From: a bacterium | GTDB lineage: Bacteria; Eisenbacteria; RBG-16-71-46; CAIMUX01 | DNA: 64,000 bases | Direction of reading: 5' to 3' | Assembly: GCA_030431975.1 (NCBI GenBank) | Contig: JAUIHP010000003.1 | Coordinates: forward strand, 248,001-312,000 | In this document: positions 1 through 64,000 of the stretch, one piece after another | How the letters are laid out: each line of letters starts with the position of its first letter | Position numbering within the stretch: the stretch's first letter is position 1 | The notes under the pieces: model-generated | The model's database searches: none | The model's input: the letters and a program-made list of their open reading frames with translations, nothing else | What the model was told of the DNA's origin: nothing | Position numbers and translations under genes: made by a program

Positions 1-405
1 GGGGCTCACATCGAGTTCAAGCCGGACGCGCTGACCTTTCTCAGGAATCTTCCATGGAGAGGCAATGTCCGTGAGCTGGAGAATGTCATTCGCCGGGCCC
101 TGGTCCTAAGGCAGGGGGACGTGATCGATCTCGACGAGATACGAAGTTGTCTCAGTGACTGGTCCCTGCCCGAGGGAACCCAAGACGAAGAAGCAGCGGG
201 CGCGACCGAGCGATCGGACGGCAGCAGAGCAATTCCAGAAGGAGTCGAGTCGTCGGCGTCCGCTTTGAGTCTCGATGAAGCAGAGCGTCGTGCCGTCGTG
301 GCCGCTCTGGAAGAAGCCGAAGGAAACAAGACGCAGGCCGCAAGGGTTCTGGGTATCCACCGCAATTCACTCGTTCGACGGATGCAACGGTTCGGTATTC
401 GCTGA
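1..405 (+). CDS. Sigma-54-dependent response regulator, C-terminal part (5' end outside window)
   Basis: The frame is open from base 1 to the TGA ending at 405, so only the last 134 residues are present. The stretch PWRGNVRELENVIRRA is the end of the AAA+ sigma-54 activator domain of the NtrC family. After an acidic, low-conservation linker the protein ends in a Fis-type helix-turn-helix (KTQAARVLGIHRNSLVRRM). Proteins of this family remodel sigma-54 RNA polymerase at enhancer-bound promoters, usually after phosphorylation by a sensor kinase. The receiver domain, the kinase partner and the targets lie outside the window. Confidence 0.9.
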   Translation, partial: GAHIEFKPDALTFLRNLPWRGNVRELENVIRRALVLRQGDVIDLDEIRSCLSDWSLPEGTQDEEAAGATERSDGSRAIPEGVESSASALSLDEAERRAVVAALEEAEGNKTQAARVLGIHRNSLVRRMQRFGIR

Positions 406-469
406 GCGGGTTCTGATCTGAAAGCAACGGACAGGGACGCCGTTCCCTGAAGTAAGTGAGAGGACTTGA

Positions 470-898
470 ATGAAGACTTTACGTACATTGGCTCTGCTGC
501 TCGTCTGCATGCTTTTCTCGACGGCGACTCAGGCGACGACCATCACAGGTTATGTCTACAGCTGCATCATTGATTCCAGTGGTGAGTCACGGGGTGGCCC
601 CGAGGGCGACCTTTGGGTCAGCTGGGAACTCTTTTACGACGGCAACTCGATCGGGACCGGCTTTGGCCAAACCGAGTCTGACGGGAGTTTCAGCTTTACC
701 CATGGCCAAAGCCTCACCAACCTTCATTCGATCACACTGTCAGTCACCTCCACCGGTGAATCGTGGGACTTCGACTGGGATGCCATGGTTGGAGAATGGA
801 TCCTTCAGATTGGCGGCAACCCGACTTGGTACTGCGAAGCCTTCTGGGACTCTTCGAACGGGTTCGAACTTCGCTACAGCAACGACTGGACTCCGTAG
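470..898 (+). CDS. Small secreted protein of unknown function
   Basis: This 142-residue protein begins with a clear signal peptide (MKTLRTLALLLVCMLFSTATQA, basic n-region, hydrophobic core, AxA-like cleavage site). The mature part is rich in Trp, Ser and Gly and looks all-beta. GYVYSCIIDSSGE and later DGSFSFTHG resemble carboxypeptidase-regulatory or transthyretin-like beta-sandwich repeats, but the match is weak. There are two Cys in the mature protein. AGAGGA lies 8 bases before the ATG. A strong hairpin terminator follows, so the gene is probably monocistronic. I do not recognise the family. Confidence 0.7.
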   Translation: MKTLRTLALLLVCMLFSTATQATTITGYVYSCIIDSSGESRGGPEGDLWVSWELFYDGNSIGTGFGQTESDGSFSFTHGQSLTNLHSITLSVTSTGESWDFDWDAMVGEWILQIGGNPTWYCEAFWDSSNGFELRYSNDWTP

Positions 899-1280
899 AT
901 AGTTAGGAATGTGTTGCTCTCTCGCATCCCCGGGGGAGTGACCAAAAAACCTCATGTTTGCAGGGCCCGGCTTCTTCCCAGATGCCGGGCTCTGCCATTT
1001 TCCTTCCACAGGGCCCAAGAAAGGGCTCTTGGCCCACCAGATCCGATCTGGGTTGCCGCCTGCCCAGCCTGCCATGGGGACCGGCCCCAGCTTGCGCTAT
1101 CCTTGCTCGTGAATAGTCTGTCTGCTTCCACGTCGGAACTGCGCAGTACCCGGAGTGACCCCGACACGGGAAGAATCAGCAGGACGTTTCGTCACGAGCC
1201 TGGGCCGGAAGAGAGCTCTCTCGACCCGGTCGCGCCCGACGGCCGCAAGCCGCAACCGGAAACGAGAGGTAGCCAAGACG
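899..1280. other. Intergenic region before the ECF sigma gene
   Basis: These 382 bases hold the terminator at 960-1002 and a second, imperfect GGGCC-CAAGA/TCTTG-GCCC hairpin near 1010-1037. The rest should carry the promoter of the sigma/kinase pair, but I see no convincing -35/-10 boxes. Longer open frames here are GC-rich shadows. Confidence 0.5.
960..1002 (+). terminator. Rho-independent-like terminator after the small secreted protein
   Basis: GCAGGGCCCGGC (960-971) pairs with GCCGGGCTCTGC (984-995) with one G-U pair, loop of 12 bases, followed by a T-rich stretch (CATTTTCCTT). Confidence 0.75.
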
Positions 1281-1862
1281 ATGACCGAAGAGACCGAAGA
1301 GCCCCTGGGAGACGTGACACGACTTCTCATCGAAGCCCGCGACGGTGACCGGAGTGCCTTCGACCGCCTTCTTCCCGCCGTCTACGAAGGCATGCGGGAG
1401 ATGGCCGACCGGCAGCTGCGCCGGGAGCGGCCGGGTCACACTCTGCACCCGACGGCCCTGGTCCACGAGGCCTACCTGAAGATGGTCGATCAGGCCAAGG
1501 TTCCGTGGGAGGGACGGGCTCATTTCTACGGCATCGCGGCGCGGGCCATGCGTCAGATCCTCATCGACCACGCCCGCCGCAACAGCGCGGAAAAGCGGGG
1601 CGGGGGCTGGGAGCGGACGGAACTGAAAGCCGACGGGATCGGATTCGACATGGCCAACGAAGACCTGCTGGCGCTCGATGAGGCTCTCGATCGTCTTGAC
1701 GCATTGAGTTCCCGCTTGCGGGAGATCGTCGAGTACCGATTCTTTGCCGGAATGACCGAACCCGAGATCGCCGAGATCCTTGGAGTCACTGATCGGACTG
1801 TGCAGCGCGACTGGGCCAAGGCCCGGGCGTGGCTTTACAAGGAGCTCTACCCGGATGGATGA
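1281..1862 (+). CDS. ECF-type RNA polymerase sigma factor (TIGR02999-like)
   Basis: The 193-residue protein has sigma region 2 (GDRSAFDRLLPAVYEGMREMADRQL), the HTLHPTALVHEAYLKM block typical of the TIGR02999/ECF-X6 group common in planctomycetes and relatives, and a region 4 helix-turn-helix (MTEPEIAEILGVTDRTVQRDWAKARAWL). I chose the ATG at 1281 over the longer frame from 1155 because it starts at normal family length and has GAGAGG 11 bases upstream. Its stop overlaps the next start (ATGGATGA at 1855-1862), so it is translationally coupled to the kinase. In this group the partner kinase is thought to control the sigma factor; that is inferred here from position. Confidence 0.92.
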   Translation: MTEETEEPLGDVTRLLIEARDGDRSAFDRLLPAVYEGMREMADRQLRRERPGHTLHPTALVHEAYLKMVDQAKVPWEGRAHFYGIAARAMRQILIDHARRNSAEKRGGGWERTELKADGIGFDMANEDLLALDEALDRLDALSSRLREIVEYRFFAGMTEPEIAEILGVTDRTVQRDWAKARAWLYKELYPDG

Positions 1863-4800
1863 GGACGCCAGATGGATGAGGGTGTCGGATCTGTTCGACG
1901 AGGCGGTCGACCTTCCGGCGGCGGAACGCGGGTCGTTTCTGCAGCGCGAGTGCGCCGACGAGCCCGAAGTTCTCGCTGAAGTCGAAGAGATGCTCCGCGC
2001 CCACGAGAAGGCCGCCGGGGTTCTCGATCGTCGAGCGTTGTCCCAGGTCGGACGAACGATCCTCTCCTCCGTCGAGAAGCAGTTGGCCGGCGGCGCAACG
2101 GAGCCGCAGCCGTCGACCCGCGTCGGGGAAACGTTGGGTCCCTACAGACTGACCGCGGAGTTGGGACGTGGAGGGATGGGAACGGTCTACCTCGCTCACG
2201 ATCCCAGGCTCGACCGGTCCATCGCAATCAAGGTCCTGCGTAGCGGTATCGCCGACAATCGCGAGGTTCAGGAACGATTCCTGGCCGAGGCGCGGGCGGC
2301 TTCCAGTCTCGACCATCCCAACATCTGCACGATCTATGACATTGGGTGGACGGGCGAGAACGATCCCTACATCGCGATGGCTCACTACGAGGGAGAGACC
2401 CTCGATCGTCACATCACATCGGGTCCGATGAACTCGTTGATGGTCGCGGCGATCGCGCGTCAGGTCGCTTCCGCTCTTCATGTCGCGCACGAGTCGGGCA
2501 TCGTGCACCGTGACCTCAAGCCGACCAACCTCCTGCTGACCCCGGGCGGAGAGGTCAAGATGTTGGACTTCGGGATCGCCAAGCTGCGCGGGTCCGCCTC
2601 GACTTGGACGCGCCCCGGACTTCCCATCGGAACTCCCGCCTACATGTCTCCGGAGCAGGCGTTCGGCGAAGAAGTCGATCCGCGCTCGGATCTTTGGTCG
2701 CTCGGTGTCGTCCTTCTCGAGCTGCTGACGGGACAACGTCCCAAACGGTCGAGTCCGACGGAGCCGGTCGAGTGGGAGCACAGATTCCAGCTTTCGGATC
2801 CTGCCGACACGCAGCGTTGGATTCCTATCCTGCGCGGGCTGCTGGCAGCCGACCGGCGAAACCGCACGGCCACGGCGTCGGACTTGCTCGAAGACCTGCG
2901 GGGATTCGACGGCGCGGACGCGACGGTGGAACATCCCCTGCCGCTCGTCCTTCGAGGTGGCGCTGATGTGACGCGTCCGATCGAGGAACGTGAAGCCGGT
3001 GAGGCCCCCGGTTCGTTCGACCGTAGCGCCATGCAGGGACTTCCGGTCCATCTCACGGACTTCATCGGCCGGCAGGACGAGTTGGCGCGGGTTCGTTCGT
3101 TACTGGGAGAGGCCCGGCTGGTGACCCTGCTCGGCCCCGGCGGCACCGGCAAGACCCGTCTTTCCGTCGAGGTCGCGCGCTCCTGGGAAGAGGAAACCGG
3201 GAACTGGATTGCTTTCGTTCCCCTTGCGCCGGTGGCGCGGGCGGAGGGAGTGCCGGGAGCGACGCTTCACGCACTCGGAATCCAGGAGACGACGGCCGAT
3301 CCGGTGGACGCGATTGCCGAAGAGGTCGGCGACAAACCCGGCCTTCTCCTCATGGACAACTTCGAGCATGTGGTTGGCGCTGCGGCCTTCGTGTCGCGTC
3401 TTTTGACGCGGGCGCCTGCGCTCCGCATCCTCATCACCAGTCGCGTTCTTCTACGCGTCGAGGGCGAGTTCGCCTGGTCGGTGCCGCCGCTCGAACTGCC
3501 GCCACAGGACGCTCCCGTGTGTGAGGCCTCCCTGAAAGAGGCTTCGGCGACACGGCTGTTTCTCGAGCGGGCGCGGGCGGCCGCCACTTCGGACCTGAAT
3601 CTGGACGAGGAGGGTCTCACTGCGGTTCGCGAAATCTGCACGCGATTGGACGGTCTGCCTCTTGCCATCGAGTTGGCGGCGGCGCGAAGTGCAACTTTTT
3701 CTCCGCAGTCATTGCTCAAACGGCTGGAACGACGGCTGGATCTCAAGTCGGGAAGCCGGGACCGGCCGGAACGTCATCGAACTCTCCGCGAAGCCATCGG
3801 GTGGAGCTATGAGCTTCTCGACCCGGAGGAAAAGGCGTTCTTCCGCAGGCTGGCGGCCTTCCGCGGCTCCTTTCCGATCGCTGCGGCCGAGTCGATGGGG
3901 CTGACTCCGTCCGAACTCGACGTCGACCCTCTGGACGGCCTGGAAGTTCTCGTCGGTCAGAGCCTGTTACGTCGCGAACGAAACGTCGGCGGAGAGACCT
4001 GCTTCGTCATGCTCGAGACTTTGCGCGAATTCGGGCGGGAGCGACTGAAGGAAGAGGGCGAGCTGGATGCCGTCCTGGACGCTCGCGCCGCCTACGTTGA
4101 AGGCGTTTGTCGCGGGGCGGCCGACGAGTTGACCGGCTCCAACCAGGTTCGCTGGTTTGATCGTCTGCAGACGCAGCATGACACGGTCCGTGCCGTTCTC
4201 GATCGGATGATCGAGCGGGACGAGGGACCGCAGGCACTGTCTTTGATCTCGACACTTTGGCGCTTTTGGCTGGCTCGCGGCTATGTTCTGGGCGGCGCCG
4301 AAAGGGGAAAGCGCGTGCTGCAACTCCCCAGCGCGGCCACGCCGAGTGCGCACCGGGCGGAAGCGCTCAACGGGATCGGCACGCTCATCCACAACGCCGG
4401 TGACAATGAAGGGGCCCGGGAACTGCTCGAGGAGTCGCTGGAGATTTGGCGGGATCTCGGGACTCCTTCGCAGGTCGCGGACACGCTGAGCAACCTCGGT
4501 TGGGTTGCAGCGATGGTCAACGACTTCGAACACTCGCGTGAGTTGTCTTTGGAAGCGCTTTCCATTCAGGAAGAGCAGCGTTCGGATCGCGGAATCGCGG
4601 TGGCCCGAAACAACCTCGGTTGGGTGGCCTACTACCGGGGTCAGGCGAGTGAAGCGCAGGAGCATCACGAAGCCAGCCTGGCGTTGCGTCGCAAGATCGG
4701 CGACCGTCGCGGGACGATTTTTGCGCACTGCTGCCTGGGACTCGCCGCGCAGATCGCGCAGCGGCTGGACGACGCCGATCGCCACGTCGATGAAGCCGAA

Positions 4801-5433
4801 GGCGACAACGAAGAGGTCGGAGACCGGCTGCTTCAGAGCCTGGTCCAACTCGTGCGCGGCCGCGTGGCTCTCGACCGAGGCGACTTTGCCAAGGCCCGGG
4901 TTCAGCTCGAAGAATCTCTACGCAACTGGGAAGCCGTCGGCGTGCGTTCGGGAATCGCCTGGGCGCAGGACTACTACGCCGAGGTGCTCATCCGAACCGG
5001 TCGTCTGGACGAAGCGGAACCTGTCGTCGCCGAAGCGCTGGGACACTGGCAAAAACTCGGGGCGCGATCTTTCTACGCGCGTTCCGTCCGGCTGCGTTGG
5101 CTCATCGAGATGTTGCGCGGACCCGCCGACGACCTGACTCGACTGGGAGGGTTGCAGAAGACGTTGGCCGAGCTCGTCGACACGTTCGAGCACGTCGGTG
5201 ACCACATCTCTCTGGCGCAGGCCGAGGAGATGTTCGCCGTCTTCTTCCACGAGTTGGAGCCTGCGGAGTCGGCCCGGCGAATCGGACGCGCGGAGTCGGT
5301 GCGCGCCCGAAACGGAATTCCGCTGCCGCTCAGCCGACAGTCACAGATGCAGGAAGTGGAAGCTGCTCTACGGGCTCGTCTGGGCGAAGAAGCCTACGCG
5401 GAGTTGGTTCGGAACCAGAACGACGCGCCGTAG
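1855..5433 (+). CDS. Ser/Thr protein kinase fused to a STAND-type ATPase and TPR repeats
   Basis: The 1192-residue protein starts with an alpha-helical segment (1-95) as in kinases paired with ECF sigma factors. A Hanks-type kinase domain follows: glycine loop LGRGGMGTVY (103-112), catalytic Lys126, HRD at 218-220, DFG at 238-240, and GTPAYMSPEQ. All catalytic residues are present. A second module begins near residue 400 with a Walker A GPGGTGKT (427-434) and a Walker B-like GLLLMDNFEHV, as in AfsR/LuxR-type STAND ATPases, then a winged-helix-like region. The C-terminal third is tetratricopeptide repeats (GIGTLIHNAGDNEGARELLE and copies). No membrane segment is obvious. It overlaps the sigma gene by 8 bases. 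The 3' end overlaps the convergent methyltransferase by 40 bases. Confidence 0.93.
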   Translation: MDEDARWMRVSDLFDEAVDLPAAERGSFLQRECADEPEVLAEVEEMLRAHEKAAGVLDRRALSQVGRTILSSVEKQLAGGATEPQPSTRVGETLGPYRLTAELGRGGMGTVYLAHDPRLDRSIAIKVLRSGIADNREVQERFLAEARAASSLDHPNICTIYDIGWTGENDPYIAMAHYEGETLDRHITSGPMNSLMVAAIARQVASALHVAHESGIVHRDLKPTNLLLTPGGEVKMLDFGIAKLRGSASTWTRPGLPIGTPAYMSPEQAFGEEVDPRSDLWSLGVVLLELLTGQRPKRSSPTEPVEWEHRFQLSDPADTQRWIPILRGLLAADRRNRTATASDLLEDLRGFDGADATVEHPLPLVLRGGADVTRPIEEREAGEAPGSFDRSAMQGLPVHLTDFIGRQDELARVRSLLGEARLVTLLGPGGTGKTRLSVEVARSWEEETGNWIAFVPLAPVARAEGVPGATLHALGIQETTADPVDAIAEEVGDKPGLLLMDNFEHVVGAAAFVSRLLTRAPALRILITSRVLLRVEGEFAWSVPPLELPPQDAPVCEASLKEASATRLFLERARAAATSDLNLDEEGLTAVREICTRLDGLPLAIELAAARSATFSPQSLLKRLERRLDLKSGSRDRPERHRTLREAIGWSYELLDPEEKAFFRRLAAFRGSFPIAAAESMGLTPSELDVDPLDGLEVLVGQSLLRRERNVGGETCFVMLETLREFGRERLKEEGELDAVLDARAAYVEGVCRGAADELTGSNQVRWFDRLQTQHDTVRAVLDRMIERDEGPQALSLISTLWRFWLARGYVLGGAERGKRVLQLPSAATPSAHRAEALNGIGTLIHNAGDNEGARELLEESLEIWRDLGTPSQVADTLSNLGWVAAMVNDFEHSRELSLEALSIQEEQRSDRGIAVARNNLGWVAYYRGQASEAQEHHEASLALRRKIGDRRGTIFAHCCLGLAAQIAQRLDDADRHVDEAEGDNEEVGDRLLQSLVQLVRGRVALDRGDFAKARVQLEESLRNWEAVGVRSGIAWAQDYYAEVLIRTGRLDEAEPVVAEALGHWQKLGARSFYARSVRLRWLIEMLRGPADDLTRLGGLQKTLAELVDTFEHVGDHISLAQAEEMFAVFFHELEPAESARRIGRAESVRARNGIPLPLSRQSQMQEVEAALRARLGEEAYAELVRNQNDAP

Positions 5434-6281
5434 AAGTAGGCGTGTGATCCCAGCTCGCTGGAAACGGCTTTGCGAACGGCCTCCAGATGGTCGCGAACGA
5501 GATAGTGGGCGGCGAGCGTCACCTCGAAGCGCGGCGCGGACGCGAGCAGAGTGTGCAGCAGGTACTGCTCCGTGTAGAACCGTTCGAAGTAGTTGTCCGG
5601 GTAGTCGTAGGGCAGAAAGATGTCGTGGACGTGAACGAGTACGTTCTCGGGCAGTAGCGGCAGCACCTCACAGAAGAGGTAGGGGAGATCCCCGCCGCTT
5701 CGGCAGACGTGGCTCGAGTCGATGAAAAGAAGGTCCCCCGGCGCTACGTCCTGGGCTCCGAAGCCCGAGTCCTCGACCCGCTCGTACTGCACCTTGTCCG
5801 CGGCATCCTCGATGCGCCGGCGCGGCTCCGGATCGATGACCTGAATCTTCGTATCGAGACCGAGGTGGCGGACGGTCTTGCGCGCGACCAGGGTGCTGTA
5901 CCCGGATCCCACCTCGACCAGCTTCGCCGGCCGGTGACGCGCGATCATGGCCGCGTAGAACTCGGCGTCCGGAGACGGAAAGAAACCGTTGTGGACGAGT
6001 CGGGTCCGGTCGAACTCCAGATCGGAGAGCCCGGTGTTGATTTCCTCGTCCGCCCGAATCTCGGCGAAGAGAGCCGGGAAGGGATCCTGGGAGAGCTCGT
6101 CGAGAATGCCGAGCTGGCGTTTCACGCCCAGATCGAATCCCTGGTGTCCCATTTTCCGTTTCGGGACGTAGTTCTCATGGGACTCGAACCCCGGCGGAAG
6201 CAGGTTGTCTTTGACGTAGCCGAGGAGGCGACGGTCGCTGGGGCTGATGCCGTGGGTCAGCTTCTCTCGAAACGATTTCAT
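5394..6281 (-). CDS. Class I SAM-dependent methyltransferase (Methyltransf_24-like)
   Basis: A 295-residue protein starting at MKSFREKL; the open frame extends upstream to 6500, but that part has no conserved look. The motif VEVGSGYSTLVARKT is the SAM-binding motif I. VIDPEPRR is the acidic end of beta-2, and LLFIDSSHVCRSGGDL is the post-motif region typical of the family-24 enzymes that act on small molecules or sugars. The substrate is not evident. It lies tail-to-tail with the kinase gene, overlapping 40 bases at the 3' ends. Confidence 0.8.
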   Translation of the reverse strand: MKSFREKLTHGISPSDRRLLGYVKDNLLPPGFESHENYVPKRKMGHQGFDLGVKRQLGILDELSQDPFPALFAEIRADEEINTGLSDLEFDRTRLVHNGFFPSPDAEFYAAMIARHRPAKLVEVGSGYSTLVARKTVRHLGLDTKIQVIDPEPRRRIEDAADKVQYERVEDSGFGAQDVAPGDLLFIDSSHVCRSGGDLPYLFCEVLPLLPENVLVHVHDIFLPYDYPDNYFERFYTEQYLLHTLLASAPRFEVTLAAHYLVRDHLEAVRKAVSSELGSHAYFYGASFWFRTNSA

Positions 6282-6433
6282 GGGCGGGAGGCTATCAGAG
6301 GATCTTTCTACCTCACAGGCACGATTCCTGCAATTATCGGAGGGGCCGGGACGCGCTTTCGCCGGCTCCCATCGGCCGGAAACAGAACGAAACCCCTGGG
6401 GACCCGCAAAAGATCGGACTTTCTGACTTCTCG

Positions 6434-8350
6434 ATGCCCAAAGCGCGAAGGAAACAGGACCCAACCCACACTCTGCGGGTGTCCGCGTCGGGACAGGCAC
6501 TGTCCCGGAAGGGACGGATCCGTGTCCCAGCGGAAGGTCGTCGGCGTCCTGGGGCCGGGACCGTGGACAGGACTGGGACCGAGGCTGGGACTGGTGCCGG
6601 GACTGGTGCTGTGACTGGCGCCGGAAATCTAGCGTGCCTCATGGTCCTGTGCCTGATGCTCGCCGGTCCGTTCTTCTTCGCCGCCGAGGTGGCGGCGCAA
6701 CAATCTCTGCCGGACGCACCTTGGGCAAGCCGGGCCGAGGAGAGCAAGGCCCGATGGGGTGACGCACAGAGTTCGGGCACCGTAGAGTTGGAGTCGGTTC
6801 TTAGCTGGGGGCGGTTACTCGATGCCGTTCAAGCGGTTGCTGTCGAGGTCGATGAGTCGAGGCGCGGCGCTGACGGTGGTCAACGGACGTTGGACCGGAC
6901 TGAGGCCGGAACCGATCCGGACACGCCACCCCGCGGCTGGATCCCCTTTCAGGGAACCTTCGGCCGGGACGAAGCGGCCCACTTGCTGCGTCGAACCCTC
7001 ATCGGTCCGCGGCTCGAAGAGATCGAACTCGCGGCCGAGCGTGGGCTCTCTGCGACCGTTCAGGACATGATGGTGCCTCGCCGGGTCAGCCCGCCGGGAG
7101 AGTGGGTCCACGAGCCGGTCGTGCCGTTCCACGAGCTGAGTGATTCCGAGAGGCTGGCTGCGATCCGCCTCTATCTCGAGCGTCAGACGCAGCTCCGGCT
7201 TTGGTGGGTCGACCAGATCGTCGAAAGTGAGCCGGACCTCCTGGAGATGATGACGCTGTTCTGGCACGACCACTTCGCCACCGGGATGGAGTCGGTTTTC
7301 ATTCCCCAGTCGATGTACCGGCAGCATGAACTGATCCGGAAGCACGCTTTCGGCAACTTCCGTTCGCTGCTTCACGAGATGGCGATCGATCCGGCCATGC
7401 TGATGTGGCTGGACGGCCGTCGAAACACCGTGGTCGAGCCGAACGAGAACTTTTCGCGGGAGCTGCTCGAACTCTTCACGATGGGAGAGGGGGCCGGCTA
7501 CACGCAGCAGGACGTCGCCGAGGGAGCCCGTGCCTGCACTGGTTGGGCGACCGACGGTCTTCGCGCCGCCTTCTTTCGCCGAAGCCATGACGACGGGCTG
7601 AAGACCATTCTCGGTCAAACCGGTCCATGGGACATTCACGACTTCATCGACATCATCCTGGAGCAGCCCCAAACGGCGGAGCATATCGCCGGCAAGCTCT
7701 ACCGGTGGTTCGTCCACCGGGAGCCCGCGCCGGATGACGTTCGGGAACTGGCGGAGGTCTTCCGGTCCAACGACTATGAGATTGCCCCGGTCCTCCAAGT
7801 GATTCTGTCCAGCGACCAGTTCTATGACGTCGATGTTCGGGGCGCACAGGTCAAGAGCGGCGTCGATATCTACGCCGGGTTGCTACGGACCTTTCACGTC
7901 AGCGGATACAGTTCGCAACTCAGTACCCACGCGCTGTTCGTCATTCGGCAGATGCAGGACTTCGACCAGCTTCTCTTCGATCCTCCGACCGTTGCCGGAT
8001 GGCCCGGCCATCTGGACTGGATCAACACGCAGACTCTCCCTCTGCGCAAGATCTACGTCGACGCCCTGGTTCAGGGGAGCGCCAACGGCATGCCGCTGAG
8101 CATGGGGATCAACGTCATGGCCGAGACCCGGGGATTTCAGAATCCGAACGATCCCTACGTCGTCGTCGATGATCTGGCCCTTCTTTCTTTCGGGCAGCCG
8201 CCGACGCCGCTCGTTCGGCAACGAATGCTCGAAACGCTCCTGCAGGGTGCGGAACCGTATGACTGGTCGATCGACCTTCCCGATTCCCGTGAGCGCCTCG
8301 TCGAACTCTATCGCTACACCGTCCGGCTGCCGGACTTCCAGCTGAAGTGA
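6434..8350 (+). CDS. DUF1800 family exported protein
   Basis: From residue ~170 the protein matches the DUF1800 family: HLLRRTLIGP near the start, ELLELFTMGEG, YTQQDVAEGARACTGW, and ERLVELYRYTV at the end. These proteins are nearly always encoded beside a DUF1501 protein, as here (10-base gap), and are exported; their role is unknown. The start is uncertain. The ATG at 6434 gives a 69-residue basic, Gly/Thr/Ala repeat-rich extension before the hydrophobic segment MVLCLMLAGPFFFAAEVAA. A GTG at 6611 or ATG at 6641 would start directly at that segment, but with a poor n-region. No start has a good ribosome-binding site. Confidence 0.85.
   Translation: MPKARRKQDPTHTLRVSASGQALSRKGRIRVPAEGRRRPGAGTVDRTGTEAGTGAGTGAVTGAGNLACLMVLCLMLAGPFFFAAEVAAQQSLPDAPWASRAEESKARWGDAQSSGTVELESVLSWGRLLDAVQAVAVEVDESRRGADGGQRTLDRTEAGTDPDTPPRGWIPFQGTFGRDEAAHLLRRTLIGPRLEEIELAAERGLSATVQDMMVPRRVSPPGEWVHEPVVPFHELSDSERLAAIRLYLERQTQLRLWWVDQIVESEPDLLEMMTLFWHDHFATGMESVFIPQSMYRQHELIRKHAFGNFRSLLHEMAIDPAMLMWLDGRRNTVVEPNENFSRELLELFTMGEGAGYTQQDVAEGARACTGWATDGLRAAFFRRSHDDGLKTILGQTGPWDIHDFIDIILEQPQTAEHIAGKLYRWFVHREPAPDDVRELAEVFRSNDYEIAPVLQVILSSDQFYDVDVRGAQVKSGVDIYAGLLRTFHVSGYSSQLSTHALFVIRQMQDFDQLLFDPPTVAGWPGHLDWINTQTLPLRKIYVDALVQGSANGMPLSMGINVMAETRGFQNPNDPYVVVDDLALLSFGQPPTPLVRQRMLETLLQGAEPYDWSIDLPDSRERLVELYRYTVRLPDFQLK
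6545..6620 (+). repeat. Degenerate 12-bp tandem repeat (GGGACTGGTGCC-like)
   Basis: About six imperfect copies of a GGAC/CGGGACTGGTGCC-type unit run through the N-terminal extension of the DUF1800 gene and encode GTVDRTGTEAGTGAGTGAV. Its presence makes the true start of that gene hard to judge. Confidence 0.6.
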
Positions 8351-8360
8351 GGGTGATGCG

Positions 8361-10175
8361 ATGAAGCGGCGACAGTTTCTCTACGGCTTGGGTGGCCTCT
8401 CGATGGCGGGAGGCGTCGGGACGCTCTGGTGGCCCACTACCGCGCGCGCGTTACGAGGCGAAGGCCCCGAACGCGGTCCCGTTCTTGTCGTCGTCGTCCT
8501 TCAGGGCGGAAACGACGGGCTCAACACGGTCATCCCGTTCGAAGACTCGCTCTACTACGCGCGGCGGCCCAATCTCGCCCTCTCGCGGGCCGACGTTCTA
8601 CCTTTGGAGCGCGGAATTGCACTCCATCCGTCCATGGAGGCGCTGCTTCCGTCCTGGGACGACGGCCACCTTGCCGTGCTTCAGGGAGTCGGCTACCCGG
8701 ACATGAACCTGTCCCACTTCCGCGGAAGCGACATCGTCTTCAGCGGCTCTGACGCGCAGTCGTCGCTGGGAACGGGCTGGCTCGCACGTTGGCTCGAGAC
8801 GCGCTATCCGGACTTCCCGGGGATCCGTCCCGACCGGCCGATGGCCGTGCAGCAAGGGTTCTCGGCTACGCTCCCGCTGCAGGGCGACCGTGGACTGACC
8901 GGCCTGGTTGTCGACAATCCGAAGTCGTTTCAGGAACTGGTCGGCCGCACCTTCACCGGCGAGTTCGATGACTCTCTCGGAAACGATCGGGGAGACGAGC
9001 TCCTTCGACAGATCCGTGAGATCGACGCCGCATCTTTCGAGTACGCCGCGGCCGTGCAGAACGCGGCCGAAACCGGTCGTAACGCCGTGGATTACCCGCG
9101 GGGAAGCTTCGGTGATCAGATGGCCACCGTCGCGCGGCTGATCGACGGAGACTTGGGTACACCGGTCTACCTGGCCTCGCTCGGGGGATTCGACACCCAC
9201 GCCGCCCAGTTGAATGCGCACGGCGACAACCTCCGCGTCCTTTCGACCGGTTTGGCCGCGTTCCTTGCCGACCTGGAAGAGTTGGGACGCGGGGAAGACG
9301 TCATCGTCCTCACGGTTTCCGAGTTCGGTCGCCGGGTGGCCGAGAACGCCAGCGGCGGAACCGATCACGGAACCGCAGCGCCCTGGCTCCTGATGGGGAC
9401 CTCGGTGCTCGGAGGTCTCTACGGATCCCACCCGGATCTGGAGAACCTCGATGCGGCCGGCAACCTGACGGCCGATCTCGATTTCCGATCGGTTTATGCC
9501 ACGCTTCTGGCGACCTGGTTCGGGACAGGAAGTGGAGATGTGGCGGCGGTGCTGCAAGGCACGTTCGGAGGGCTGCCGATCGTGTTGCCGCATCCGTCGA
9601 CGCAGGGCGACCCTGGGGATCCGGATGACCCGGATGATCCAGGAGATCCGGACGATCCGGGTGATCCCGGAGATCCAGATGATCCCGGCGACCCAGGGGA
9701 TCCAGACGACCCGGGCGATCCGGGTGATCCAGATGACCCGGGAGATCCCGGCGATCCAGATGATCCAGGAGACCCAGGCGATCCGGGAGACCCGGGAGAT
9801 CCAGGTGATCCAGGTGATCCAGGTGATCCGGGAGACCCGGGAGATCCAGACGACCCAGGCAATCCCGGGGACCCAGGGGATCCGGACGATGGTCCCACCG
9901 ACCCGCCCATTCTTCTGGCGACCTCCCTTCACGGGGCCTTCCCCAATCCGGGCGGAGTGGCTCGCACCATCTCGTTCGAGGTCGCGACCGAGACCTTTGT
10001 TCGCATGCGGCTTTACGACACCATGGGCCGACGTCGGGCCTCCATCTATGAGGGTTGGGTTTCACCGGGCCGACACGACATGCCCTGGAGTGCGCGACGA
10101 CTTTCGAGCGGAGTCTACTTCCTGCGGATGGAGACGTCCGGGCGCTCGTTCCAGCGGAAAATCGTCCTCCGCTGA
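8361..10175 (+). CDS. DUF1501 family Tat-exported protein with DPG repeat linker and FlgD-like C-terminal domain
   Basis: The protein (604 aa) begins with a twin-arginine-like signal (KRRQFLYGLGGLSMAGG). The DUF1501 domain (about 35-410) has VVVVLQGGNDGLNTVIPF, DMNLSHFRGSDIVFSGS and TVSEFGRRVAENASGGTDHGT, as expected for this sulfatase-like fold. A 95-residue acidic linker of (G/D)DP triplets follows (nt 9606-9890). The end (HGAFPNPGGVARTISFEV ... SGVYFLRMETSG) is a FlgD-like/type-IX-like C-terminal domain. The gene is coupled to the DUF1800 gene. Export via Tat and then surface attachment through the C-terminal domain is an inference from these parts. Confidence 0.9.
   Translation: MKRRQFLYGLGGLSMAGGVGTLWWPTTARALRGEGPERGPVLVVVVLQGGNDGLNTVIPFEDSLYYARRPNLALSRADVLPLERGIALHPSMEALLPSWDDGHLAVLQGVGYPDMNLSHFRGSDIVFSGSDAQSSLGTGWLARWLETRYPDFPGIRPDRPMAVQQGFSATLPLQGDRGLTGLVVDNPKSFQELVGRTFTGEFDDSLGNDRGDELLRQIREIDAASFEYAAAVQNAAETGRNAVDYPRGSFGDQMATVARLIDGDLGTPVYLASLGGFDTHAAQLNAHGDNLRVLSTGLAAFLADLEELGRGEDVIVLTVSEFGRRVAENASGGTDHGTAAPWLLMGTSVLGGLYGSHPDLENLDAAGNLTADLDFRSVYATLLATWFGTGSGDVAAVLQGTFGGLPIVLPHPSTQGDPGDPDDPDDPGDPDDPGDPGDPDDPGDPGDPDDPGDPGDPDDPGDPGDPDDPGDPGDPGDPGDPGDPGDPGDPGDPGDPDDPGNPGDPGDPDDGPTDPPILLATSLHGAFPNPGGVARTISFEVATETFVRMRLYDTMGRRRASIYEGWVSPGRHDMPWSARRLSSGVYFLRMETSGRSFQRKIVLR
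9606..9890 (+). repeat. 9-bp-based tandem repeat encoding (G/D)DP triplets
   Basis: About 95 codons of GGN-GAY-CCN and GAY-GAY-CCN alternate without interruption. The protein is an acidic (Gly/Asp)-Asp-Pro chain. Many triplets lack the Gly needed for a collagen helix, so an extended charged spacer is more likely. All complementary frames stay open through the repeat, which explains the long antisense open frames here. Confidence 0.9.
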
Positions 10176-10248
10176 GTCACTCTCCGCCTCGCGGTGAACG
10201 GGAGTCCCTGGCTCGATCACCGCAGACTTCTGGGTTACGACCCGCGGG

Positions 10249-11172
10249 TCACTCCTCCGCGTCAACCAACGCGTATTCGAGGCCGCGACGTCCCTCGGCG
10301 AGAAGTGCCGGGTCATCGATGTCTACGGCGTAGACCCACAGAGCCGCCGAGAAAACGATCGCGGCCATCCGGGCAAGACGAAGGGTGTCGTCGTCGCACG
10401 GCCCGTAGCCTGCAAAGAACGCCGTGCGTGCCTCCGGGGGCAGGAAGCAGTAGACGACGCGTAGATCGATCGCCGGATCACCGTGGTGCAGATCTCCCCA
10501 GTCGATGACGCCGGTCAGGTTGCGGTCCTCGCCGTAGAGAAGGTGACGTGAGTACAAGTCTCCGTGGACGAGGGCGTCCTGGCGATGCGGACGTGATTCA
10601 TTGACCTCCGCTGCCCTTTGCATCGTTTCGTCGGCGCGATCCCACAGGCCTTGACGCTCCAGTTGGTCGAGCCTCTCTTTCAGCTTTTCCAAACGGGGTT
10701 TCAGATCGAGCCGCGCCATCTCATCGGGCGGCAGTCCCAGATCGATCAGGTCGGCGAGGGGCTGTCCATGAAGTGCGCGCAGAAAAGCCCCGAGAGGGCG
10801 CGCCGACCGGAGGCGCTCGTCCTTCGTGAGGTCAATCTCGCTCGCGGCGCGGCCGGGCAGGTGCCGGTAGCCGGCGAAGGGCCAGGGAAACGTCTCGGTG
10901 GGCTCGCCGACGAACTCAGGATTGGGAACCGCACAGGGAAGCCGCGATGCAATGCGGGGAAGGACACGGCACTCCGTTTGCAGCAACGGTACCGCCACCG
11001 ACCGGCGCGGAAAGCGAAAGACCCAGGTCCCATCGACGAGAAATGCCGTGTTGTCCCAACCTTCACCCAGAAACTGCACGTCGCAGCCCTGGAAACGGGG
11101 AAAGGCTGCGGTCAGAAGTTCGCGAGCCTCGCCGAGGTCGACGGTCCGCTCCGGGGTCCAGGGCGCGTTCAT
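10249..11172 (-). CDS. Aminoglycoside phosphotransferase (APH)-family kinase
   Basis: A 307-residue protein with the APH/choline-kinase fold. LGEGWDNTAFLVDGTWVFRFPRR is the nucleotide-binding loop and the lysine-equivalent strand. LVHGDLYSRHLLY is the catalytic HxDxxxxN-like loop, here with His in the last position, and GVIDWGDLHHGDPAIDL holds the Mg-binding Asp. The family phosphorylates aminoglycosides, homoserine, choline and other small alcohols; the substrate cannot be told from the sequence. Its start overlaps the acetyltransferase stop by four bases (ATGA), so the two are co-translated. Confidence 0.85.
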   Translation of the reverse strand: MNAPWTPERTVDLGEARELLTAAFPRFQGCDVQFLGEGWDNTAFLVDGTWVFRFPRRSVAVPLLQTECRVLPRIASRLPCAVPNPEFVGEPTETFPWPFAGYRHLPGRAASEIDLTKDERLRSARPLGAFLRALHGQPLADLIDLGLPPDEMARLDLKPRLEKLKERLDQLERQGLWDRADETMQRAAEVNESRPHRQDALVHGDLYSRHLLYGEDRNLTGVIDWGDLHHGDPAIDLRVVYCFLPPEARTAFFAGYGPCDDDTLRLARMAAIVFSAALWVYAVDIDDPALLAEGRRGLEYALVDAEE

Positions 11173-11561
11173 CGGCGGCGCCGGATCATCGCGTGGTAGG
11201 ACTGAAAGTCGAATCGTTCATAGAACGGGCGAAGGTGCGGATCACACGTGAGATCGACCATGTAGAGCTCTCCGATTTCATCCAGCGCACGCCGAACCAG
11301 CTGGGATCCGATGCCATGTCCCCGTGCGTCCGGTCGGACTTCCAAGAGCGGAATGCTGGCGGCCAGGACTCCGTCCGTCAGTACCGTGATGAATCCGAGA
11401 ACGTCTCCCGATTCCCGGTCCCGGGCGACAATGAAAAAGGACGAGCCCTCGAGAATGCGTAGGCGATCTTCCGCATCCGGCGGATTCGGCCACCCTTCGA
11501 AGAATGGCTCCATGTCTGTGGCCCTGATGTCGGTGGGTGAACGAAAGAGAATTACTTCCAA
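11169..11561 (-). CDS. GNAT-family N-acetyltransferase
   Basis: A 130-residue protein of typical GNAT length. LEVRPDARGHGIGSQLVRRALDE is motif A (acetyl-CoA pyrophosphate loop R/Q-x-x-G-x-G/A) and FYERFDFQSYHAMIRR is the usual C-terminal motif B. It is the first gene of a two-gene unit with the APH-like kinase (4-base overlap). Acetyltransferase plus phosphotransferase may act on one small metabolite or antibiotic, which is only inferred. Confidence 0.85.
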   Translation of the reverse strand: MEVILFRSPTDIRATDMEPFFEGWPNPPDAEDRLRILEGSSFFIVARDRESGDVLGFITVLTDGVLAASIPLLEVRPDARGHGIGSQLVRRALDEIGELYMVDLTCDPHLRPFYERFDFQSYHAMIRRRR

Positions 11562-11644
11562 GGGGCGTCTTCCATCTGGACCGGCTGGGGGGTGGCGGGT
11601 AGGAGTGTCCTAACGTGCGACACTAGCGTTTCCTTGATTACGGT

Positions 11645-13102
11645 CTAGGTCACCTGAATCTTCCAGCCCGAACTCCCTCGCCCCGGGCCGGCTCTGCCCG
11701 TGTGGACACACTCGATCAGCTCGACCGTGCCTCCGGGTACGAGTTGCTGCTCGATCGACGGCGCTGCGACCACACTGCGCTTTCCGATTCGCCCCAGGGA
11801 CTGCACGGCCGACAACGGAATGGTGTCGTCCTGCAACCAGCAGGCGACGACGTACTCGCAAAGGATCTCGTCCGGGCAGCCCGGCAGAAAGTTTGCGCTC
11901 TTGAAGGTGATGGCGTTGTCGTCGCGGGGCTCGATCTCCAGGGTCACCGGACCGTACTTCTCCTCACCGCCGCCTTCCTCCCGGAAGAGCCCGACCAACG
12001 GTTGGGTCCAGTCGCGGGCCTGCTGAAGCAGCCGGTCCCGTTCGAAGGACCGGGTGGCGATGCGAAGCGGTCCCATTCGAAGAATGACACCCGTTTGGTC
12101 CGAATGGTCCGAGTCGCCACGAATGCCCCGCCGGTGAACGTCACCGAGTAGTTGTGCCAGCTTGGCCGGCATGAGCTGGTGGCGGATCGCCGGAAGGTCG
12201 GCCAGGTGCCGGCCGTCGCGAAGGAAGGAAGATGTCGGAATCTCACGTGGCAACACGATGAGAGGACGCATGGGAAGAAACGGATTGAGCTTTCGCGGAC
12301 GAAGCAGATGGGTCAGCACCCACTGAACGAGCGCGAGGTCGGGGCTTCCGAGTTCCCAGTCGCCTGCGCGCAACGACACGGTCGGCAGTGCGCTTTCCGA
12401 AACTCCGCCATCGGAGTCACCGTTGCCGGCATCATCGTTACCGGTGGCGATCGTAACCGGCGCGTCGTCGACTTCGCAGTGAAGGGAACACTCCTGGAAC
12501 CGATCGACGCTCCCTCGCAGCGGCCGAAACTTGTCGGACACACGTCCGATCAATTCGTCGATCTCGGCCTTGAGCGCAGGTGCGGATTCATACGCGAAGA
12601 ATCTTGGTCCGCCCTCCAGAGACAGAACGCAACCGGGCGGCCCCTCCGGCATGCCGGTGAATCCAATCGCATGGAGTTCACCCAATGAGACGTGAAGGCT
12701 CTGCGGCATGAGCGCGATCTCGACCGCTCGGAGATCGGGGAAGGTTCGCTCGTTGGGGAGTGGCGGCGCTTGGCGGACCTCGTCGGCCGTCACGAGGCCG
12801 CGGCAAAGCAGCCGCCCCACGACGTAACCCAGAGCCGACTCGTTGCTGCTGCCGGGAGGCATGTTCTCGGCATCGACCGGCGGGAGCGAGCCGTCGTCTT
12901 CCCGGACCCGGAGTTCGACGGCGTTCGGGTCCACGACGACGGCAGCAAGGCTGAGCCGGCCCCACTTCTGTTCGATTCGGGTGACGACCTCTCCCCGGGA
13001 TCCGAGGATGCGACTGAGGTGGCCGTCGATTTCGGCGACGACGTCTGCCGGGTCCAGCAGACCCATGCTCAGCTGCGTGTTTCCGATCCGAAGTGGCGTC
13101 AC
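11645..13102 (-). CDS. Unknown protein with an internal duplication
   Basis: A 485-residue protein with no signal peptide or membrane segment. I do not recognise the family. Residues about 1-120 and 339-440 look like two copies of one domain. Both start PLRI, have a beta-rich middle, then N(M/F)xPG followed by a YVVxxxL helix and a valine/alanine-rich end (YVVGRLLCRGLVTADEVRQ against YVVACWLQDDTIPLSAVQS). Between them is an acidic GNDDAGNGDSDGG linker and a long basic/hydrophobic region. It is isolated from its neighbours by small gaps. Confidence 0.65.
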   Translation of the reverse strand: MTPLRIGNTQLSMGLLDPADVVAEIDGHLSRILGSRGEVVTRIEQKWGRLSLAAVVVDPNAVELRVREDDGSLPPVDAENMPPGSSNESALGYVVGRLLCRGLVTADEVRQAPPLPNERTFPDLRAVEIALMPQSLHVSLGELHAIGFTGMPEGPPGCVLSLEGGPRFFAYESAPALKAEIDELIGRVSDKFRPLRGSVDRFQECSLHCEVDDAPVTIATGNDDAGNGDSDGGVSESALPTVSLRAGDWELGSPDLALVQWVLTHLLRPRKLNPFLPMRPLIVLPREIPTSSFLRDGRHLADLPAIRHQLMPAKLAQLLGDVHRRGIRGDSDHSDQTGVILRMGPLRIATRSFERDRLLQQARDWTQPLVGLFREEGGGEEKYGPVTLEIEPRDDNAITFKSANFLPGCPDEILCEYVVACWLQDDTIPLSAVQSLGRIGKRSVVAAPSIEQQLVPGGTVELIECVHTGRAGPGRGSSGWKIQVT

Positions 13103-13230
13103 CGATTCTTCCCGTCTGGGGCGACCTGCCCCGATCCCTCGATCTTGAATCCTCTTTGACCTTCGGTCAAACTTCCCTGTCCGCTTCCGCGGACGCCACA
13201 GACACGCGACCTGCGAAGGAGGACTTTGGG

Positions 13231-13785
13231 ATGCGTCTGTTTCGAATCGTTCTGGCCGCCGGACTCTGCTTTTTCGTGGCCGGCATGGCTTCCGCCCAGG
13301 AGATGACGATGCCCGAGCTGGGTGCCCCCCAGCAGATGAAGGATCTTGCCTGGATGGACGGCAACTACAACGTCGAGGTCAAGGTCCGGATGGCCCCGGA
13401 TCAGGATTGGATGATGAGCCAAGCCCAGGCGGAGGTCGAGCACATCCTGGACGGATGCGTCCAGAAGATGATGTTCAAGGGTTCCATGATGGGAATGCCT
13501 CTGCACGGAATGGCGACAGTCACCTACAACCGCTCCACCGGCGAGTATCAGCAGACCTGGGTCGACAACTTCATGGCCGCGCTCTCGGTCTACTCCGGAA
13601 AGATGAACAAAGCAGGTGAGATCGTTTGCGAAGGCGTCGACCAGTACGAGGGTCAGGACGTCCACATTCGCGCCACCACCTACGATATGGGTGACGGCAA
13701 GTGGAAGTGGAAGATGGAGCAGTCCATGGACGGCGGGAAGAGCTACTTCGAGTCCATGCACCTGGCGTACACGCCGGCATCGTAA
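13231..13785 (+). CDS. DUF1579 family exported protein
   Basis: A 184-residue protein. The signal peptide MRLFRIVLAAGLCFFVAGMASA is followed by a DUF1579-type domain: LAWMDGNYNVEVKVR near the start, GCVQKMMFKGSMMGMPLHGMATVTYNRSTGEYQQTWVDNFM in the middle. Such proteins are beta-barrel, lipocalin-like and of unknown role. The ATG at 13231 is chosen because AAGGAGG lies 8 bases upstream and the signal peptide starts there; a longer in-frame start at 13093 is not plausible. The unusually Met-rich core (MMFKGSMMGMPLHGM) is worth noting. Confidence 0.85.
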   Translation: MRLFRIVLAAGLCFFVAGMASAQEMTMPELGAPQQMKDLAWMDGNYNVEVKVRMAPDQDWMMSQAQAEVEHILDGCVQKMMFKGSMMGMPLHGMATVTYNRSTGEYQQTWVDNFMAALSVYSGKMNKAGEIVCEGVDQYEGQDVHIRATTYDMGDGKWKWKMEQSMDGGKSYFESMHLAYTPAS

Positions 13786-13843
13786 CCGGGGGAGCGATCT
13801 CCGTGACGGCCACACGACACTGCGACATCGACATCGAGACGAA

Positions 13844-15199
13844 ATGACAAACGATGAAACGGGAGCGGCAGCGAGTGGTGATCCCCTCGTTGCCGCACTC
13901 GACGCAGGACGATTCGACGAGGCGCGGGCCTTGGCCTCCGCACGGATCGCAGCGAACGAGAACGACGCTCAGAGTTGGAAGATTCTCGCTGTTCTCGACG
14001 CACAGGCCGGCCGCTACGATGACGCCCTTGAAAACAACGAAGCGGCACTTCGGGCCGATCCCTCCGATGCCGGCGCCTGGCTCAATCACGGCAACCTGCT
14101 TCGCTTGCTCGGTCGCCTCGATGAATGTCGTGAATGTTACTCGCGCGTCCTCGAGAACGACCCCAACCACACGGGCGCCGCGTTTACTCTGGCTGCACTC
14201 GAAGAAGAAGCTGGCAACCACGCAGCCGCCGAGTCGGAGTACGCCCGCATTCTCGACTTGGATTCCGACCACGGTCCGGCGCGTTTCAACCTGGCCCGTC
14301 GACTGGCCGAGTCGGGACGAAGCGACGAGGCGCTCGATCACTATCAGTACCTGACCCAGTCCAAGCCGCTCTGGCCGGATCCGTGGCGCAATCGCGCCAA
14401 CCTGCTTCGACGGCAGGGCCGCAACGCGGAAGCCGCAGATTGTTTCGAGGTCCTGTGCCGGATGGACCCGTCAGATGCGGTCTCTCAGCATCTACTGCAA
14501 GCGTCACGTGGCGTGACTCCCGAGGGCTCCAAGCCCGAATACGTGGAGCGAGTCTTCGACGAGTACGCGGAGAACTTCGATTCGTCGATGGAGACTCTGT
14601 TGGAGTACAACGGCGCCAAGGGACTTGCCGACGAGTTGCGAGCGGTGGAAATGTCGCCGACCGGTACCGCGCTGGACCTCGGCTGCGGCACCGGACTTCT
14701 GGTTGTGGAACTCGCCGAGTTCGATCTCGACTGGGTTGGGGTGGATCTCTCCAAAGAGATGGTTCGCCTGGCGCAGGAGAAGCGTCTCTATCAACGGCTG
14801 GAGGTTGCCGACGTGCATGCCTTCCTCGAGGAACAAGAGCAGAGTTTCGTTCTCTGCACCGCCGCCGACGTGCTGGTTTACATCGGAGAACTTGGGCCAT
14901 TATTCGCCGCGGTTCGGGAGCGTCTACAGGCGGGCGGGCTGTTCGCGTTCTGCACCGAGCGGTGGGAGGGCCCGGCATCTGACGATGAGGTACCTGGAGG
15001 GCGGGTTTCCGAGCTGACTCCTCCTGACGGCCAAGGATTTCGTCTGGAACCTTCCGGACGCTTTTCCTACCGGGATGAGTACGTCAAACGCGTTCTCGAC
15101 GACGCCCAGTTCGATACGCTTCGTTGGACTCGCGGACCCTTGCGACGCGAAGGCGGTACCGTTCTGCAGGGATCCTTCGTCGTAGCCCGTCGAAGGTAG
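13844..15199 (+). CDS. TPR-repeat protein with C-terminal SAM methyltransferase domain
   Basis: A 451-residue protein. Residues about 15-220 form six or so tetratricopeptide repeats (AGRYDDALENNEAALRADPSD, LGRLDECRECYSRVLENDP, and so on). From about 240 a class I methyltransferase follows: RVFDEYAENFDSSME, then motif I LDLGCGTGLLVVELAE (277-292), and the acidic GVDLSKEMV. Such fusions are common in proteobacteria and related phyla; the target is not known. The ATG at 13844 avoids the preceding gene and gives a natural N-terminus (MTNDETGAA). It ends 22 bases before the convergent PH-domain gene. Confidence 0.85.
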   Translation: MTNDETGAAASGDPLVAALDAGRFDEARALASARIAANENDAQSWKILAVLDAQAGRYDDALENNEAALRADPSDAGAWLNHGNLLRLLGRLDECRECYSRVLENDPNHTGAAFTLAALEEEAGNHAAAESEYARILDLDSDHGPARFNLARRLAESGRSDEALDHYQYLTQSKPLWPDPWRNRANLLRRQGRNAEAADCFEVLCRMDPSDAVSQHLLQASRGVTPEGSKPEYVERVFDEYAENFDSSMETLLEYNGAKGLADELRAVEMSPTGTALDLGCGTGLLVVELAEFDLDWVGVDLSKEMVRLAQEKRLYQRLEVADVHAFLEEQEQSFVLCTAADVLVYIGELGPLFAAVRERLQAGGLFAFCTERWEGPASDDEVPGGRVSELTPPDGQGFRLEPSGRFSYRDEYVKRVLDDAQFDTLRWTRGPLRREGGTVLQGSFVVARRR

Positions 15200-15221
15200 G
15201 GAATACGGTCAGGGTGCGCGA

Positions 15222-17150
15222 CTACCACTTGAAGCGTCGACGATTGGCCTCTCGGATCAGCTCCCGCTGAAGTCGCAGAGCCTCTTCCTGAGGCAGGTAC
15301 GGCACCTCCAACCTTCCGCCTGTGGGACTGGCGGTGTCGATCCGCAGGGTGGCCATTCCCCACTTCCGGTCGAACGGTTTCTCGATCACTTCGGCTGCCT
15401 GGATTCGGTTGAGCTTCACGACCTGTGTCACGCGACGCAGCCAACCTCGACGAGCATAGATGGCGTCTTCCGACTGCGAGTAGGCGAGATGCTCCGCCAC
15501 TCGCTTTGCGTAGAACCATCCGAAGGGAAGTAGGGTCATCGCAAGGGCGCCCCAGCGTCCCCAAAGAAGGACTCCGATCACGGTCGCGATCCAACTCCAG
15601 TAGATGGCGCGGCGACGCAATCGCGACGTCGTTCCGGGATGGACCGGTAGCCAGTCGCGACGATCCATCGGGGTCTCGGGTTGAACCTCCTCGAGGATCG
15701 GGGTCAGGTCGTCTTCTTTGAAGACGGGAACGAGCCAGGTTCGACCGGCGCCGCCTTCCGTACTTCCTCCGGCCGTTCCGGCACGCAGTCGCAGACGACG
15801 GAATCGGCGCAGGTGAACCGGCGACTGGACCTCGAGAATCTGAATCCTTCCTCGCGGAATCGTTCCCGTTCTTTGCGTGAAGAGACCGTAGCGGTTTCGC
15901 AACTCTGCGCCGGCGCTGCTCAGAGTGAATCCGTAGAACTCGACGATGGTCAGCACGATGGAGGCCAGGGTGATCACGAAGAGCAACGCGATCGCCGCCC
16001 CGCCGTAGGTGATTGCGGGAGGTCCCCCGAGCCCGGAAAGGAACTCGAAGACACTCCGGGCATCCTCGACATCGGTGATAAAGAGGTCGAACTCAAAGGC
16101 AAGTCCGAGGGCCAGTCCGAAGATGGCGAGACCGCGGAGTGAAAAGAGTCCAAGGAGCAGCAGGTCCGCAAGCGGAACTTTGTGCACGACCTTGGTCCGG
16201 CCGTCGTCCATCGCTCCCGACGCGTCGAACTGGGAACCCGCGGAAACCAGGTCAGGAGCCAGCCGACCGCCGGACGGGCCCGGGTCGGACACGCCGCGGC
16301 CGGACACGCCGCGGTCAGACACGCCGCGGTCAGACACGCCGCGGTCAGACACGCCGCGGTCGGACATGCCGCGGTCGGACATGCCGCGCTCGGACACGCT
16401 GCGGTCGGACATGCCACGGTTGAGCCCTCCGCGGTCATGATCGGCCGCCTCGGCGTTGGGCGGAAGTGCATCCGTAGAGAGAGCCCCCGGCACCGCCGGC
16501 ACAGAGGACCGCGCTGCGAGAACCTTGCGTCGTATCTCTTCGACCTGCTCCGGACGAATCCACGCAAAGACGGCCTCCGGCTCCGTTCCGCTGGCGGTTT
16601 CCAAACTCAGCTTCGAGAGTCCGGACACGCGATCGATGAGGTCCCGAGTGAGATCGAGGTTTTGAATCTTGCTGTAGGGCACATTGCGTTCGGTCCGGCG
16701 AAAGATGCCCTGGCGCACGACGATCTCGTCCCGGTCCAGGCGGTATCGGAAATGCAGGTAGTGCAGAAATCCTGCGATCGTCCCGATGGCTGCACTCAGG
16801 ATAAAGAAGACGATCCAGGAACTCTGTGGACGGATGAAGAAGATCGCGATGATGGGGAGAGCAAAGCTCAGCAGTCGACGGACGAAGAGAAGAAACGGAG
16901 TCAGAGGATGAAGGCGAAGCCATTCCTTCTCGGCGTCTCCGTCACTTGCCCCGCCTCCTTCGACCGTTGCGACCCCGCCGCCCGTTCCGTGCCCGCCGTC
17001 CGTTCCGTCTCTCTGACGCGTTTCGTTTCCTTCGATCTCGTCCTTCTCGTCGATCGCATTCTTCCCTTCGGCCGCACTCAGAGGCGTCCCTGCCGCTTCC
17101 GACACCGAAGGTGGTGGACTCGGTTCCACGGGCTCAGATGGTCTCGACAT
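15222..17150 (-). CDS. YdbT-like membrane protein with bacterial PH (bPH2) domains
   Basis: A 642-residue protein. Membrane hairpins (LLSFALPIIAIFFIRP, IVFFILSAAIGTIAGFL; LLLLGLFSLRGLAIFGLALGLAF; IALLFVITLASIVLTIV; AIYWSWIATVIGVLLWG) alternate with bPH2 domains marked by YRLDRDEIVVRQGIFRRTERNVPYSKIQN, LRNRYGLFTQRTGTIPRGRIQILEV and IYARRGWLRRVTQVVKLNRIQAAEV. This is the architecture of YdbT, which is encoded next to YdbS, as here (17-base overlap with the upstream gene). The Arg/Ser/Asp pentapeptide repeat between the first and second PH domains is an insertion. The start MSRPSEP at 17150 is preferred to the longer frame, which would run deep into ydbS. Confidence 0.87.
   Translation of the reverse strand: MSRPSEPVEPSPPPSVSEAAGTPLSAAEGKNAIDEKDEIEGNETRQRDGTDGGHGTGGGVATVEGGGASDGDAEKEWLRLHPLTPFLLFVRRLLSFALPIIAIFFIRPQSSWIVFFILSAAIGTIAGFLHYLHFRYRLDRDEIVVRQGIFRRTERNVPYSKIQNLDLTRDLIDRVSGLSKLSLETASGTEPEAVFAWIRPEQVEEIRRKVLAARSSVPAVPGALSTDALPPNAEAADHDRGGLNRGMSDRSVSERGMSDRGMSDRGVSDRGVSDRGVSDRGVSGRGVSDPGPSGGRLAPDLVSAGSQFDASGAMDDGRTKVVHKVPLADLLLLGLFSLRGLAIFGLALGLAFEFDLFITDVEDARSVFEFLSGLGGPPAITYGGAAIALLFVITLASIVLTIVEFYGFTLSSAGAELRNRYGLFTQRTGTIPRGRIQILEVQSPVHLRRFRRLRLRAGTAGGSTEGGAGRTWLVPVFKEDDLTPILEEVQPETPMDRRDWLPVHPGTTSRLRRRAIYWSWIATVIGVLLWGRWGALAMTLLPFGWFYAKRVAEHLAYSQSEDAIYARRGWLRRVTQVVKLNRIQAAEVIEKPFDRKWGMATLRIDTASPTGGRLEVPYLPQEEALRLQRELIREANRRRFKW
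16284..16418 (-). repeat. 15-bp tandem repeat, nine units, encoding RGxSD pentapeptides
   Basis: Nine head-to-tail 15-bp units encode RGMSD/RSVSE/RGVSD/RGVSG in the cytoplasmic linker of the YdbT-like protein. Several adjacent units differ by only one base, which points to recent expansion. Confidence 0.92.
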
Positions 17151-17766
17151 CCTGGGCTCCCAAAAGCTCGTCCCGCAGCTTGTAGGCGACGTCCTCCCGT
17201 AAGCCCGAAAGGCGAACGGACGCGCTGGTTGTTCCGGCCGTGTGGACGATGAGGTGCGAGATCCCAAACTGACGTTCGATCGGTCCCTGTCCGACGTCGG
17301 TGTGCTGAATGCGATTGCGCGGGACGTCCAGCACTTCACGCCAAAGGACGCCGCGGCGTATCTGCAGCCTGGACTCGTCGACCCGATACAGATAGCGCCG
17401 GTAACTCAGAATGGGCCAGACGATGGCATGAGTGAGCGAGAGTACGGTGATGAAGAGCCACACTGCCGGAGCGCCCATACGAATCCAGGGTTCGCTTCCG
17501 GAGACGATCAGGGGGATCGCGACGCCCGCCAGAATGCCGGAGAGAATCAACGTCCGGAACACTCCACCCAGTTGCTGAACTTGTGTCCAAGCTTTCTCGA
17601 TACGGTAGAAATGGCCGTCGGGTTCGAAGTCGACGCCGCGGTCCGCGGGGATCTCGCCGATGGCAGGTGGCTGGGATTCAAAGGTCGAAGTGGGAAGAGG
17701 GGGCGTTTCGGTCAAAGCGAGCAGAAGTCCTTTCCTGCAGTGACCGCCTCCAAACTGCACCCGCAT
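17134..17766 (-). CDS. YdbS-like membrane protein with bacterial PH domain
   Basis: A 210-residue protein with two membrane segments (LILSGILAGVAIPLIVS and GAPAVWLFITVLSLTHAIVWPIL) followed by one bPH2 domain (YLYRVDESRLQIRRGVLWREVLDVPRNRIQHTDVGQGPIERQFGISHLIVHTAG). YdbS and YdbT are always paired, and this gene overlaps the YdbT-like gene by 17 bases. Function in this family is not established; in Bacillus the pair has been linked to resistance to amyloliquecidin-type antimicrobial peptides. The N-terminal 20 residues may not be translated, as the ribosome-binding site is weak. Confidence 0.85.
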   Translation of the reverse strand: MRVQFGGGHCRKGLLLALTETPPLPTSTFESQPPAIGEIPADRGVDFEPDGHFYRIEKAWTQVQQLGGVFRTLILSGILAGVAIPLIVSGSEPWIRMGAPAVWLFITVLSLTHAIVWPILSYRRYLYRVDESRLQIRRGVLWREVLDVPRNRIQHTDVGQGPIERQFGISHLIVHTAGTTSASVRLSGLREDVAYKLRDELLGAQDVETI

Positions 17767-17977
17767 GCGGTCATTCTCGATATCGGCGCGGCCCAGCCCG
17801 CGTTCACGGAGCCGGAGACCTCAATCTTACCTGTTGGGATCGTCGATCATGCGTACGATCCGGAACATAGTCTATCCTGGAAGCGTTACCAGGGGATGTA
17901 GATCCGATCGCGCGACGGAGATCTCTCCCGCCGACACGATACGACCCTGCGAATACTGTGTTTCTTCTGGAGGATGG

Positions 17978-18529
17978 ATGAAAGTCTTACGCACCCTGGC
18001 ACTGGCGGCGGTCATTGCTGTCGGGGCCTGCTCCGACGACAAAAAGGCTACAGAGCCGGGTCTTCCCACGGGGCAGGTTCCGGATTTCGCGGCTGAGGAC
18101 GTCAATTCGACTTCGGCCCGTTTCGGCGAGACCATTTCGCCGCGGGACTACGAGAAGTCGGTCTCGGCCTGGTATTTCGGGCACGCCACCTGAAGCTACT
18201 GTCGTGCCCAGTTTGGGCACTTGGACGCGATGCAGCAGGAGCTCGACGCACTGGACCTGGATCTCAACGTTCAGATTCTGGGCGTGAATCAGGTGGGGCA
18301 CAGCAGCCTCAACGACACCGTTTGTGACGGCCGGGACTTACCCTGGCTTCAGGAAGTCAGCGAGTCTCTCATTTGGAGTCCCTGGGAGATCACCTACCGC
18401 GACGTGGTCATCGTCGGCCCCGACAACGAGCGGATCGCCGCCTACAACCTGACGAACAACAACCTGGGTGACTCGGCAAAGTACGATCAGCTGAAGAACA
18501 TGCTCATCGACGCCGCTGACTCCCCGTAG
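17978..18529 (+). CDS. Predicted selenoprotein: redoxin-type lipoprotein with UxxC motif (TGA at 18191 read as Sec)
   Basis: The frame runs from ATG 17978 (TGGAGGATGG just upstream) to TAG 18529 with one internal TGA at 18191-18193. Read as selenocysteine, it gives 183 residues. Residues 1-18 are a lipoprotein signal (lipobox V-G-A-C, Cys18). FAAEDVNSTSARFGETISPRDYEKSVSAW is the redoxin/AhpC-TSA start. WYFGHAT-U-SYCRAQFGHLDAM puts Sec72 in the place of the first Cys of a thioredoxin CxxC, with Cys75 as partner. ILGVNQVGHSSLND and VVIVGPDNERIAAYN complete a thioredoxin-like fold. Stopping at the TGA would leave half a fold. A SECIS-like hairpin follows. It would act outside the cytoplasm as a thiol or peroxide oxidoreductase, but the substrate is unknown. 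Confidence 0.85.
18191..18220 (+). promoter_or_regulatory. Predicted bacterial SECIS element (Sec codon plus hairpin)
   Basis: After the UGA at 18191-18193, ten bases lead to a perfect 7-bp stem, GTGCCCA (18204-18210) with TGGGCAC (18214-18220), closing a 3-base loop GTT (18211-18213). The loop begins 18 bases after the UGA and its first base is G. This agrees with what I recall of the bacterial SECIS consensus (apical loop 16-37 nt downstream, G at the first or second loop position, short stem). It lies inside the coding region, as bacterial SECIS elements do. Confidence 0.8.
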
Positions 18530-18537
18530 GCAATGAA

Positions 18538-18572
18538 GAAGGGAGTAGGCGCGAAGCCCACTCCCTTCTCTT
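18538..18572. terminator. Bidirectional hairpin between the two selenoprotein genes
   Basis: GAAGGGAGTAGGC (18538-18550) pairs with GCCCACTCCCTTC (18556-18568) with a single mismatch and a 5-base loop. It lies between the stops of the two convergent Sec genes (18529 and 18625) and can serve both. Confidence 0.75.
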
Positions 18573-18624
18573 GTGCCCGCTTCGGGCGCCGCCCGCGTCA
18601 AGCGGTGCGCCGTCTGCGATTCTT

Positions 18625-20646
18625 CTACTGCAGGCGGACGATCTTGATCGAAGACTCGGCCGACGCGTCCTTGTAGGAAGCGAAGAAGACGCCGCCCGGA
18701 ACCTCGAGGCCCGCGTCGTCACGACCATCCCATTCGATCCGGTGATCCCCGGCTTCCAACTGACCGTCGACCAACGTCCGGACCTGGCGTCCCGATGCAT
18801 CGACGATCACCAGAGACACGTTCTCCTGTGCGGCCTGATCCGACAGACGGAAGCGAAGCTCCGTCGACGGCGAGAACGGATTCGGCGAAGCGTCGATGAG
18901 GATCCGGTTCGACAGGCTCGGCAAGTCCACGTCGGCCGGGTCCAGAGTCTGGAGGATCCAGTCCATCGTGTTGCCGATCAGCGTTGTCTTGTTGCTCGGA
19001 TTCGGACCGTCCGGGAAGTTGTCCATCATGACCGTGTTGAGGACGGTCCGCGAACCGTTGCCCGTGATGAAGCGACAGGCGATCGTCTCTCCACCCTCAT
19101 TGGTCAGGATCGACTCTGCGCCTCCGAGCTCCAGGTGGTCCGCCCGGTTGGCGTTCGGAGCCGGCCAGTCCAGAGTCGGGAAGGCCATGCCGTCGGTGAT
19201 CGGGTCACCCGAGACGCCATCTGCCTGCTCCGCACCGCCGTTGGTCGTCCATCCGGTGAGGCCCAGGTAGTTGGTCGTGAAGTCATTCCCCGGGCTCTGG
19301 ACGTTCAGCATGTCCATGCTTGCGAGGAAGAGGCCACCACCGTTGTCCAGGTACGTCTGCAGCTCGAAAGCCTCAGACGCGCTGATGGGCGAGTTCAGGT
19401 AGGCCGTTTGCCAAACGACCGCGTCATAGCCGGCCATGGCGGAGGCGTTCGGTCCCGTTCCCGCGTTACCCAGCGAGTTGAGGTCGTAGAGGTAACCGTT
19501 GGCATCGAGGGCGTCGGCGATCGTCCCCTCGTAGCTTCCGACACCGTCGTCGTCGACGAAAAGGATCGCCGGAGAGCCGTTGAAGACCTTCGGTGTAATC
19601 GTCTGCATCTGCCCCGTTTCCTGAGAGACGGAGGTCAACGTTCCTTCGCCGATCCGGACATCGGAGTCCGTCTGGACGCGGATCGTAAGGGCCTTCTTCT
19701 CGTTGGCGGCGAGTGCGACGGAGGTTGCGGTGTACCACGTCGGGTCACCCTCGATCTGGAACTCGGCCGGCCAGCCGAAGCCGTTGTCCATGGACAGGTC
19801 GACGACGTCCGGCTGCTCACCCAGGTTCTGGACGAAGCCGTCGAAGAGGACCGTCTCGTTTCCTTCCGGAGCGGAGCCGACCTTCGAAGCCAAGCCGGTT
19901 GCGAAGTAGTAGTCGACCGTCGTGAAGTCGGTCGCCTGGTAGACCTGACCGTTGTTGACCTGCGCTTCGACGATGGCATACGCCTCGAGATGGGCAGCAT
20001 CAAATCCACTGATGTCGATCGACTCCTCGACGGTGACGACACCGCCACCGAAAGTGAGCGTGATCGGCGTCGAGCGAACCATGCGGGTCACTTCTTCCCA
20101 GGTATCCACGCCACCGAAGCCGCAGCACCAGAAGATATCGTTTTCTGCCAGGAACAGCGTGGCCTGAAGCGGCGGGAGGTTGACGTCGTCGACCAACTCG
20201 ATGTCGGCCGTGACGGTCGCCGTCGAACCGTCGATGGTCAGGCCGCCCTGAATATCGATCGGGGAGACGTACCCGACATCGCTGAGTCCGGAAAGGATTG
20301 CCGGCTCGTAGGTCGCAATGGCTCCTGCACAGGAACCGGCGCCGACGAACTCGTTTACGCCGTCAATGTTGACCTGCGGGATACCCCCGACGCCGAAGCG
20401 GCTGGCGCGAGCCACCGTTTCAGAGGTCTGGAACACATCGTTTCCGACGTGAACTTCGAGATGGATGAAAAGCGGGCCGTAGGTGTTGTCCAGATCAATC
20501 AACGCGCACCGCGCGTTGGGGCAGAACGTTCACCAGGTGGCGCCGAATTCTTCGCCCCAAACTCGTTTCAGGACACCGGCGTCTGCGGTCGCGACCATGG
20601 TGGAAAGCATGGCCCCAGCGGCCACGGCAGAGAAGAAGCGGTTCAT
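18625..20646 (-). CDS. Predicted selenoprotein: Omp28-like thioredoxin-fold exported protein with FlgD-like tail (TGA at 20530-20532 read as Sec)
   Basis: The gene starts at 20646 (GGGGGAG upstream) and has one in-frame TGA, codon 39; with Sec there the protein is 673 residues. Residues 1-23 are a signal peptide (MNRFFSAVAAGAMLSTMVATADA). WGEEFGATW-U-TFCPNARCALIDLDNTYG is an Omp28/thioredoxin active site in which Sec39 replaces the first Cys of CxxC. GVGGIPQVNIDG is the cis-Pro loop that normally faces it. A long beta-rich region follows, then a GATase-like segment (PAILFVDDDGVGSYEG ... YDAVVWQTAYLNSP), and a FlgD-like tail (SPNPFSPSTELRFRL ... IEWDGRDDAGLEVPGGVFFASY). An annotation starting at the next Met, 20502, would lose the signal peptide and the active site. 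Confidence 0.85.
20500..20532 (-). promoter_or_regulatory. Predicted bacterial SECIS element (Sec codon plus hairpin)
   Basis: Reading the minus strand, eleven bases after the UGA (20532-20530) a perfect 8-bp stem forms, CAACGCGC (20518-20511) with GCGCGTTG (20507-20500), around a 3-base loop GGT (20510-20508). The loop starts 20 bases after the UGA, and its first two bases are G. This geometry nearly repeats that of the element at 18191-18220, though the stem sequences are unrelated. Confidence 0.82.
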
Positions 20647-20876
20647 TGAACTCCCCCTGAGGGTTGGTGAAGTTTGTACGATGGCTCTTGCTCCGTCGGG
20701 GTTCCTCCCTGGGCACGAGCCGCCAGCCCCCAACACAAAGCCCTACTATTCTACCGGTCGGATGTACTGGTTAGAAAGTAGCCAGATAACGGAATGCACG
20801 GTTAGTGTGGTGAGTGCCGCCCTTTCCCGCACCCGCTCTGGTGACCGACCGCACCCGCGGAAGCGGTTGTGCCCGT

Positions 20877-22616
20877 CTAGACACGCTGCAGCACCCGCTG
20901 AATCCATGGCTGTCGAAGGATGCGGCCGGATGGGCCGCGGACCTCGATCTCGGCGCCCTCTCCGACCAGTCTCCGAAGTTCCGTCGTGAGGACGCGGTAG
21001 TGGTCATACGCCGCACGGCTCCAGCGTCGTCCGACGTCGTGGGTCGTTGTGACCACTTCCCAGTCTTCGTCATCGCCGGATCTCCATCGAACCTGCGATC
21101 CGGAGAGAAACCGGAGCCACGCTGCTCGTCTGTGCACACGTGAAGTCTGGGCCAGGAACTCGCGTAGGGCAGAAGCGACTTCCGTTGCAGTCGCCGTTTC
21201 TTTGAGGGGCGTCGTTGCACCTTTCGTTTCGGGAATCGTCAGCCTGAACGCCGGGTTGTCTGCTTTGGCGCCGACGGTTTCCTGGTCGTCCGAATTGTCG
21301 GCTTCGGTCGAAAGCTCCTTTGCGGAAGCAGAGCCTTTGAGATGGCGTGTTCCCGAAGCAAGAAGGGACCGAACCGTGACGTTCGTGTGCGATGAACCTT
21401 CGGCGTGGATCAAGCCCAACGCCTGCCCCAACAGTTCCTCGTCGACGCCGGTATCTTCCAATCCGAGTTCCCGAGCCAGAAGCTTCACCTCACGACGGTC
21501 GGTTGCCGACGGCGGCATCGCCGTTGCGTCTCGAAGAGCTGCCGGAGCTTCCGAACTCGTTCCGTTCATTTGCTGCGCCAGATACTGCAGCATTCGAAGA
21601 CTCTGAGTTTGGGGCAGAGGGCCGACCGGAAAGTTCGTTCCGTGCCGTCCTGCCGTGCGGAGTTCCCGGTCGAAGAAGAAGACCTTCTGACCGTGGTCCC
21701 GGAGCGCGGTGTTGTATGGCGGCGAGAGCGTTCGGATCTGTTTGGACTCGAGGAGGGCTGCGTCGATGGCGTTCGGAGTGACGCTGACCTCGACATCGTG
21801 GATCTGCGCCAGCAGCTCGCGAACCTTCTGCGGGGCGCTCCGCTTCTGGAAGTAGCTGTTCACCCTCTTCTTCAGTGATGTGGCCTTTCCGACGTAGAGG
21901 ACCGATCGGTCGCGAGCGAGAAAACGGTACACACCGGGAGAGGTCGGCAGACTGAGGCGCGACTCCCGGGGAAGGGGGTAGGACCATTTGCCCTGACGAG
22001 GTGGAACAGGTTCCCTAAGAAGCGAAGTCAGCTCCTCGAAGGATCCGACCCCACGTCGCCGGGAAAGCTCTTCGACCAGGTGTGACCAAACCAGGAGAGT
22101 GGCCCGGACATGATCCCCGGCACGTTTCGACTCCGGCAGGGTGAGGCCGCAGTATCCCGCCAAGGCGCGCAGACTGGCGCGCGGCAAGTCGGGGTAGAGT
22201 CGGCGTGCGATCTCGTGGGCGCAGACGAGATGAAACGGGAAGCTCGATTGCGGCTCGACGCGCAGTTGGAGTTTGCGCAGGAAGGGGTACTCGAACCTCG
22301 CGAAGTGGACGACGCTCACGCTCGAGCCGAACGGAGCTCGGTCAGCCCCTGCCGAGTCTGCGACGAGTTCCTCCCAGGCCGTTTCCGGGGTTACAGCCGA
22401 CGTCATTGCCGCGTCGGTGATTCCTGTCAGTTGTGTGATGCGCGGGGTGAGCGGCGCCGTCTCCGGAAGCTGTACGAGGTGTGATCGAATTCTTGGCGCT
22501 GGGGCAGGATGTGGCTGGCGAATCTCCGCGGCGTTCGCCAATGCCCAGCCCAGCTCGAGAAGATGACCGTTGGCCGCTCCCCCCGTCGTCTGGCAGTCGA
22601 GGGCCAGAATCCGCAT
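20877..22616 (-). CDS. DnaQ-like (degenerate) exonuclease domain fused to UvrC-type GIY-YIG domain
   Basis: A 579-residue protein. Residues 1-185 have the DnaQ/DEDDh outline, but the catalytic residues have drifted: ALDCQTTG has Gln9 where DxE is expected, VVHFARFEYPFL has Glu109 for Asp, and KRAGDHVRATLLV has Lys164 and His169 for the usual His and Asp. The Arg/Leu-rich SLRALAGYCGL helix is intact. Residues 225-315 are a GIY-YIG nuclease (SPGVYRFLARDRSVLYVGKATSLKKRVNSYF ... LLESKQIRTLSPPYN) like the UvrC N-terminus. The remaining 260 residues are not conserved to my eye. Such fusions occur in actinobacteria and elsewhere, with a presumed nucleotide-excision role (compare Cho). It is divergent from the next gene. 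Confidence 0.85.
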   Translation of the reverse strand: MRILALDCQTTGGAANGHLLELGWALANAAEIRQPHPAPAPRIRSHLVQLPETAPLTPRITQLTGITDAAMTSAVTPETAWEELVADSAGADRAPFGSSVSVVHFARFEYPFLRKLQLRVEPQSSFPFHLVCAHEIARRLYPDLPRASLRALAGYCGLTLPESKRAGDHVRATLLVWSHLVEELSRRRGVGSFEELTSLLREPVPPRQGKWSYPLPRESRLSLPTSPGVYRFLARDRSVLYVGKATSLKKRVNSYFQKRSAPQKVRELLAQIHDVEVSVTPNAIDAALLESKQIRTLSPPYNTALRDHGQKVFFFDRELRTAGRHGTNFPVGPLPQTQSLRMLQYLAQQMNGTSSEAPAALRDATAMPPSATDRREVKLLARELGLEDTGVDEELLGQALGLIHAEGSSHTNVTVRSLLASGTRHLKGSASAKELSTEADNSDDQETVGAKADNPAFRLTIPETKGATTPLKETATATEVASALREFLAQTSRVHRRAAWLRFLSGSQVRWRSGDDEDWEVVTTTHDVGRRWSRAAYDHYRVLTTELRRLVGEGAEIEVRGPSGRILRQPWIQRVLQRV

Positions 22617-22749
22617 TCGATCAAGCGGCGTGGAAATGGGGTTCTCCTCGGTCCGGATTCAACGGCAGTCACTCAAGCTCAGGAGGAGTAGTATGCCAAA
22701 CAAAAGTACGGCAATCAAGCATGGCCCTCTCGTCTGGTAACGTTGTCCC

Positions 22750-24069
22750 ATGAACTCTTCCATACGCGCTTTCCTCATGGGATTCCTGGTTCGCCCCGGA
22801 CGAATCCAACTTCGGCGGCGACAGCTCCGGGCCTCGCTCGCCATGTTGCTCGTCGGCTTCAGTGCGGCTACGACCGAGGCCACCGTGTGGGAGGTGCCCT
22901 CCTTCGGCATCGAAACCATCCAGGATGCGCTGGACTTCGCGGCAAACGGCGACGAAATCCGGATCGCTCCCGGAACCTACTCCGGGCCGCGAAACCGGGA
23001 TCTCGATCTCCGCGGGCTTGCGGTCCGGTTGGTTGGGACGGGAGGCGCCGCCGTCACCGTCCTTGATTGCGAAGGAGCGGAGGACGCGCCCTACCGAGCG
23101 TTGATCTTCGACGACGGGGAAGGTCCCGGAACCGAGGTCGTCGGCTTGACCCTGGCCAATGGCTTTGCCGGTGGCGAAAGTCAGAGCAGCCGTGGCGGCG
23201 CGATCTTCTGCGCCCCTGGAACGGCACCGACCATTCGGGGTTGCGTGATCCGGAATTCGTTCGCGTGGAGAGGCGGCGGTGTTTTTGTCAGCGCCGGATC
23301 CAGTCCGAAGTTCTTCACCTGCCGTTTCGAAGGAAACATCACCGTTCTCAACGGTGGCGGTTTGTCTTCCATCGGCGGACAGCCGGAGATCGTCGACTGT
23401 GAGTTCGTCGGGAATCTGAGTGAGAAGAACGGCGGTGCCGTCGGCTTTCAAACGTTGGATGGGGTGTCCCTGATTCGGTGTCGCTTCGAGTCGAACACCG
23501 CTGTCGAGGACGGGACGGTGTTTGCCGATCGTTCGACGATCTTTCTTCAGGAGCCGCTTCTTGTCTTCAACGAAGCACGGCGGGGAGGAGCGCTCTTTTC
23601 TCACGACGGATCCACGATCGATGTCGACGTTGCGAGCATCGTGGGCAACGTCGGTACCGCAAACGGCGGCGCGGCCTACGCACGTCTTGGTGCGGGGATC
23701 CGACTGCGCCGCACTTTGGTCTGGTCGAACTGCGGCCCGGAAGATGACAACGAGTTCGAACTGGAAGACTCTTCACGCCTCATTTTCGAGTGTTCTCGCT
23801 ACGATCCGGCGCACGTCGTCGCTGGGGGCGGGACGGTGGAAGAACTCGGCGATCAGGTTTACGACGATCCGCTGCTGTGCGGTGAGGCTCGCTGCGGAAA
23901 CGCCTTCGATCCCGAGGTCGAACTGACTCTGAACGCGGCATCGCCGTGTGCGGCGTCCAACAGCCCATGTGGTGAGCAGATCGGAACGTTCGGGGTGGCG
24001 TGCGGTGATCCGGTTCCGACGATCCGGACGAGCTGGGGCCGAATCAAAGATCAGTGGCGCAGGCCTTGA
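22750..24069 (+). CDS. Secreted right-handed beta-helix protein with short C-terminal SWG motif
   Basis: A 439-residue protein. After an N-terminal basic/hydrophobic export signal (about 1-45, ending FSAATTEA), IETIQDALDFAANGDEIRIAPGTYSGP opens a pectate-lyase-like parallel beta-helix built from short turns (GGAIFCAPGTAPTIRGCVIRNS, GGGVFVSAGSSPKFFTCRFEGN, and so on). A disulfide-rich cap near CAASNSPCGEQIGTFGVACGD follows. The protein ends VPTIRTSWGRIKDQWRRP, similar to the end of the secreted protein at 35476-36249, and may carry a sorting tag. The cap (SNSPCGEQIG) resembles those of the two other beta-helix proteins in the window. Confidence 0.85.
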   Translation: MNSSIRAFLMGFLVRPGRIQLRRRQLRASLAMLLVGFSAATTEATVWEVPSFGIETIQDALDFAANGDEIRIAPGTYSGPRNRDLDLRGLAVRLVGTGGAAVTVLDCEGAEDAPYRALIFDDGEGPGTEVVGLTLANGFAGGESQSSRGGAIFCAPGTAPTIRGCVIRNSFAWRGGGVFVSAGSSPKFFTCRFEGNITVLNGGGLSSIGGQPEIVDCEFVGNLSEKNGGAVGFQTLDGVSLIRCRFESNTAVEDGTVFADRSTIFLQEPLLVFNEARRGGALFSHDGSTIDVDVASIVGNVGTANGGAAYARLGAGIRLRRTLVWSNCGPEDDNEFELEDSSRLIFECSRYDPAHVVAGGGTVEELGDQVYDDPLLCGEARCGNAFDPEVELTLNAASPCAASNSPCGEQIGTFGVACGDPVPTIRTSWGRIKDQWRRP

Positions 24070-24198
24070 ACGACGACTGGGTTGCGGCCAATCCAGAGCC
24101 CACAACCGAGCCATCGACTCTCTGAAACTTCTCTGTGGAAACGTTGACTCTCTGGAACCATGGACTCTCTGGGACCGTCGGCTCTTTCGATCCGCTGA

Positions 24199-25602
24199 CT
24201 ACGGTTCCTTTGCGACCTCACGCAATTTCTCGACCGCGGACTCGCGCACCTTTGATCCCGACGTCTCGATGCCCTGTACCTGTGTCCCCGACCCTGAGGC
24301 CGTCCGTCCTGAACCGTCGTGCCCGACAGGCTCGGCCTCTTCGCCCCGCTTCTTCGCATCGGTGTAGGGAATAGCGCAACCGGCGACGTCGGTCGGGCCG
24401 ACCTGACCGCAGCCGTTCGGCGAGTTTGAAGACAGGCAGGGCGAGTCCGGCTGCAAACTGAAGTTGCCCTGGGTGGCGTTGCAGAAACCCGGAGCGATCC
24501 GGAGGTTGGTCTCCTGAACGAAGCAGGCCTCCGGCACTTCGGAAGGCCAGAAGAAGTTGCAACGAAGCAGGCTCGTCGAGCCGTCTTCGCAACGGAGTGG
24601 GTCGACGTCCTCCGAGACCGGACCGGCGAACCACACGTTGTGATGAAGGGGGCCTGATGCACCGGTGTAGTGCACCTGCGAGGCCGGCCATCCGGGAGCG
24701 TAGTTGTCAGCAAAGACGTTCCTGCTCAGTTCCAGATGGGTCGACCGCGCTCGGACGGCCGCTCCGTCTGCGGCCAGGTTCAACCAGAAGACGCTGTTCT
24801 CGACGATGGCGGTCGGGCTGTTCACGATGTAGAGTCCGCCGCCCTCCCCTGCGGAGTTCCTCTCGAAACGGCTTTGTCGACACTGCAGTCCGCTGTCGCG
24901 ACCGTAGACCGTTCCCAGAACTCCGGAGTTCTCCTGAAACTCGCAGTCGATGATTTGTGGATTGGACTGCAGGGCGGCGATAGCGGCGCCCTCCCCGGCA
25001 ACGTTGTTCACGAAGCGAACGTTCCGAATGAGCGGGTCGCAGTTGATGGCCGTGATGCCGCCTCCAACGTTGGCCAGGTTCCCTTCGATGATCAGGTTCT
25101 CGAGAGTGGCGTCGCTGGGGTTGCAAAGGATCGCACCGCCGAAGCGTCCGGCTCCGCGCAGTCGCTCGACCCGGGAATCCCCCGCGAGAGGGTGTTCGTC
25201 GAGTTGGGCGGCGGGATCGGGTTGCGGAGACTCGAGCGCGCTACCCAGTCCGTTGCGAAGGGTGAAGCCGCTGAGTTTGGCGCTCCGTCCTTCGAAGAAG
25301 TTGATCAGGACGATGGACCTGGCGAACTGACTTCCATCGATGACCGTGGCTTCCGGACCGTGTGTGGAACGTACCTCGATGTGGCGTCCGCCGTAGAAGA
25401 GAGTCTCGTGGTAGACGCCCGGACCGACCTCGATGACATCACCTTGTCCCGAAGCTTCGATCGCAGCCTGGATCGAGGTGTAGTCGCCGGATCCGTCCTG
25501 CTGAACGGTCAGAGTCTCAGCCGCGGCGGTTCCACTCAGGACCAGGAGGGATGAAAGAGAGAACCCGGCCAGGAGGAAGCGCCGTGAAGTCTGTCGTCCC
25601 AT
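24199..25602 (-). CDS. Secreted right-handed beta-helix protein
   Basis: A 467-residue protein with a signal peptide (MGRQTSRRFLLAGFSLSSLLVLSGTAAA), then DYTSIQAAIEASGQGDVIEVGPGVYHETLFYGGRHIEVRSTHGPEATVIDG, the usual start of NosD/pectate-lyase-like beta-helices. Repeating turns such as GGAILCNPSDATLENLIIEGNLANVGGG follow. A Cys-rich cap (DSPCLSSNSPNGCGQVGPTDVAGC) matches the caps of the two other beta-helix proteins here. The last 50 residues are charged and low in complexity (GSGRTASGSGTQVQGIETSG) without a FlgD-like domain or the SWG motif. It is convergent with the beta-helix gene at 22750-24069, suggesting local duplication. Confidence 0.83.
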   Translation of the reverse strand: MGRQTSRRFLLAGFSLSSLLVLSGTAAAETLTVQQDGSGDYTSIQAAIEASGQGDVIEVGPGVYHETLFYGGRHIEVRSTHGPEATVIDGSQFARSIVLINFFEGRSAKLSGFTLRNGLGSALESPQPDPAAQLDEHPLAGDSRVERLRGAGRFGGAILCNPSDATLENLIIEGNLANVGGGITAINCDPLIRNVRFVNNVAGEGAAIAALQSNPQIIDCEFQENSGVLGTVYGRDSGLQCRQSRFERNSAGEGGGLYIVNSPTAIVENSVFWLNLAADGAAVRARSTHLELSRNVFADNYAPGWPASQVHYTGASGPLHHNVWFAGPVSEDVDPLRCEDGSTSLLRCNFFWPSEVPEACFVQETNLRIAPGFCNATQGNFSLQPDSPCLSSNSPNGCGQVGPTDVAGCAIPYTDAKKRGEEAEPVGHDGSGRTASGSGTQVQGIETSGSKVRESAVEKLREVAKEP

Positions 25603-25636
25603 GTATGGTCCCTTCCTATTGGCTAGAACTTGGTCT

Positions 25637-26623
25637 CTACCAACGAATGATGGCCGAAGCCCAGGTGAAACCCGATCCGAAAGCGGACGGACAGATAAGG
25701 TCTCCGCGCTTCAGACGGCCTGCTTCAACGGCTTCGCTGATGCAGAGAGGAAGCGAGGCCGCGGTGGTGTTGCCGTACCGGGAGAGGTTGTTGAACGTCT
25801 TCTCGGCCGGGATCGACAAGTGCTTGCAGAGCGCTTCGACGATTCGAAGGTTCGCCTGATGGAAAAAGAACATGTCGATGTCATCGAAACTGAGGTCGTT
25901 GGCTTTCAACGCTTCCTGAATGACCTCACCAAAACGTCGGGTGGCGTGCTTGAAGACGGTTTGTCCTTCCATCTTGGGGAAGTGACGGCCTTCCTGAATG
26001 TCCTCGGGCGTGATGATCGGCTTGTTCGCGGAACCGGGTTTCTCCATCCACAACATGTCGTAGTGCTTGCCCTGTGAATGCAAGTGGAAGGACTGCACTC
26101 CTGGTTCGTCACTCGGGCCGAGGACGACGGCGCCGGCTCCGTCGCCGAAGATGACGGCCAAATCCCGGCCCCGCGTCGTGTAGTCGAGGCCCTTGCTCTG
26201 GACTTCCGCGCCGACCAGAAGAACGTGATCGTAGGCGCCGGTACGGATGAACTGGTCGGCGACCGCAAGCCCGTAGACGAAGCCGGAACACTGTTGACGA
26301 ATGTCGAGGGCCGGGATCGTGTCCACTCCCAGTTTGTCCTGCAGAAGCGGACCGCACCCCGGGAAGTAGTAGTCGGGGCTCAGCGTTGCGAAAACGATGA
26401 GGTCGATGTCCTTCGGTTCGAGTCCCGCGTTTTCGATCGCACGGAGGGAGGCCTGATAGCCGAGGTCGGATGTCGATTCCTTGGTCACGACCCGGCGCTC
26501 TTCGATGCCGGTGCGCTGACGGATCCACTCATCGCTCGTGTCCATCATGCTCTCGAGATCCGCGTTGGTCATGACTTGTTCCGGCACGTAGTGACCAATG
26601 CCGACGATTCGAGAGTGGCGCAT
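25637..26623 (-). CDS. fabH: 3-oxoacyl-ACP synthase III
   Basis: A 328-residue enzyme of full FabH length. The catalytic triad is visible: Cys112 (DIRQQCSGFVYG), His255 (FFFHQANLRI) and Asn285 (NNLSRYGNTTAAS). GFTWASAIIRW at the C-terminus is the glycine-rich end. FabH condenses acetyl-CoA (or another acyl-CoA) with malonyl-ACP to start fatty-acid synthesis in the cytoplasm. It is not next to other fab genes, so it may be a secondary copy or start a special fatty acid. It follows the OmpA lipoprotein gene after a hairpin terminator. Confidence 0.93.
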   Translation of the reverse strand: MRHSRIVGIGHYVPEQVMTNADLESMMDTSDEWIRQRTGIEERRVVTKESTSDLGYQASLRAIENAGLEPKDIDLIVFATLSPDYYFPGCGPLLQDKLGVDTIPALDIRQQCSGFVYGLAVADQFIRTGAYDHVLLVGAEVQSKGLDYTTRGRDLAVIFGDGAGAVVLGPSDEPGVQSFHLHSQGKHYDMLWMEKPGSANKPIITPEDIQEGRHFPKMEGQTVFKHATRRFGEVIQEALKANDLSFDDIDMFFFHQANLRIVEALCKHLSIPAEKTFNNLSRYGNTTAASLPLCISEAVEAGRLKRGDLICPSAFGSGFTWASAIIRW

Positions 26624-26665
26624 GAAAGAGCAGTTCCTTTGGAAGGGTTCCCTTGGATAGTTGAA

Positions 26666-26693
26666 GGGGCCCGGCGGGAATCGCCGTGGCCCC
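26666..26693 (-). terminator. Hairpin downstream of the OmpA lipoprotein gene
   Basis: On the minus strand GGGGCCACGGCG and CGCCGGGCCCC pair around ATTCC with one bulge. It lies between the ompA-like stop (26837) and the fabH start (26623) and is followed by TTCAAC. Termination is inferred. Confidence 0.6.
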
Positions 26694-26836
26694 TAACTCG
26701 ATTCCACGTTTCTGTTCGGCTGAAACCGCATTCGGTTTGCGCCGTGGATCGCCGAGATTCGACTCAGCGTCCGAGGCCTCAGGTCAACGAGGCCTCGGCT
26801 GCACACAATCGGACGACGACGGAAGTTGCGTTGGCA

Positions 26837-27502
26837 TCAACCGTCGGAGGCGGCGGCCGCTTCGGCGCGCAACTCTTCGTTGGCGACGATGGCGACTTCG
26901 ACTCGCCGATTCTGAGCTTTTCCGGAAGCGGACGCATTGTCGGCGACCGGCTGGGTCTCTCCGTAGCCGATGGTCATGAGCCGGGCCGGGGCGACGCCTC
27001 GTTCGACCAGATAGGCTTTGACCGAGTCCGCGCGTCGCTCGGACAGGCTCTGGTTGTAATCGTCAGCGCCGTCCGCATCGGTGTGACCGGCGATGAGGAG
27101 CTCGGTCTTGTCGTAGTCACCGAGAATCCGGGCGACGTCTTTGAGGTTCGCCTTGGCTTGGGCCTTGAGGTCGGTCTTGTTGACATCGAAGAGGATGCCG
27201 GAATCAAACGTGATCTGGATTCCCTCTCCGACGCGTTCGACGTCTGCGCCCTCGATCGCGGCCAGCTCTTCGGCCTGATCGTCCATGTAGTCGCCGATGA
27301 TGATGCCCGCAGCGCCTCCGACGGCTGCGCCCGCGATGACGCCGGCGGTCGTGTTTCCGGCCTGCTTACCGAGGATACCGCCCAGGACGGCCCCCGCCGT
27401 GGCACCGATGGCGCCTCCCTTTTGTTTGCCGCTCATCGATGCGCATCCCGCGAGCGAGACGACCAGCATCAGAACGACGCCGTAGCACGCAATTCTCTTC
27501 AT
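26837..27502 (-). CDS. OmpA-family lipoprotein with glycine zipper
   Basis: A 221-residue protein. Signal peptide with lipobox L-A-G-C (Cys18), so the mature N-terminus is lipidated. Then a glycine zipper (GGAIGATAGAVLGGILGKQAGNTTAGVIAGAAVGGAAGIIIGDY, in overlapping GxxxG repeats), a linker, and an OmpA C-terminal peptidoglycan-binding domain with the motif HTDADGADDYNQSLSERRADSV. The family anchors the outer membrane to peptidoglycan. I start at MKRIACYG (27502), with GGGAGAG 11 bases upstream, rather than at 27556. The tail RAEAAAASDG is low in complexity. Confidence 0.92.
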   Translation of the reverse strand: MKRIACYGVVLMLVVSLAGCASMSGKQKGGAIGATAGAVLGGILGKQAGNTTAGVIAGAAVGGAAGIIIGDYMDDQAEELAAIEGADVERVGEGIQITFDSGILFDVNKTDLKAQAKANLKDVARILGDYDKTELLIAGHTDADGADDYNQSLSERRADSVKAYLVERGVAPARLMTIGYGETQPVADNASASGKAQNRRVEVAIVANEELRAEAAAASDG

Positions 27503-27691
27503 GCGTTGGAGCTCTCCCTTTCTTTCCCAGTGGGTCAAAACTGCCCCTTGATCCAAGCTGACATTCTATACCCCGATCCGGCGCCCGCGCTGCCCGATTT
27601 GGCGTCTGCGAGCCGAAATATAAAGTACCGATGAAGTTGCGCCGATCCCAAACACGGCCCCTGCCGACGAGGGGGCCGGGGGAGGCCTTTC

Positions 27692-28585
27692 ATGCGGCTC
27701 ATCGCTTGTAGCAAGTGCCACAGTCAGTTCGACGGTTCCACGGCCCAGGGAAAGAGCTTCCAGTGCCACTGCGGAGCCACCGTGGAGAACGTGGAGCATG
27801 CTCCCATCGACGCGGTCATCCACCGCTGCGGCGCCTGCGGCGCCGGGGTCAGTCTGGACGCGGTTCACTGCGAGTATTGCCAGGGACCGATCATCCGCGA
27901 CCGGCGTCAAATGGGGCTCATCTGCCCAGAGTGCTACGCCCGTAACCCCGTCGCGTCCAAGTTCTGCACGAGCTGCGGTGTCCACTTCCGCCCGCAGACC
28001 CTTCCCGGCGAAGCCCCGGAGCGAATCTGTCCGGCGGACGGGGAGACCACGATGGTGGGCCGAAAGATCGGCGGCGTCATTGTGCACGAGTGCCCCAACT
28101 GCGCGGGTCTCTGGGTGCCGGGTGACGAGTTCGACCGATTGGTCAAGCGGGCCATCGACGCTCAAAAGCAGAGCGCCTCGATCGGTCTGGGATCGACCGG
28201 AGGTCCGGAACGGCGGTGGACGGGGGGCAATCGTGTCGCCTACCGCAAATGTCCGGACTGTGCAGGGGTCATGAACCGGAAGAACTTCGGGGGACGCTCC
28301 GGAATCATCGTCGACTGGTGCGGCCAACACGGCACCTGGCTCGATGCCGACGAGCTGGAGCAGATCGCGGCCTACATCATGGAAGGCGGACTCGACCAAC
28401 CCGGATCGGACCCGGCCGCCCTGAGGGGCTTTGCCGGAGGCACGCCGGAGCAGTTCGGCGCCATGGTCGAGGGCGAAAAACTTCTCGCCCAGGAACGCGC
28501 CAAGCGCAGCAAACACAAGAAAGACGAGTTTGGATCGGTGGGAGGCACCCTTGGGGATCTCCTGTCGTCACTTCTCAACTGGTAA
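27692..28585 (+). CDS. Protein with multiple zinc ribbons (zf-TFIIB type)
   Basis: A 297-residue protein with five CxxC-type pairs: CSKC/CHCG, CGACG/CEYC, CPEC/CTSCG, then two zf-TFIIB domains (CPADGE ... CPNCAGLWVPGDEFDRLV, and CPDCAGVMNRKNFGGRSGIIVDWCGQHGTWLDADELEQI). The C-terminal 60 residues are helical and end LLSSLLNW. It lies 35 bases before the SPFH gene and is probably co-transcribed; zf-TFIIB proteins and SPFH proteins occur together in many genomes. A chaperone or assembly role for the membrane partner is only inferred. Confidence 0.85.
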   Translation: MRLIACSKCHSQFDGSTAQGKSFQCHCGATVENVEHAPIDAVIHRCGACGAGVSLDAVHCEYCQGPIIRDRRQMGLICPECYARNPVASKFCTSCGVHFRPQTLPGEAPERICPADGETTMVGRKIGGVIVHECPNCAGLWVPGDEFDRLVKRAIDAQKQSASIGLGSTGGPERRWTGGNRVAYRKCPDCAGVMNRKNFGGRSGIIVDWCGQHGTWLDADELEQIAAYIMEGGLDQPGSDPAALRGFAGGTPEQFGAMVEGEKLLAQERAKRSKHKKDEFGSVGGTLGDLLSSLLNW

Positions 28586-28620
28586 GAAACGGGTAAGAAC
28601 GACACGGAGGATCCAGCAGC

Positions 28621-29892
28621 ATGGGATTCGTGGACAAGTTACGCGCCGAACTCATTGACATCGTCGAATGGGTCGACGACAGCCGCCACACGTTGGTCTG
28701 GCGATTTCCGCGCTACCACAATCAGATCAAGAACGGAGCACAGCTCATCGTCCGCCCGGGACAGATGGCGGTCTTCGTTCATCAGGGCAAGATCGCGGAT
28801 GTCTTCGAGCCGGGCCAGCACACGCTCGAGTCGAAGAACCTTCCGATCCTGAGCACGCTTCAGGGATGGAAGTACGGTTTCGACAGCCCGTTCAAGGCCG
28901 AAGTCTACTTCGTCGCGACCCGACAGGTCACGGACCTGAAATGGGGAACGCCCCATCCGGTGATGCTTCGCGATGCGGACTTCGGGCCGGTTCGGGTTCG
29001 CGCCTTCGGAAACTACACGCTCAAGGCCGATGACCCGAAGATCCTGCTCAGCGAACTGGTCGGGACCGACAGCGAGTTCGATTCCGAAGAGATCACGGTT
29101 CTTCTGCGATCGATCATCAACAACTGCTTTGCCGACGTCATTGCCGAGTCCGGCATTTCCGTTCTCGATCTCGCGTCGAACTATGCGGAGCTCTCCGAGA
29201 AGTTGCGGACTCAGGTGCTGGAGCGGATCGATGATGAGTACGGGCTCGACATCCCCCAGCTCTACATCGTCAACTTCTCCCTGCCCGAGGAAGTGGAGCG
29301 CGCACTCGACGCCCGTTCGAGCATGGGGATTCTTGGTGACCTGGGTCAGTACCAGCAGTACCAGCTGGGAGCGGCCATGCCGGTCGCTGCAGAGAACCCG
29401 GCCGGCGGTGTTGCCGGAGCCGGTGTCGGAATGGGAATGGGATTCGCGGTGGCGCAGCAGTTTGGGGGCCCCGGTGGGCCGTTCGGTCCGGGAGGCGGTC
29501 CGGGAGGGGGAGCCACCGCTCCAACGGCCGGTCCGGCATCCACTGCAGGTCCCGGCGGGCCTTCCGCCGTGGTCGGTGGCGGAGCGGCGACGCCGGGAGC
29601 TTCGGCCAGTCCGGCAGGAGCGGGAACCGGAACCGCATCTTCACCGCAGGTTCCGGGACTCAGCGTCGTTCCGCAGGCGCCGCAGGGCGCACCGGCCGGT
29701 GGATGGCACGTTGCTGCCAACGGACAGTCACAAGGCCCATTCACGTGGACGCAGATGGCAAGCCTGGCCCAGCAGGGTGGGCTCAAGCCGAACAGCCTGG
29801 TCTGGGTGGCCGGAATGGCGGGCTGGGTCGAGGCCGGACAAGTCCCGGCCATGCTCACGCTCTTTCAGCCGCCGCCTCCGCCCGGAGTCTGA
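28621..29892 (+). CDS. SPFH-domain (YdjI-like) protein with C-terminal GYF_2 domain
   Basis: A 423-residue protein. MGFVDKLRAELIDIVEW to about residue 270 is an SPFH/band-7 domain (QIKNGAQLIVRPGQMAVFVHQGKIADVFEPGQHTLESKNLPILSTLQGWKYG), of the virion-core-protein or YdjI type with no membrane segment. A Gly/Ala/Pro-rich linker (about 270-365) leads to a GYF_2 domain (GGWHVAANGQSQGPFTWTQMASLAQQGGLKPNSLVWVAGMAGWVEA), which binds proline-rich peptides. A strong terminator follows. Paired with the zinc-ribbon gene. Role in membrane organisation is a family-level inference. Confidence 0.87.
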   Translation: MGFVDKLRAELIDIVEWVDDSRHTLVWRFPRYHNQIKNGAQLIVRPGQMAVFVHQGKIADVFEPGQHTLESKNLPILSTLQGWKYGFDSPFKAEVYFVATRQVTDLKWGTPHPVMLRDADFGPVRVRAFGNYTLKADDPKILLSELVGTDSEFDSEEITVLLRSIINNCFADVIAESGISVLDLASNYAELSEKLRTQVLERIDDEYGLDIPQLYIVNFSLPEEVERALDARSSMGILGDLGQYQQYQLGAAMPVAAENPAGGVAGAGVGMGMGFAVAQQFGGPGGPFGPGGGPGGGATAPTAGPASTAGPGGPSAVVGGGAATPGASASPAGAGTGTASSPQVPGLSVVPQAPQGAPAGGWHVAANGQSQGPFTWTQMASLAQQGGLKPNSLVWVAGMAGWVEAGQVPAMLTLFQPPPPPGV

Positions 29893-29953
29893 CCTCTCGA
29901 AGTTCCGGTTGGGACGACAGTCACTTTGAGATCAGTGATCGCGTTTGAAGAAA

Positions 29954-29988
29954 ACGGCCCCGGGGATTTCTCTCCGGGGCCGTCTTGC
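29954..29988 (+). terminator. Rho-independent-like terminator after the SPFH gene
   Basis: ACGGCCCCGG (29954-29963) pairs perfectly with CCGGGGCCGT (29974-29983), 10-base loop, then CTTGCT. It lies between the SPFH and the convergent ferredoxin gene. Confidence 0.85.
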
Positions 29989-30042
29989 TATGCCCGTCTT
30001 GCTCAACGAGCCACAATTCTGTGAGCCACTTGGGCCGGGACG

Positions 30043-30348
30043 CTAGAAGCCGAGTTCCTTCTTTCGCTCTTCTGCGCCTTCCATCGCATCTTCCTTCTCG
30101 GTGATCACCGGAAGGTCGGGTGCCTTTTCCGCATTGATCGCGATCCACTTCTGCTGGTCTTCCGGCAGATCGCTCTCTTCGTAGATAGCTTCCACTGGAC
30201 ATTCGGGCTCGCAGGCACCGCAGTCGATGCACTCGTCCGGATCGATGTAGAGCATGTCCTCACCCGCGTGGAAGCAATCCACCGGGCAAACGGTCACGCA
30301 GTCGGTAAAGCGGCAGTTTTGGCAGTTGTCAGTGACAACGAAAGTCAT
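30043..30348 (-). CDS. fdxA: 7Fe/8Fe ferredoxin
   Basis: A 101-residue ferredoxin of the FdxA type. CQNCRFTDCVTVCPVDCF (C9, C12, C17, C21, C25) and CIDCGACEPECP (C40, C43, C46, C50) are the cluster-binding motifs, where the first cluster is typically [3Fe-4S] and the second [4Fe-4S]. It carries electrons in the cytoplasm. An Nfu-type Fe-S carrier gene lies 200 bases upstream on the same strand, which fits a small Fe-S unit. Confidence 0.93.
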   Translation of the reverse strand: MTFVVTDNCQNCRFTDCVTVCPVDCFHAGEDMLYIDPDECIDCGACEPECPVEAIYEESDLPEDQQKWIAINAEKAPDLPVITEKEDAMEGAEERKKELGF

Positions 30349-30555
30349 TTCAGGATTCTCCCGCGATCATTGCGCTCTGGACGCGAATTCAATCAAACTT
30401 CCGCCGCGAGTCCTGAGGACGGTCCAAAGAGCTTCCCCGGTACGGCAACTCGATACGGTAACAAAAGGTCGAGACAGGCCTCAACCGCTGGGTTGAGGAG
30501 ATGGCGATTCGCGTAGCCGTCGGGACGCTACGGCCCCCGGCAGGATGAAGTGAAA

Positions 30556-31158
30556 TCACCCCCCGGTCGATGCGTAGTACGGGTTCCGCCCGGCAGCGTG
30601 GTCCGTGATGTCCAGAATGTCGCCGACCTCGGGAACAAACTCGCGAATCAGCTTCTCGACACCGTTCTTCAGGGTGGCCGTCGACATGGCACACCCCTGA
30701 CAGCCTCCTCCCATTTCGATGAATACGGTGTTGTCTTTGACATCGAGCAAATTTATGACGCCCCCGTGCGATGCGACCATCGGATTGATCTGCGTGTCGA
30801 GCACCTGCTGGACGACGTGGCGAATCTGATCCGCAGGGAGCAGTCCTTCCAGAATCTTCGGGGAGATCGGAGGCTTTCCTGACTGCAGAACCTCTCGAAT
30901 GATTCCGCCGATCTGCTTGCCGAGTACGCGCCAGTCCTCGCCGGTCGACTGCTGGACTTCGATCCGATCGTGCGAAACCAGGACGGCATCGATGTCTTCG
31001 AGTTCGAGAATCGACTCGGCGAGAGGGGATCCGGCGGCTCTTTCCGGCGTGGAGAAGTAGAAAGACTGGTTCTCGAAGACCGGTCGATCGACAACAAAGG
31101 TGCACTTCATCGGATCTACCGGGTGGGGCGTAGCTTGAATTCGAATCGTCTCTTCCAT
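30556..31158 (-). CDS. Nfu-type Fe-S cluster scaffold/carrier protein
   Basis: A 200-residue protein. Residues 1-90 are an Nfu N-terminal domain (IRIQATPHPVDPMKCTFVVDRPVF ... LAESILELEDIDAVLVSHDRIEVQQ), and residues about 110-185 the NifU C-terminal domain with the cluster-binding CxxC (EMGGGCQGCAMSTATLKNGVEKLI). The protein receives a [4Fe-4S] cluster and passes it to targets. Start MEETIRIQ (31158) matches the family; the frame upstream is not conserved. It is on the same strand as the ferredoxin gene. Confidence 0.92.
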   Translation of the reverse strand: MEETIRIQATPHPVDPMKCTFVVDRPVFENQSFYFSTPERAAGSPLAESILELEDIDAVLVSHDRIEVQQSTGEDWRVLGKQIGGIIREVLQSGKPPISPKILEGLLPADQIRHVVQQVLDTQINPMVASHGGVINLLDVKDNTVFIEMGGGCQGCAMSTATLKNGVEKLIREFVPEVGDILDITDHAAGRNPYYASTGG

Positions 31159-31555
31159 TTCGTCGATCTCATCCTCTCTCGAAGTTCTCTTCCGAGTTCT
31201 TCTCTCTGGTCGCAGCCTGCGGGGCAGGTGCGAATGGGCCCTGGGCGCCGAAGCTCGTACCCGGTAAACGAACCCATCATTCTGGTCCATCTTTGAGATG
31301 CCGTCCAGGATTCACGCGTTTCGACTTGGGATCGGAGGCGATTTGGGTGGTTCGGGGGGCAGGGTGGCGGACTATACTAGGGAAACGTTTTCGGGGGAGG
31401 GGAGGGTCCGTCTGTTCGAGGTGGTGCTCCCTTTCTGATTCTTCCCTCCTCCGTTTCCTTTCCCCCGTCGCCTCCTGTGCCGTCACGCCGTCCGACGAAA
31501 CCCGAGCCTGACAATTTGCTGCGATCGAATGTGATAGAGTTCTCATCCTACTTTC
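31159..31555. other. Divergent intergenic region between nfu and the NTT-like transporter gene
   Basis: 397 bases with no credible gene. Purine-rich and G-rich tracts lie at about 31345-31410. A TATACT hexamer at 31373-31378 could be a -10 box for the transporter gene, but no good -35 box is seen. The long minus-strand frame across here and the transporter is a shadow. Confidence 0.5.
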
Positions 31556-34312
31556 ATGTTCGATTCTCTGGTCGACATCCGGCCCGGTGAACGGCGGACA
31601 GCGGTTGGGGCGCTGCTGACCCTCTTCGGGATCGTTTCGGGGCATGTCGTCCTGGAGACGGCGCGGGATGCGCTGTTTCTCTCCAGTCTGCCGGCGAGCC
31701 GCCTCCCCTGGACCTATCTCGGTATCGCACTGATCTCTCTGGTCCTGTTCGCCATCGAACGACGCTCGCAGTCCGAGTCGGTGACTTCGCGCGCCGGATT
31801 GGCGGGGTGGCTCCTCGCTGCCGGAGTCATCACGCTCGGCTTTTGGGTTTTGGTCACTCCCGACCAGGTCCCCATCCTCTACGCCATCTACATCTGGACC
31901 GGAGTCGTCTCGACCTTGGTCATCGTCCGGTTCTGGACCTTGGCCGGCGACTACTTCTCCATCTCGCAGGCCAAGCGCCTCTTCGCATTCATTGGCTTGG
32001 GGAGCATTCTCGGTGCGGTCGCGGGATCGGGCCTGGCTCGAGTCATGGTCGAAAACTCGGATCCGCGTACGTTGGTCCTGGTTGCGGCGACCATCTTCAC
32101 CGCGTCGGCCCTCATCCCGATGTTGCTGATGCCGAAGCCGCCGGAGCGGGATCGCGGCGGCGCGGTCGAGGTGGGGCGGGAGAATCCTTGGACCACGCTG
32201 AAGCGGGTACGACAGGATCCGTACTCCTGGCGGGTCGCGGCCATCATTCTGCTTTCGACGATGACGTTCACCCTCATCGACTTTCTCTTCAAAGCGTTGG
32301 TTGCAGAGAACGTGGCCCCAGAGCGTTTGGGTTCGTATTTCGCCAACGCCTATCTCATCTTCAATCTGTTCTCTCTGCTCGCCCAACTCGTACTCGTTCG
32401 TTACCTGGTCGTGTTGGTTCGGCGCCTCAAGATCGATCAGTTTCTCTGTGTCCTGCCGGGTCTCATCCTTCTGGGAGCGGGCGCCATCATTGCCGGACTG
32501 GGTCTCTCTGCTGCGCTTGGACTCAAGGGGCTGGACGGTGCACTTCGTCATTCGTTGCACCGAACGTCGACCGAGATGCTCTACGTTCCGATGCGGCCGG
32601 CTTCGCGCGGTCTTATCAAGGGAATCATCGATGTCTTCGGCCAGAGGGGCGGACAGGCCCTCGCCTCGATTCTCATCCTCGTTCTGGCCGCGGTTTCCGC
32701 TCCGCTTCCGGTCATCGCCGGCCTCGTCATCCTTATGACGCTGGGATGGGCCTTCGCAGCTCATTCGATGAGGCCTCACTACCTGTCGCTCTTCCGAAGA
32801 AACCTCAGCGAAGACTCCATCGAGAGCCGCATCAATTATCCGGAGCTCGATCTGGCGTCGTTGGAAGCGCTCATCCGATCGTTGAACAGTGCCGACGATG
32901 GGGAGGTCATCGCGGCCATCGACCTGCTTGCCGAGCAGAAGCGCACGGACCTGATTCCGGCGTTGATCCTCTACCATCCTTCGCGCGACGTGGTCATCCG
33001 GTCCCTGACGTTGTTTGCAAACGGTGGCCGTGACGATGCGGTGTCGGTGATCGATCGACTCTTCGACCACGAGTCCCCCGAAGTGCGAGCCGCGGCGTTG
33101 CGCGCACGCAGTTGGATCTATCCGGATGCAGAACGGATCGAGACGCTGACCCATGATCCTTCGCCGATCGTTCGCGCCGCGGCCCTCGTTGGAATGATCA
33201 GCTTCACCGGGTCGGCGGAAGCGCAGAGAATCGTTCTCGAACAGATCGAAAGCGGACGGGAGGATGTGCAGCTGGCGATGGCAGAGGCGATTCGGTTCAG
33301 TCCGAGTCCCTCTCTCGACGAACCCCTCATTGCATTGGCTCGAGCGCAGAGTCTGAGAGTTCGCCGAAAAGCAGCCATCGCCATGCGCGGTGTCCGCAGT
33401 GTGGCCTACGTGCCTGCTCTTCTCGAAATGCTGGCCTTTCGCGACCTGCGTCCCGAGGCTCGCGCCACGCTGGTCGCAATCGGCCCCGATGCCCTCAACG
33501 CTTTGGAGCTTGCGATGGGTCAGCGTTGGCTGGATCCCCGGATACGTCACCATCTTCCGCGTTCGATTCACCGCTTTGGAGTGCAGCAGGCGGTCGACAT
33601 CCTGATTCAGCAGCTTCCGGACGAACTCGATCCAACCGTCGAGCATAAGACACTGCGCGCCCTGGGTCGTCTGGCCGACGATCGTCCGGATCTGGATTTC
33701 GATGCGGAAACTCTCGCGCGGGTCGCCACCGAGAAGCTACGTCACACCTTCCGACTGCTCGACTGGGAAGACCGGATTCGGACCGGAGGGGAACTCGACT
33801 CCAAGCGAAGGACGGAGTCGCAGGAGCTGCTCATGGAGTTGCTCCGTGAGAAGCATAGCCACGAACTGGAACACGTCTTCCGTTTGCTCGGGGTCCTCTA
33901 CCGCGAGGTCGAAGAGGACTTTCGTGAAATGTACCGGGGGGCCTCCGGCGCTGATCCGCGAAAGAGCGCCAGTGCCCGGGAACTTCTCGAGGACATCCTC
34001 GATCCGCCACTTCGCGAACCGTTGCTTCTCGTGGTTGACGACATTCCGCCGCGGATGAAGCTCGAAAGAGTCGAGTCCAGTTTCTACACGAAGACGGGCA
34101 TGGGGTACGAGGAAGTTCTGATGATGCTGCTGTCGCTTCACGAGATCGGACTGCGATGTGTGGTGGCTTACCACGTCGGGGAGCTCGGTTTGACCCACTT
34201 CGTGCCGGTGTTGGAGAGTCTGCCTTCCGATCGGGAGGGCGTCGTCAATCAAACGGTTGAGAACGCGTTGGCCAAGCTCCGATCGCCTTTGATCACCGGG
34301 GGAGTCGAATGA
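31556..34312 (+). CDS. NTT-like (ATP/ADP translocase-related) membrane transporter with C-terminal HEAT-like repeats
   Basis: A 918-residue protein. About 12 membrane segments in residues 15-410 (VGALLTLFGIVSGHVVLETARDALFLSSL, FWTLAGDYFSISQAKRLFAFIGLGSILGAVAGSGLA, and so on) have the look of the nucleotide-transporter/MFS superfamily, including FWTLAGDYFSISQAKRLF. HEAT-like repeats follow (VSVIDRLFDHESPEVRAAALRARSW, IVRAAALVGMISF), then a soluble tail with FYTKTGMGYEEVLMMLLSLHEIG. NTT-like proteins with HEAT repeats are known in free-living bacteria, and the substrate is unknown. The gene overlaps the next by four bases, so the pair is co-translated. Confidence 0.85.
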   Translation: MFDSLVDIRPGERRTAVGALLTLFGIVSGHVVLETARDALFLSSLPASRLPWTYLGIALISLVLFAIERRSQSESVTSRAGLAGWLLAAGVITLGFWVLVTPDQVPILYAIYIWTGVVSTLVIVRFWTLAGDYFSISQAKRLFAFIGLGSILGAVAGSGLARVMVENSDPRTLVLVAATIFTASALIPMLLMPKPPERDRGGAVEVGRENPWTTLKRVRQDPYSWRVAAIILLSTMTFTLIDFLFKALVAENVAPERLGSYFANAYLIFNLFSLLAQLVLVRYLVVLVRRLKIDQFLCVLPGLILLGAGAIIAGLGLSAALGLKGLDGALRHSLHRTSTEMLYVPMRPASRGLIKGIIDVFGQRGGQALASILILVLAAVSAPLPVIAGLVILMTLGWAFAAHSMRPHYLSLFRRNLSEDSIESRINYPELDLASLEALIRSLNSADDGEVIAAIDLLAEQKRTDLIPALILYHPSRDVVIRSLTLFANGGRDDAVSVIDRLFDHESPEVRAAALRARSWIYPDAERIETLTHDPSPIVRAAALVGMISFTGSAEAQRIVLEQIESGREDVQLAMAEAIRFSPSPSLDEPLIALARAQSLRVRRKAAIAMRGVRSVAYVPALLEMLAFRDLRPEARATLVAIGPDALNALELAMGQRWLDPRIRHHLPRSIHRFGVQQAVDILIQQLPDELDPTVEHKTLRALGRLADDRPDLDFDAETLARVATEKLRHTFRLLDWEDRIRTGGELDSKRRTESQELLMELLREKHSHELEHVFRLLGVLYREVEEDFREMYRGASGADPRKSASARELLEDILDPPLREPLLLVVDDIPPRMKLERVESSFYTKTGMGYEEVLMMLLSLHEIGLRCVVAYHVGELGLTHFVPVLESLPSDREGVVNQTVENALAKLRSPLITGGVE

Positions 34313-35295
34313 GCACGAAGTCGCGAAACGAGTTCGTCCACTTCGTCAGTCCGCTCGAGAAAGTTCGCTTTCTCAGAAGCTTCGGTCCCATGGGGCGGCT
34401 GCCGTTCGAGGAGCTGGCTGTCGTGGCGCAGAATCTGTCCGAACGTGCCTTTCGGAGCGGAGAGATGGTCATGCCCAAGGGGGCCGAGGTCGAACGGGCG
34501 ATTATCATCCTGGAAGGGCGGGTGCGACTGGGGGAGGACCGTTACTTTTCTGCAGGGCAGAGTGTCTGCTTCATGCCGATGATGGCGCGTCTACCGATGC
34601 CCGCCGACCTGGTCGCAGAGACCGATGTTGCTGCCATGGTCATGAGAAGGGATGTTCTCCTCGACGTCTATGAAGATCGGTTTCCCATCTTTCTCAATAC
34701 GGTTCGGGCCATCGCCGGCGGTGTGCTCCGGTTGCGAAAACAGATCGCAGACGGTCAGGTCCTGAAGGGTGGGGCGAGCATGGAGAACATCGACGGTCCG
34801 ATCGGGGTCGTCGAGAGGGTCATGACCATGCGAAAGAACGGCGTGTTTCAGGCCGCCCCGCTCGAAGCTTTGCTTCGGATGGCACGGAACCTGGTCGAGG
34901 TCCGGCCCACCAAGGGAACGACGATGTGGCGTCGCGACGATCCCTCCGGGCACATTCTCATCGTTGCGAAGGGAAGCCTCCGTTGCGAGCTGGCCGACGG
35001 TCGGGTCTTTCACGCAAGGAACGGCTATCCAACCGGCAACCTCGAGTCCCTGGCCAGAGAACCTCGTTGGTACCAAGCGGTCGTCGAGGAGGAGCCGTGC
35101 GTGCTGTTGAAGTCGCACACGGAGGAGTTCCTGGATGTCATGGAGGACAACTTCGATCTGGCCTCGGACTTTCTTGCCGCGATGGCGAGGAATCTCATGC
35201 GGTCACTAGAGGACGTGGATGTGGAAGCGCTTCTGCAGAAGGCGACGATGGCGGAAGAAACCTTCATTCCCGAGACCATTGCACCGAAGCCCTAG
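34309..35295 (+). CDS. Protein with two cyclic-nucleotide-binding-like domains
   Basis: A 328-residue protein, translationally coupled to the transporter gene (ATGA overlap). Residues 20-140 (LRSFGPMGRLPFEELAVVAQNLSERAFRSGEMVMPKGAEVERAIIILEGRVRL) and 175-300 (VFQAAPLEALLRMARNLVEVRPTKGTTMWRRDDPSGHILIVAKGSLRCEL) each have the jelly-roll order of a cNMP-binding domain. The phosphate-binding cassette (GExAxx) is not clear in either, so real nucleotide binding is doubtful. The likely role is to regulate or associate with the transporter, inferred from the overlap. The C-terminal helix (LAAMARNLMRSLEDVDVEALLQKA) could be a coupling or dimer helix. Confidence 0.8.
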   Translation: MSTKSRNEFVHFVSPLEKVRFLRSFGPMGRLPFEELAVVAQNLSERAFRSGEMVMPKGAEVERAIIILEGRVRLGEDRYFSAGQSVCFMPMMARLPMPADLVAETDVAAMVMRRDVLLDVYEDRFPIFLNTVRAIAGGVLRLRKQIADGQVLKGGASMENIDGPIGVVERVMTMRKNGVFQAAPLEALLRMARNLVEVRPTKGTTMWRRDDPSGHILIVAKGSLRCELADGRVFHARNGYPTGNLESLAREPRWYQAVVEEEPCVLLKSHTEEFLDVMEDNFDLASDFLAAMARNLMRSLEDVDVEALLQKATMAEETFIPETIAPKP

Positions 35296-35475
35296 CCCGG
35301 ACTCCAACGGACTGTAACCAGGGGTCCACGGGTCCGAGATGTCACCGTCGGATTCGTATCCGGCTGGTTATCTGCTATCCTCAAGTTGACGACGACGACT
35401 CTCGCAGGAACGTTCCGCTGAGGCGACCGGCCCTCTCAGGTCACGTCAGCCCAGAACACAGACGGAGGTTCTCAA

Positions 35476-36249
35476 ATGACTCGTTTTTCTGTCACCGCCC
35501 TCTTCGGCCTCGCTGCCCTTTGCGTTTCGAGTTCGCCCGGCCAGGCTGGTCCCAACTCCAATGGTGCACTGATCCTCGCAACACCCGACGTTGTCTTCTG
35601 TCAGGCAGACTGCGGCATGATCGATCTGTCGAACTGCGAGGACGCCGTGACCAACCTACCTGGATACACCCCTGACGCCGATCTCTGGTTTGTCATGGCA
35701 GCGTTCGCGTCGGATGCCAGCCCACGGGTCACCGGCGTCACATTCGGTGTCGATTTCGATGCCTCGACCGTTTTCCTCGCCGACTTTGCGGCGTGCGGAG
35801 ACTTCGAACTCGCCGACGGAAACTGGCCGGAACCGGGAAGTGGTACGGCGGTGACCTGGAACGAACCGCAGTTCGACCTGCTCAACACCGTGTACTGGTT
35901 CGTCGGGTACGAATACTACGGGAACGACACAGCGTTCGACCTTATCGCCCATCCGGGCCAGGGCGCCTCGTTCGCTGACGACAGTGTCCCCGCCGAACTC
36001 GATCCGATCGAACTGCTCGGCAGCCTGGGTTTCAACGATGATCCCGGAAGTCTTCCCTGCCCTCAGCCGCTGGGCGCAACCGGAGCGTGTTGCTTCTCCG
36101 ATGGATCTTGTCAGACGCTCGACGAGACGGAATGCTCGGGCGGCGGAGGCGAGTACAGAGGGGATGACACTTCGTGCGACCCCAACCCTTGTGGGATCTC
36201 GCCGACCTTTGAGAGTTCCTGGGGAGAGGTCAAGGCTCTCTACCGCTAA
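35476..36249 (+). CDS. Secreted protein with one Cys-rich repeat and C-terminal SWG motif
   Basis: A 257-residue protein. Signal peptide MTRFSVTALFGLAALCVSSSPGQA, then a beta-rich domain (GPNSNGALILATPDVVFCQ ... WFVMAAFASDASPRVTGVTFGVDFD ... IAHPGQGASFADDS). Residues about 210-240 hold one copy of a six-Cys unit (GACCFSDGSCQTLDETECSGGGGEYRGDDTSCDPNPCG). It ends SPTFESSWGEVKALYR. The N-terminal domain is clearly paralogous to the convergent giant protein at 36392-41479 (AGPN start, W-AAF, FGI/FGV, HP, FRDDS/FADDS, DPIE, PG). AGGTTCTCAA just upstream of the ATG is a weak ribosome-binding site. Confidence 0.8.
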   Translation: MTRFSVTALFGLAALCVSSSPGQAGPNSNGALILATPDVVFCQADCGMIDLSNCEDAVTNLPGYTPDADLWFVMAAFASDASPRVTGVTFGVDFDASTVFLADFAACGDFELADGNWPEPGSGTAVTWNEPQFDLLNTVYWFVGYEYYGNDTAFDLIAHPGQGASFADDSVPAELDPIELLGSLGFNDDPGSLPCPQPLGATGACCFSDGSCQTLDETECSGGGGEYRGDDTSCDPNPCGISPTFESSWGEVKALYR

Positions 36250-36291
36250 ACGGTACCTCTGAACGGTCAGCATTCTGAAGATCTGATCCGT

Positions 36292-36328
36292 GAGTAGTTA
36301 CCCGGCTCGGCAGGCTGGGTAGCTACTC
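36292..36328. terminator. Bidirectional hairpin between the two paralogous Cys-rich genes
   Basis: GAGTAGTTACCC (36292-36303) pairs with GGGTAGCTACTC (36317-36328) with one G-U pair, 13-base loop. No T tract follows on the plus strand. It lies between the two convergent stops. Confidence 0.6.
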
Positions 36329-36391
36329 CAACTCATCGGATAGGACCGATGACCGCAAGCTTGTTTCACACCCGCTGTCGTCGTTCGGACC

Positions 36392-39300
36392 TTACCTGAG
36401 AACCGTCAGCTTCAGTGTCCGGCGTAGCGGATGTCCCTCGTCCAGCCAACCGTCGACGCTGACGAAGTAGATTCCCGCCGGCGCCGGCTCGCCCGAAGTC
36501 CGCTCCCGATTCCAAAAAACGGTGTGGCTACCACTTTCATAGAAACTGCGTTCCGACCAGATCCGCTGGCCCGACGGGCTCATGATCTCGATCTGGACCG
36601 GACCCGACTTCCGGGTAACGAAACGGATTGCGGTTCGTTCCGTCGCCGGATTCGGATACAGACTGAGAGCCAGTTCGCTGGTGGGGCCCGGCGTTTCGAC
36701 CGGCCATGCGTCGACGCGGAACTCGTGGATGCCGGGGCTGAGGGCGACGCTGCCCGCCTCGCCAAGATCCCATGACATGTCGCTGCTCACATCGTGGATG
36801 GAGAGTGTCCATCCCTGGCAATCCGTTCCACATCCCTGCGGAGATGACCAGCGAAGGGCGCCGGCCGTGTGAACCTCAGCAACGACGTTCCAGGACAAAG
36901 CCCCCGGCCTGGATCCCGAGTTGTTGGAAGCGGCGCTGTTCCGTGTTGCCCCGAGTGGGTTCCATTCGGAGCGGATCTCTCGGAGAAGCTCCTCTCCGTC
37001 GTGGCCGTAGCTGTTGCCGAGGATGTGAATGCGGGATTGCTGATCGGGCACCGGCGGTGGGAGATAGATGACCGGGAGGGCCCCGCCGATCTCCTGGGCC
37101 TGGTTTCCGACCGACCGTCCGCTGGCGACGCCGACCGAGACCGTGCTCGTCTCGTTGTCGGCACGCAACTCGAGGAAGGACTCCCAAACAAGCTGCGTGT
37201 TGCCCGCGTCGTAGGGTGGATTATCGAAATCGTCTCCGCTTGCGCTCGCGTTTCGTGATTCCGGATTTGCGTCTTCGGCCGGGACCAACAATTCGATCCG
37301 TTCGCTCAACCGGTTCTTGACCCAGGCTCCGCCCCAAATCGACAAGAGCTGGGGCGCCTGCTTGTAACTCCCTCCACCGTCGGGCTCGGCGTCAAAGGCG
37401 AGGATCGACGGAGCGACCCATTCGGTTCCGACGGCCGACGCTTGCGAGAAGGTCAGCGTATCGGCCAAAGCCACGCGCAATCTGGACGGATCGAGGGTGA
37501 TCGGGTGGAAGGACGGATTGCCGATCATGTTCCATCCCGGTTCCAGCTGGATGACGAAGTCCGAGGATCCGTCCGCCGGATGGTTCGAGGATCCATTGAC
37601 CTGCCAAGCCGCGGGATTGACGGTGCCGAGCCAGTAAGCGCGTCCGGGGATGAACCCGCCACGGCTCTGCGGAGTCACCTCGGTGTAGGTTCCCGACGTC
37701 GGATTGAATGTGCCCATTCGCCAGACGCGATCGCTATGTGCTCCAAACGCTGCCTCCAACTTGGAGTAGACGTCGGACCGTCCGGTCACGTCGATCGGCG
37801 CGGAGAGCATGATCCATTGTCCCGAACTCAGAGACGGGCCGGGAACGGCGACACCGCGAACCTGGACGCGCATCGGTTCCGCCGGCGAACCGGCCAGGAG
37901 AACGTCATCGAGTTGGAAGTAACATTCCAGTCCGCGGGGCGTGAAGGCTTCGTCGGAAAGTGGAGCGGACCACAGGTTGCCGTCCCGTGAGAAACCGGAG
38001 ATGGCTTGGAAGTCTTCGGCGCCGCCCAGACGTTGAAAGCCGAGTACGGTCGATGCCGTCCGGTTGACCGTGACCGACCAGGCGCGGTCCCCCTCCGAGC
38101 CGGTCAAGGAGACCACGACGTCCTCGTCGACCCGGCAGGCTTTGGGTTCGCAACTCTCGCCTTCGCCCAGGAAGAGTCCTCCCGCGTTGCCGCAGTCGTC
38201 GCGCGTCAGAAGACTGCACGTCGCGCCGCTGGTGCAACACGGGCCGGACTGCGGGGCGCTACAAGGATTCGGGTCACACTTCGTTTCGTCGCCCTGGTAG
38301 GTCCCCGAAGCGCGACCACAGTCCGCCTCGGTTTGGACCAGGCAACTTCCGCCGTCGTCACAACAGGCTCCCTCGGCCGGTGGCTGCGGACAGGGGTTGG
38401 GCGAGCAACTCGTTTCGTCTCCCTCATAGCTGCCGGATGCGTCGGTACAGTCGCTCGACGTCAGTACGGAGCACGTACCGTCCGACTGACAGCAGGCGCC
38501 TTCCGCCGGAGGTTGCGGACACGGGTTGGGACTACAGGTCGAATCGTCTCCTTCGTAGGAGCCGTCGCCGGTGTCGCACGAGGTCTCGGTCAGGACGTCA
38601 CAGCTCCCGTCCGGGAAGCAGCAGGCGCCGGTGGGGTCCGGACACGGGTTGGGATCGCAGTCCGTGTCGTTCCCCTGGTAGGTCCCGGAGCTCGCGGAGC
38701 AGGCGGTCGCAGTTCCCACGAAACAGGAACGATCGGGAAGGCAACAGGCGCCTTCCGGATCCGGCTGTGGACATGGGTTCGGGTCGCAGTCCGTGCCGTT
38801 GCCTTCGTAGTCGCCGGATGCGGCGGTGCACTGCGCGGCCGTCAGCAGTTCACATCCACCATCTTCTGCACAACATGCGCCCGTCGGTTGCGTGCACGGG
38901 TTGGGACTGCAAGTCGTGTCATTTCCGTTGTAGATCGAGGAGTCCGCGTCACAAGCGGCCTCCGTCTTCACGGTGCAGCTTCCGTCGGTCGCACAGCACG
39001 CGCCTTCCGGCTGCGGGCACGGGTTCGGACTGCAGCTCGTTCCGTGTCCCTGATACGACCCGTCCTCGCCGCTGCAGACTTCCGTTGTGGCAATGGTGCA
39101 GCTTCCATCGTCGGCGCAGCAGGCGCCGGTCGGGTCGGGGCACGGGTTCGGATCACAGACCGTCCCGTTCCCCTGATAGGAACCGGAGTGTGTGTCGCAC
39201 TCCGCGGATGTACGAACGACGCAGCTTCCATCAACGGCGCAGCAGGCGCCGGTTGGGTCCGGGCATGGGTTCGGACTACAAGTCTGACCGTTGCCGAGGT

Positions 39301-41479
39301 AGGAACTTCCCGCAGCCGTGCATGCGGCTGAAGTCTGCACGGAGCACGTTCCGTTGACCGAACAGCACGCTCCCGTCGGCTGTGGGCAGGGATTCGGGCT
39401 ACAAACCGTTTCGTCTCCCTGGTAGGAACCATCGGTGGAACTGCATTCAGCGCTGGTCCGTACGGAACAACTTCCGTCCGCGGCGCAGCAAGCGCCGGTC
39501 GCGTCCGGACAAGGGTCCGGGCTGCACGCGATGTTGTTGCCTTGATAGGTCCCGCGCAGAACCGCGCAGGCCGCTGCGGTGATGACGCTGCAGCTTCCGT
39601 TGTCCCGGCAGCATGCGCCGGTTGGGTCCGGACAGGGATCCGGAGTGCAAACCGTCTCGTTCCCCTGGTAGGCGTCTTCGTTCTCTGAACAGAGCGACGA
39701 CGTCGTCACGTAGCATGTCCCGTCGTCGTTGCAGCAGGCGCCGGTCGGATCGGGACACGGATCAGGACTGCAACTCGTGTTGTCGCCGAGGTAGCTGCCG
39801 CCGCATGCGGCGGCCGTCACGACGGAGCAGTTGCCGTCGAGACAGCAGGCCCCGGTCGGATCCGGACAGGGGTCCGGCGTGCAACTGGTGTCGTCACCGA
39901 GGTAGCTTCCCTCGGCGGCCAGGCACTCCGTACTTGTTTGAGTCGTACACGTGCCGTTGTCCAGACAACAGGCTCCATCCGATTCCGGACACGGGTCGGG
40001 GCTACATGCGATGTCATTGCCTTGATAGGTCCCGCCGCTTGCGGTGCACTGGGCTTCCGTGATCACAGAGCAGCCGGCGGCCAAACAGCAGGCGCCCGTC
40101 GGATCGGGACAGGGATTGGGAGCGCAGGTGGTGCCGTTCCCCATGTAGGTGCCGGAGAGGTTCGAGCAGTCGACTGACGTCTGGACGGAACAGTCTCCGT
40201 CGTCCTTGCAGCAGGCCCCGGTCGGGGGCGCACACGGATTGGGGGAACAGTCCGTGCCGTCGCCCTGGTACGCGTGACCTTGTTGGCTGCACGCGAACGC
40301 AGTGACGAACGTGCACGATCCGTCGCCGGCACAGCAGGCGCCGGAGTCCTCGATCGTGCAGGGATAGGGGACGCAGTCCGAAAAGTCTCCCTCGTAGCTT
40401 CCTCCTGCGATGTTGCAGTTCGCGAACGACATCATCTGGCAGTCGCCACCGGTCAGGCAGCAGGCTCCGACGGGATCACACGGTTCGGGGTTGCAGGTTG
40501 TTCCGGTTCCGAGAAAGTCGCCGTCGCACTCGGTTGCCGACGTGATTCCGCATCCACCGCTGAACCAGCAGCACGCGCCGTCGGAACACGGGTCGGGAGA
40601 GCAGGGAACGAACTCACCCTTGAAGAAGCCCGACTGGAAGGTGCAGTCGTCCCGCGTCGTGAACACGCAGGTCCCGGAACCCAGGCAGCACGCGCCTTCT
40701 TCCTCGCACGGGTTGGGATTGCAGTAGGTCCAATCACCGAGGTAGTCCTCGGTGCAGTTCAAGGAGGTTTCCATGCTGCACTCGCCCGCGGTCGTGCAAC
40801 ACGCTCCGTAGACTTCTCCGAATCCCGGCGGGAGGTTGTTTTCTCCCGGCTGTCCACCAAACCCGACAAAGGAAAACGGCGTTTCGATCGGGTCCTTGTT
40901 TCCGGAGTCGTCACGAAACTCCGTCGCGAGACTGGGGTGAGGCGAGATTTCGAACTTCGTTCCAAGTGAGGCCGCGGTCAGTTCGCCCGCGAACCAGCAT
41001 AGTTCGATGAGCTGGGCTTCCTGCGCAGTGTTCCAACGAAGGTGCGCACCTGATCCCGGGCTGATCGGCCAGGATCCATCGAAGGCCTGATCGTCCGCAT
41101 CAGATCCGAAGTCGATGACAGTGAACTCCGACGGATTGCTCCAGTAGATTCCGAAGGAGACTTCTTTGACGACGGGGCAAGTTTCCGGTGGGAAGGCAGC
41201 CAACACCCACCAAACCTGTGGCACGGTGTCGTTGCGACCGGTCGCATTGAGGAAGCTTCCGTTGCTCTGGCAGTAGGACTCGTTGTCCTGCGGACACTCG
41301 ATCGCGTCGCCGCACTCCATCCCGCTCCAGCCGACGTAGTTTTCCGAAGCGGTGTAGGCCAGAAACTCGTCCGTATGAAAGACGAGCCTGCCTCCGGCGT
41401 TTGGACCGGCGAAGGCTTCACCGAATCCACAAAAGACTATCCATAGCCAACAGAAGGCAAGAAGACGCCTCGTCCCCAT
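36392..41479 (-). CDS. Giant secreted protein with 22 six-Cys repeats and a FlgD-like C-terminal domain
   Basis: A 1695-residue protein. Signal peptide (MGTRRLLAFCWLWIVFCGFGEAFA), an N-terminal beta domain paralogous to that of the convergent gene, then 22 tandem repeats of about 41 residues (GACCxxDGxCxxxTxxxCxxxxGxYxGxxTxCxPNPCPxPT, nt 38120-40807). A non-repetitive beta-rich region follows (VSLTGSEGDRAWSVTVNRT onwards, then FVIQLEPGWNMIGNPSFHP). The end, SLYPNPATERTAIRFVTRKSG ... PAPAGIYFVSVDGWL, is a FlgD-like/type-IX-like tail. Six Cys per repeat imply three disulfides, so folding after export would need thiol-disulfide catalysts. The start at 41479 gives the signal peptide; the longer frame to 41581 does not. 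Confidence 0.9.
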   Translation of the reverse strand: MGTRRLLAFCWLWIVFCGFGEAFAGPNAGGRLVFHTDEFLAYTASENYVGWSGMECGDAIECPQDNESYCQSNGSFLNATGRNDTVPQVWWVLAAFPPETCPVVKEVSFGIYWSNPSEFTVIDFGSDADDQAFDGSWPISPGSGAHLRWNTAQEAQLIELCWFAGELTAASLGTKFEISPHPSLATEFRDDSGNKDPIETPFSFVGFGGQPGENNLPPGFGEVYGACCTTAGECSMETSLNCTEDYLGDWTYCNPNPCEEEGACCLGSGTCVFTTRDDCTFQSGFFKGEFVPCSPDPCSDGACCWFSGGCGITSATECDGDFLGTGTTCNPEPCDPVGACCLTGGDCQMMSFANCNIAGGSYEGDFSDCVPYPCTIEDSGACCAGDGSCTFVTAFACSQQGHAYQGDGTDCSPNPCAPPTGACCKDDGDCSVQTSVDCSNLSGTYMGNGTTCAPNPCPDPTGACCLAAGCSVITEAQCTASGGTYQGNDIACSPDPCPESDGACCLDNGTCTTQTSTECLAAEGSYLGDDTSCTPDPCPDPTGACCLDGNCSVVTAAACGGSYLGDNTSCSPDPCPDPTGACCNDDGTCYVTTSSLCSENEDAYQGNETVCTPDPCPDPTGACCRDNGSCSVITAAACAVLRGTYQGNNIACSPDPCPDATGACCAADGSCSVRTSAECSSTDGSYQGDETVCSPNPCPQPTGACCSVNGTCSVQTSAACTAAGSSYLGNGQTCSPNPCPDPTGACCAVDGSCVVRTSAECDTHSGSYQGNGTVCDPNPCPDPTGACCADDGSCTIATTEVCSGEDGSYQGHGTSCSPNPCPQPEGACCATDGSCTVKTEAACDADSSIYNGNDTTCSPNPCTQPTGACCAEDGGCELLTAAQCTAASGDYEGNGTDCDPNPCPQPDPEGACCLPDRSCFVGTATACSASSGTYQGNDTDCDPNPCPDPTGACCFPDGSCDVLTETSCDTGDGSYEGDDSTCSPNPCPQPPAEGACCQSDGTCSVLTSSDCTDASGSYEGDETSCSPNPCPQPPAEGACCDDGGSCLVQTEADCGRASGTYQGDETKCDPNPCSAPQSGPCCTSGATCSLLTRDDCGNAGGLFLGEGESCEPKACRVDEDVVVSLTGSEGDRAWSVTVNRTASTVLGFQRLGGAEDFQAISGFSRDGNLWSAPLSDEAFTPRGLECYFQLDDVLLAGSPAEPMRVQVRGVAVPGPSLSSGQWIMLSAPIDVTGRSDVYSKLEAAFGAHSDRVWRMGTFNPTSGTYTEVTPQSRGGFIPGRAYWLGTVNPAAWQVNGSSNHPADGSSDFVIQLEPGWNMIGNPSFHPITLDPSRLRVALADTLTFSQASAVGTEWVAPSILAFDAEPDGGGSYKQAPQLLSIWGGAWVKNRLSERIELLVPAEDANPESRNASASGDDFDNPPYDAGNTQLVWESFLELRADNETSTVSVGVASGRSVGNQAQEIGGALPVIYLPPPVPDQQSRIHILGNSYGHDGEELLREIRSEWNPLGATRNSAASNNSGSRPGALSWNVVAEVHTAGALRWSSPQGCGTDCQGWTLSIHDVSSDMSWDLGEAGSVALSPGIHEFRVDAWPVETPGPTSELALSLYPNPATERTAIRFVTRKSGPVQIEIMSPSGQRIWSERSFYESGSHTVFWNRERTSGEPAPAGIYFVSVDGWLDEGHPLRRTLKLTVLR
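38120..40807 (-). repeat. 22 tandem ~123-bp repeats encoding six-Cys modules
   Basis: I count 22 units from GACCTTAGECSMETS to GPCCTSGATCSLLTR. The end units (1-4 and 22) are more divergent than the middle ones, which is expected if the centre expanded by unequal recombination. Each unit has CC, C, C, C, C at fixed spacing. The neighbouring gene at 35476-36249 carries one such unit. Confidence 0.93.
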
Positions 41480-41792
41480 GCGTCGAATCCTCCGATCACG
41501 TCCGGTCCGTGGACGCGCCAGCCCCGGCAAAGGAATGCCAAAACAATGTCCCCTTTGGGTTTCGGCTTCAGTTGGCCACATGGAGAGGCCTTTCTTGTCA
41601 GCACGGACCCGGTCGCGGCAATTCTCGGGTGCCCAGGGAGTCGGCCGTCCCGAACCGTCGTCTGACCCGGGGGGACCTGGCCGTCCGGACCGAAGGCGGA
41701 TCCGCTCTCAAGGGTTCTCCAGAACTGGCCGGAAGCGGCCGATGGTGCGAGGAGGAGTCGCATCATTTGCCCGACGAAGGGGGCTGTTCGGG
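41480..41792. other. Divergent intergenic region between the Cys-rich giant and the kinase gene
   Basis: 313 bases. Both flanking open frames run on into it, but no conserved protein, hairpin or clear promoter box is visible. Both promoters should lie here. Confidence 0.5.
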
Positions 41793-44123
41793 ATGATAGA
41801 AAAGTTTCGGGGATTCCAAATCGGAGACCGTATCGGTTCCGGCGGTATGTCCTCGATCTATCAAGGCGTTCAGACCGCTCTCGATCGCAAGGTTGCGATC
41901 AAGGTCCTGCATCCCGCCTTGGGAGACGACGAGCAGTTCATTCAACGCTTCGAGCGCGAGGCCAAGTCCGCTTCCAGCCTGGGCCATCCCAACGTCGTCA
42001 ACATCATCGACTTCGGTTCGGAAAGCGGCGCCTACTTCATCGTCATGGAGCTGGTCGAGGGGCACGATCTGCGCTGGTACTTCCGCAAGTGCCCGCACAC
42101 GCCGCCCGAAATGACGCTCATCTTTCTCGAGGAGATCTGTCACGGTCTCGAAGCGGCGCACGCCAAGAACATCGTCCACCGGGACATCAAGCCGAGCAAC
42201 GTTCTGCTCAGCAACGACGGCCGCCTCGCCATCGCCGACTTCGGTCTGGCCCGTCAGGTTGGGGACCTCGAACGATTCAGCGCGATCACGGCGACCGGAG
42301 CCGTGCTCGGAACACCCGCCTACATGTCACCGGAACAACTTGCCGGTGAGGACCTCGATCACCGCACCGACATCTACTCTCTCGGTGTCATGGCCTACGA
42401 GTTCTTTGTTGGAGAGCGTCCCTTCAAGTCGACGACTTCAGGCATCCGCACTGCCGACAAGATCATGCAGGGAAGCTTTCCGCCGATGGAGCGGAACGGG
42501 ATTCCGTTGCCGCCGGATCTCGTCCATCTGGTCAGTCGCATGTTGGCTCTGGATCCGGAGCGCCGCTTCCCGACCGTGAGCGGTGTTCTCGACGCGGTTC
42601 AGAACGCGATGGAGCGAATCGACACGACCGGCCGACTGCTCAAGCAGAGGAAGCACTACCTGCGGCGATTCGCGCAGGACCCGGTCGGGTTTTCCGCGGA
42701 GCTTCTCGGTGTCGAGGACGAACCCACGCAGTTCGCCAGCGCTCAGATCTCCGGCGTCAACAGCGGAGTCGAGGAGCCGATTTCCTACGAGACCGTTCCG
42801 TCCATGGATACGCAGCCCTCGCGCGACGAGACGTCCGGAAACAGCGACGTCTCCGAAGGCAGCCTTTCCCGAGGCAGCGGCGCTTCGATGGAAGATTCCG
42901 GTCCGTTGAGTTCCGGATCACTGGGCAGCGTGTCCTCGCCGTCCGTTCCGTCCTCCGTTTCCCGGGAAGGTGTTCCCGGATCCGCCGTGACGGCGCCGAC
43001 CGACTCGAGAGAGGCGGCGAAAGATCCGTCCGATAGGGAGAAGGCGCAGGTCCGGCCCAACCGAGCCGCCTGGGCAGTGCCGTTGGCCTTGTCCTGTCTG
43101 ATCCTGATCGTGATGGCCGTTCCGAGATTCCTTCCTTCGGACTCGGCCGACTCGGCCGAAGCGGGTGGCGCGATGAAGCCAATGTCGGCGCCGGGGGATG
43201 GGGCGACGCGGGACCGTGATGCTTCTGAAGGTTCCGAAGCGGGTAACGTTGCGAACGGCGTTGCAGCAAAATCCGGAAACACCCGATCGGGCGGGAATTC
43301 GGATGCGGCACATGGATCGGGAAGAGACAACGCGGCATCGGTTCCGTCCACCGGCAACGAAGCCGCTAAGAAAACAGGCTCGTCAGATCAGGCCGCAACG
43401 GGCCCGTCCGCTGAAGAGGAGTCTGCGAGAGAGCAGGCAGCCAGGGAACAAGCTGCCAGGGAACAAGCTGCCAGAGACCAGGCGGCCAGGGAGCAGGCTG
43501 CGCGGGACCAGGCTGCCAGGGAGCAAGCCGCTCGAGACCTCGCGGCAAAGGAACAGGCGGCCCGGGACCTCGCCGCCAAAGAGCAGGCCGCGCAGGCAGC
43601 GTCGACTCCCACGAGCACGAAGTCCAGGGAACCCGGGATGATCGAGGTTCGAGTCATTCCTCCCGCCGACGTGTATGTCGACGGCAAGCTTGTCGCGAAG
43701 AAGAGCCGATTCGTCCAGCACTCCGCGACCCCGAATGCTCAGCATGTCGTCGAGGTTCGTCACTCGTCCTTCGGAGACCACAGGTGGTCGGCCAACCCGG
43801 CCGCCGGAGACACGACTCGACTGGTCCACCGTTTTCACTGGGGAGACGTGCGCATCGGATGGCTTCCGGCCGGCCAGGCGGACGTCTATTTCGACGACCT
43901 GTTGGCCGGTGGCGTCAACGGGTTCTCCCGCCAAGTCTCTCTCGGCGAGCACCGCGTGCGTGTACGTCGCAACGGCTACCGCATTCGTTCGGTGGAACTC
44001 ACCGACGCCAACGGAACTCGCCTCCTGGACGGACCGGGAGCTGCGGGAGTGTTTCCGCAGTACCTCGTCGACGTGACGTCCGGATCCACCGTGACTGTGA
44101 ACTTCCTCTTCGAAAAGGAATGA
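41793..44123 (+). CDS. Membrane-anchored Ser/Thr protein kinase with Ala-rich repeat and PEGA domain
   Basis: A 776-residue protein starting at MIEKFRGFQIG (ATG 41793, preceded by GGGGGC-rich sequence). Kinase domain 7-275: IGSGGMSSIYQG loop, Lys37, HRD at 129-131, DFG at 149-151, GTPAYMSPEQ. A disordered Ser/Pro-rich linker leads to one membrane segment (427-447, WAVPLALSCLILIVMAVPRFL). The outer part has an Ala/Gln/Glu/Arg repeat (AAREQ, helical) at nt 43428-43592, then PEGA-like domains (MIEVRVIPPADVYVDGKLVAKKS ... DVYFDDLLAGGVNGFSRQVSLGEHRVRVRRNGYRIRSVEL). PEGA domains bind outside the cell in wall-associated kinases. The next gene follows at the stop. Confidence 0.9.
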   Translation: MIEKFRGFQIGDRIGSGGMSSIYQGVQTALDRKVAIKVLHPALGDDEQFIQRFEREAKSASSLGHPNVVNIIDFGSESGAYFIVMELVEGHDLRWYFRKCPHTPPEMTLIFLEEICHGLEAAHAKNIVHRDIKPSNVLLSNDGRLAIADFGLARQVGDLERFSAITATGAVLGTPAYMSPEQLAGEDLDHRTDIYSLGVMAYEFFVGERPFKSTTSGIRTADKIMQGSFPPMERNGIPLPPDLVHLVSRMLALDPERRFPTVSGVLDAVQNAMERIDTTGRLLKQRKHYLRRFAQDPVGFSAELLGVEDEPTQFASAQISGVNSGVEEPISYETVPSMDTQPSRDETSGNSDVSEGSLSRGSGASMEDSGPLSSGSLGSVSSPSVPSSVSREGVPGSAVTAPTDSREAAKDPSDREKAQVRPNRAAWAVPLALSCLILIVMAVPRFLPSDSADSAEAGGAMKPMSAPGDGATRDRDASEGSEAGNVANGVAAKSGNTRSGGNSDAAHGSGRDNAASVPSTGNEAAKKTGSSDQAATGPSAEEESAREQAAREQAAREQAARDQAAREQAARDQAAREQAARDLAAKEQAARDLAAKEQAAQAASTPTSTKSREPGMIEVRVIPPADVYVDGKLVAKKSRFVQHSATPNAQHVVEVRHSSFGDHRWSANPAAGDTTRLVHRFHWGDVRIGWLPAGQADVYFDDLLAGGVNGFSRQVSLGEHRVRVRRNGYRIRSVELTDANGTRLLDGPGAAGVFPQYLVDVTSGSTVTVNFLFEKE
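43428..43592 (+). repeat. 15-bp tandem repeat, eleven units, encoding REQAA pentapeptides
   Basis: Eleven 15-bp units encode REQAA, RDQAA, RDLAA and KEQAA in the extracytoplasmic part of the kinase. The product should be a long charged alpha-helix or coiled coil spacer before the PEGA domains. Confidence 0.92.
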
Positions 44124-44131
44124 GCGGAACC

Positions 44132-44782
44132 ATGAAGAATCAGTTCCACCCGCTGCGGTTCTCCAACTATTTGCGTCGTACGGTCACGACCGCGGTCGTC
44201 GCACTGCATGTCGCGATGTTCCTGCAGCCGGCATCACCGGCTGAGGCGCAGTCGGGCCAGATCCAGTTGCAGAAGGCGCAGGAGTCGATCCTCTTCGGTG
44301 AGTTCGACGAGGCCCTGGCCATGGTCGAGTCGGCCATCGCGTCGGGTGAACTCGAAGGAGGAAGTCTTCGGGAAGCGCACGTTCTGGCGGCGCAGTGTCA
44401 TCTCGAGGCCGGGGACGACGACGCTTTGAAGCAGTCGATCTGCAGCGCTCATATCGCCGACCCGCTGTGGCGCCCTTCGACAGCCATCTTGACCGAAGCC
44501 GAGGTCACCCGTTTTTCCGAGGCGCTTCGCCTGTGTCCGAAGAACAGTCCGAAGGTTTCCTTCCCGGAAACGATCCCGGTGCAGACGCCTTCCACCGAGG
44601 GCGAAGAGGACGGTGACTCCGGTAAGCCGTGGTTCAAACGTCCGCTCGGATGGATCGTCGGCGGTGCGGCGGCTGCTGCCGGAGTCGCCGTGGTCATTCT
44701 GGGGGGCGGAGGCGGCGATGATGCGGCCGACCCCGAAGACCCCGTGGGAATGGGCGACTTCCCGGATCCTCCGACGCAGTAG
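44132..44782 (+). CDS. Small exported protein with signal peptide and C-terminal membrane segment
   Basis: A 216-residue protein. The signal sequence RRTVTTAVVALHVAMFLQPASPAEA is followed by a helical region (SGQIQLQKAQESILFGEFDEALAMVESAIASGELEGGSLREAHVLAAQCHLEAG) resembling TPR pairs, then a Glu/Asp-rich linker and a second hydrophobic segment (LGWIVGGAAAAAGVAVVILGGGGGDDAADP). The gene begins at the kinase stop: the ATG at 44120 overlaps it by ATGA but AAGGA would sit directly against that ATG, so I prefer 44132. Family unknown. Likely partner of the kinase. Confidence 0.75.
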   Translation: MKNQFHPLRFSNYLRRTVTTAVVALHVAMFLQPASPAEAQSGQIQLQKAQESILFGEFDEALAMVESAIASGELEGGSLREAHVLAAQCHLEAGDDDALKQSICSAHIADPLWRPSTAILTEAEVTRFSEALRLCPKNSPKVSFPETIPVQTPSTEGEEDGDSGKPWFKRPLGWIVGGAAAAAGVAVVILGGGGGDDAADPEDPVGMGDFPDPPTQ

Positions 44783-45091
44783 TCCGCTGGGAGCACGAGG
44801 CTTTCCGGCCACTCTGACCCGGCCCACTCCTGATCCCGCCTCCTCCTGGCCCGTCTACTCCTGACCCGTCTACTCCTGACCCGTCTACTCCTGACCCCGC
44901 CTACTCCTGACCCTGCCTCCTCCCGAACCAGCAGGCCGGACGCGACCCGCTGTGTCCGCATTCTTTCCCTCGTAACCATTTTTCCTGAACAATCCTCGCT
45001 CCAACCTCGTCTGTCCTTCCGAGACATGTTGGGACCCGGCAGAGTGGGAGGCCGGTCGCCCTGGAGCCTCGCTCCCACGTTGGAGGTTGGT
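44783..45091. other. Intergenic region with a 15-bp tandem repeat
   Basis: 309 bases without a gene. It holds the repeat listed at 44814-44922, followed by sequence with no clear promoter before the ATG at 45092, where TTGGAGGTTGGT is a good ribosome-binding site. Confidence 0.6.
44814..44922. repeat. 15/16-bp intergenic tandem repeat, about seven units
   Basis: Seven units of CTGACCCGTCTACTC (with variants CTGATCCCGCCTCCTC and CTGACCCCGCCTACTC) lie head to tail after the stop at 44782. They encode nothing plausible. Confidence 0.9.
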
Positions 45092-45763
45092 ATGCAGAGC
45101 TTTACACCACGAAGGTGGACTCTCTTTGGTGGAATCGCACTCCTGGCCGCGGCAGCCATGGTCGTGACGTCTCTTCAGGTGGCCCAGGCCGATCCCCCGA
45201 CGAAGAAGCTGCAGCGCGAGCTTCGGCTCTTTGAGCGAATCATGGATGACATGCTTATCGACAGCCCGTACTGGTTGGTTCCCGGTCGCGAAAACACCCG
45301 CGCCTATCACGTTCCCGGTCACGGCGTTCTCGTCACCTTCCAGGCCTCGCTCGTTTCTGAGCGCTGGAATGGCAACTGGAGCGGCAACGGCTTCAGCCTG
45401 CGTTTCTGGGACCGGGACGATGATGATTACTACTGGGACGACGATGACGATTGGGATGACGACGAGCGCGACAAGGACCGCCGGAAGTCGCGGCGGGAGC
45501 GTCGGTCGACACGGGTGGATCGTCTCTATGACCGGGGCAAGGAAGAGATCGCCGATATCTTCCTCGACTTCCCGGACTCATTCGACTCCGTCTCCGACAA
45601 CGAGTGGGTCAAGGTCGTCGTCTACCTCGACTCGGACGTCTTCTATGACCAGGACATTCGTCGACTCGAGATGTCGGCTCGGGTTTCGGACCTGAAGGCC
45701 TATGACGCGGACCGCATCGATGAGTCGGCCTTCATCGACAAGATCGTGGTCGAGGAGTACTAG
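45092..45763 (+). CDS. Exported acidic protein of unknown function
   Basis: A 223-residue protein. Signal peptide MQSFTPRRWTLFGGIALLAAAAMVVTSLQVAQA; TGGAGGTTGGT precedes the ATG. An unusual patch (RDDDDYYWDDDDDWDDDERDKDRRKSRRERR, in parts) mixes an Asp/Trp/Tyr-rich run with a Lys/Arg run, as in calcium-binding or charged linker regions. On either side are beta-rich conserved-looking segments (SPYWLVPGRENTRAYHVPGHGVLVTFQAS; EWVKVVVYLDSDVFYDQDIRRLEMSARVSDLKAY). I do not recognise the family. Confidence 0.72.
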   Translation: MQSFTPRRWTLFGGIALLAAAAMVVTSLQVAQADPPTKKLQRELRLFERIMDDMLIDSPYWLVPGRENTRAYHVPGHGVLVTFQASLVSERWNGNWSGNGFSLRFWDRDDDDYYWDDDDDWDDDERDKDRRKSRRERRSTRVDRLYDRGKEEIADIFLDFPDSFDSVSDNEWVKVVVYLDSDVFYDQDIRRLEMSARVSDLKAYDADRIDESAFIDKIVVEEY

Positions 45764-46179
45764 GAGAGATCCGAATCCCGGCCCGGTCTGCCGCCCTCCC
45801 GTCAGGCGGTTTCAACCGCAAGAATTGACGAGCCGAGGTTGGGCGGGAAGTCGAGATTCGATGGGCGACCGGTGGCGCCCCAGCGGGCTTGCGAGTCTCC
45901 CCTCCGTCGGCAGTAAGGCCGCGACCGCCGAAATGAGGCCGTGTCCAGTTCATGGGCACGGCCTCATTGCTTGGATCGTTTTCCGGTGCCATACTCTCCG
46001 GCTTGCCACCCGAGGATTGCCGACTGGGTCTCGACCATCACGGTCTTCTCTTCAACAGACTTCCGTGAATCGCAGGGTTGAGCGGAGCCTCGCGGGAACT
46101 GCCCCCAGCACGGGCTGGGCATAGTAGGGAGTCATCATCACTCCGCCGAGTTCGAATGCGGAGGAAAAGGAGTTCGCAA
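45764..46179. other. Intergenic region before malate dehydrogenase
   Basis: 416 bases. It holds the terminator at 45932-45968. The downstream half, up to the strong AAGGAG before mdh, is GC-rich with no clear promoter boxes. Confidence 0.5.
45932..45968. terminator. Terminator hairpin with 12-bp perfect stem
   Basis: AATGAGGCCGTG (45932-45943) pairs perfectly with CACGGCCTCATT (45957-45968) around a 13-base loop. It lies between the acidic protein gene and mdh; the T-rich ATCGTTTTCC follows a few bases later. Confidence 0.75.
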
Positions 46180-47157
46180 ATGGTCAAGCGCGTCGCCGTG
46201 ACGGGAGCCGCCGGTCAGATCGGATACAGTCTTTTGCCGCGAATCGCGACCGGGGAAATCTTCGGTCCGGAGACGCAGGTCCGGCTGCAGTGTTTGGAAC
46301 TGACGCCGGCTTTGGAGTCGCTGAAAGGCGTTGCCATGGAACTCGACGACTGCGCCTTCCCGCTGCTGACGGAAACCGTTTGTACAGATAATCTGGAAGA
46401 AGCCTTCGAGGGCGCGGACCTTGTCCTTCTCGTCGGTTCCAAGCCACGTTCGGCCGGAATGGAGCGGAAGGATCTGCTCCTCGACAACGGCCCGATCTTC
46501 ACGGGCCAGGGAAAGGCCATCGAGGCCGCGGCAGGACCCAATGTCCGAGTCGTTGTCGTCGGAAACCCCTGCAACACGAACTGCCTGATCGCCATGAACA
46601 ACGCCAAGAGCGTTCCGGCCGATCGTTGGACCGCGATGACGCAACTCGATCACAACCGTGCGCAGGCGCAACTCGCGCTGAAGGCGGGAGTCGACTCGAC
46701 AGAAGTGAAGAACATCGTCATTTGGGGTAACCACTCGAACACGCAGTTCCCGGATTGGAGTCACGCCACCATCGGCGGGAAGCCGGCGGCGGACGTCATC
46801 GGCGACGACGCCTGGCTGAAGAACATCTTCATCCCGACCGTGCAGGAGCGCGGAAAGGCCATCATCGAGGCGCGCGGAAAGTCTTCGGCCATGTCCGCAG
46901 GCAGCGCCGCACTCGATCACGCGCGCTACCTGTTTCAGGGCACCCCCGACGGCGAGTGGACGAGCATTGCCATTGTTTCCGACGGCAAGTACGGAGTGCC
47001 GGAGGGGCTCATTTGTTCCGTTCCGGTGACCTGTCCCGGGGATGGAACCTACAAGGTCGTCGAAGGACTTGAGTTCAGCGACTTCGGCCAGGACAAGTTC
47101 CAGAAGTCGATCGACGAGCTGAGCGCGGAACGGGACACGGTCAGCGGGCTGCTCTAG
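46180..47157 (+). CDS. mdh: Malate dehydrogenase
   Basis: A 325-residue enzyme of the chloroplast/cytosolic-type (group 1) MDH family. [16 protein letters not shown] is the NAD-binding loop. [19 protein letters not shown] holds the first substrate Arg residues. [15 protein letters not shown] follows, and [16 protein letters not shown] contains the catalytic His. It converts malate to oxaloacetate with NAD in the citric acid cycle. GAGGAAAAGGAG lies before the ATG at 46180, and the start MVKRVAVTG is the natural N-terminus. A terminator follows. Confidence 0.95.
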
Positions 47158-47246
47158 CCCAGGTTCGCGTCACGCCGACTCAAGGGTCATCCGGGCGCTT
47201 TGCTCCGACTCATCTCTTCATCGTAAATCCAAGGTCCACATGCGAG

Positions 47247-47275
47247 CGGGCGCCCAATTTGGGTGCCCGTTTCTC
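47247..47275 (+). terminator. Rho-independent terminator after mdh
   Basis: CGGGCGCCC (47247-47255) pairs with GGGTGCCCG (47261-47269) with one G-U pair around an AATTT-type loop, followed by TTTCTC. Confidence 0.8.
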
Positions 47276-47323
47276 GCCAGCCCAGGACGATTCCGCGATC
47301 TCCACGCGTCATGAAAGGATTCC

Positions 47324-49587
<2,264 letters not shown>

Positions 49588-49591
<4 letters not shown>

Positions 49592-52257
49592 CGATTCCCC
49601 AACCAAACGAATTTCGCAGTGCGGGAGACCCCGATGTCCCCGCGAAGCCGGAGATGATAGACCCCGCCGGGCAACGAGAGACCGATGATCTGCATACCGT
49701 CCGGCGTCGATCGAAGCTCTCGAGTTTCGATGACCCTGCCCTTTGCATCCACGACCATGGCTTGTACGTGGTCTCCCAGATCCGTGGGGGCCCGAAACTG
49801 AAGTTCCCCGCGTGCGGGCATGGAACTCAGGAAAACGATCCGATCGACTTGCTCGTCCAGCTCTGGGGAGTCGTTCGGGTCTTCAGGGTCGTTCGGATCA
49901 TCCGGGTCGTTGGGATCGGAGCAGTCAACAGAGTCCGCCGCTGCGGGGGCTCCGAATCCGATCAGCTCTCCGCAGGGACTCCTCTGTGGCGCACAGGGAG
50001 AACACGGCAGCAGATTGTAGTCGCCGGAACTCGCCGTGAACTCGCCGCACGTGCCCGGTGCCACGAATCTCGGATCTGACGAGACCAGGTCTTCTGTCGT
50101 CAGGTCGCCGCCTTCGTTCTGCACCTCATGAATGTCCAAGGCGCTGCAACGGACTTCGAGGAGGCTGTGCTCCTGAACCTGCACGGCGGACTTTCCGGGA
50201 CTTCCACAGTTACTCCAGACAATCGACCGATCCAGAGAAACGGACGAGCCGCCGGACGCCAGAACCGTGCTGTTGACCGTTGAGTTGTCCGCGATGGTCG
50301 AGTTCGAAACTCGTACGTCCGATTCACCTACGACCACAAGGACCGGTTCAAGGCCGGATGCGCCCGCGATGAGGCAGCCGTCGATGTCGACTTCGGAATC
50401 GCGAATGACCAGATGGCCGTTTTCCGCAGACGGTTCCCGCACCTCGCATCCACGCATCGTGAGGCCACAGTTTGTTGCGATGCCGATGGAGCCGGAGCCG
50501 AAGTTTCCTCCATCCACTCCGCTGCGGGAACGGTTGCTGCGAAACGACACGCTCTCGAAGTTGTGTTGACCTCCCTCCAGGAGGAACCCGACGACTCCAT
50601 CCGCCTGGTTGTCGTGAACCGTTGAGTTGGAAACGTGCAGCGAGCCCTTTGCCCCTTTGGAAAGAAACGTCGGCAGCCTCGTCGTTCCGCTGAGTTCCAG
50701 GTCCTCGATGTTCGCGACCGCGCCCTCCACATGAATTCCGCCGCCGTTGGAAAGAAGCCGGCAAGCCGACATCTCCAGGGAGCCGCCCTCGATCTGAACC
50801 GCCGCGTCGCCGGTGTTCTCTATCGAGCATCCCAAAAGGGTTGTTTCGCCGTCGGTCGCGTGAACGGCATGGGCAAACCCGTGCAGTCCTACGTGCTCGA
50901 GATGGAGACTCGCTTGCACGGAGGTAAGCGCCGCGGACTCCGGAGTACCTGTAATGAGCGGAGGCTCTCCTCCAACCCCGACCACCGCGATGTCCCTTCG
51001 AATCGTGGGAAGTCCCTCGACTCCAGAGACCGGTGGAGCTGATATCACTCGGATCGTCCTACTGCCGTCCGGAGCGGATTCCATGGCCGACTCCAAAGCC
51101 AAACGAAGCGTCGGGTGTGTGGTGGGGACTTCGATCGGACTGGAGTCGAGAAACGGGACCGTCGCGGAACTCGCTCCGATCGTCTCTCCGCAGGGCGAGT
51201 TCTTGGCGAGGGCGGGGGAGACCGGATCGCAAAGCCCATAGAGGACCTCGCAATTGTCCGGAGTCGTTTCGACAGCAACGGACGTGCCCAGCATGCCGGC
51301 GAATCTGGGAGCCGCTCCCAGGTTGCCCTCGCCGTAGTCTTCCAGGTCCACGCCCCCGACATCGCCCACGATCGAACAGTCGATCTGAATCTTCCCGCCG
51401 CCCATAAGGTCGAGTGGTGTGGGGCGATTGTTCCAGAGCACGCTCCGCTCGATCCGTATTTCGGCGTCTTTGGTCTCAGTCGTAATCGAAGGTCGGTGGC
51501 TGTGGCCCGACCCGTTGTTCGCTACTGTCGAGCGGGTCATCCGCAACGTTCCGCTGCCATCGACAGAAGCGATCGATCCCCCGTTCTCGACGAGGAAGCA
51601 ACGATCGAGGGACGCCTCACCGTGCACCAGGACCGCTGTACCCATGCCTCCGGCGAATCGGCAATCGGTGAATGCGGCCGTGCTCGTCGGATCGACGAAG
51701 ACCGTTGCCCGAGCCGGGGAGCCTGAAGGGTAGTCGTAGCCGTCGTTGTCCCAGAAGTCGGAGTCCACTGCCGTCACGACGGAGTGGTTGCTTACACGGA
51801 GAGCCGATCCAGGTTGGAAGAGAGTGTTGTCGCGGAATGCACACCTCTTCATTTCCAGAGTTGCCGAATCGACATTCAGGGCCCACGCGAAGTCCACGGG
51901 AGAAGACCTGAACCCGGAGAATCCGACATCCTCGAGTACGGCACTTGCGGAGCCGTCCACGGTCATCCCCGTGCGTCCCGAGTACACAATGACGGTTTGG
52001 TCGCTCCCGGCCCCAAGGATGTACAGATCCTTTCCGCCGAACGTGATTCGCGAGTTCCCTTCACCGCTGAATTTTCCGGCGGCCACACGGACCGTGTCTC
52101 CGGTGTCGGCGGCGTGGATCCCGGCCTGGATGTTGGGGTAGACGGATGGAACTTCCAGAACGGCCGCCCCGGCCGCCCCTCCGGACGCCGTGACGAGGAA
52201 GAGAAGAAGTAGAGGACACCGCACGAACCGGCGCAATGAGCCGATTGAACCAACCAT
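49588..52257 (-). CDS. Secreted beta-helix protein with FlgD-like C-terminal domain
   Basis: An 889-residue protein. Start MVGSIGSLRRF at 52257 (AAGGAA upstream). Signal peptide to GGAAGAA, then VLEVPSVYPNIQAGIHAADTGDTVRVAAGKFSG, the opening of a parallel beta-helix. A second helix start occurs midway (IEVPTTHPTLRLALESAMES), so two beta-helix domains in one chain are likely. Each is closed by a Cys-rich cap (SPALAKNSPCGETIGASSA; PCAPQRSPCGELIGFG) like the caps of the beta-helix proteins at 22750 and 24199. A short DPNDPDDPNDPEDPND linker leads to a FlgD-like tail (VDRIVFLSSMPARGELQFRA ... LPGGVYHLRLRGD). Confidence 0.88.
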
Positions 52258-52393
52258 AGAAGGATTCCTTTCGGGCGGGGCTTTGCGGATCGTAGCATCT
52301 CCTCCCGCCGTGGCGACCCTCGATCGGCTTCCGTTGAGAAAACTCATGCCAGAGATTAGGGTTGCCCAAAGCTGACAACGGCGAGGACTTGCG

Positions 52394-54094
52394 GTGACCC
52401 AGATCTGGCACAAATCCTATGATTCCGATGTTCCACCGGAGATCGAACTCCGCGATTTGACCCTCGGTGACGCCCTGGCCGAGACGGTGGAGCGGTTTCC
52501 CGACCGGATCGCGCTCAGCTTCCTCAACATGAAGCTGACCTACGCCGAGCTCCTCGAAGAGACCGATCGTTTGGCGACGGCTCTGGCCCAACTCGGAGCG
52601 GGCAAGAACTCGAAGATCGCCATCCAGATGCCGAACTCACCGCAGACGATGATCGCGTTCTATGCGACGCAGCGTCTCGGCGCGCAGGCGGTGATGACAA
52701 ATCCGCTGTACGTACCGAGGGAGATCGAACATCAGTGGAACGACGCCGGCTGTGAGTTTGCCGTCGTTGCCGACTTTCTCTTCGATCAGAAGATCCGGCA
52801 GATTCGCGACAAGCTGCCCGTTCGGGAGTACGTCATCGCTTCCATTCCGGAGTACCTGCGCTTTCCCCTGAAGCAACTGGCTCCGCTCAAACTGAAGCGG
52901 GCCGAACCGCCGTTGGTCGCCAAGGTTTCACGGGGTCCGGGCATCCACTTCTTCCGCGAGTTGATCGGGAAGACGGAAAGGGCACTTCCCGAGGTGCATA
53001 TCTCGATGGACGACGTTGCGGTCCTTCAGTACACCGGCGGGACGACGGGCGTCTCCAAGGGCGCGATGCTGACCCACGGCAACCTCTCCTACAACACGCA
53101 GCAGATTTGGTCCTGGTTCACGGGACTGGCAGCTGGCCAGGAGGTGATCCTGGGTGCGCTTCCGATGTTCCACATTTTCGGAATCACCTGTGTTGCCTGT
53201 CTCGGATCCTTCTGCGGTGCGGAGATGGCGATGGTGGCCAATCCTCGGGATATTCCGATGCTGGTCAAGACGTCGGAAAAGCGTCGGGTGACGATCTTCT
53301 TCGGCGTGCCCGCGATGTACCAGGCGATCAACCAGTTCAAAGGGATCGAGAATCGCGACCTCAATGCGATTCGGTACTGCTTTTCGGGATCGGCCCCGAT
53401 GCCCATCGAAGTGCAGAAAGAGTTCGAACGTCTGACCGGCGCCGTCATTCTGGAGGGGTACGGCCTCACCGAGACGTCGCCCGTCGCCACCGTCAATCCA
53501 CTCAAAGGTCAGCGCAAGATCGGCTCCATTGGTCTCCCTGTTCCCAACACTGGATTTCGGATCGTCGACGACGACGGGAACGATGTTCCCACTGGCGAGG
53601 CAGGGGAGATCCTTCTTCGCGGACCGCAGGTTTTTCCGGGGTACTGGAAGCGGGAGAGCGAGCGCGCCGAGTCTTTCAACGAGGAGGGTTGGTTCCGAAC
53701 CGGCGACCTCGGAACGATGGACTCCGAGGGGTATGCCCGTATCGTCGGTCGGAAAAAGGACATGATCCTGGCTTCCGGCTACAACATCTATCCGGACGAG
53801 ATCGACCAGGTTTTGTCCACCCATCCCGCCGTCCACGAGAGTTGCACGATCGGAGTTCCCGATCCCAAGCGGGGCGAGACCGTCAAAGCTTTCGTCGTGC
53901 TGCACGAAGCGGGCAGCGCCTCCGCGGACGATCTCATCGCCCATTGCCGGGAGAACCTGGCTGCCTACAAGGTGCCCCGCTTCGTCGAATTCCGCGACGA
54001 ACTTCCCCGCAGCTCTGTCCTCAAACTTCTTCGGCGCGTGCTGAAAGAGGAAGAATTGAACCGAATTCAGGGACAGAATAAAACCGACGGGTGA
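52394..54094 (+). CDS. fadD: Long-chain acyl-CoA synthetase
   Basis: A 566-residue ANL-superfamily ligase with GTG start at 52394. The AMP-binding motif YTGGTTGVSKGAMLTHGNL, the A8-type GYGLTETSPVATVN, and FRTGDLGTMDSEGYARIVGRKKDMILASGYNIYPDEID in the C-terminal domain are all present, ending with the catalytic-Lys region. It activates fatty acids to acyl-CoA for the beta-oxidation genes that follow. The next gene begins 227 bases later, so a separate promoter is possible. Confidence 0.93.
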   Translation: MTQIWHKSYDSDVPPEIELRDLTLGDALAETVERFPDRIALSFLNMKLTYAELLEETDRLATALAQLGAGKNSKIAIQMPNSPQTMIAFYATQRLGAQAVMTNPLYVPREIEHQWNDAGCEFAVVADFLFDQKIRQIRDKLPVREYVIASIPEYLRFPLKQLAPLKLKRAEPPLVAKVSRGPGIHFFRELIGKTERALPEVHISMDDVAVLQYTGGTTGVSKGAMLTHGNLSYNTQQIWSWFTGLAAGQEVILGALPMFHIFGITCVACLGSFCGAEMAMVANPRDIPMLVKTSEKRRVTIFFGVPAMYQAINQFKGIENRDLNAIRYCFSGSAPMPIEVQKEFERLTGAVILEGYGLTETSPVATVNPLKGQRKIGSIGLPVPNTGFRIVDDDGNDVPTGEAGEILLRGPQVFPGYWKRESERAESFNEEGWFRTGDLGTMDSEGYARIVGRKKDMILASGYNIYPDEIDQVLSTHPAVHESCTIGVPDPKRGETVKAFVVLHEAGSASADDLIAHCRENLAAYKVPRFVEFRDELPRSSVLKLLRRVLKEEELNRIQGQNKTDG

Positions 54095-54213
54095 GCCGAG
54101 GGCCCTCGGCCGATAGATGAAGTAGGGCCGATCGATCGGTGCACGGGCTCAGGGAAGTGCCCTTCGCGGCGGAAACGCAGTCCGGAGTGCTGCGACCGCA
54201 ACCCGAGGCGCGG

Positions 54214-54287
54214 TCGAGCATCCATAGTTCGAGCATCATATCGAGGATCCTGGTTGGTGGATCCCAGTTCGAGCATCCGTAGTTCGA
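54214..54287. promoter_or_regulatory. Direct repeats upstream of the fadB-like gene, candidate operator
   Basis: TCGAGCATCC(A/G)TAGTTCGA occurs at 54214-54232 and 54269-54287 with one difference, start to start 55 bp apart, and a partial copy lies between. A 16-bp perfect palindrome, GCCGAGGGCCCTCGGC, lies just upstream at 54095-54110, right after the fadD stop. No known regulator site is recognised; a FadR/TetR-type operator is only a guess. Confidence 0.4.
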
Positions 54288-54321
54288 TGCGGTCACGCCG
54301 ACAAGAGAACGAGGAGTATCC

Positions 54322-56784
54322 ATGTCCGACGAGATTCGCTCCGCCGCCGTCCTCGGTGCCGGAGTCATGGGCGCCGCTATCTCCGCCCACCTTGCCAACG
54401 CGGGGATCCCGAACCTGCTGCTCGACATGAAGCCCAAAGACTTGAGCGATCGGGAGGCGGCCGCGGGGGCAACCCTGGACCATCCCGCCGTTGCCAACCG
54501 CTTTGCCGCGATGGGCCTCGAGCGAGCCAAGAAATCCAAACCGGCCTCGTTCTTTTCGAGAAGGGGTGCGGCTCTCGTTCAAGTCGGAAACTTTGACGAC
54601 GACATGGACAAGCTGGCCGGGGTCGACTGGGTCATCGAAGCGGTTGTGGAAAACCTGGACATCAAACGCTCTTTGTATGAACGGGTCGGAAAGCACCTCG
54701 GCCCCAATGCCGTCATCAGCAGCAATACGTCCGGTCTCTCCGCGGCCGCTCTCAGCGACTGTCTGCCTGCCGAGCTTCGTTCCCGTTTCCTGGTGACCCA
54801 CTTCTTCAATCCGCCTCGGTATCTCCACCTTTTGGAACTGGTGCGCGGACCGGAGACAGACGCGAAGGTGTACGAACGCCTGGCCCGTTTCGGTGAAGAC
54901 CGATTGGGGAAGGGGATCGTTCACGCCAAGGACACTCCCAACTTTATCGCCAACCGCATCGGCACCTACGGGCTGGTTCATGCCGTCCGTCTCATGATCG
55001 AGGACGGCTACACGATCACCGAGGTCGACAAGCTGACCGGGAAGGCGATCGGCCGCCCGAAGAGCGCGACGTTTCGCACCGCGGACCTTGTCGGGCTCGA
55101 CACTCTGATCCACGTCGCCGCCAACATGTACGAGAACCTTCCCGACGATCCGGAGCGGGAGCTGTTTCAGCCACCCGAGTTCGTACAGCAGATGGCCGAG
55201 CGGAAGTGGTTGGGCGAAAAGACCGGGCAGGGCTTCTACAAGAAGGAAAGGGGAGCCGACGGAAAGTCGCAGATCCTACGCCTCGATCCGAGTTTGATGG
55301 AGTACGTCGAGCAGGGAAAGGTCGCGTTGCCCTCGCTGGAGTTGGCCAAGAACATCGAAGACTTGGGAGACCGACTGAAGACCCTCGTTTCCGCGCCGGA
55401 CCGTGGCGGAAACTTCCTGTGGAAGAACCTCAGCGCCACGCTTTGCTACGCCGCCGACCGGATTCCCGAAATCAGTGACGACATCGTCAACGTCGACCGT
55501 GCCCTGCGATGGGGCTTCGGTTGGGAAATGGGGCCGTTCGAGGTTTGGGACGCGATCGGGGTCGAAGCGTCGTGCAAACGCCTGCGGGATGAAGGCCGCA
55601 CGGTTCCCAAGCTGGCCGAGCAGGTGTTGGCTGCCGACGGCGCCTTCTACTGCAGTGGTCGGCGTAACGACGGAAGTGCCAGCGTCGGAACCGGGAACGG
55701 AGCGGGGAACGGGTCTGGCACGCTCTACTTCGATTTGTCGACGACCGGGTACCAGCCCGTGCCGAAGAGCGAGAAGGTCCTGGAACTTTCCGATCTCAAG
55801 AGCAGGGGGACGCTTCTCGACAGCCCGGACGCCACGTTGATCGATCTCGGAGACGGCGTCGCCTGCCTCGAGTTCCACACCAAGATGAACACGATCGGTC
55901 CCGGCGTCATTCAGATGATCGAGAAGAGTCTCGACTTCGTCGAGTCGGACGACGCCTGGAAGGGTCTGGTCATTGGGAACGAAGGTGACAACTTCTGCGT
56001 CGGCGCGAACCTTCTTCTCGTTCTGACCGAACTCGACGATGAGAACTACGACGATGTCGACTGGATGGTTCGGAAGTTCCAGGACGTCAATCAGAAGATC
56101 CGCTTCTCTCAGCGACCGGTCGTGGTTGCGCCGTTTGGACTGACGCTGGGCGGCGGATGCGAGATCGTCCTCGCCGCCGACAAGATCTGTGCTTCCGCAG
56201 AGACTTACATTGGTCTCGTCGAGTTGGGTGCTGGAATCATTCCTGCCGGCGGAGGCTGCAAGGAGCACGTCAAACGTATCCACGAGCGCGCGCCGGAAGG
56301 TGTCGGTGTCGACCTGTTTCCGTACGTGCGAAAAGCGTTCGAGACCATCGGCATGGCCAAGGTGGCGACGAGCGCGGTCGAGGCGCAGGAGTTGGACCAC
56401 CTGCGCGAGACGGACAACGTCGTCATGAATCGCGATCACCTGATCTGGGAAGCGAAGCGCGCGGTGCTGGCCATGGATGCCGCGGGCTACGAACCGGGGC
56501 GCCCCCGCCGGGACATCCGCGTCGTCGGAGAGCCGGGTCTGGCCGCACTGCGGGCCGGGATCCACAACATGCACGCCGGCGGTTACCTCACCGACTACGA
56601 AACGATCCTGGGCGACAAGCTGGCTTGGGTGCTTTGCGGGGGAGAAGTCGCCGCCGGGTCTCGGGTCGACGAACAGTATCTGCTCGACCTGGAGCGTGAA
56701 GCGTTCATGACGTTGTGCGAAGACGGACGCACGCTTCAGCGCATGGAACACATCCTCAAGACCGGCAAGCCGCTTCGGAACTAA
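54322..56784 (+). CDS. Bifunctional 3-hydroxyacyl-CoA dehydrogenase / enoyl-CoA hydratase (FadN/FadB-like)
   Basis: An 820-residue protein. The dehydrogenase half is first: Rossmann motif AAVLGAGVMGAAISAHLANAGI, then SNTSGLSAAALSDCLP and the catalytic HFFNPPRYLHLLELV. The enoyl-CoA hydratase half is last: LVIGNEGDNFCVGANLLLVL, RPVVVAPFGLTLGGGCEIVLAADKICASAETYIGLVELGAGIIPAGGG. Domain order is that of Bacillus FadN rather than E. coli FadB. Near residue 450 a Gly/Asn-rich insert (GSASVGTGNGAGNGSG) is unusual. With the thiolase gene 20 bases downstream it forms the beta-oxidation unit. Confidence 0.93.
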   Translation: MSDEIRSAAVLGAGVMGAAISAHLANAGIPNLLLDMKPKDLSDREAAAGATLDHPAVANRFAAMGLERAKKSKPASFFSRRGAALVQVGNFDDDMDKLAGVDWVIEAVVENLDIKRSLYERVGKHLGPNAVISSNTSGLSAAALSDCLPAELRSRFLVTHFFNPPRYLHLLELVRGPETDAKVYERLARFGEDRLGKGIVHAKDTPNFIANRIGTYGLVHAVRLMIEDGYTITEVDKLTGKAIGRPKSATFRTADLVGLDTLIHVAANMYENLPDDPERELFQPPEFVQQMAERKWLGEKTGQGFYKKERGADGKSQILRLDPSLMEYVEQGKVALPSLELAKNIEDLGDRLKTLVSAPDRGGNFLWKNLSATLCYAADRIPEISDDIVNVDRALRWGFGWEMGPFEVWDAIGVEASCKRLRDEGRTVPKLAEQVLAADGAFYCSGRRNDGSASVGTGNGAGNGSGTLYFDLSTTGYQPVPKSEKVLELSDLKSRGTLLDSPDATLIDLGDGVACLEFHTKMNTIGPGVIQMIEKSLDFVESDDAWKGLVIGNEGDNFCVGANLLLVLTELDDENYDDVDWMVRKFQDVNQKIRFSQRPVVVAPFGLTLGGGCEIVLAADKICASAETYIGLVELGAGIIPAGGGCKEHVKRIHERAPEGVGVDLFPYVRKAFETIGMAKVATSAVEAQELDHLRETDNVVMNRDHLIWEAKRAVLAMDAAGYEPGRPRRDIRVVGEPGLAALRAGIHNMHAGGYLTDYETILGDKLAWVLCGGEVAAGSRVDEQYLLDLEREAFMTLCEDGRTLQRMEHILKTGKPLRN

Positions 56785-56803
56785 CGGAAACGGAGTATCG
56801 ACC

Positions 56804-58000
56804 ATGAGCTCGAACGGCAATGAAGCAGTCATCGTTTCCGCGAAGCGGACGGCGGTGGGGAAGGCGCCACGTGGCGCACTGCGCGAAACGCGGCCCGATG
56901 ATCTCGCGGCTGCCGTTTTCAAGAGTCTGACCGACGAAGTGACCGGTCTCGATCTGCAGTTGATCGACGACGTCGTCCTTGGCTGCGCCATTCCGGAAGG
57001 TCCGCAGGGCCTGAACGTGGCTCGGCTCGCTGCACTCCGGGCGGGACTTCCCTTCCATGTCCCGGCCATGACCTTGAACCGATTCTGTTCCAGCGGACTT
57101 CAGTCCATCGCGCAGTCCTGTGACCGCATCCAAACCGGACAGGCCGACATCGTCATTGCCGGCGGTACGGAGTCGATGAGTCTGGTTCCGATGGAAGGCT
57201 TTCGCTTCATGCCGAACCCTGCGCTGGTCCGCGAGATGCCGGACGCGTATCTCTCCATGGGGCACACTGCGGAGAACGTGGCAACGAAGTACGAAGTGTC
57301 CCGCCAGGATCAGGACGCGTTTGCCCTTCGCAGCCATGAGCGAGCCTTGGCGGCCGTTCGCGATGGCCGATTCGTCGACGAGATCGTTCCGGTCGAAGTC
57401 GTCAGCAAGAAGGCTGCGCCCGGCGGCAAGGCAACCGAGACGAAAGGAACCTTCGCTCAGGACGAAGGCCCTCGTGCGGACTCCAGCCTCGAGGCCCTGG
57501 CCGCTCTGCGTCCCGCCTTTCGTATGGGCGGTTCCGTCACCGCCGGCAACAGTTCGCAGACCAGTGACGGCGCAGCGGCGGCACTACTCATGAGTCGGCA
57601 GAAGGCGGAGGAGTGCGGTGCGACCCCGATGGCCCGGCTCGTCGGGTACGCGGTGGCCGGGGTTCCGCCGGAGATCATGGGCATCGGTCCCGTCGAGGCC
57701 ATTCCCAAGCTGCTCTCCAGAACCGGACACGCGATCCAGGACATCGATCTCTTCGAGATCAACGAAGCGTTTGCCGCGCAGGCCATCCCCGTGGCCCGTG
57801 AACTTGGCATTCCGGATGATCGCCTCAATGTGAACGGTGGGGCCATCGCTTTGGGGCATCCACTGGGCGCCACGGGCGCAAAACTGACGGCGACGTTACT
57901 CCACGAAATGAAACGACGTGGGTCTCGGTTGGGCATTGTCAGTATGTGTGTCGGCGGGGGAATGGGAGCCGCCGCGCTCTTCGAAAATCTACAGGTCTGA
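56804..58000 (+). CDS. fadA: Acetyl-CoA acyltransferase (thiolase)
   Basis: A 398-residue thiolase. The nucleophile Cys95 is in LNRFCSSGLQS. INEAFAAQAIPVAREL, GGAIALGHPLGATGAKL (catalytic His) and SMCVGGGMGAAALFE (second Cys) follow in order. It performs thiolysis of 3-ketoacyl-CoA in beta-oxidation. GAAACGGAGTATCGACC precedes the ATG, and it lies 20 bases after the FadB-like gene, so the two are co-transcribed. Confidence 0.94.
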   Translation: MSSNGNEAVIVSAKRTAVGKAPRGALRETRPDDLAAAVFKSLTDEVTGLDLQLIDDVVLGCAIPEGPQGLNVARLAALRAGLPFHVPAMTLNRFCSSGLQSIAQSCDRIQTGQADIVIAGGTESMSLVPMEGFRFMPNPALVREMPDAYLSMGHTAENVATKYEVSRQDQDAFALRSHERALAAVRDGRFVDEIVPVEVVSKKAAPGGKATETKGTFAQDEGPRADSSLEALAALRPAFRMGGSVTAGNSSQTSDGAAAALLMSRQKAEECGATPMARLVGYAVAGVPPEIMGIGPVEAIPKLLSRTGHAIQDIDLFEINEAFAAQAIPVARELGIPDDRLNVNGGAIALGHPLGATGAKLTATLLHEMKRRGSRLGIVSMCVGGGMGAAALFENLQV

Positions 58001-58143
58001 CGGTGCGGGCCCAGACACGCGCCGAACTCGGGCCCTGTCTGCGCGCCGAGCGCGGGTCGGGCCGCACGCCGGGCCGCGGGTCAAAAACTCAGGTGTGATC
58101 GCGGTCACTGAACAAACGGAATCCGCAGGTGAGGGTTGGAATC

Positions 58144-59928
58144 ATGATGACGGACACCAAGATCAAATCGGGCCAGTTTCTCCTCCGCACTCCGGATCTG
58201 GAAGAGTTCTTCGTTCCGGAGAAACTCGCTGAGGAAGAGAAGTCCTTCTCCGAAACTGTCGGCCGCTACTCCCGCGAAAAGATCCTTCCGAAGCGAGCCG
58301 AGGTCGACGCGATGACCGAAGGTCTCATTCCGCAGCTGCTGCGCGGGCTCGGGGAGCTCGGAACCTTCATGCTCGATGTGCCGGAGGCTTTGGGCGGCGT
58401 CGGCGCCAGCAAGAAGGCCGCGATGCAGGTCGCGGAGTGGATGGGCGCTTCGGGCGCCACCGGCGTGGCGGCGATTGCGCAGGCCGGGATTGGTGGACTC
58501 CCGATCATCTACTTCGGAACGGACGAGCAGCGCGAGAAATACCTGCCTGGAATCATGAGTGCGGAGATCATCACTGCCTACGCTCTGACCGAGCCTGGAA
58601 GCGGCTCCGACGCGTTGTCCGCCCGGACCACGGCGACCTGGAACGAAGAGAAGCAGGTCTACGTTCTGAGTGGCGCCAAACAGTTCATCACCAACGCGGG
58701 TTTTGCAGACATCTTCATCAGCTTCGCCCAGGTCGATGGCGACAAGTTCACCTGCTTCATCCTCGAGAAGTCGATGCCGGGTCTTTCCACAGGCGCGGAA
58801 GAGAAGAAGATGGGCTTCACCGGATCGTCGACGCGCAGTGTCATCCTCGAGAACGTCGAGGTCCCGAAGGAGAATGTTCTCGGCGAGATTGGGAAGGGAC
58901 ACCGCATCGCCTTCAACGTTCTCAACATCGGTCGCCTGAAACTCGCGCCCGCTACCTTGGGCGGCGCCAAGATCTCGCTGCGGGAGGGGGCAACCTACGC
59001 GCGGGACCGGAAGCAGTTCGGAAAGTCGATTGCGGAGTTCGGGGTGATCCAGCAGAAGCTCGCCATTGCGGCGAGCAAGACCTACTGCGCCGAGTCGATG
59101 TGCTACCGCACGGCCCACGTCATCGATCGATTCGCGGACGATCTGGCGGATGGGGCGACGGATCCCGCCGATCCGACGGTTCAGGCGTTGAAGGAGTTCG
59201 CCGTCGAGTGCTCGATCAACAAGGTCTACGCAACGGAAGCGCTCGACTACGTCGTCGATGAAATGCTTCAGGTTCACGGAGGGTACGGATACATCCAGGA
59301 GTACCCGATCGAGTCCATCTACCGTGACTCCCGCATCAATCGGATTTGGGAAGGTACCAGCGAGATCAACCGCATGATCGTGACCGGCACGTTGCTTCAG
59401 CGGGCGATGAAGGGCGAGCTTCCGCTCATGGCCGAGATCCAGAAGTTGACATCAGAGCTGATGGAGCGTCGTGGCCGGACCGAACCGACCGACGGCACGC
59501 TCGGGCCCGAGCAGGACTCGATTTCACTCGCGAAGAAGATGACCCTCTTTGCCGCCGGGGTCGCCGCCCAGAAGTTCCTCATGACCCTCGACCAGCAACA
59601 GGAGGTTCTCTCCTGGCTGGCCGACATGGTCATTCAGGTCTACGCCATGGAAAGCGCACTGCTCCGCACTCTCAAACTGGAGTCGGAACTCGGCGCCGAT
59701 GAACTCGCCGCCCGCATTGCGGCCGTCGAACTGGCCGTGGCCGACGGCTTCCACCTCTGCGAGGAATCGGGCCGCTCCGTCCTGGCCGCCTCCCACAAGG
59801 GAGAGGAGCTTCGGAGTTCGCTCTCGCTCTTCAGGAAACTGACCCGCAGGGACCCCATCGACCGGGTCGCCGCCGGCCGGACGCTGGCCAGGTTCGTCGT
59901 CGAGCGGGAAGGCTACCCGTTCGGATAG
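58144..59928 (+). CDS. Acyl-CoA dehydrogenase (very-long-chain type)
   Basis: A 594-residue flavoprotein. ITAYALTEPGSGSDALSARTTA, FITNAGFADIFISFAQV, and ERIN/GYIQEYPIESIYRDSRINRIWEGTSEINRMIV are the acyl-CoA dehydrogenase signatures. The extra C-terminal 150 residues past the ordinary 390-residue core are characteristic of VLCAD/ACAD9-type enzymes. The start ATG 58144 has GGTTGGAATC in front of it; a GTG at 58129 is the alternative. It oxidises acyl-CoA in the first beta-oxidation step. ETF is not in the window. Confidence 0.92.
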   Translation: MMTDTKIKSGQFLLRTPDLEEFFVPEKLAEEEKSFSETVGRYSREKILPKRAEVDAMTEGLIPQLLRGLGELGTFMLDVPEALGGVGASKKAAMQVAEWMGASGATGVAAIAQAGIGGLPIIYFGTDEQREKYLPGIMSAEIITAYALTEPGSGSDALSARTTATWNEEKQVYVLSGAKQFITNAGFADIFISFAQVDGDKFTCFILEKSMPGLSTGAEEKKMGFTGSSTRSVILENVEVPKENVLGEIGKGHRIAFNVLNIGRLKLAPATLGGAKISLREGATYARDRKQFGKSIAEFGVIQQKLAIAASKTYCAESMCYRTAHVIDRFADDLADGATDPADPTVQALKEFAVECSINKVYATEALDYVVDEMLQVHGGYGYIQEYPIESIYRDSRINRIWEGTSEINRMIVTGTLLQRAMKGELPLMAEIQKLTSELMERRGRTEPTDGTLGPEQDSISLAKKMTLFAAGVAAQKFLMTLDQQQEVLSWLADMVIQVYAMESALLRTLKLESELGADELAARIAAVELAVADGFHLCEESGRSVLAASHKGEELRSSLSLFRKLTRRDPIDRVAAGRTLARFVVEREGYPFG

Positions 59929-60089
59929 CCGAGAATCGGCCGGACCGGATCTTGCAGCGAATCCAAGTGCAAGCGCCGGCTTCGAACCGATCCTAACAGC
60001 GGTGTTTGGCTGTACCGCAGGACCCAACAAGCGCCTTGCACCCAGTGACGATCCTGAAGTATCCTAAAGACAAGTCCAGCAGAGGTTTA

Positions 60090-60365
60090 ATGGCTATGGA
60101 GCGTTCATTCGAGTTCGAGGCACTACCGCAGCACCTGAAAGATTGGGTGACGTCGAAGGCGATCGAAGGGCGATATAGAAGTACCGGCGCTTTCATCGAA
60201 GAGCTGCTCGAGCGCGTCCGGGCCAAAGATGCTGAACGCGACCAGTCCCTCGCTGACGCGGCAATCCAGCGCGGGATCGACTCGATGGCTCGGGGCGAGG
60301 GGAAGCTCCTCGACGACGTGCTGGACGAGTTGTACGAGAAGCACGGCTTGCGCAGAGGAGCATGA
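60090..60365 (+). CDS. ParD-like antitoxin (ribbon-helix-helix)
   Basis: A 91-residue protein. MAMERSFEFEALPQHLKDWVTSKAIEGRYRSTGAFIEELLERVRAKDAERDQSL is the RHH antitoxin pattern, with an acidic toxin-binding C-terminus. AGAGGTTTA precedes the ATG at 60090. Overlaps the toxin start by four bases. Antitoxins of this kind repress their own promoter; the region between 59929 and 60089 should hold the operator. Confidence 0.85.
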   Translation: MAMERSFEFEALPQHLKDWVTSKAIEGRYRSTGAFIEELLERVRAKDAERDQSLADAAIQRGIDSMARGEGKLLDDVLDELYEKHGLRRGA

Positions 60366-60676
60366 CCTACAAGGTCATCATCCAGCCTGAAGCCCAGCAA
60401 CAACTTTCCGAAGCGTTCTCTTGGCTCGCCGAGAACAAGTCCGGCTACGCCCCCGCGTGGCGTAACTCCCTTTTGCGCGCCGCAAAGTCTCTCGAGGAAA
60501 TGCCCTTTCGATGTGCGCTGGCTCCGGAGAACCCTCGATTCGATCTCGAACTAAGGCATCTTCAGTTCGGAAAGGGAAAGAGCTCGTACAGGCTCATCTT
60601 TACGGTCGAACGGAACGAAGTTCACGTCCTTCATGTCCGCCACGGACACAGGAAGGCTCTGGAAGGAGCCGACTGA
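60362..60676 (+). CDS. RelE/ParE-family toxin
   Basis: A 104-residue protein. MTYKVIIQPEAQQQLSEAFSWLAENKSGYAPAWRNSLLRAAKSLEEMPFRCALAPENPRFDLELRHLQFGKGKSSYRLIFTVERNEVHVLHVRHGHRKAL in outline is a RelE/ParE-fold toxin, with the C-terminal Tyr-Arg and HxRHGHR block. Acts either on mRNA at the ribosome (RelE) or on gyrase (ParE); the sequence cannot say which, but a ParD-like partner favours ParE. Co-translated with the antitoxin. Confidence 0.85.
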   Translation: MTYKVIIQPEAQQQLSEAFSWLAENKSGYAPAWRNSLLRAAKSLEEMPFRCALAPENPRFDLELRHLQFGKGKSSYRLIFTVERNEVHVLHVRHGHRKALEGAD

Positions 60677-60804
60677 GGACGTCCGCTTTGTGAGGACCCC
60701 GGGCGGCCTTGCTCGGATAGATTTCAGCCGAGAAAGAAACGTGAATCGCGGCTAGAATCCCCAAGGAAGGTGCCCGAGCGACGCACCTCGAAGGAAGGAT
60801 TCTC

Positions 60805-62235
60805 ATGGCGGTCAATCTGGACGAAGCAGCTCTGCTTCAGGCGGAACGAGAGTTCCGCGAGTCTCACCCGGAGTACGAAACCACCTCACGCTGCGACGAG
60901 CTCCGCGAGAAGGACTTCGCACGCCTCGATGCGGCCGACCACGCCTATCTGGACTACACGGGCGGAGGGCTCTACGCCGCCTCCCAGATCGCGCGACACC
61001 AGCAAATGCTGGCGGACAACGTCTTCGGAAACCCGCATTCGGTCAACCCGACCTCGTTGGCCATGACGGACCTGTGCGAGCAGGCGCGCAAGCGGGTCCA
61101 CAAATTCTTCCGGGCGTCTGAGGAAGAGTACGCCGTCATCTTCACGTCGAATGCCTCCCACGCCCTCAAGCTGGTGGGGGAGAGCTACCCCTTCGGTCCC
61201 GGCGACCACTACCTCATGACCTTCGACAACCACAACTCGGTGAACGGCATCCGCGAGTACGCAAAGGCCCGGGGTGCGGCCGTCTCCTACATTCCGCTGG
61301 CTCTGCCCAACATGCGGACGCCGATGTCGGAGTTTCGAAACTACATTCGCGACAACCGAACCGGGAACAACGACCTGTTTGCCTACCCGGCCCAGTCGAA
61401 CTTCTCCGGTGTGCAGCATCCGCTGGAGTACATCGGCGAAGCTCAGGCCGAGGGATGGGATGTCGTCCTTGATGCTGCGGCGTACGTTCCAACGAACTCG
61501 TTGGATCTTTCCGTGCACAAGCCGGACTTCATGGCCCTGTCCTTCTACAAGATGTTCGGCTACCCGACGGGTATCGGGGCTCTCGTCGCCAAGCGTTCGA
61601 AGTTGGCCAAGCTGCGCCGGCCCTGGTTTTCCGGCGGAACGATCACCGTTGCCTCGGTCCAGGGCGATCGTTACTACATGGCCGAAGGTGAAGCCGCCTT
61701 TGAGGACGGGACGCTCAACTATCTGACCATCCCTGCGGTGACGATCGGGCTCGACTACCTGGACGAGGTCGGAATGGAGAACATCCACGAGCGATGTTGT
61801 TGCCTCGCAGACTGGCTCCTTCACGAACTTCCCAAAATCCGTTGGAGCAACGGACGACCCCTCGCTCGCATTTACGGCCCCTGCACCACCAACCACCGCG
61901 GCGGCACCGTCACCATGAACTTCTACGGTCCGAACGGTGAAGTCATCGATCACCTTCGGGTGGAAGAAGAGGCGGCGCGGGACAACATCTCCATCCGAAC
62001 GGGCTGTTTCTGCAACCCGGGCGGGGGAGAGGTGGCGCTGGATCTCACCGAGAACGAACTCGTCGGTTGCTTCACTCAGCCGCACATCGTCGAGTCGGCC
62101 AAGTTCACACCTGAAGACTTCCGTATGTGTGTGGACGGCAAGAGCACGGGCGCCGTGCGTGTTTCCTTCGGTCTGGCCAGCAACTTCCGGGATGCGTACC
62201 GATTCGTCCAGTTCGCGCGACGCTTCGTCGAATGA
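60805..62235 (+). CDS. Class V aminotransferase / cysteine desulfurase-like protein (MOCOS N-terminal type)
   Basis: A 476-residue PLP enzyme. YLDYTGGGLYAASQIARHQ and FTSNASHALKLVGESYPF open the fold. The PLP Lys is Lys249 in LSFYKMFGYPTGIGALV, the sequence found in eukaryotic molybdenum cofactor sulfurases. Cys401 and Cys403 (SIRTGCFCNPGGG) match the persulfide-carrying loop of MOCOS. It could move sulfur (or selenium) from Cys or Sec. No MOSC domain is attached. It overlaps the next gene by four bases (ATGA), and GAAGGAAGGATTCTC precedes the ATG. Confidence 0.87.
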   Translation: MAVNLDEAALLQAEREFRESHPEYETTSRCDELREKDFARLDAADHAYLDYTGGGLYAASQIARHQQMLADNVFGNPHSVNPTSLAMTDLCEQARKRVHKFFRASEEEYAVIFTSNASHALKLVGESYPFGPGDHYLMTFDNHNSVNGIREYAKARGAAVSYIPLALPNMRTPMSEFRNYIRDNRTGNNDLFAYPAQSNFSGVQHPLEYIGEAQAEGWDVVLDAAAYVPTNSLDLSVHKPDFMALSFYKMFGYPTGIGALVAKRSKLAKLRRPWFSGGTITVASVQGDRYYMAEGEAAFEDGTLNYLTIPAVTIGLDYLDEVGMENIHERCCCLADWLLHELPKIRWSNGRPLARIYGPCTTNHRGGTVTMNFYGPNGEVIDHLRVEEEAARDNISIRTGCFCNPGGGEVALDLTENELVGCFTQPHIVESAKFTPEDFRMCVDGKSTGAVRVSFGLASNFRDAYRFVQFARRFVE

Positions 62236-63293
62236 AAGAATCGCTGCGACAATTCCTGACCGGACTCGTCGACTATGCGGGGCTCTTTCCGCCGGCCGAG
62301 TTGGATCTCGATAGGGCCATGTCGAACTACCTGACGTATCTCGGTTCCGACGACCGGTGGATGCTGGGTCCGTTCATCGTCCCGGAAGGTCGGTTTCATG
62401 CTGCGGCCCTTCTGGTGCCGAACGGTTCCGAGGTTTGCCGCTTCTCCGTCCTCTTGAAGGGTGAGTCCGGGACGGAGTGGGCGGCGTCACTGGACGAACA
62501 GCTGGGCCGTTTGAAAGACACCGTTTCGCGCAATCGCCACGTCGAGGTGGCCGCGTTCGAATTGCGGATTCCGGCGATTGCATCGGAGGACGAGACGTCG
62601 GCCCGCGAGTGGTTGAAGGTTCTCGTAGACGGAACCCGCGAATGGGACGTCCCCGTGTTTGTCGAAGCCGAGCGGGATGAAGACTGGGAGGCTCGGTGGA
62701 AGCGGGTCGTTCGCGCCGTTGCCGAGATCAACGCAGCCTTGTTGGAGAATCAATCCCCAACCCAATCCCGGGCCCAATCCGCGACCGAGTCAGCGACCCA
62801 ATCCCGGGCCCAATCCGCGACACAATCCGCGACCGGGGTTCATTCCGACGGCGATCCACGCACGCACGGCGTCCGAATTGGATTCAAGGTCCGCTGCGGC
62901 GGCGTTGTTGCCGATGCATTCCCGTCCGTCGAACAGGTGGCGAGCGCACTCTGGTGGACAGCGGAGCACGACGTTCCGATCAAGGCGACCGCGGGCCTTC
63001 ACCACCCGCTTCGCCATCGTCACGAACCTCTGGATGTCGACATGCATGGTTTCATCAACGTGTTTGGAGCCGCCGTTCTGTCCCGGCAGGGAGCGCCCTT
63101 GAACACACTGAAACAACTGATCTCGGAGACCGACGTGCGCGGCTTCGATTTCGCGGACGATGCCCTTCGCTGGCGAGATGAAACGATCACAACCAACGCC
63201 ATTCGGGAGGCCCGCCCGTCGGTGGTGTCCTCTTTTGGCAGCTGCAGCTTCGACGAGCCTCGCGAGGACCTACGCGCTCTCGGCTTGCTCTAG
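62232..63293 (+). CDS. Conserved unknown protein between aminotransferase and fumarylacetoacetase
   Basis: A 353-residue protein, coupled to the aminotransferase by ATGA. I do not recognise the family. It begins MKESLRQFLTGLVDYAGLFPPAELDLDRAMSNYLTYLGSDDRWMLGPFIVP and contains VRIGFKVRCGGVVADAFPSVEQVASALWWTAEHDVPIKATAGLHHPLRHRH and GFDFADDALRWRDETITTNAIREARPSVVSSFGSCSFDEPREDLRALGLL. The KATAGLHHP and His-rich segment could bind a metal. A Gln/Ser/Ala repeat insert (nt 62754-62836) interrupts the middle. The company of fumarylacetoacetase suggests aromatic or carboxylic acid catabolism. Confidence 0.75.
   Translation: MKESLRQFLTGLVDYAGLFPPAELDLDRAMSNYLTYLGSDDRWMLGPFIVPEGRFHAAALLVPNGSEVCRFSVLLKGESGTEWAASLDEQLGRLKDTVSRNRHVEVAAFELRIPAIASEDETSAREWLKVLVDGTREWDVPVFVEAERDEDWEARWKRVVRAVAEINAALLENQSPTQSRAQSATESATQSRAQSATQSATGVHSDGDPRTHGVRIGFKVRCGGVVADAFPSVEQVASALWWTAEHDVPIKATAGLHHPLRHRHEPLDVDMHGFINVFGAAVLSRQGAPLNTLKQLISETDVRGFDFADDALRWRDETITTNAIREARPSVVSSFGSCSFDEPREDLRALGLL
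62754..62836 (+). repeat. Short tandem repeat encoding QSRAQSAT units
   Basis: Two long units plus partial ones of CCCAATCCCGGGCCCAATCC-type sequence encode QSPTQSRAQSATESATQSRAQSATQSAT. The frame is kept. Confidence 0.8.
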
Positions 63294-63374
63294 TGCGTGA
63301 GTCGACATGAAGGTCTGCCGCGGTAGCGGTCGTCTTGAACGACTCAGCCACAATACACAGGAGATTCGAAATTC

Positions 63375-64000
63375 ATGGACGAAACGACGCAGCCCGAACT
63401 TCGGTCCTTCATCCCGGTCAAGCCGGACTCGGACTTCCCGATTCAGAATCTTCCATACGGAGTCTTTCGCCGTGTCGATGGTCGCCGCGCCGTTGGGGTT
63501 GCGATCGGAGATCAGGTTCTGGATCTGACCGAAGCGGAGTCGGCCGGTCTCCTAAAGACGTCGTACTTCGGGGAGCCGTCACTCAACGCGTTCATGGGAG
63601 CCGGTCGTGAGGTCTGGCGTTCCGTCCGTGCCCAGGTGTCGCAGTTGTTGCGGGAGGATGTCACGACGTTGCGGGACGACGCCGACATGAGGGATCGGGT
63701 CCTTGTCCCGCAGTCCGAAGTCACGATGGAGCTGCCGGCGGAAATCGGAGACTACACGGACTTCTACTCGTCCCGGGAACACGCGACCAACGTCGGAACG
63801 ATGTTCCGAGGCGCTGACAACGCGCTGATGCCGAACTGGCTGCACTTACCTGTCGCCTACCACGGTAGGGCCAGTTCGGTCGTTCCCACCGGAACCGCGG
63901 TGCACCGCCCGTGCGGACAGACTCGCCCCAACGATGAGGAACCTCCGGTTTTCGGGCCCTCGCGACTGGTCGACTTCGAACTCGAGATGGGATTCTTCGT
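63375..64000 (+). CDS. fahA: Fumarylacetoacetase, N-terminal part (3' end outside window)
   Basis: The first 208 residues are present. CAGGAG lies 10-15 bases before the ATG at 63375. DFPIQNLPYGVFRR is the FAH N-terminal domain start. EIGDYTDFYSSREHATNVGTMFRGADNALMPNWLHLPVAYHGRASSVVPTGTAVHRPCGQ is the strongly conserved catalytic region, with the metal-binding Asp and catalytic His of FAH. It hydrolyses 4-fumarylacetoacetate to fumarate and acetoacetate at the end of tyrosine degradation. The upstream homogentisate genes are not in the window. Confidence 0.92.
   Translation, partial: MDETTQPELRSFIPVKPDSDFPIQNLPYGVFRRVDGRRAVGVAIGDQVLDLTEAESAGLLKTSYFGEPSLNAFMGAGREVWRSVRAQVSQLLREDVTTLRDDADMRDRVLVPQSEVTMELPAEIGDYTDFYSSREHATNVGTMFRGADNALMPNWLHLPVAYHGRASSVVPTGTAVHRPCGQTRPNDEEPPVFGPSRLVDFELEMGFF

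Follow-up and report, generated by a model that had tools for sequence, protein, structure and literature searches.

A predicted Omp28-related (GOS_C-type) selenoprotein of an uncultured Candidatus Eisenbacteria with a probable type IX secretion tail

On the minus strand of the window, the whole 64-kb stretch of DNA analysed here, a long reading frame is broken by a single TGA. Is this codon a stop, an error or a selenocysteine (Sec) codon and, if it encodes Sec, what kind of protein is produced and where would it act? From the sequence and its relatives, we consider it likely that the gene codes for a Sec-containing thioredoxin-fold protein, from a divergent branch of the GOS_C selenoproteins, which would be exported by the type IX secretion system (T9SS) and catalyze disulfide exchange at the cell surface or outside.

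The in-frame TGA

The frame opens with an ATG at 20646-20644, meets the TGA at 20532-20530 and ends on a TAG at 18627-18625. The coordinates given in the initial annotation (ATG at 20646, TGA at 20532-20530, end at 18625, and the cis-Pro loop) proved exact on re-reading. The active-site stretch reads WGEEFGATW-U-TFCPNARC and the cis-Pro loop GGIPQVNIDG, and full-length homologues are collinear with the window protein at 30-42% identity. The features of the gene are as follows:

18625-20646, minus strand: whole read-through selenoprotein gene, 673 codons, Sec39, stop TAG, a single TGA breaking the frame
20651-20657, minus strand: Shine-Dalgarno-like GGGGGAG, 4 nt upstream of the ATG, read from the sequence
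20578-20646, minus strand: predicted signal peptide, residues 1-23, MNRFFSAVAAGAMLSTMVATADA, judged by eye from the translation and of typical look
20530-20532, minus strand: Sec-encoding UGA, residue 39, first position of UxxC (TGA in 22 and TGC in 6 of 28 homologues)
20500-20518, minus strand: bacterial SECIS hairpin, 8-bp stem, GGU loop at 20510-20508, 11 nt past the UGA
20257-20577, minus strand: thioredoxin-fold domain, residues 24-130, with U39-x-x-C42 and cis-Pro90, by profile match to solved thioredoxins
20506-20508, minus strand: Cys47 codon, overlapping the SECIS tip; predicted partner Cys106, by co-occurrence
20329-20331, minus strand: Cys106 codon; predicted partner Cys47, by co-occurrence
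19912-20256, minus strand: Omp28-type beta region, residues 131-245 (NF045500 match over protein 14-191; weak PF11551 matches in homologues)
18922-19899, minus strand: middle region, residues 250-575, beta-rich and then alpha/beta, conserved in long homologues
18628-18900, minus strand: C-terminal FlgD-Ig-like / T9SS type A sorting-like domain, residues 583-673 (FlgD_ig and PorU-tail similarity)

The N-terminal domain was searched against 47 genomes of the phylum and was found in 11 of them, all from one order of Candidatus Eisenbacteria; the remaining genomes lack it despite near-universal SelA (a match in 43 of 47). A scan of genome contigs with a narrower alignment returned two named matches, from Candidatus Eisenbacteria MAGs, and a search of viral contigs and plasmids gave no relatives. 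Among the 28 readable homologues from the 11 genomes, the column of residue 39, always the first position of CxxC, is occupied only by TGA (22 copies) or TGC (6 copies). The proposal that Sec replaces the first Cys of this motif is thus borne out by the column itself, by the SECIS element described below and by the machinery of the genome (6.19 Mb, 59 contigs), in which all four components were found: SelA (494 bits), SelB (366 bits over two stretches), tRNA-Sec with anticodon TCA (70.7 bits) and SelD, which bears its own in-frame TGA. This genome has four copies of the gene, every one with TGA. Since six homologues manage with Cys, Sec is not indispensable. A tRNA scan of the window and of the SelB locus gave none, the tRNA-Sec sitting elsewhere in the genome, and an Rfam scan of the 64-kb window returned no matches.

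If the TGA were an ordinary stop, a sequencing error or the scar of a pseudogene, the rest of the frame would be decay or a separate gene starting from TTG 20502, and a reading under table 11 does yield a downstream 625-aa ORF only. However, a product of this ORF would have neither the signal peptide nor any part of the active-site motif, while the frame past the TGA is open and conserved over more than 600 residues. A sequencing error is very unlikely, the TGA being shared by independent genomes; it is also found in the four paralogues of the window's genome, and the excess of SECIS signal is confined to the TGA copies. We judge this explanation to be very improbable and already refuted by the conservation pattern. 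A genome-wide reassignment of TGA, for example to Trp or Gly, would agree with the presence of in-frame TGA in several genes of the genome. Yet TGA is the ordinary stop of selA and of 8 of the 27 likely window genes, which excludes a global reassignment; Cys is moreover the sole sense replacement in homologues, and the Sec system is complete, so that the probability of this reading is negligible. It is near certain that the TGA of the window gene encodes Sec at residue 39.

The hairpin downstream of the TGA

The perfect 8-bp stem with a GGT loop noticed earlier 12 nt after the UGA is present: its arms lie at 20518-20511 and 20507-20500 around the loop GGU (20510-20508), and the stem starts at nucleotide 12 past the UGA, leaving 11 nt between them. 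The general model of bacterial SECIS elements quoted in PMC13188914 specifies a loop of 3-9 nt, a stem of 4-16 bp, a G in the first two loop positions, a loop 16-37 nt from the UGA and an MFE of at most -7.5. With its GGU loop, 8 bp, 19 nt between UGA and loop and -12.9 kcal/mol, the window hairpin fits this model.

A hairpin score was defined as the best hairpin 16-37 nt downstream with a G in the first two loop positions, and was compared with a null in which synonymous codons are redrawn and the protein is kept. The Sec copies scored 15.6 against 10.2 +/- 0.9 for the synonymous null, none of 400 draws being as high, whereas the Cys copies scored 5.0 against 4.6 +/- 1.7, with 173 of 400 draws as high. 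For the window gene alone, only 0.05% of synonymous reshuffles equal its hairpin. These codon-controlled tests, along with the comparative ones, carry the SECIS claim, as folding of a 61-nt stretch gives only a weak raw z-score (-1.28).

The tip GGU is found at the same place in 17 of the 22 Sec copies and in none of the 6 Cys copies. The majority of homologues pair in an overlapping register, GCCCG-GUG-CGGGC, while the window gene and homologue L049 favour the loop GGU; the use of this overlapping register in most homologues is a new detail beyond the initial annotation. In 17 of 17 cases stem pair 18-26 is preserved, G-C being exchanged for C-G on both sides; the silent third base of Ala45 is thereby coupled to whether residue 48 is Ala or Gly, a link that would be readily explained only by a constraint on the RNA. 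A second Sec lineage (L061 and L098) has another hairpin, CGCUUC-CGGGAUU-GAAGCG and CACCUC-CGGGAUC-GAGGUG, with two compensated pairs. The sequences being related and independent events few, these covariation counts support rather than prove the structure.

The E. coli fdhF-type SECIS has its hairpin about 11 nt after the UGA and a GGU apical loop. The window hairpin is similar in both respects, at about 11 nt and with the same apical loop, but its stem is straight, no bulged U being recognised, and two overlapping stem registers coexist inside the Eisenbacteria family.

In a tree of the domain, unrooted, without outgroup and with the Sec residue masked in the Sec copies, four Sec/Cys changes are found, at least three of them on well supported branches. 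L061 and L098 form a Sec lineage among Cys relatives, and their different hairpin lies further downstream, which suggests an independent gain or an exchanged SECIS. Tandem copies occur in two genomes (L041 and L053 on G010:C172, L045 and L056 on G008:C143); the G010 pair consists of a Cys and a Sec copy side by side and so lends itself to a comparison of the two residues. A TAA reported in L087 is just the ordinary stop of this copy, past the domain.

The window holds another selenoprotein gene, convergent with the first one (17978-18529, plus strand), whose TGA (18191-18193) lies in HAT-U-SYC and whose hairpin GUGCCCA-GUU-UGGGCAC fits a SECIS. Its product matches NF053656, 'TUGYCR motif thioredoxin fold (seleno)protein', at 214 bits for a cut-off of 100, and therefore belongs to a family already modelled. 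In the interval of about 95 bases between these two convergent genes (18530-18624) lies the stem AGAAGGGAGT...ACTCCCTTCT, possibly a terminator shared by both; a promoter and terminator scan of 17900-20900 returned nothing, and no terminator with a T run. The upstream neighbour (20877-22616, minus strand) encodes a GIY-YIG nuclease domain (5.8e-7).

Fold, family and architecture

A profile of 27 N-terminal domains was searched against solved structures. Its best matches were 1nho (E=2e-8) and 1fo5 (E=8e-8), with the CxxC and the cis-Pro aligned, in agreement with the thioredoxin fold, UxxC and cis-Pro loop originally proposed. Structure predictions from three sequences and from one sequence were both of low confidence (pLDDT 49 and 33), and the fold assignment therefore rests on sequence profiles. 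The beta-rich structures that Foldseek retrieved with the first of these models had TM-scores no higher than about 0.35 and were disregarded. Cys47 and Cys106 are both present in 16 of 24 homologues and both absent in the other 8, and L055 loses the two together inside a clade that keeps both. This shared presence and absence predicts a disulfide between them, which is probably structural.

Is such a protein new? The initial annotation knew of no described Sec-containing Omp28-like protein, a statement which has to be withdrawn. GOS_C was described in 2008 (PLoS Genet) on the basis of 74 Sec sequences and assigned a Trx-like fold (PMC2398784), a 2026 review lists NF045500 as the hypothetical protein GOS_C with UxxC (PMC13188914), and NCBIfam NF045500, 'Omp28-related selenoprotein', is of the same kind as the window protein. 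As Omp28-related selenoproteins were described earlier, the kind is already known. The Omp28 relationship itself stands, NF045500 being the best match of the window protein among known families, at 43.4 bits for a cut-off of 200 (protein 14-191, model 27-207). All 12 N-terminal members tested match this model, the best at 1e-19, and none of the 47 phylum genomes reaches the 200-bit cut-off. The window protein shares with NF045500 and GOS_C the Omp28-type thioredoxin domain with Sec in UxxC; in contrast, it has no match to model positions 208-377 and continues instead with the long middle region and the FlgD/T9SS tail. The window protein lacks the part around model positions ~273-310, which matches thrombospondin-type-3-like repeats of unrelated Eisenbacteria proteins; classical members would thus seem to extend into repeats of this type, unlike the Eisenbacteria branch. 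On these sequence comparisons, we place the window protein in a divergent branch of the Omp28-related (GOS_C) selenoproteins, set apart by its C-terminal architecture, classical members being judged via the NF045500 model. Two Eisenbacteria proteins, L093 and L094, have thrombospondin-type-3-like repeats followed by T9SS-like tails.

With the Omp28 family lipoproteins (PF11551 / NF033782), the window protein shares a weak similarity over its N-terminal region; it differs from them in falling below the cut-off and in having no lipobox that we could see. PF11551 gave no match in the window protein, a match below threshold in L049 and weak matches in 6 of 12 homologues. In only some members, vicinal Cys-Cys is found in a beta-region loop (FWCCGFGG, ECCDSQG), at about residues 173-175 of the window protein and in L039, L049, L050 and L060.

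The middle region is conserved among long homologues; a Pfam search of residues 250-575 found no family, and the confidence of its structure model was low. Six homologues (L044, L045, L047, L050, L056 and L060) are shorter and lack this region, most of them retaining the tail, while L065 and L067 lack both.

Location and proposed activity

The last ~90 residues of the window protein match FlgD_ig (2.1e-10) and the PorU C-terminal domain (4.1e-6), consistent with the FlgD-like, type IX-like tail reported at first. The T9SS type A sorting model TIGR04183 is above its cut-off in L049, L039, L057 and L060; the window protein itself does not reach this cut-off and shows FlgD_ig and PorU-tail similarity only. 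T9SS genes are found above cut-off in the genome, namely SprA (490 bits), PorU (540 bits) and eight PorV-family genes. From these similarities, the four homologues and the T9SS genes, the 'FlgD' tail seems best interpreted as a T9SS sorting domain, and the window protein is probably displayed outside the uncultured Eisenbacteria cell.

Alternatively, the selenoprotein might stay inside the cell envelope, either in the periplasm or on the inner side of the outer membrane, with the tail as a mere Ig-type spacer. The tail of the window protein is indeed called FlgD_ig and not TIGR04183, two homologues (L065 and L067) have none, and about 150 places in the genome resemble the window protein, nearly all through the tail, so that such a tail alone is not proof of sorting. 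Against retention, the genome encodes the T9SS core proteins and the tails of close homologues pass the sorting model; we consider such retention unlikely.

The following mechanism is proposed. The mRNA hairpin 11 nt past the UGA would recruit SelB with Sec-tRNA(UCA), and Sec would be inserted at residue 39, a step that almost certainly takes place given the sequence, the machinery and the conservation. The signal peptide would take the protein through the Sec translocon, and the C-terminal sorting-type domain would carry it across the outer membrane by the type IX system, to end at the surface or outside; such export is judged probable. There, U39-x-x-C42 would perform thiol/selenol-disulfide exchange, Sec attacking a disulfide or an oxidant and Cys42 resolving the selenenylsulfide, an activity that the fold makes reasonably likely.

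A precedent is HBP35 of Porphyromonas gingivalis, a cell-surface protein with a thioredoxin and a conserved C-terminal domain, which has thioredoxin activity in vitro (PMC2907840). The N-terminal profile of the window family matches HBP35 (5y1a, E=9e-5), and both proteins combine a thioredoxin domain with a C-terminal surface-type domain; HBP35 differs by its Cys-x-x-Cys without Sec and by another middle region. By analogy with this Cys protein, the window protein is likely a cell-surface thiol/selenol-disulfide oxidoreductase. HBP35, the closest described surface thioredoxin, also binds hemin (PMC2907840) and some members of the family bear the vicinal Cys pair, both of which would suit a Sec that serves binding (delivery of selenium or of metal or heme) and not disulfide-exchange catalysis. 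The invariant UxxC/CxxC and cis-Pro are, however, the catalytic geometry of thioredoxins, and a binding role seems to us quite improbable.

A literature search found no paper linking T9SS with selenoproteins in a relevant way, and the reading of a surface-sorted selenoprotein appears new. The whole combination of a T9SS-exported, surface-anchored selenoprotein family with four copies in one genome, repeated Sec/Cys switching and a SECIS-driven selection of Ala or Gly at residue 48 seems to us slightly more likely than not to hold. In any case, a selenoprotein family known mostly from marine metagenomic reads gains a divergent multi-copy branch, a place in an uncultured phylum and a probable address, the cell surface via type IX secretion. 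Surface selenoproteins raise the question of why Sec would be spent on an exposed redox protein and what would reduce it there. The paired Sec and Cys copies (22 and 6 compared, with three to four switches) offer a natural experiment on the benefit of Sec and on the constraint that a SECIS imposes on the protein in whose coding sequence it lies.
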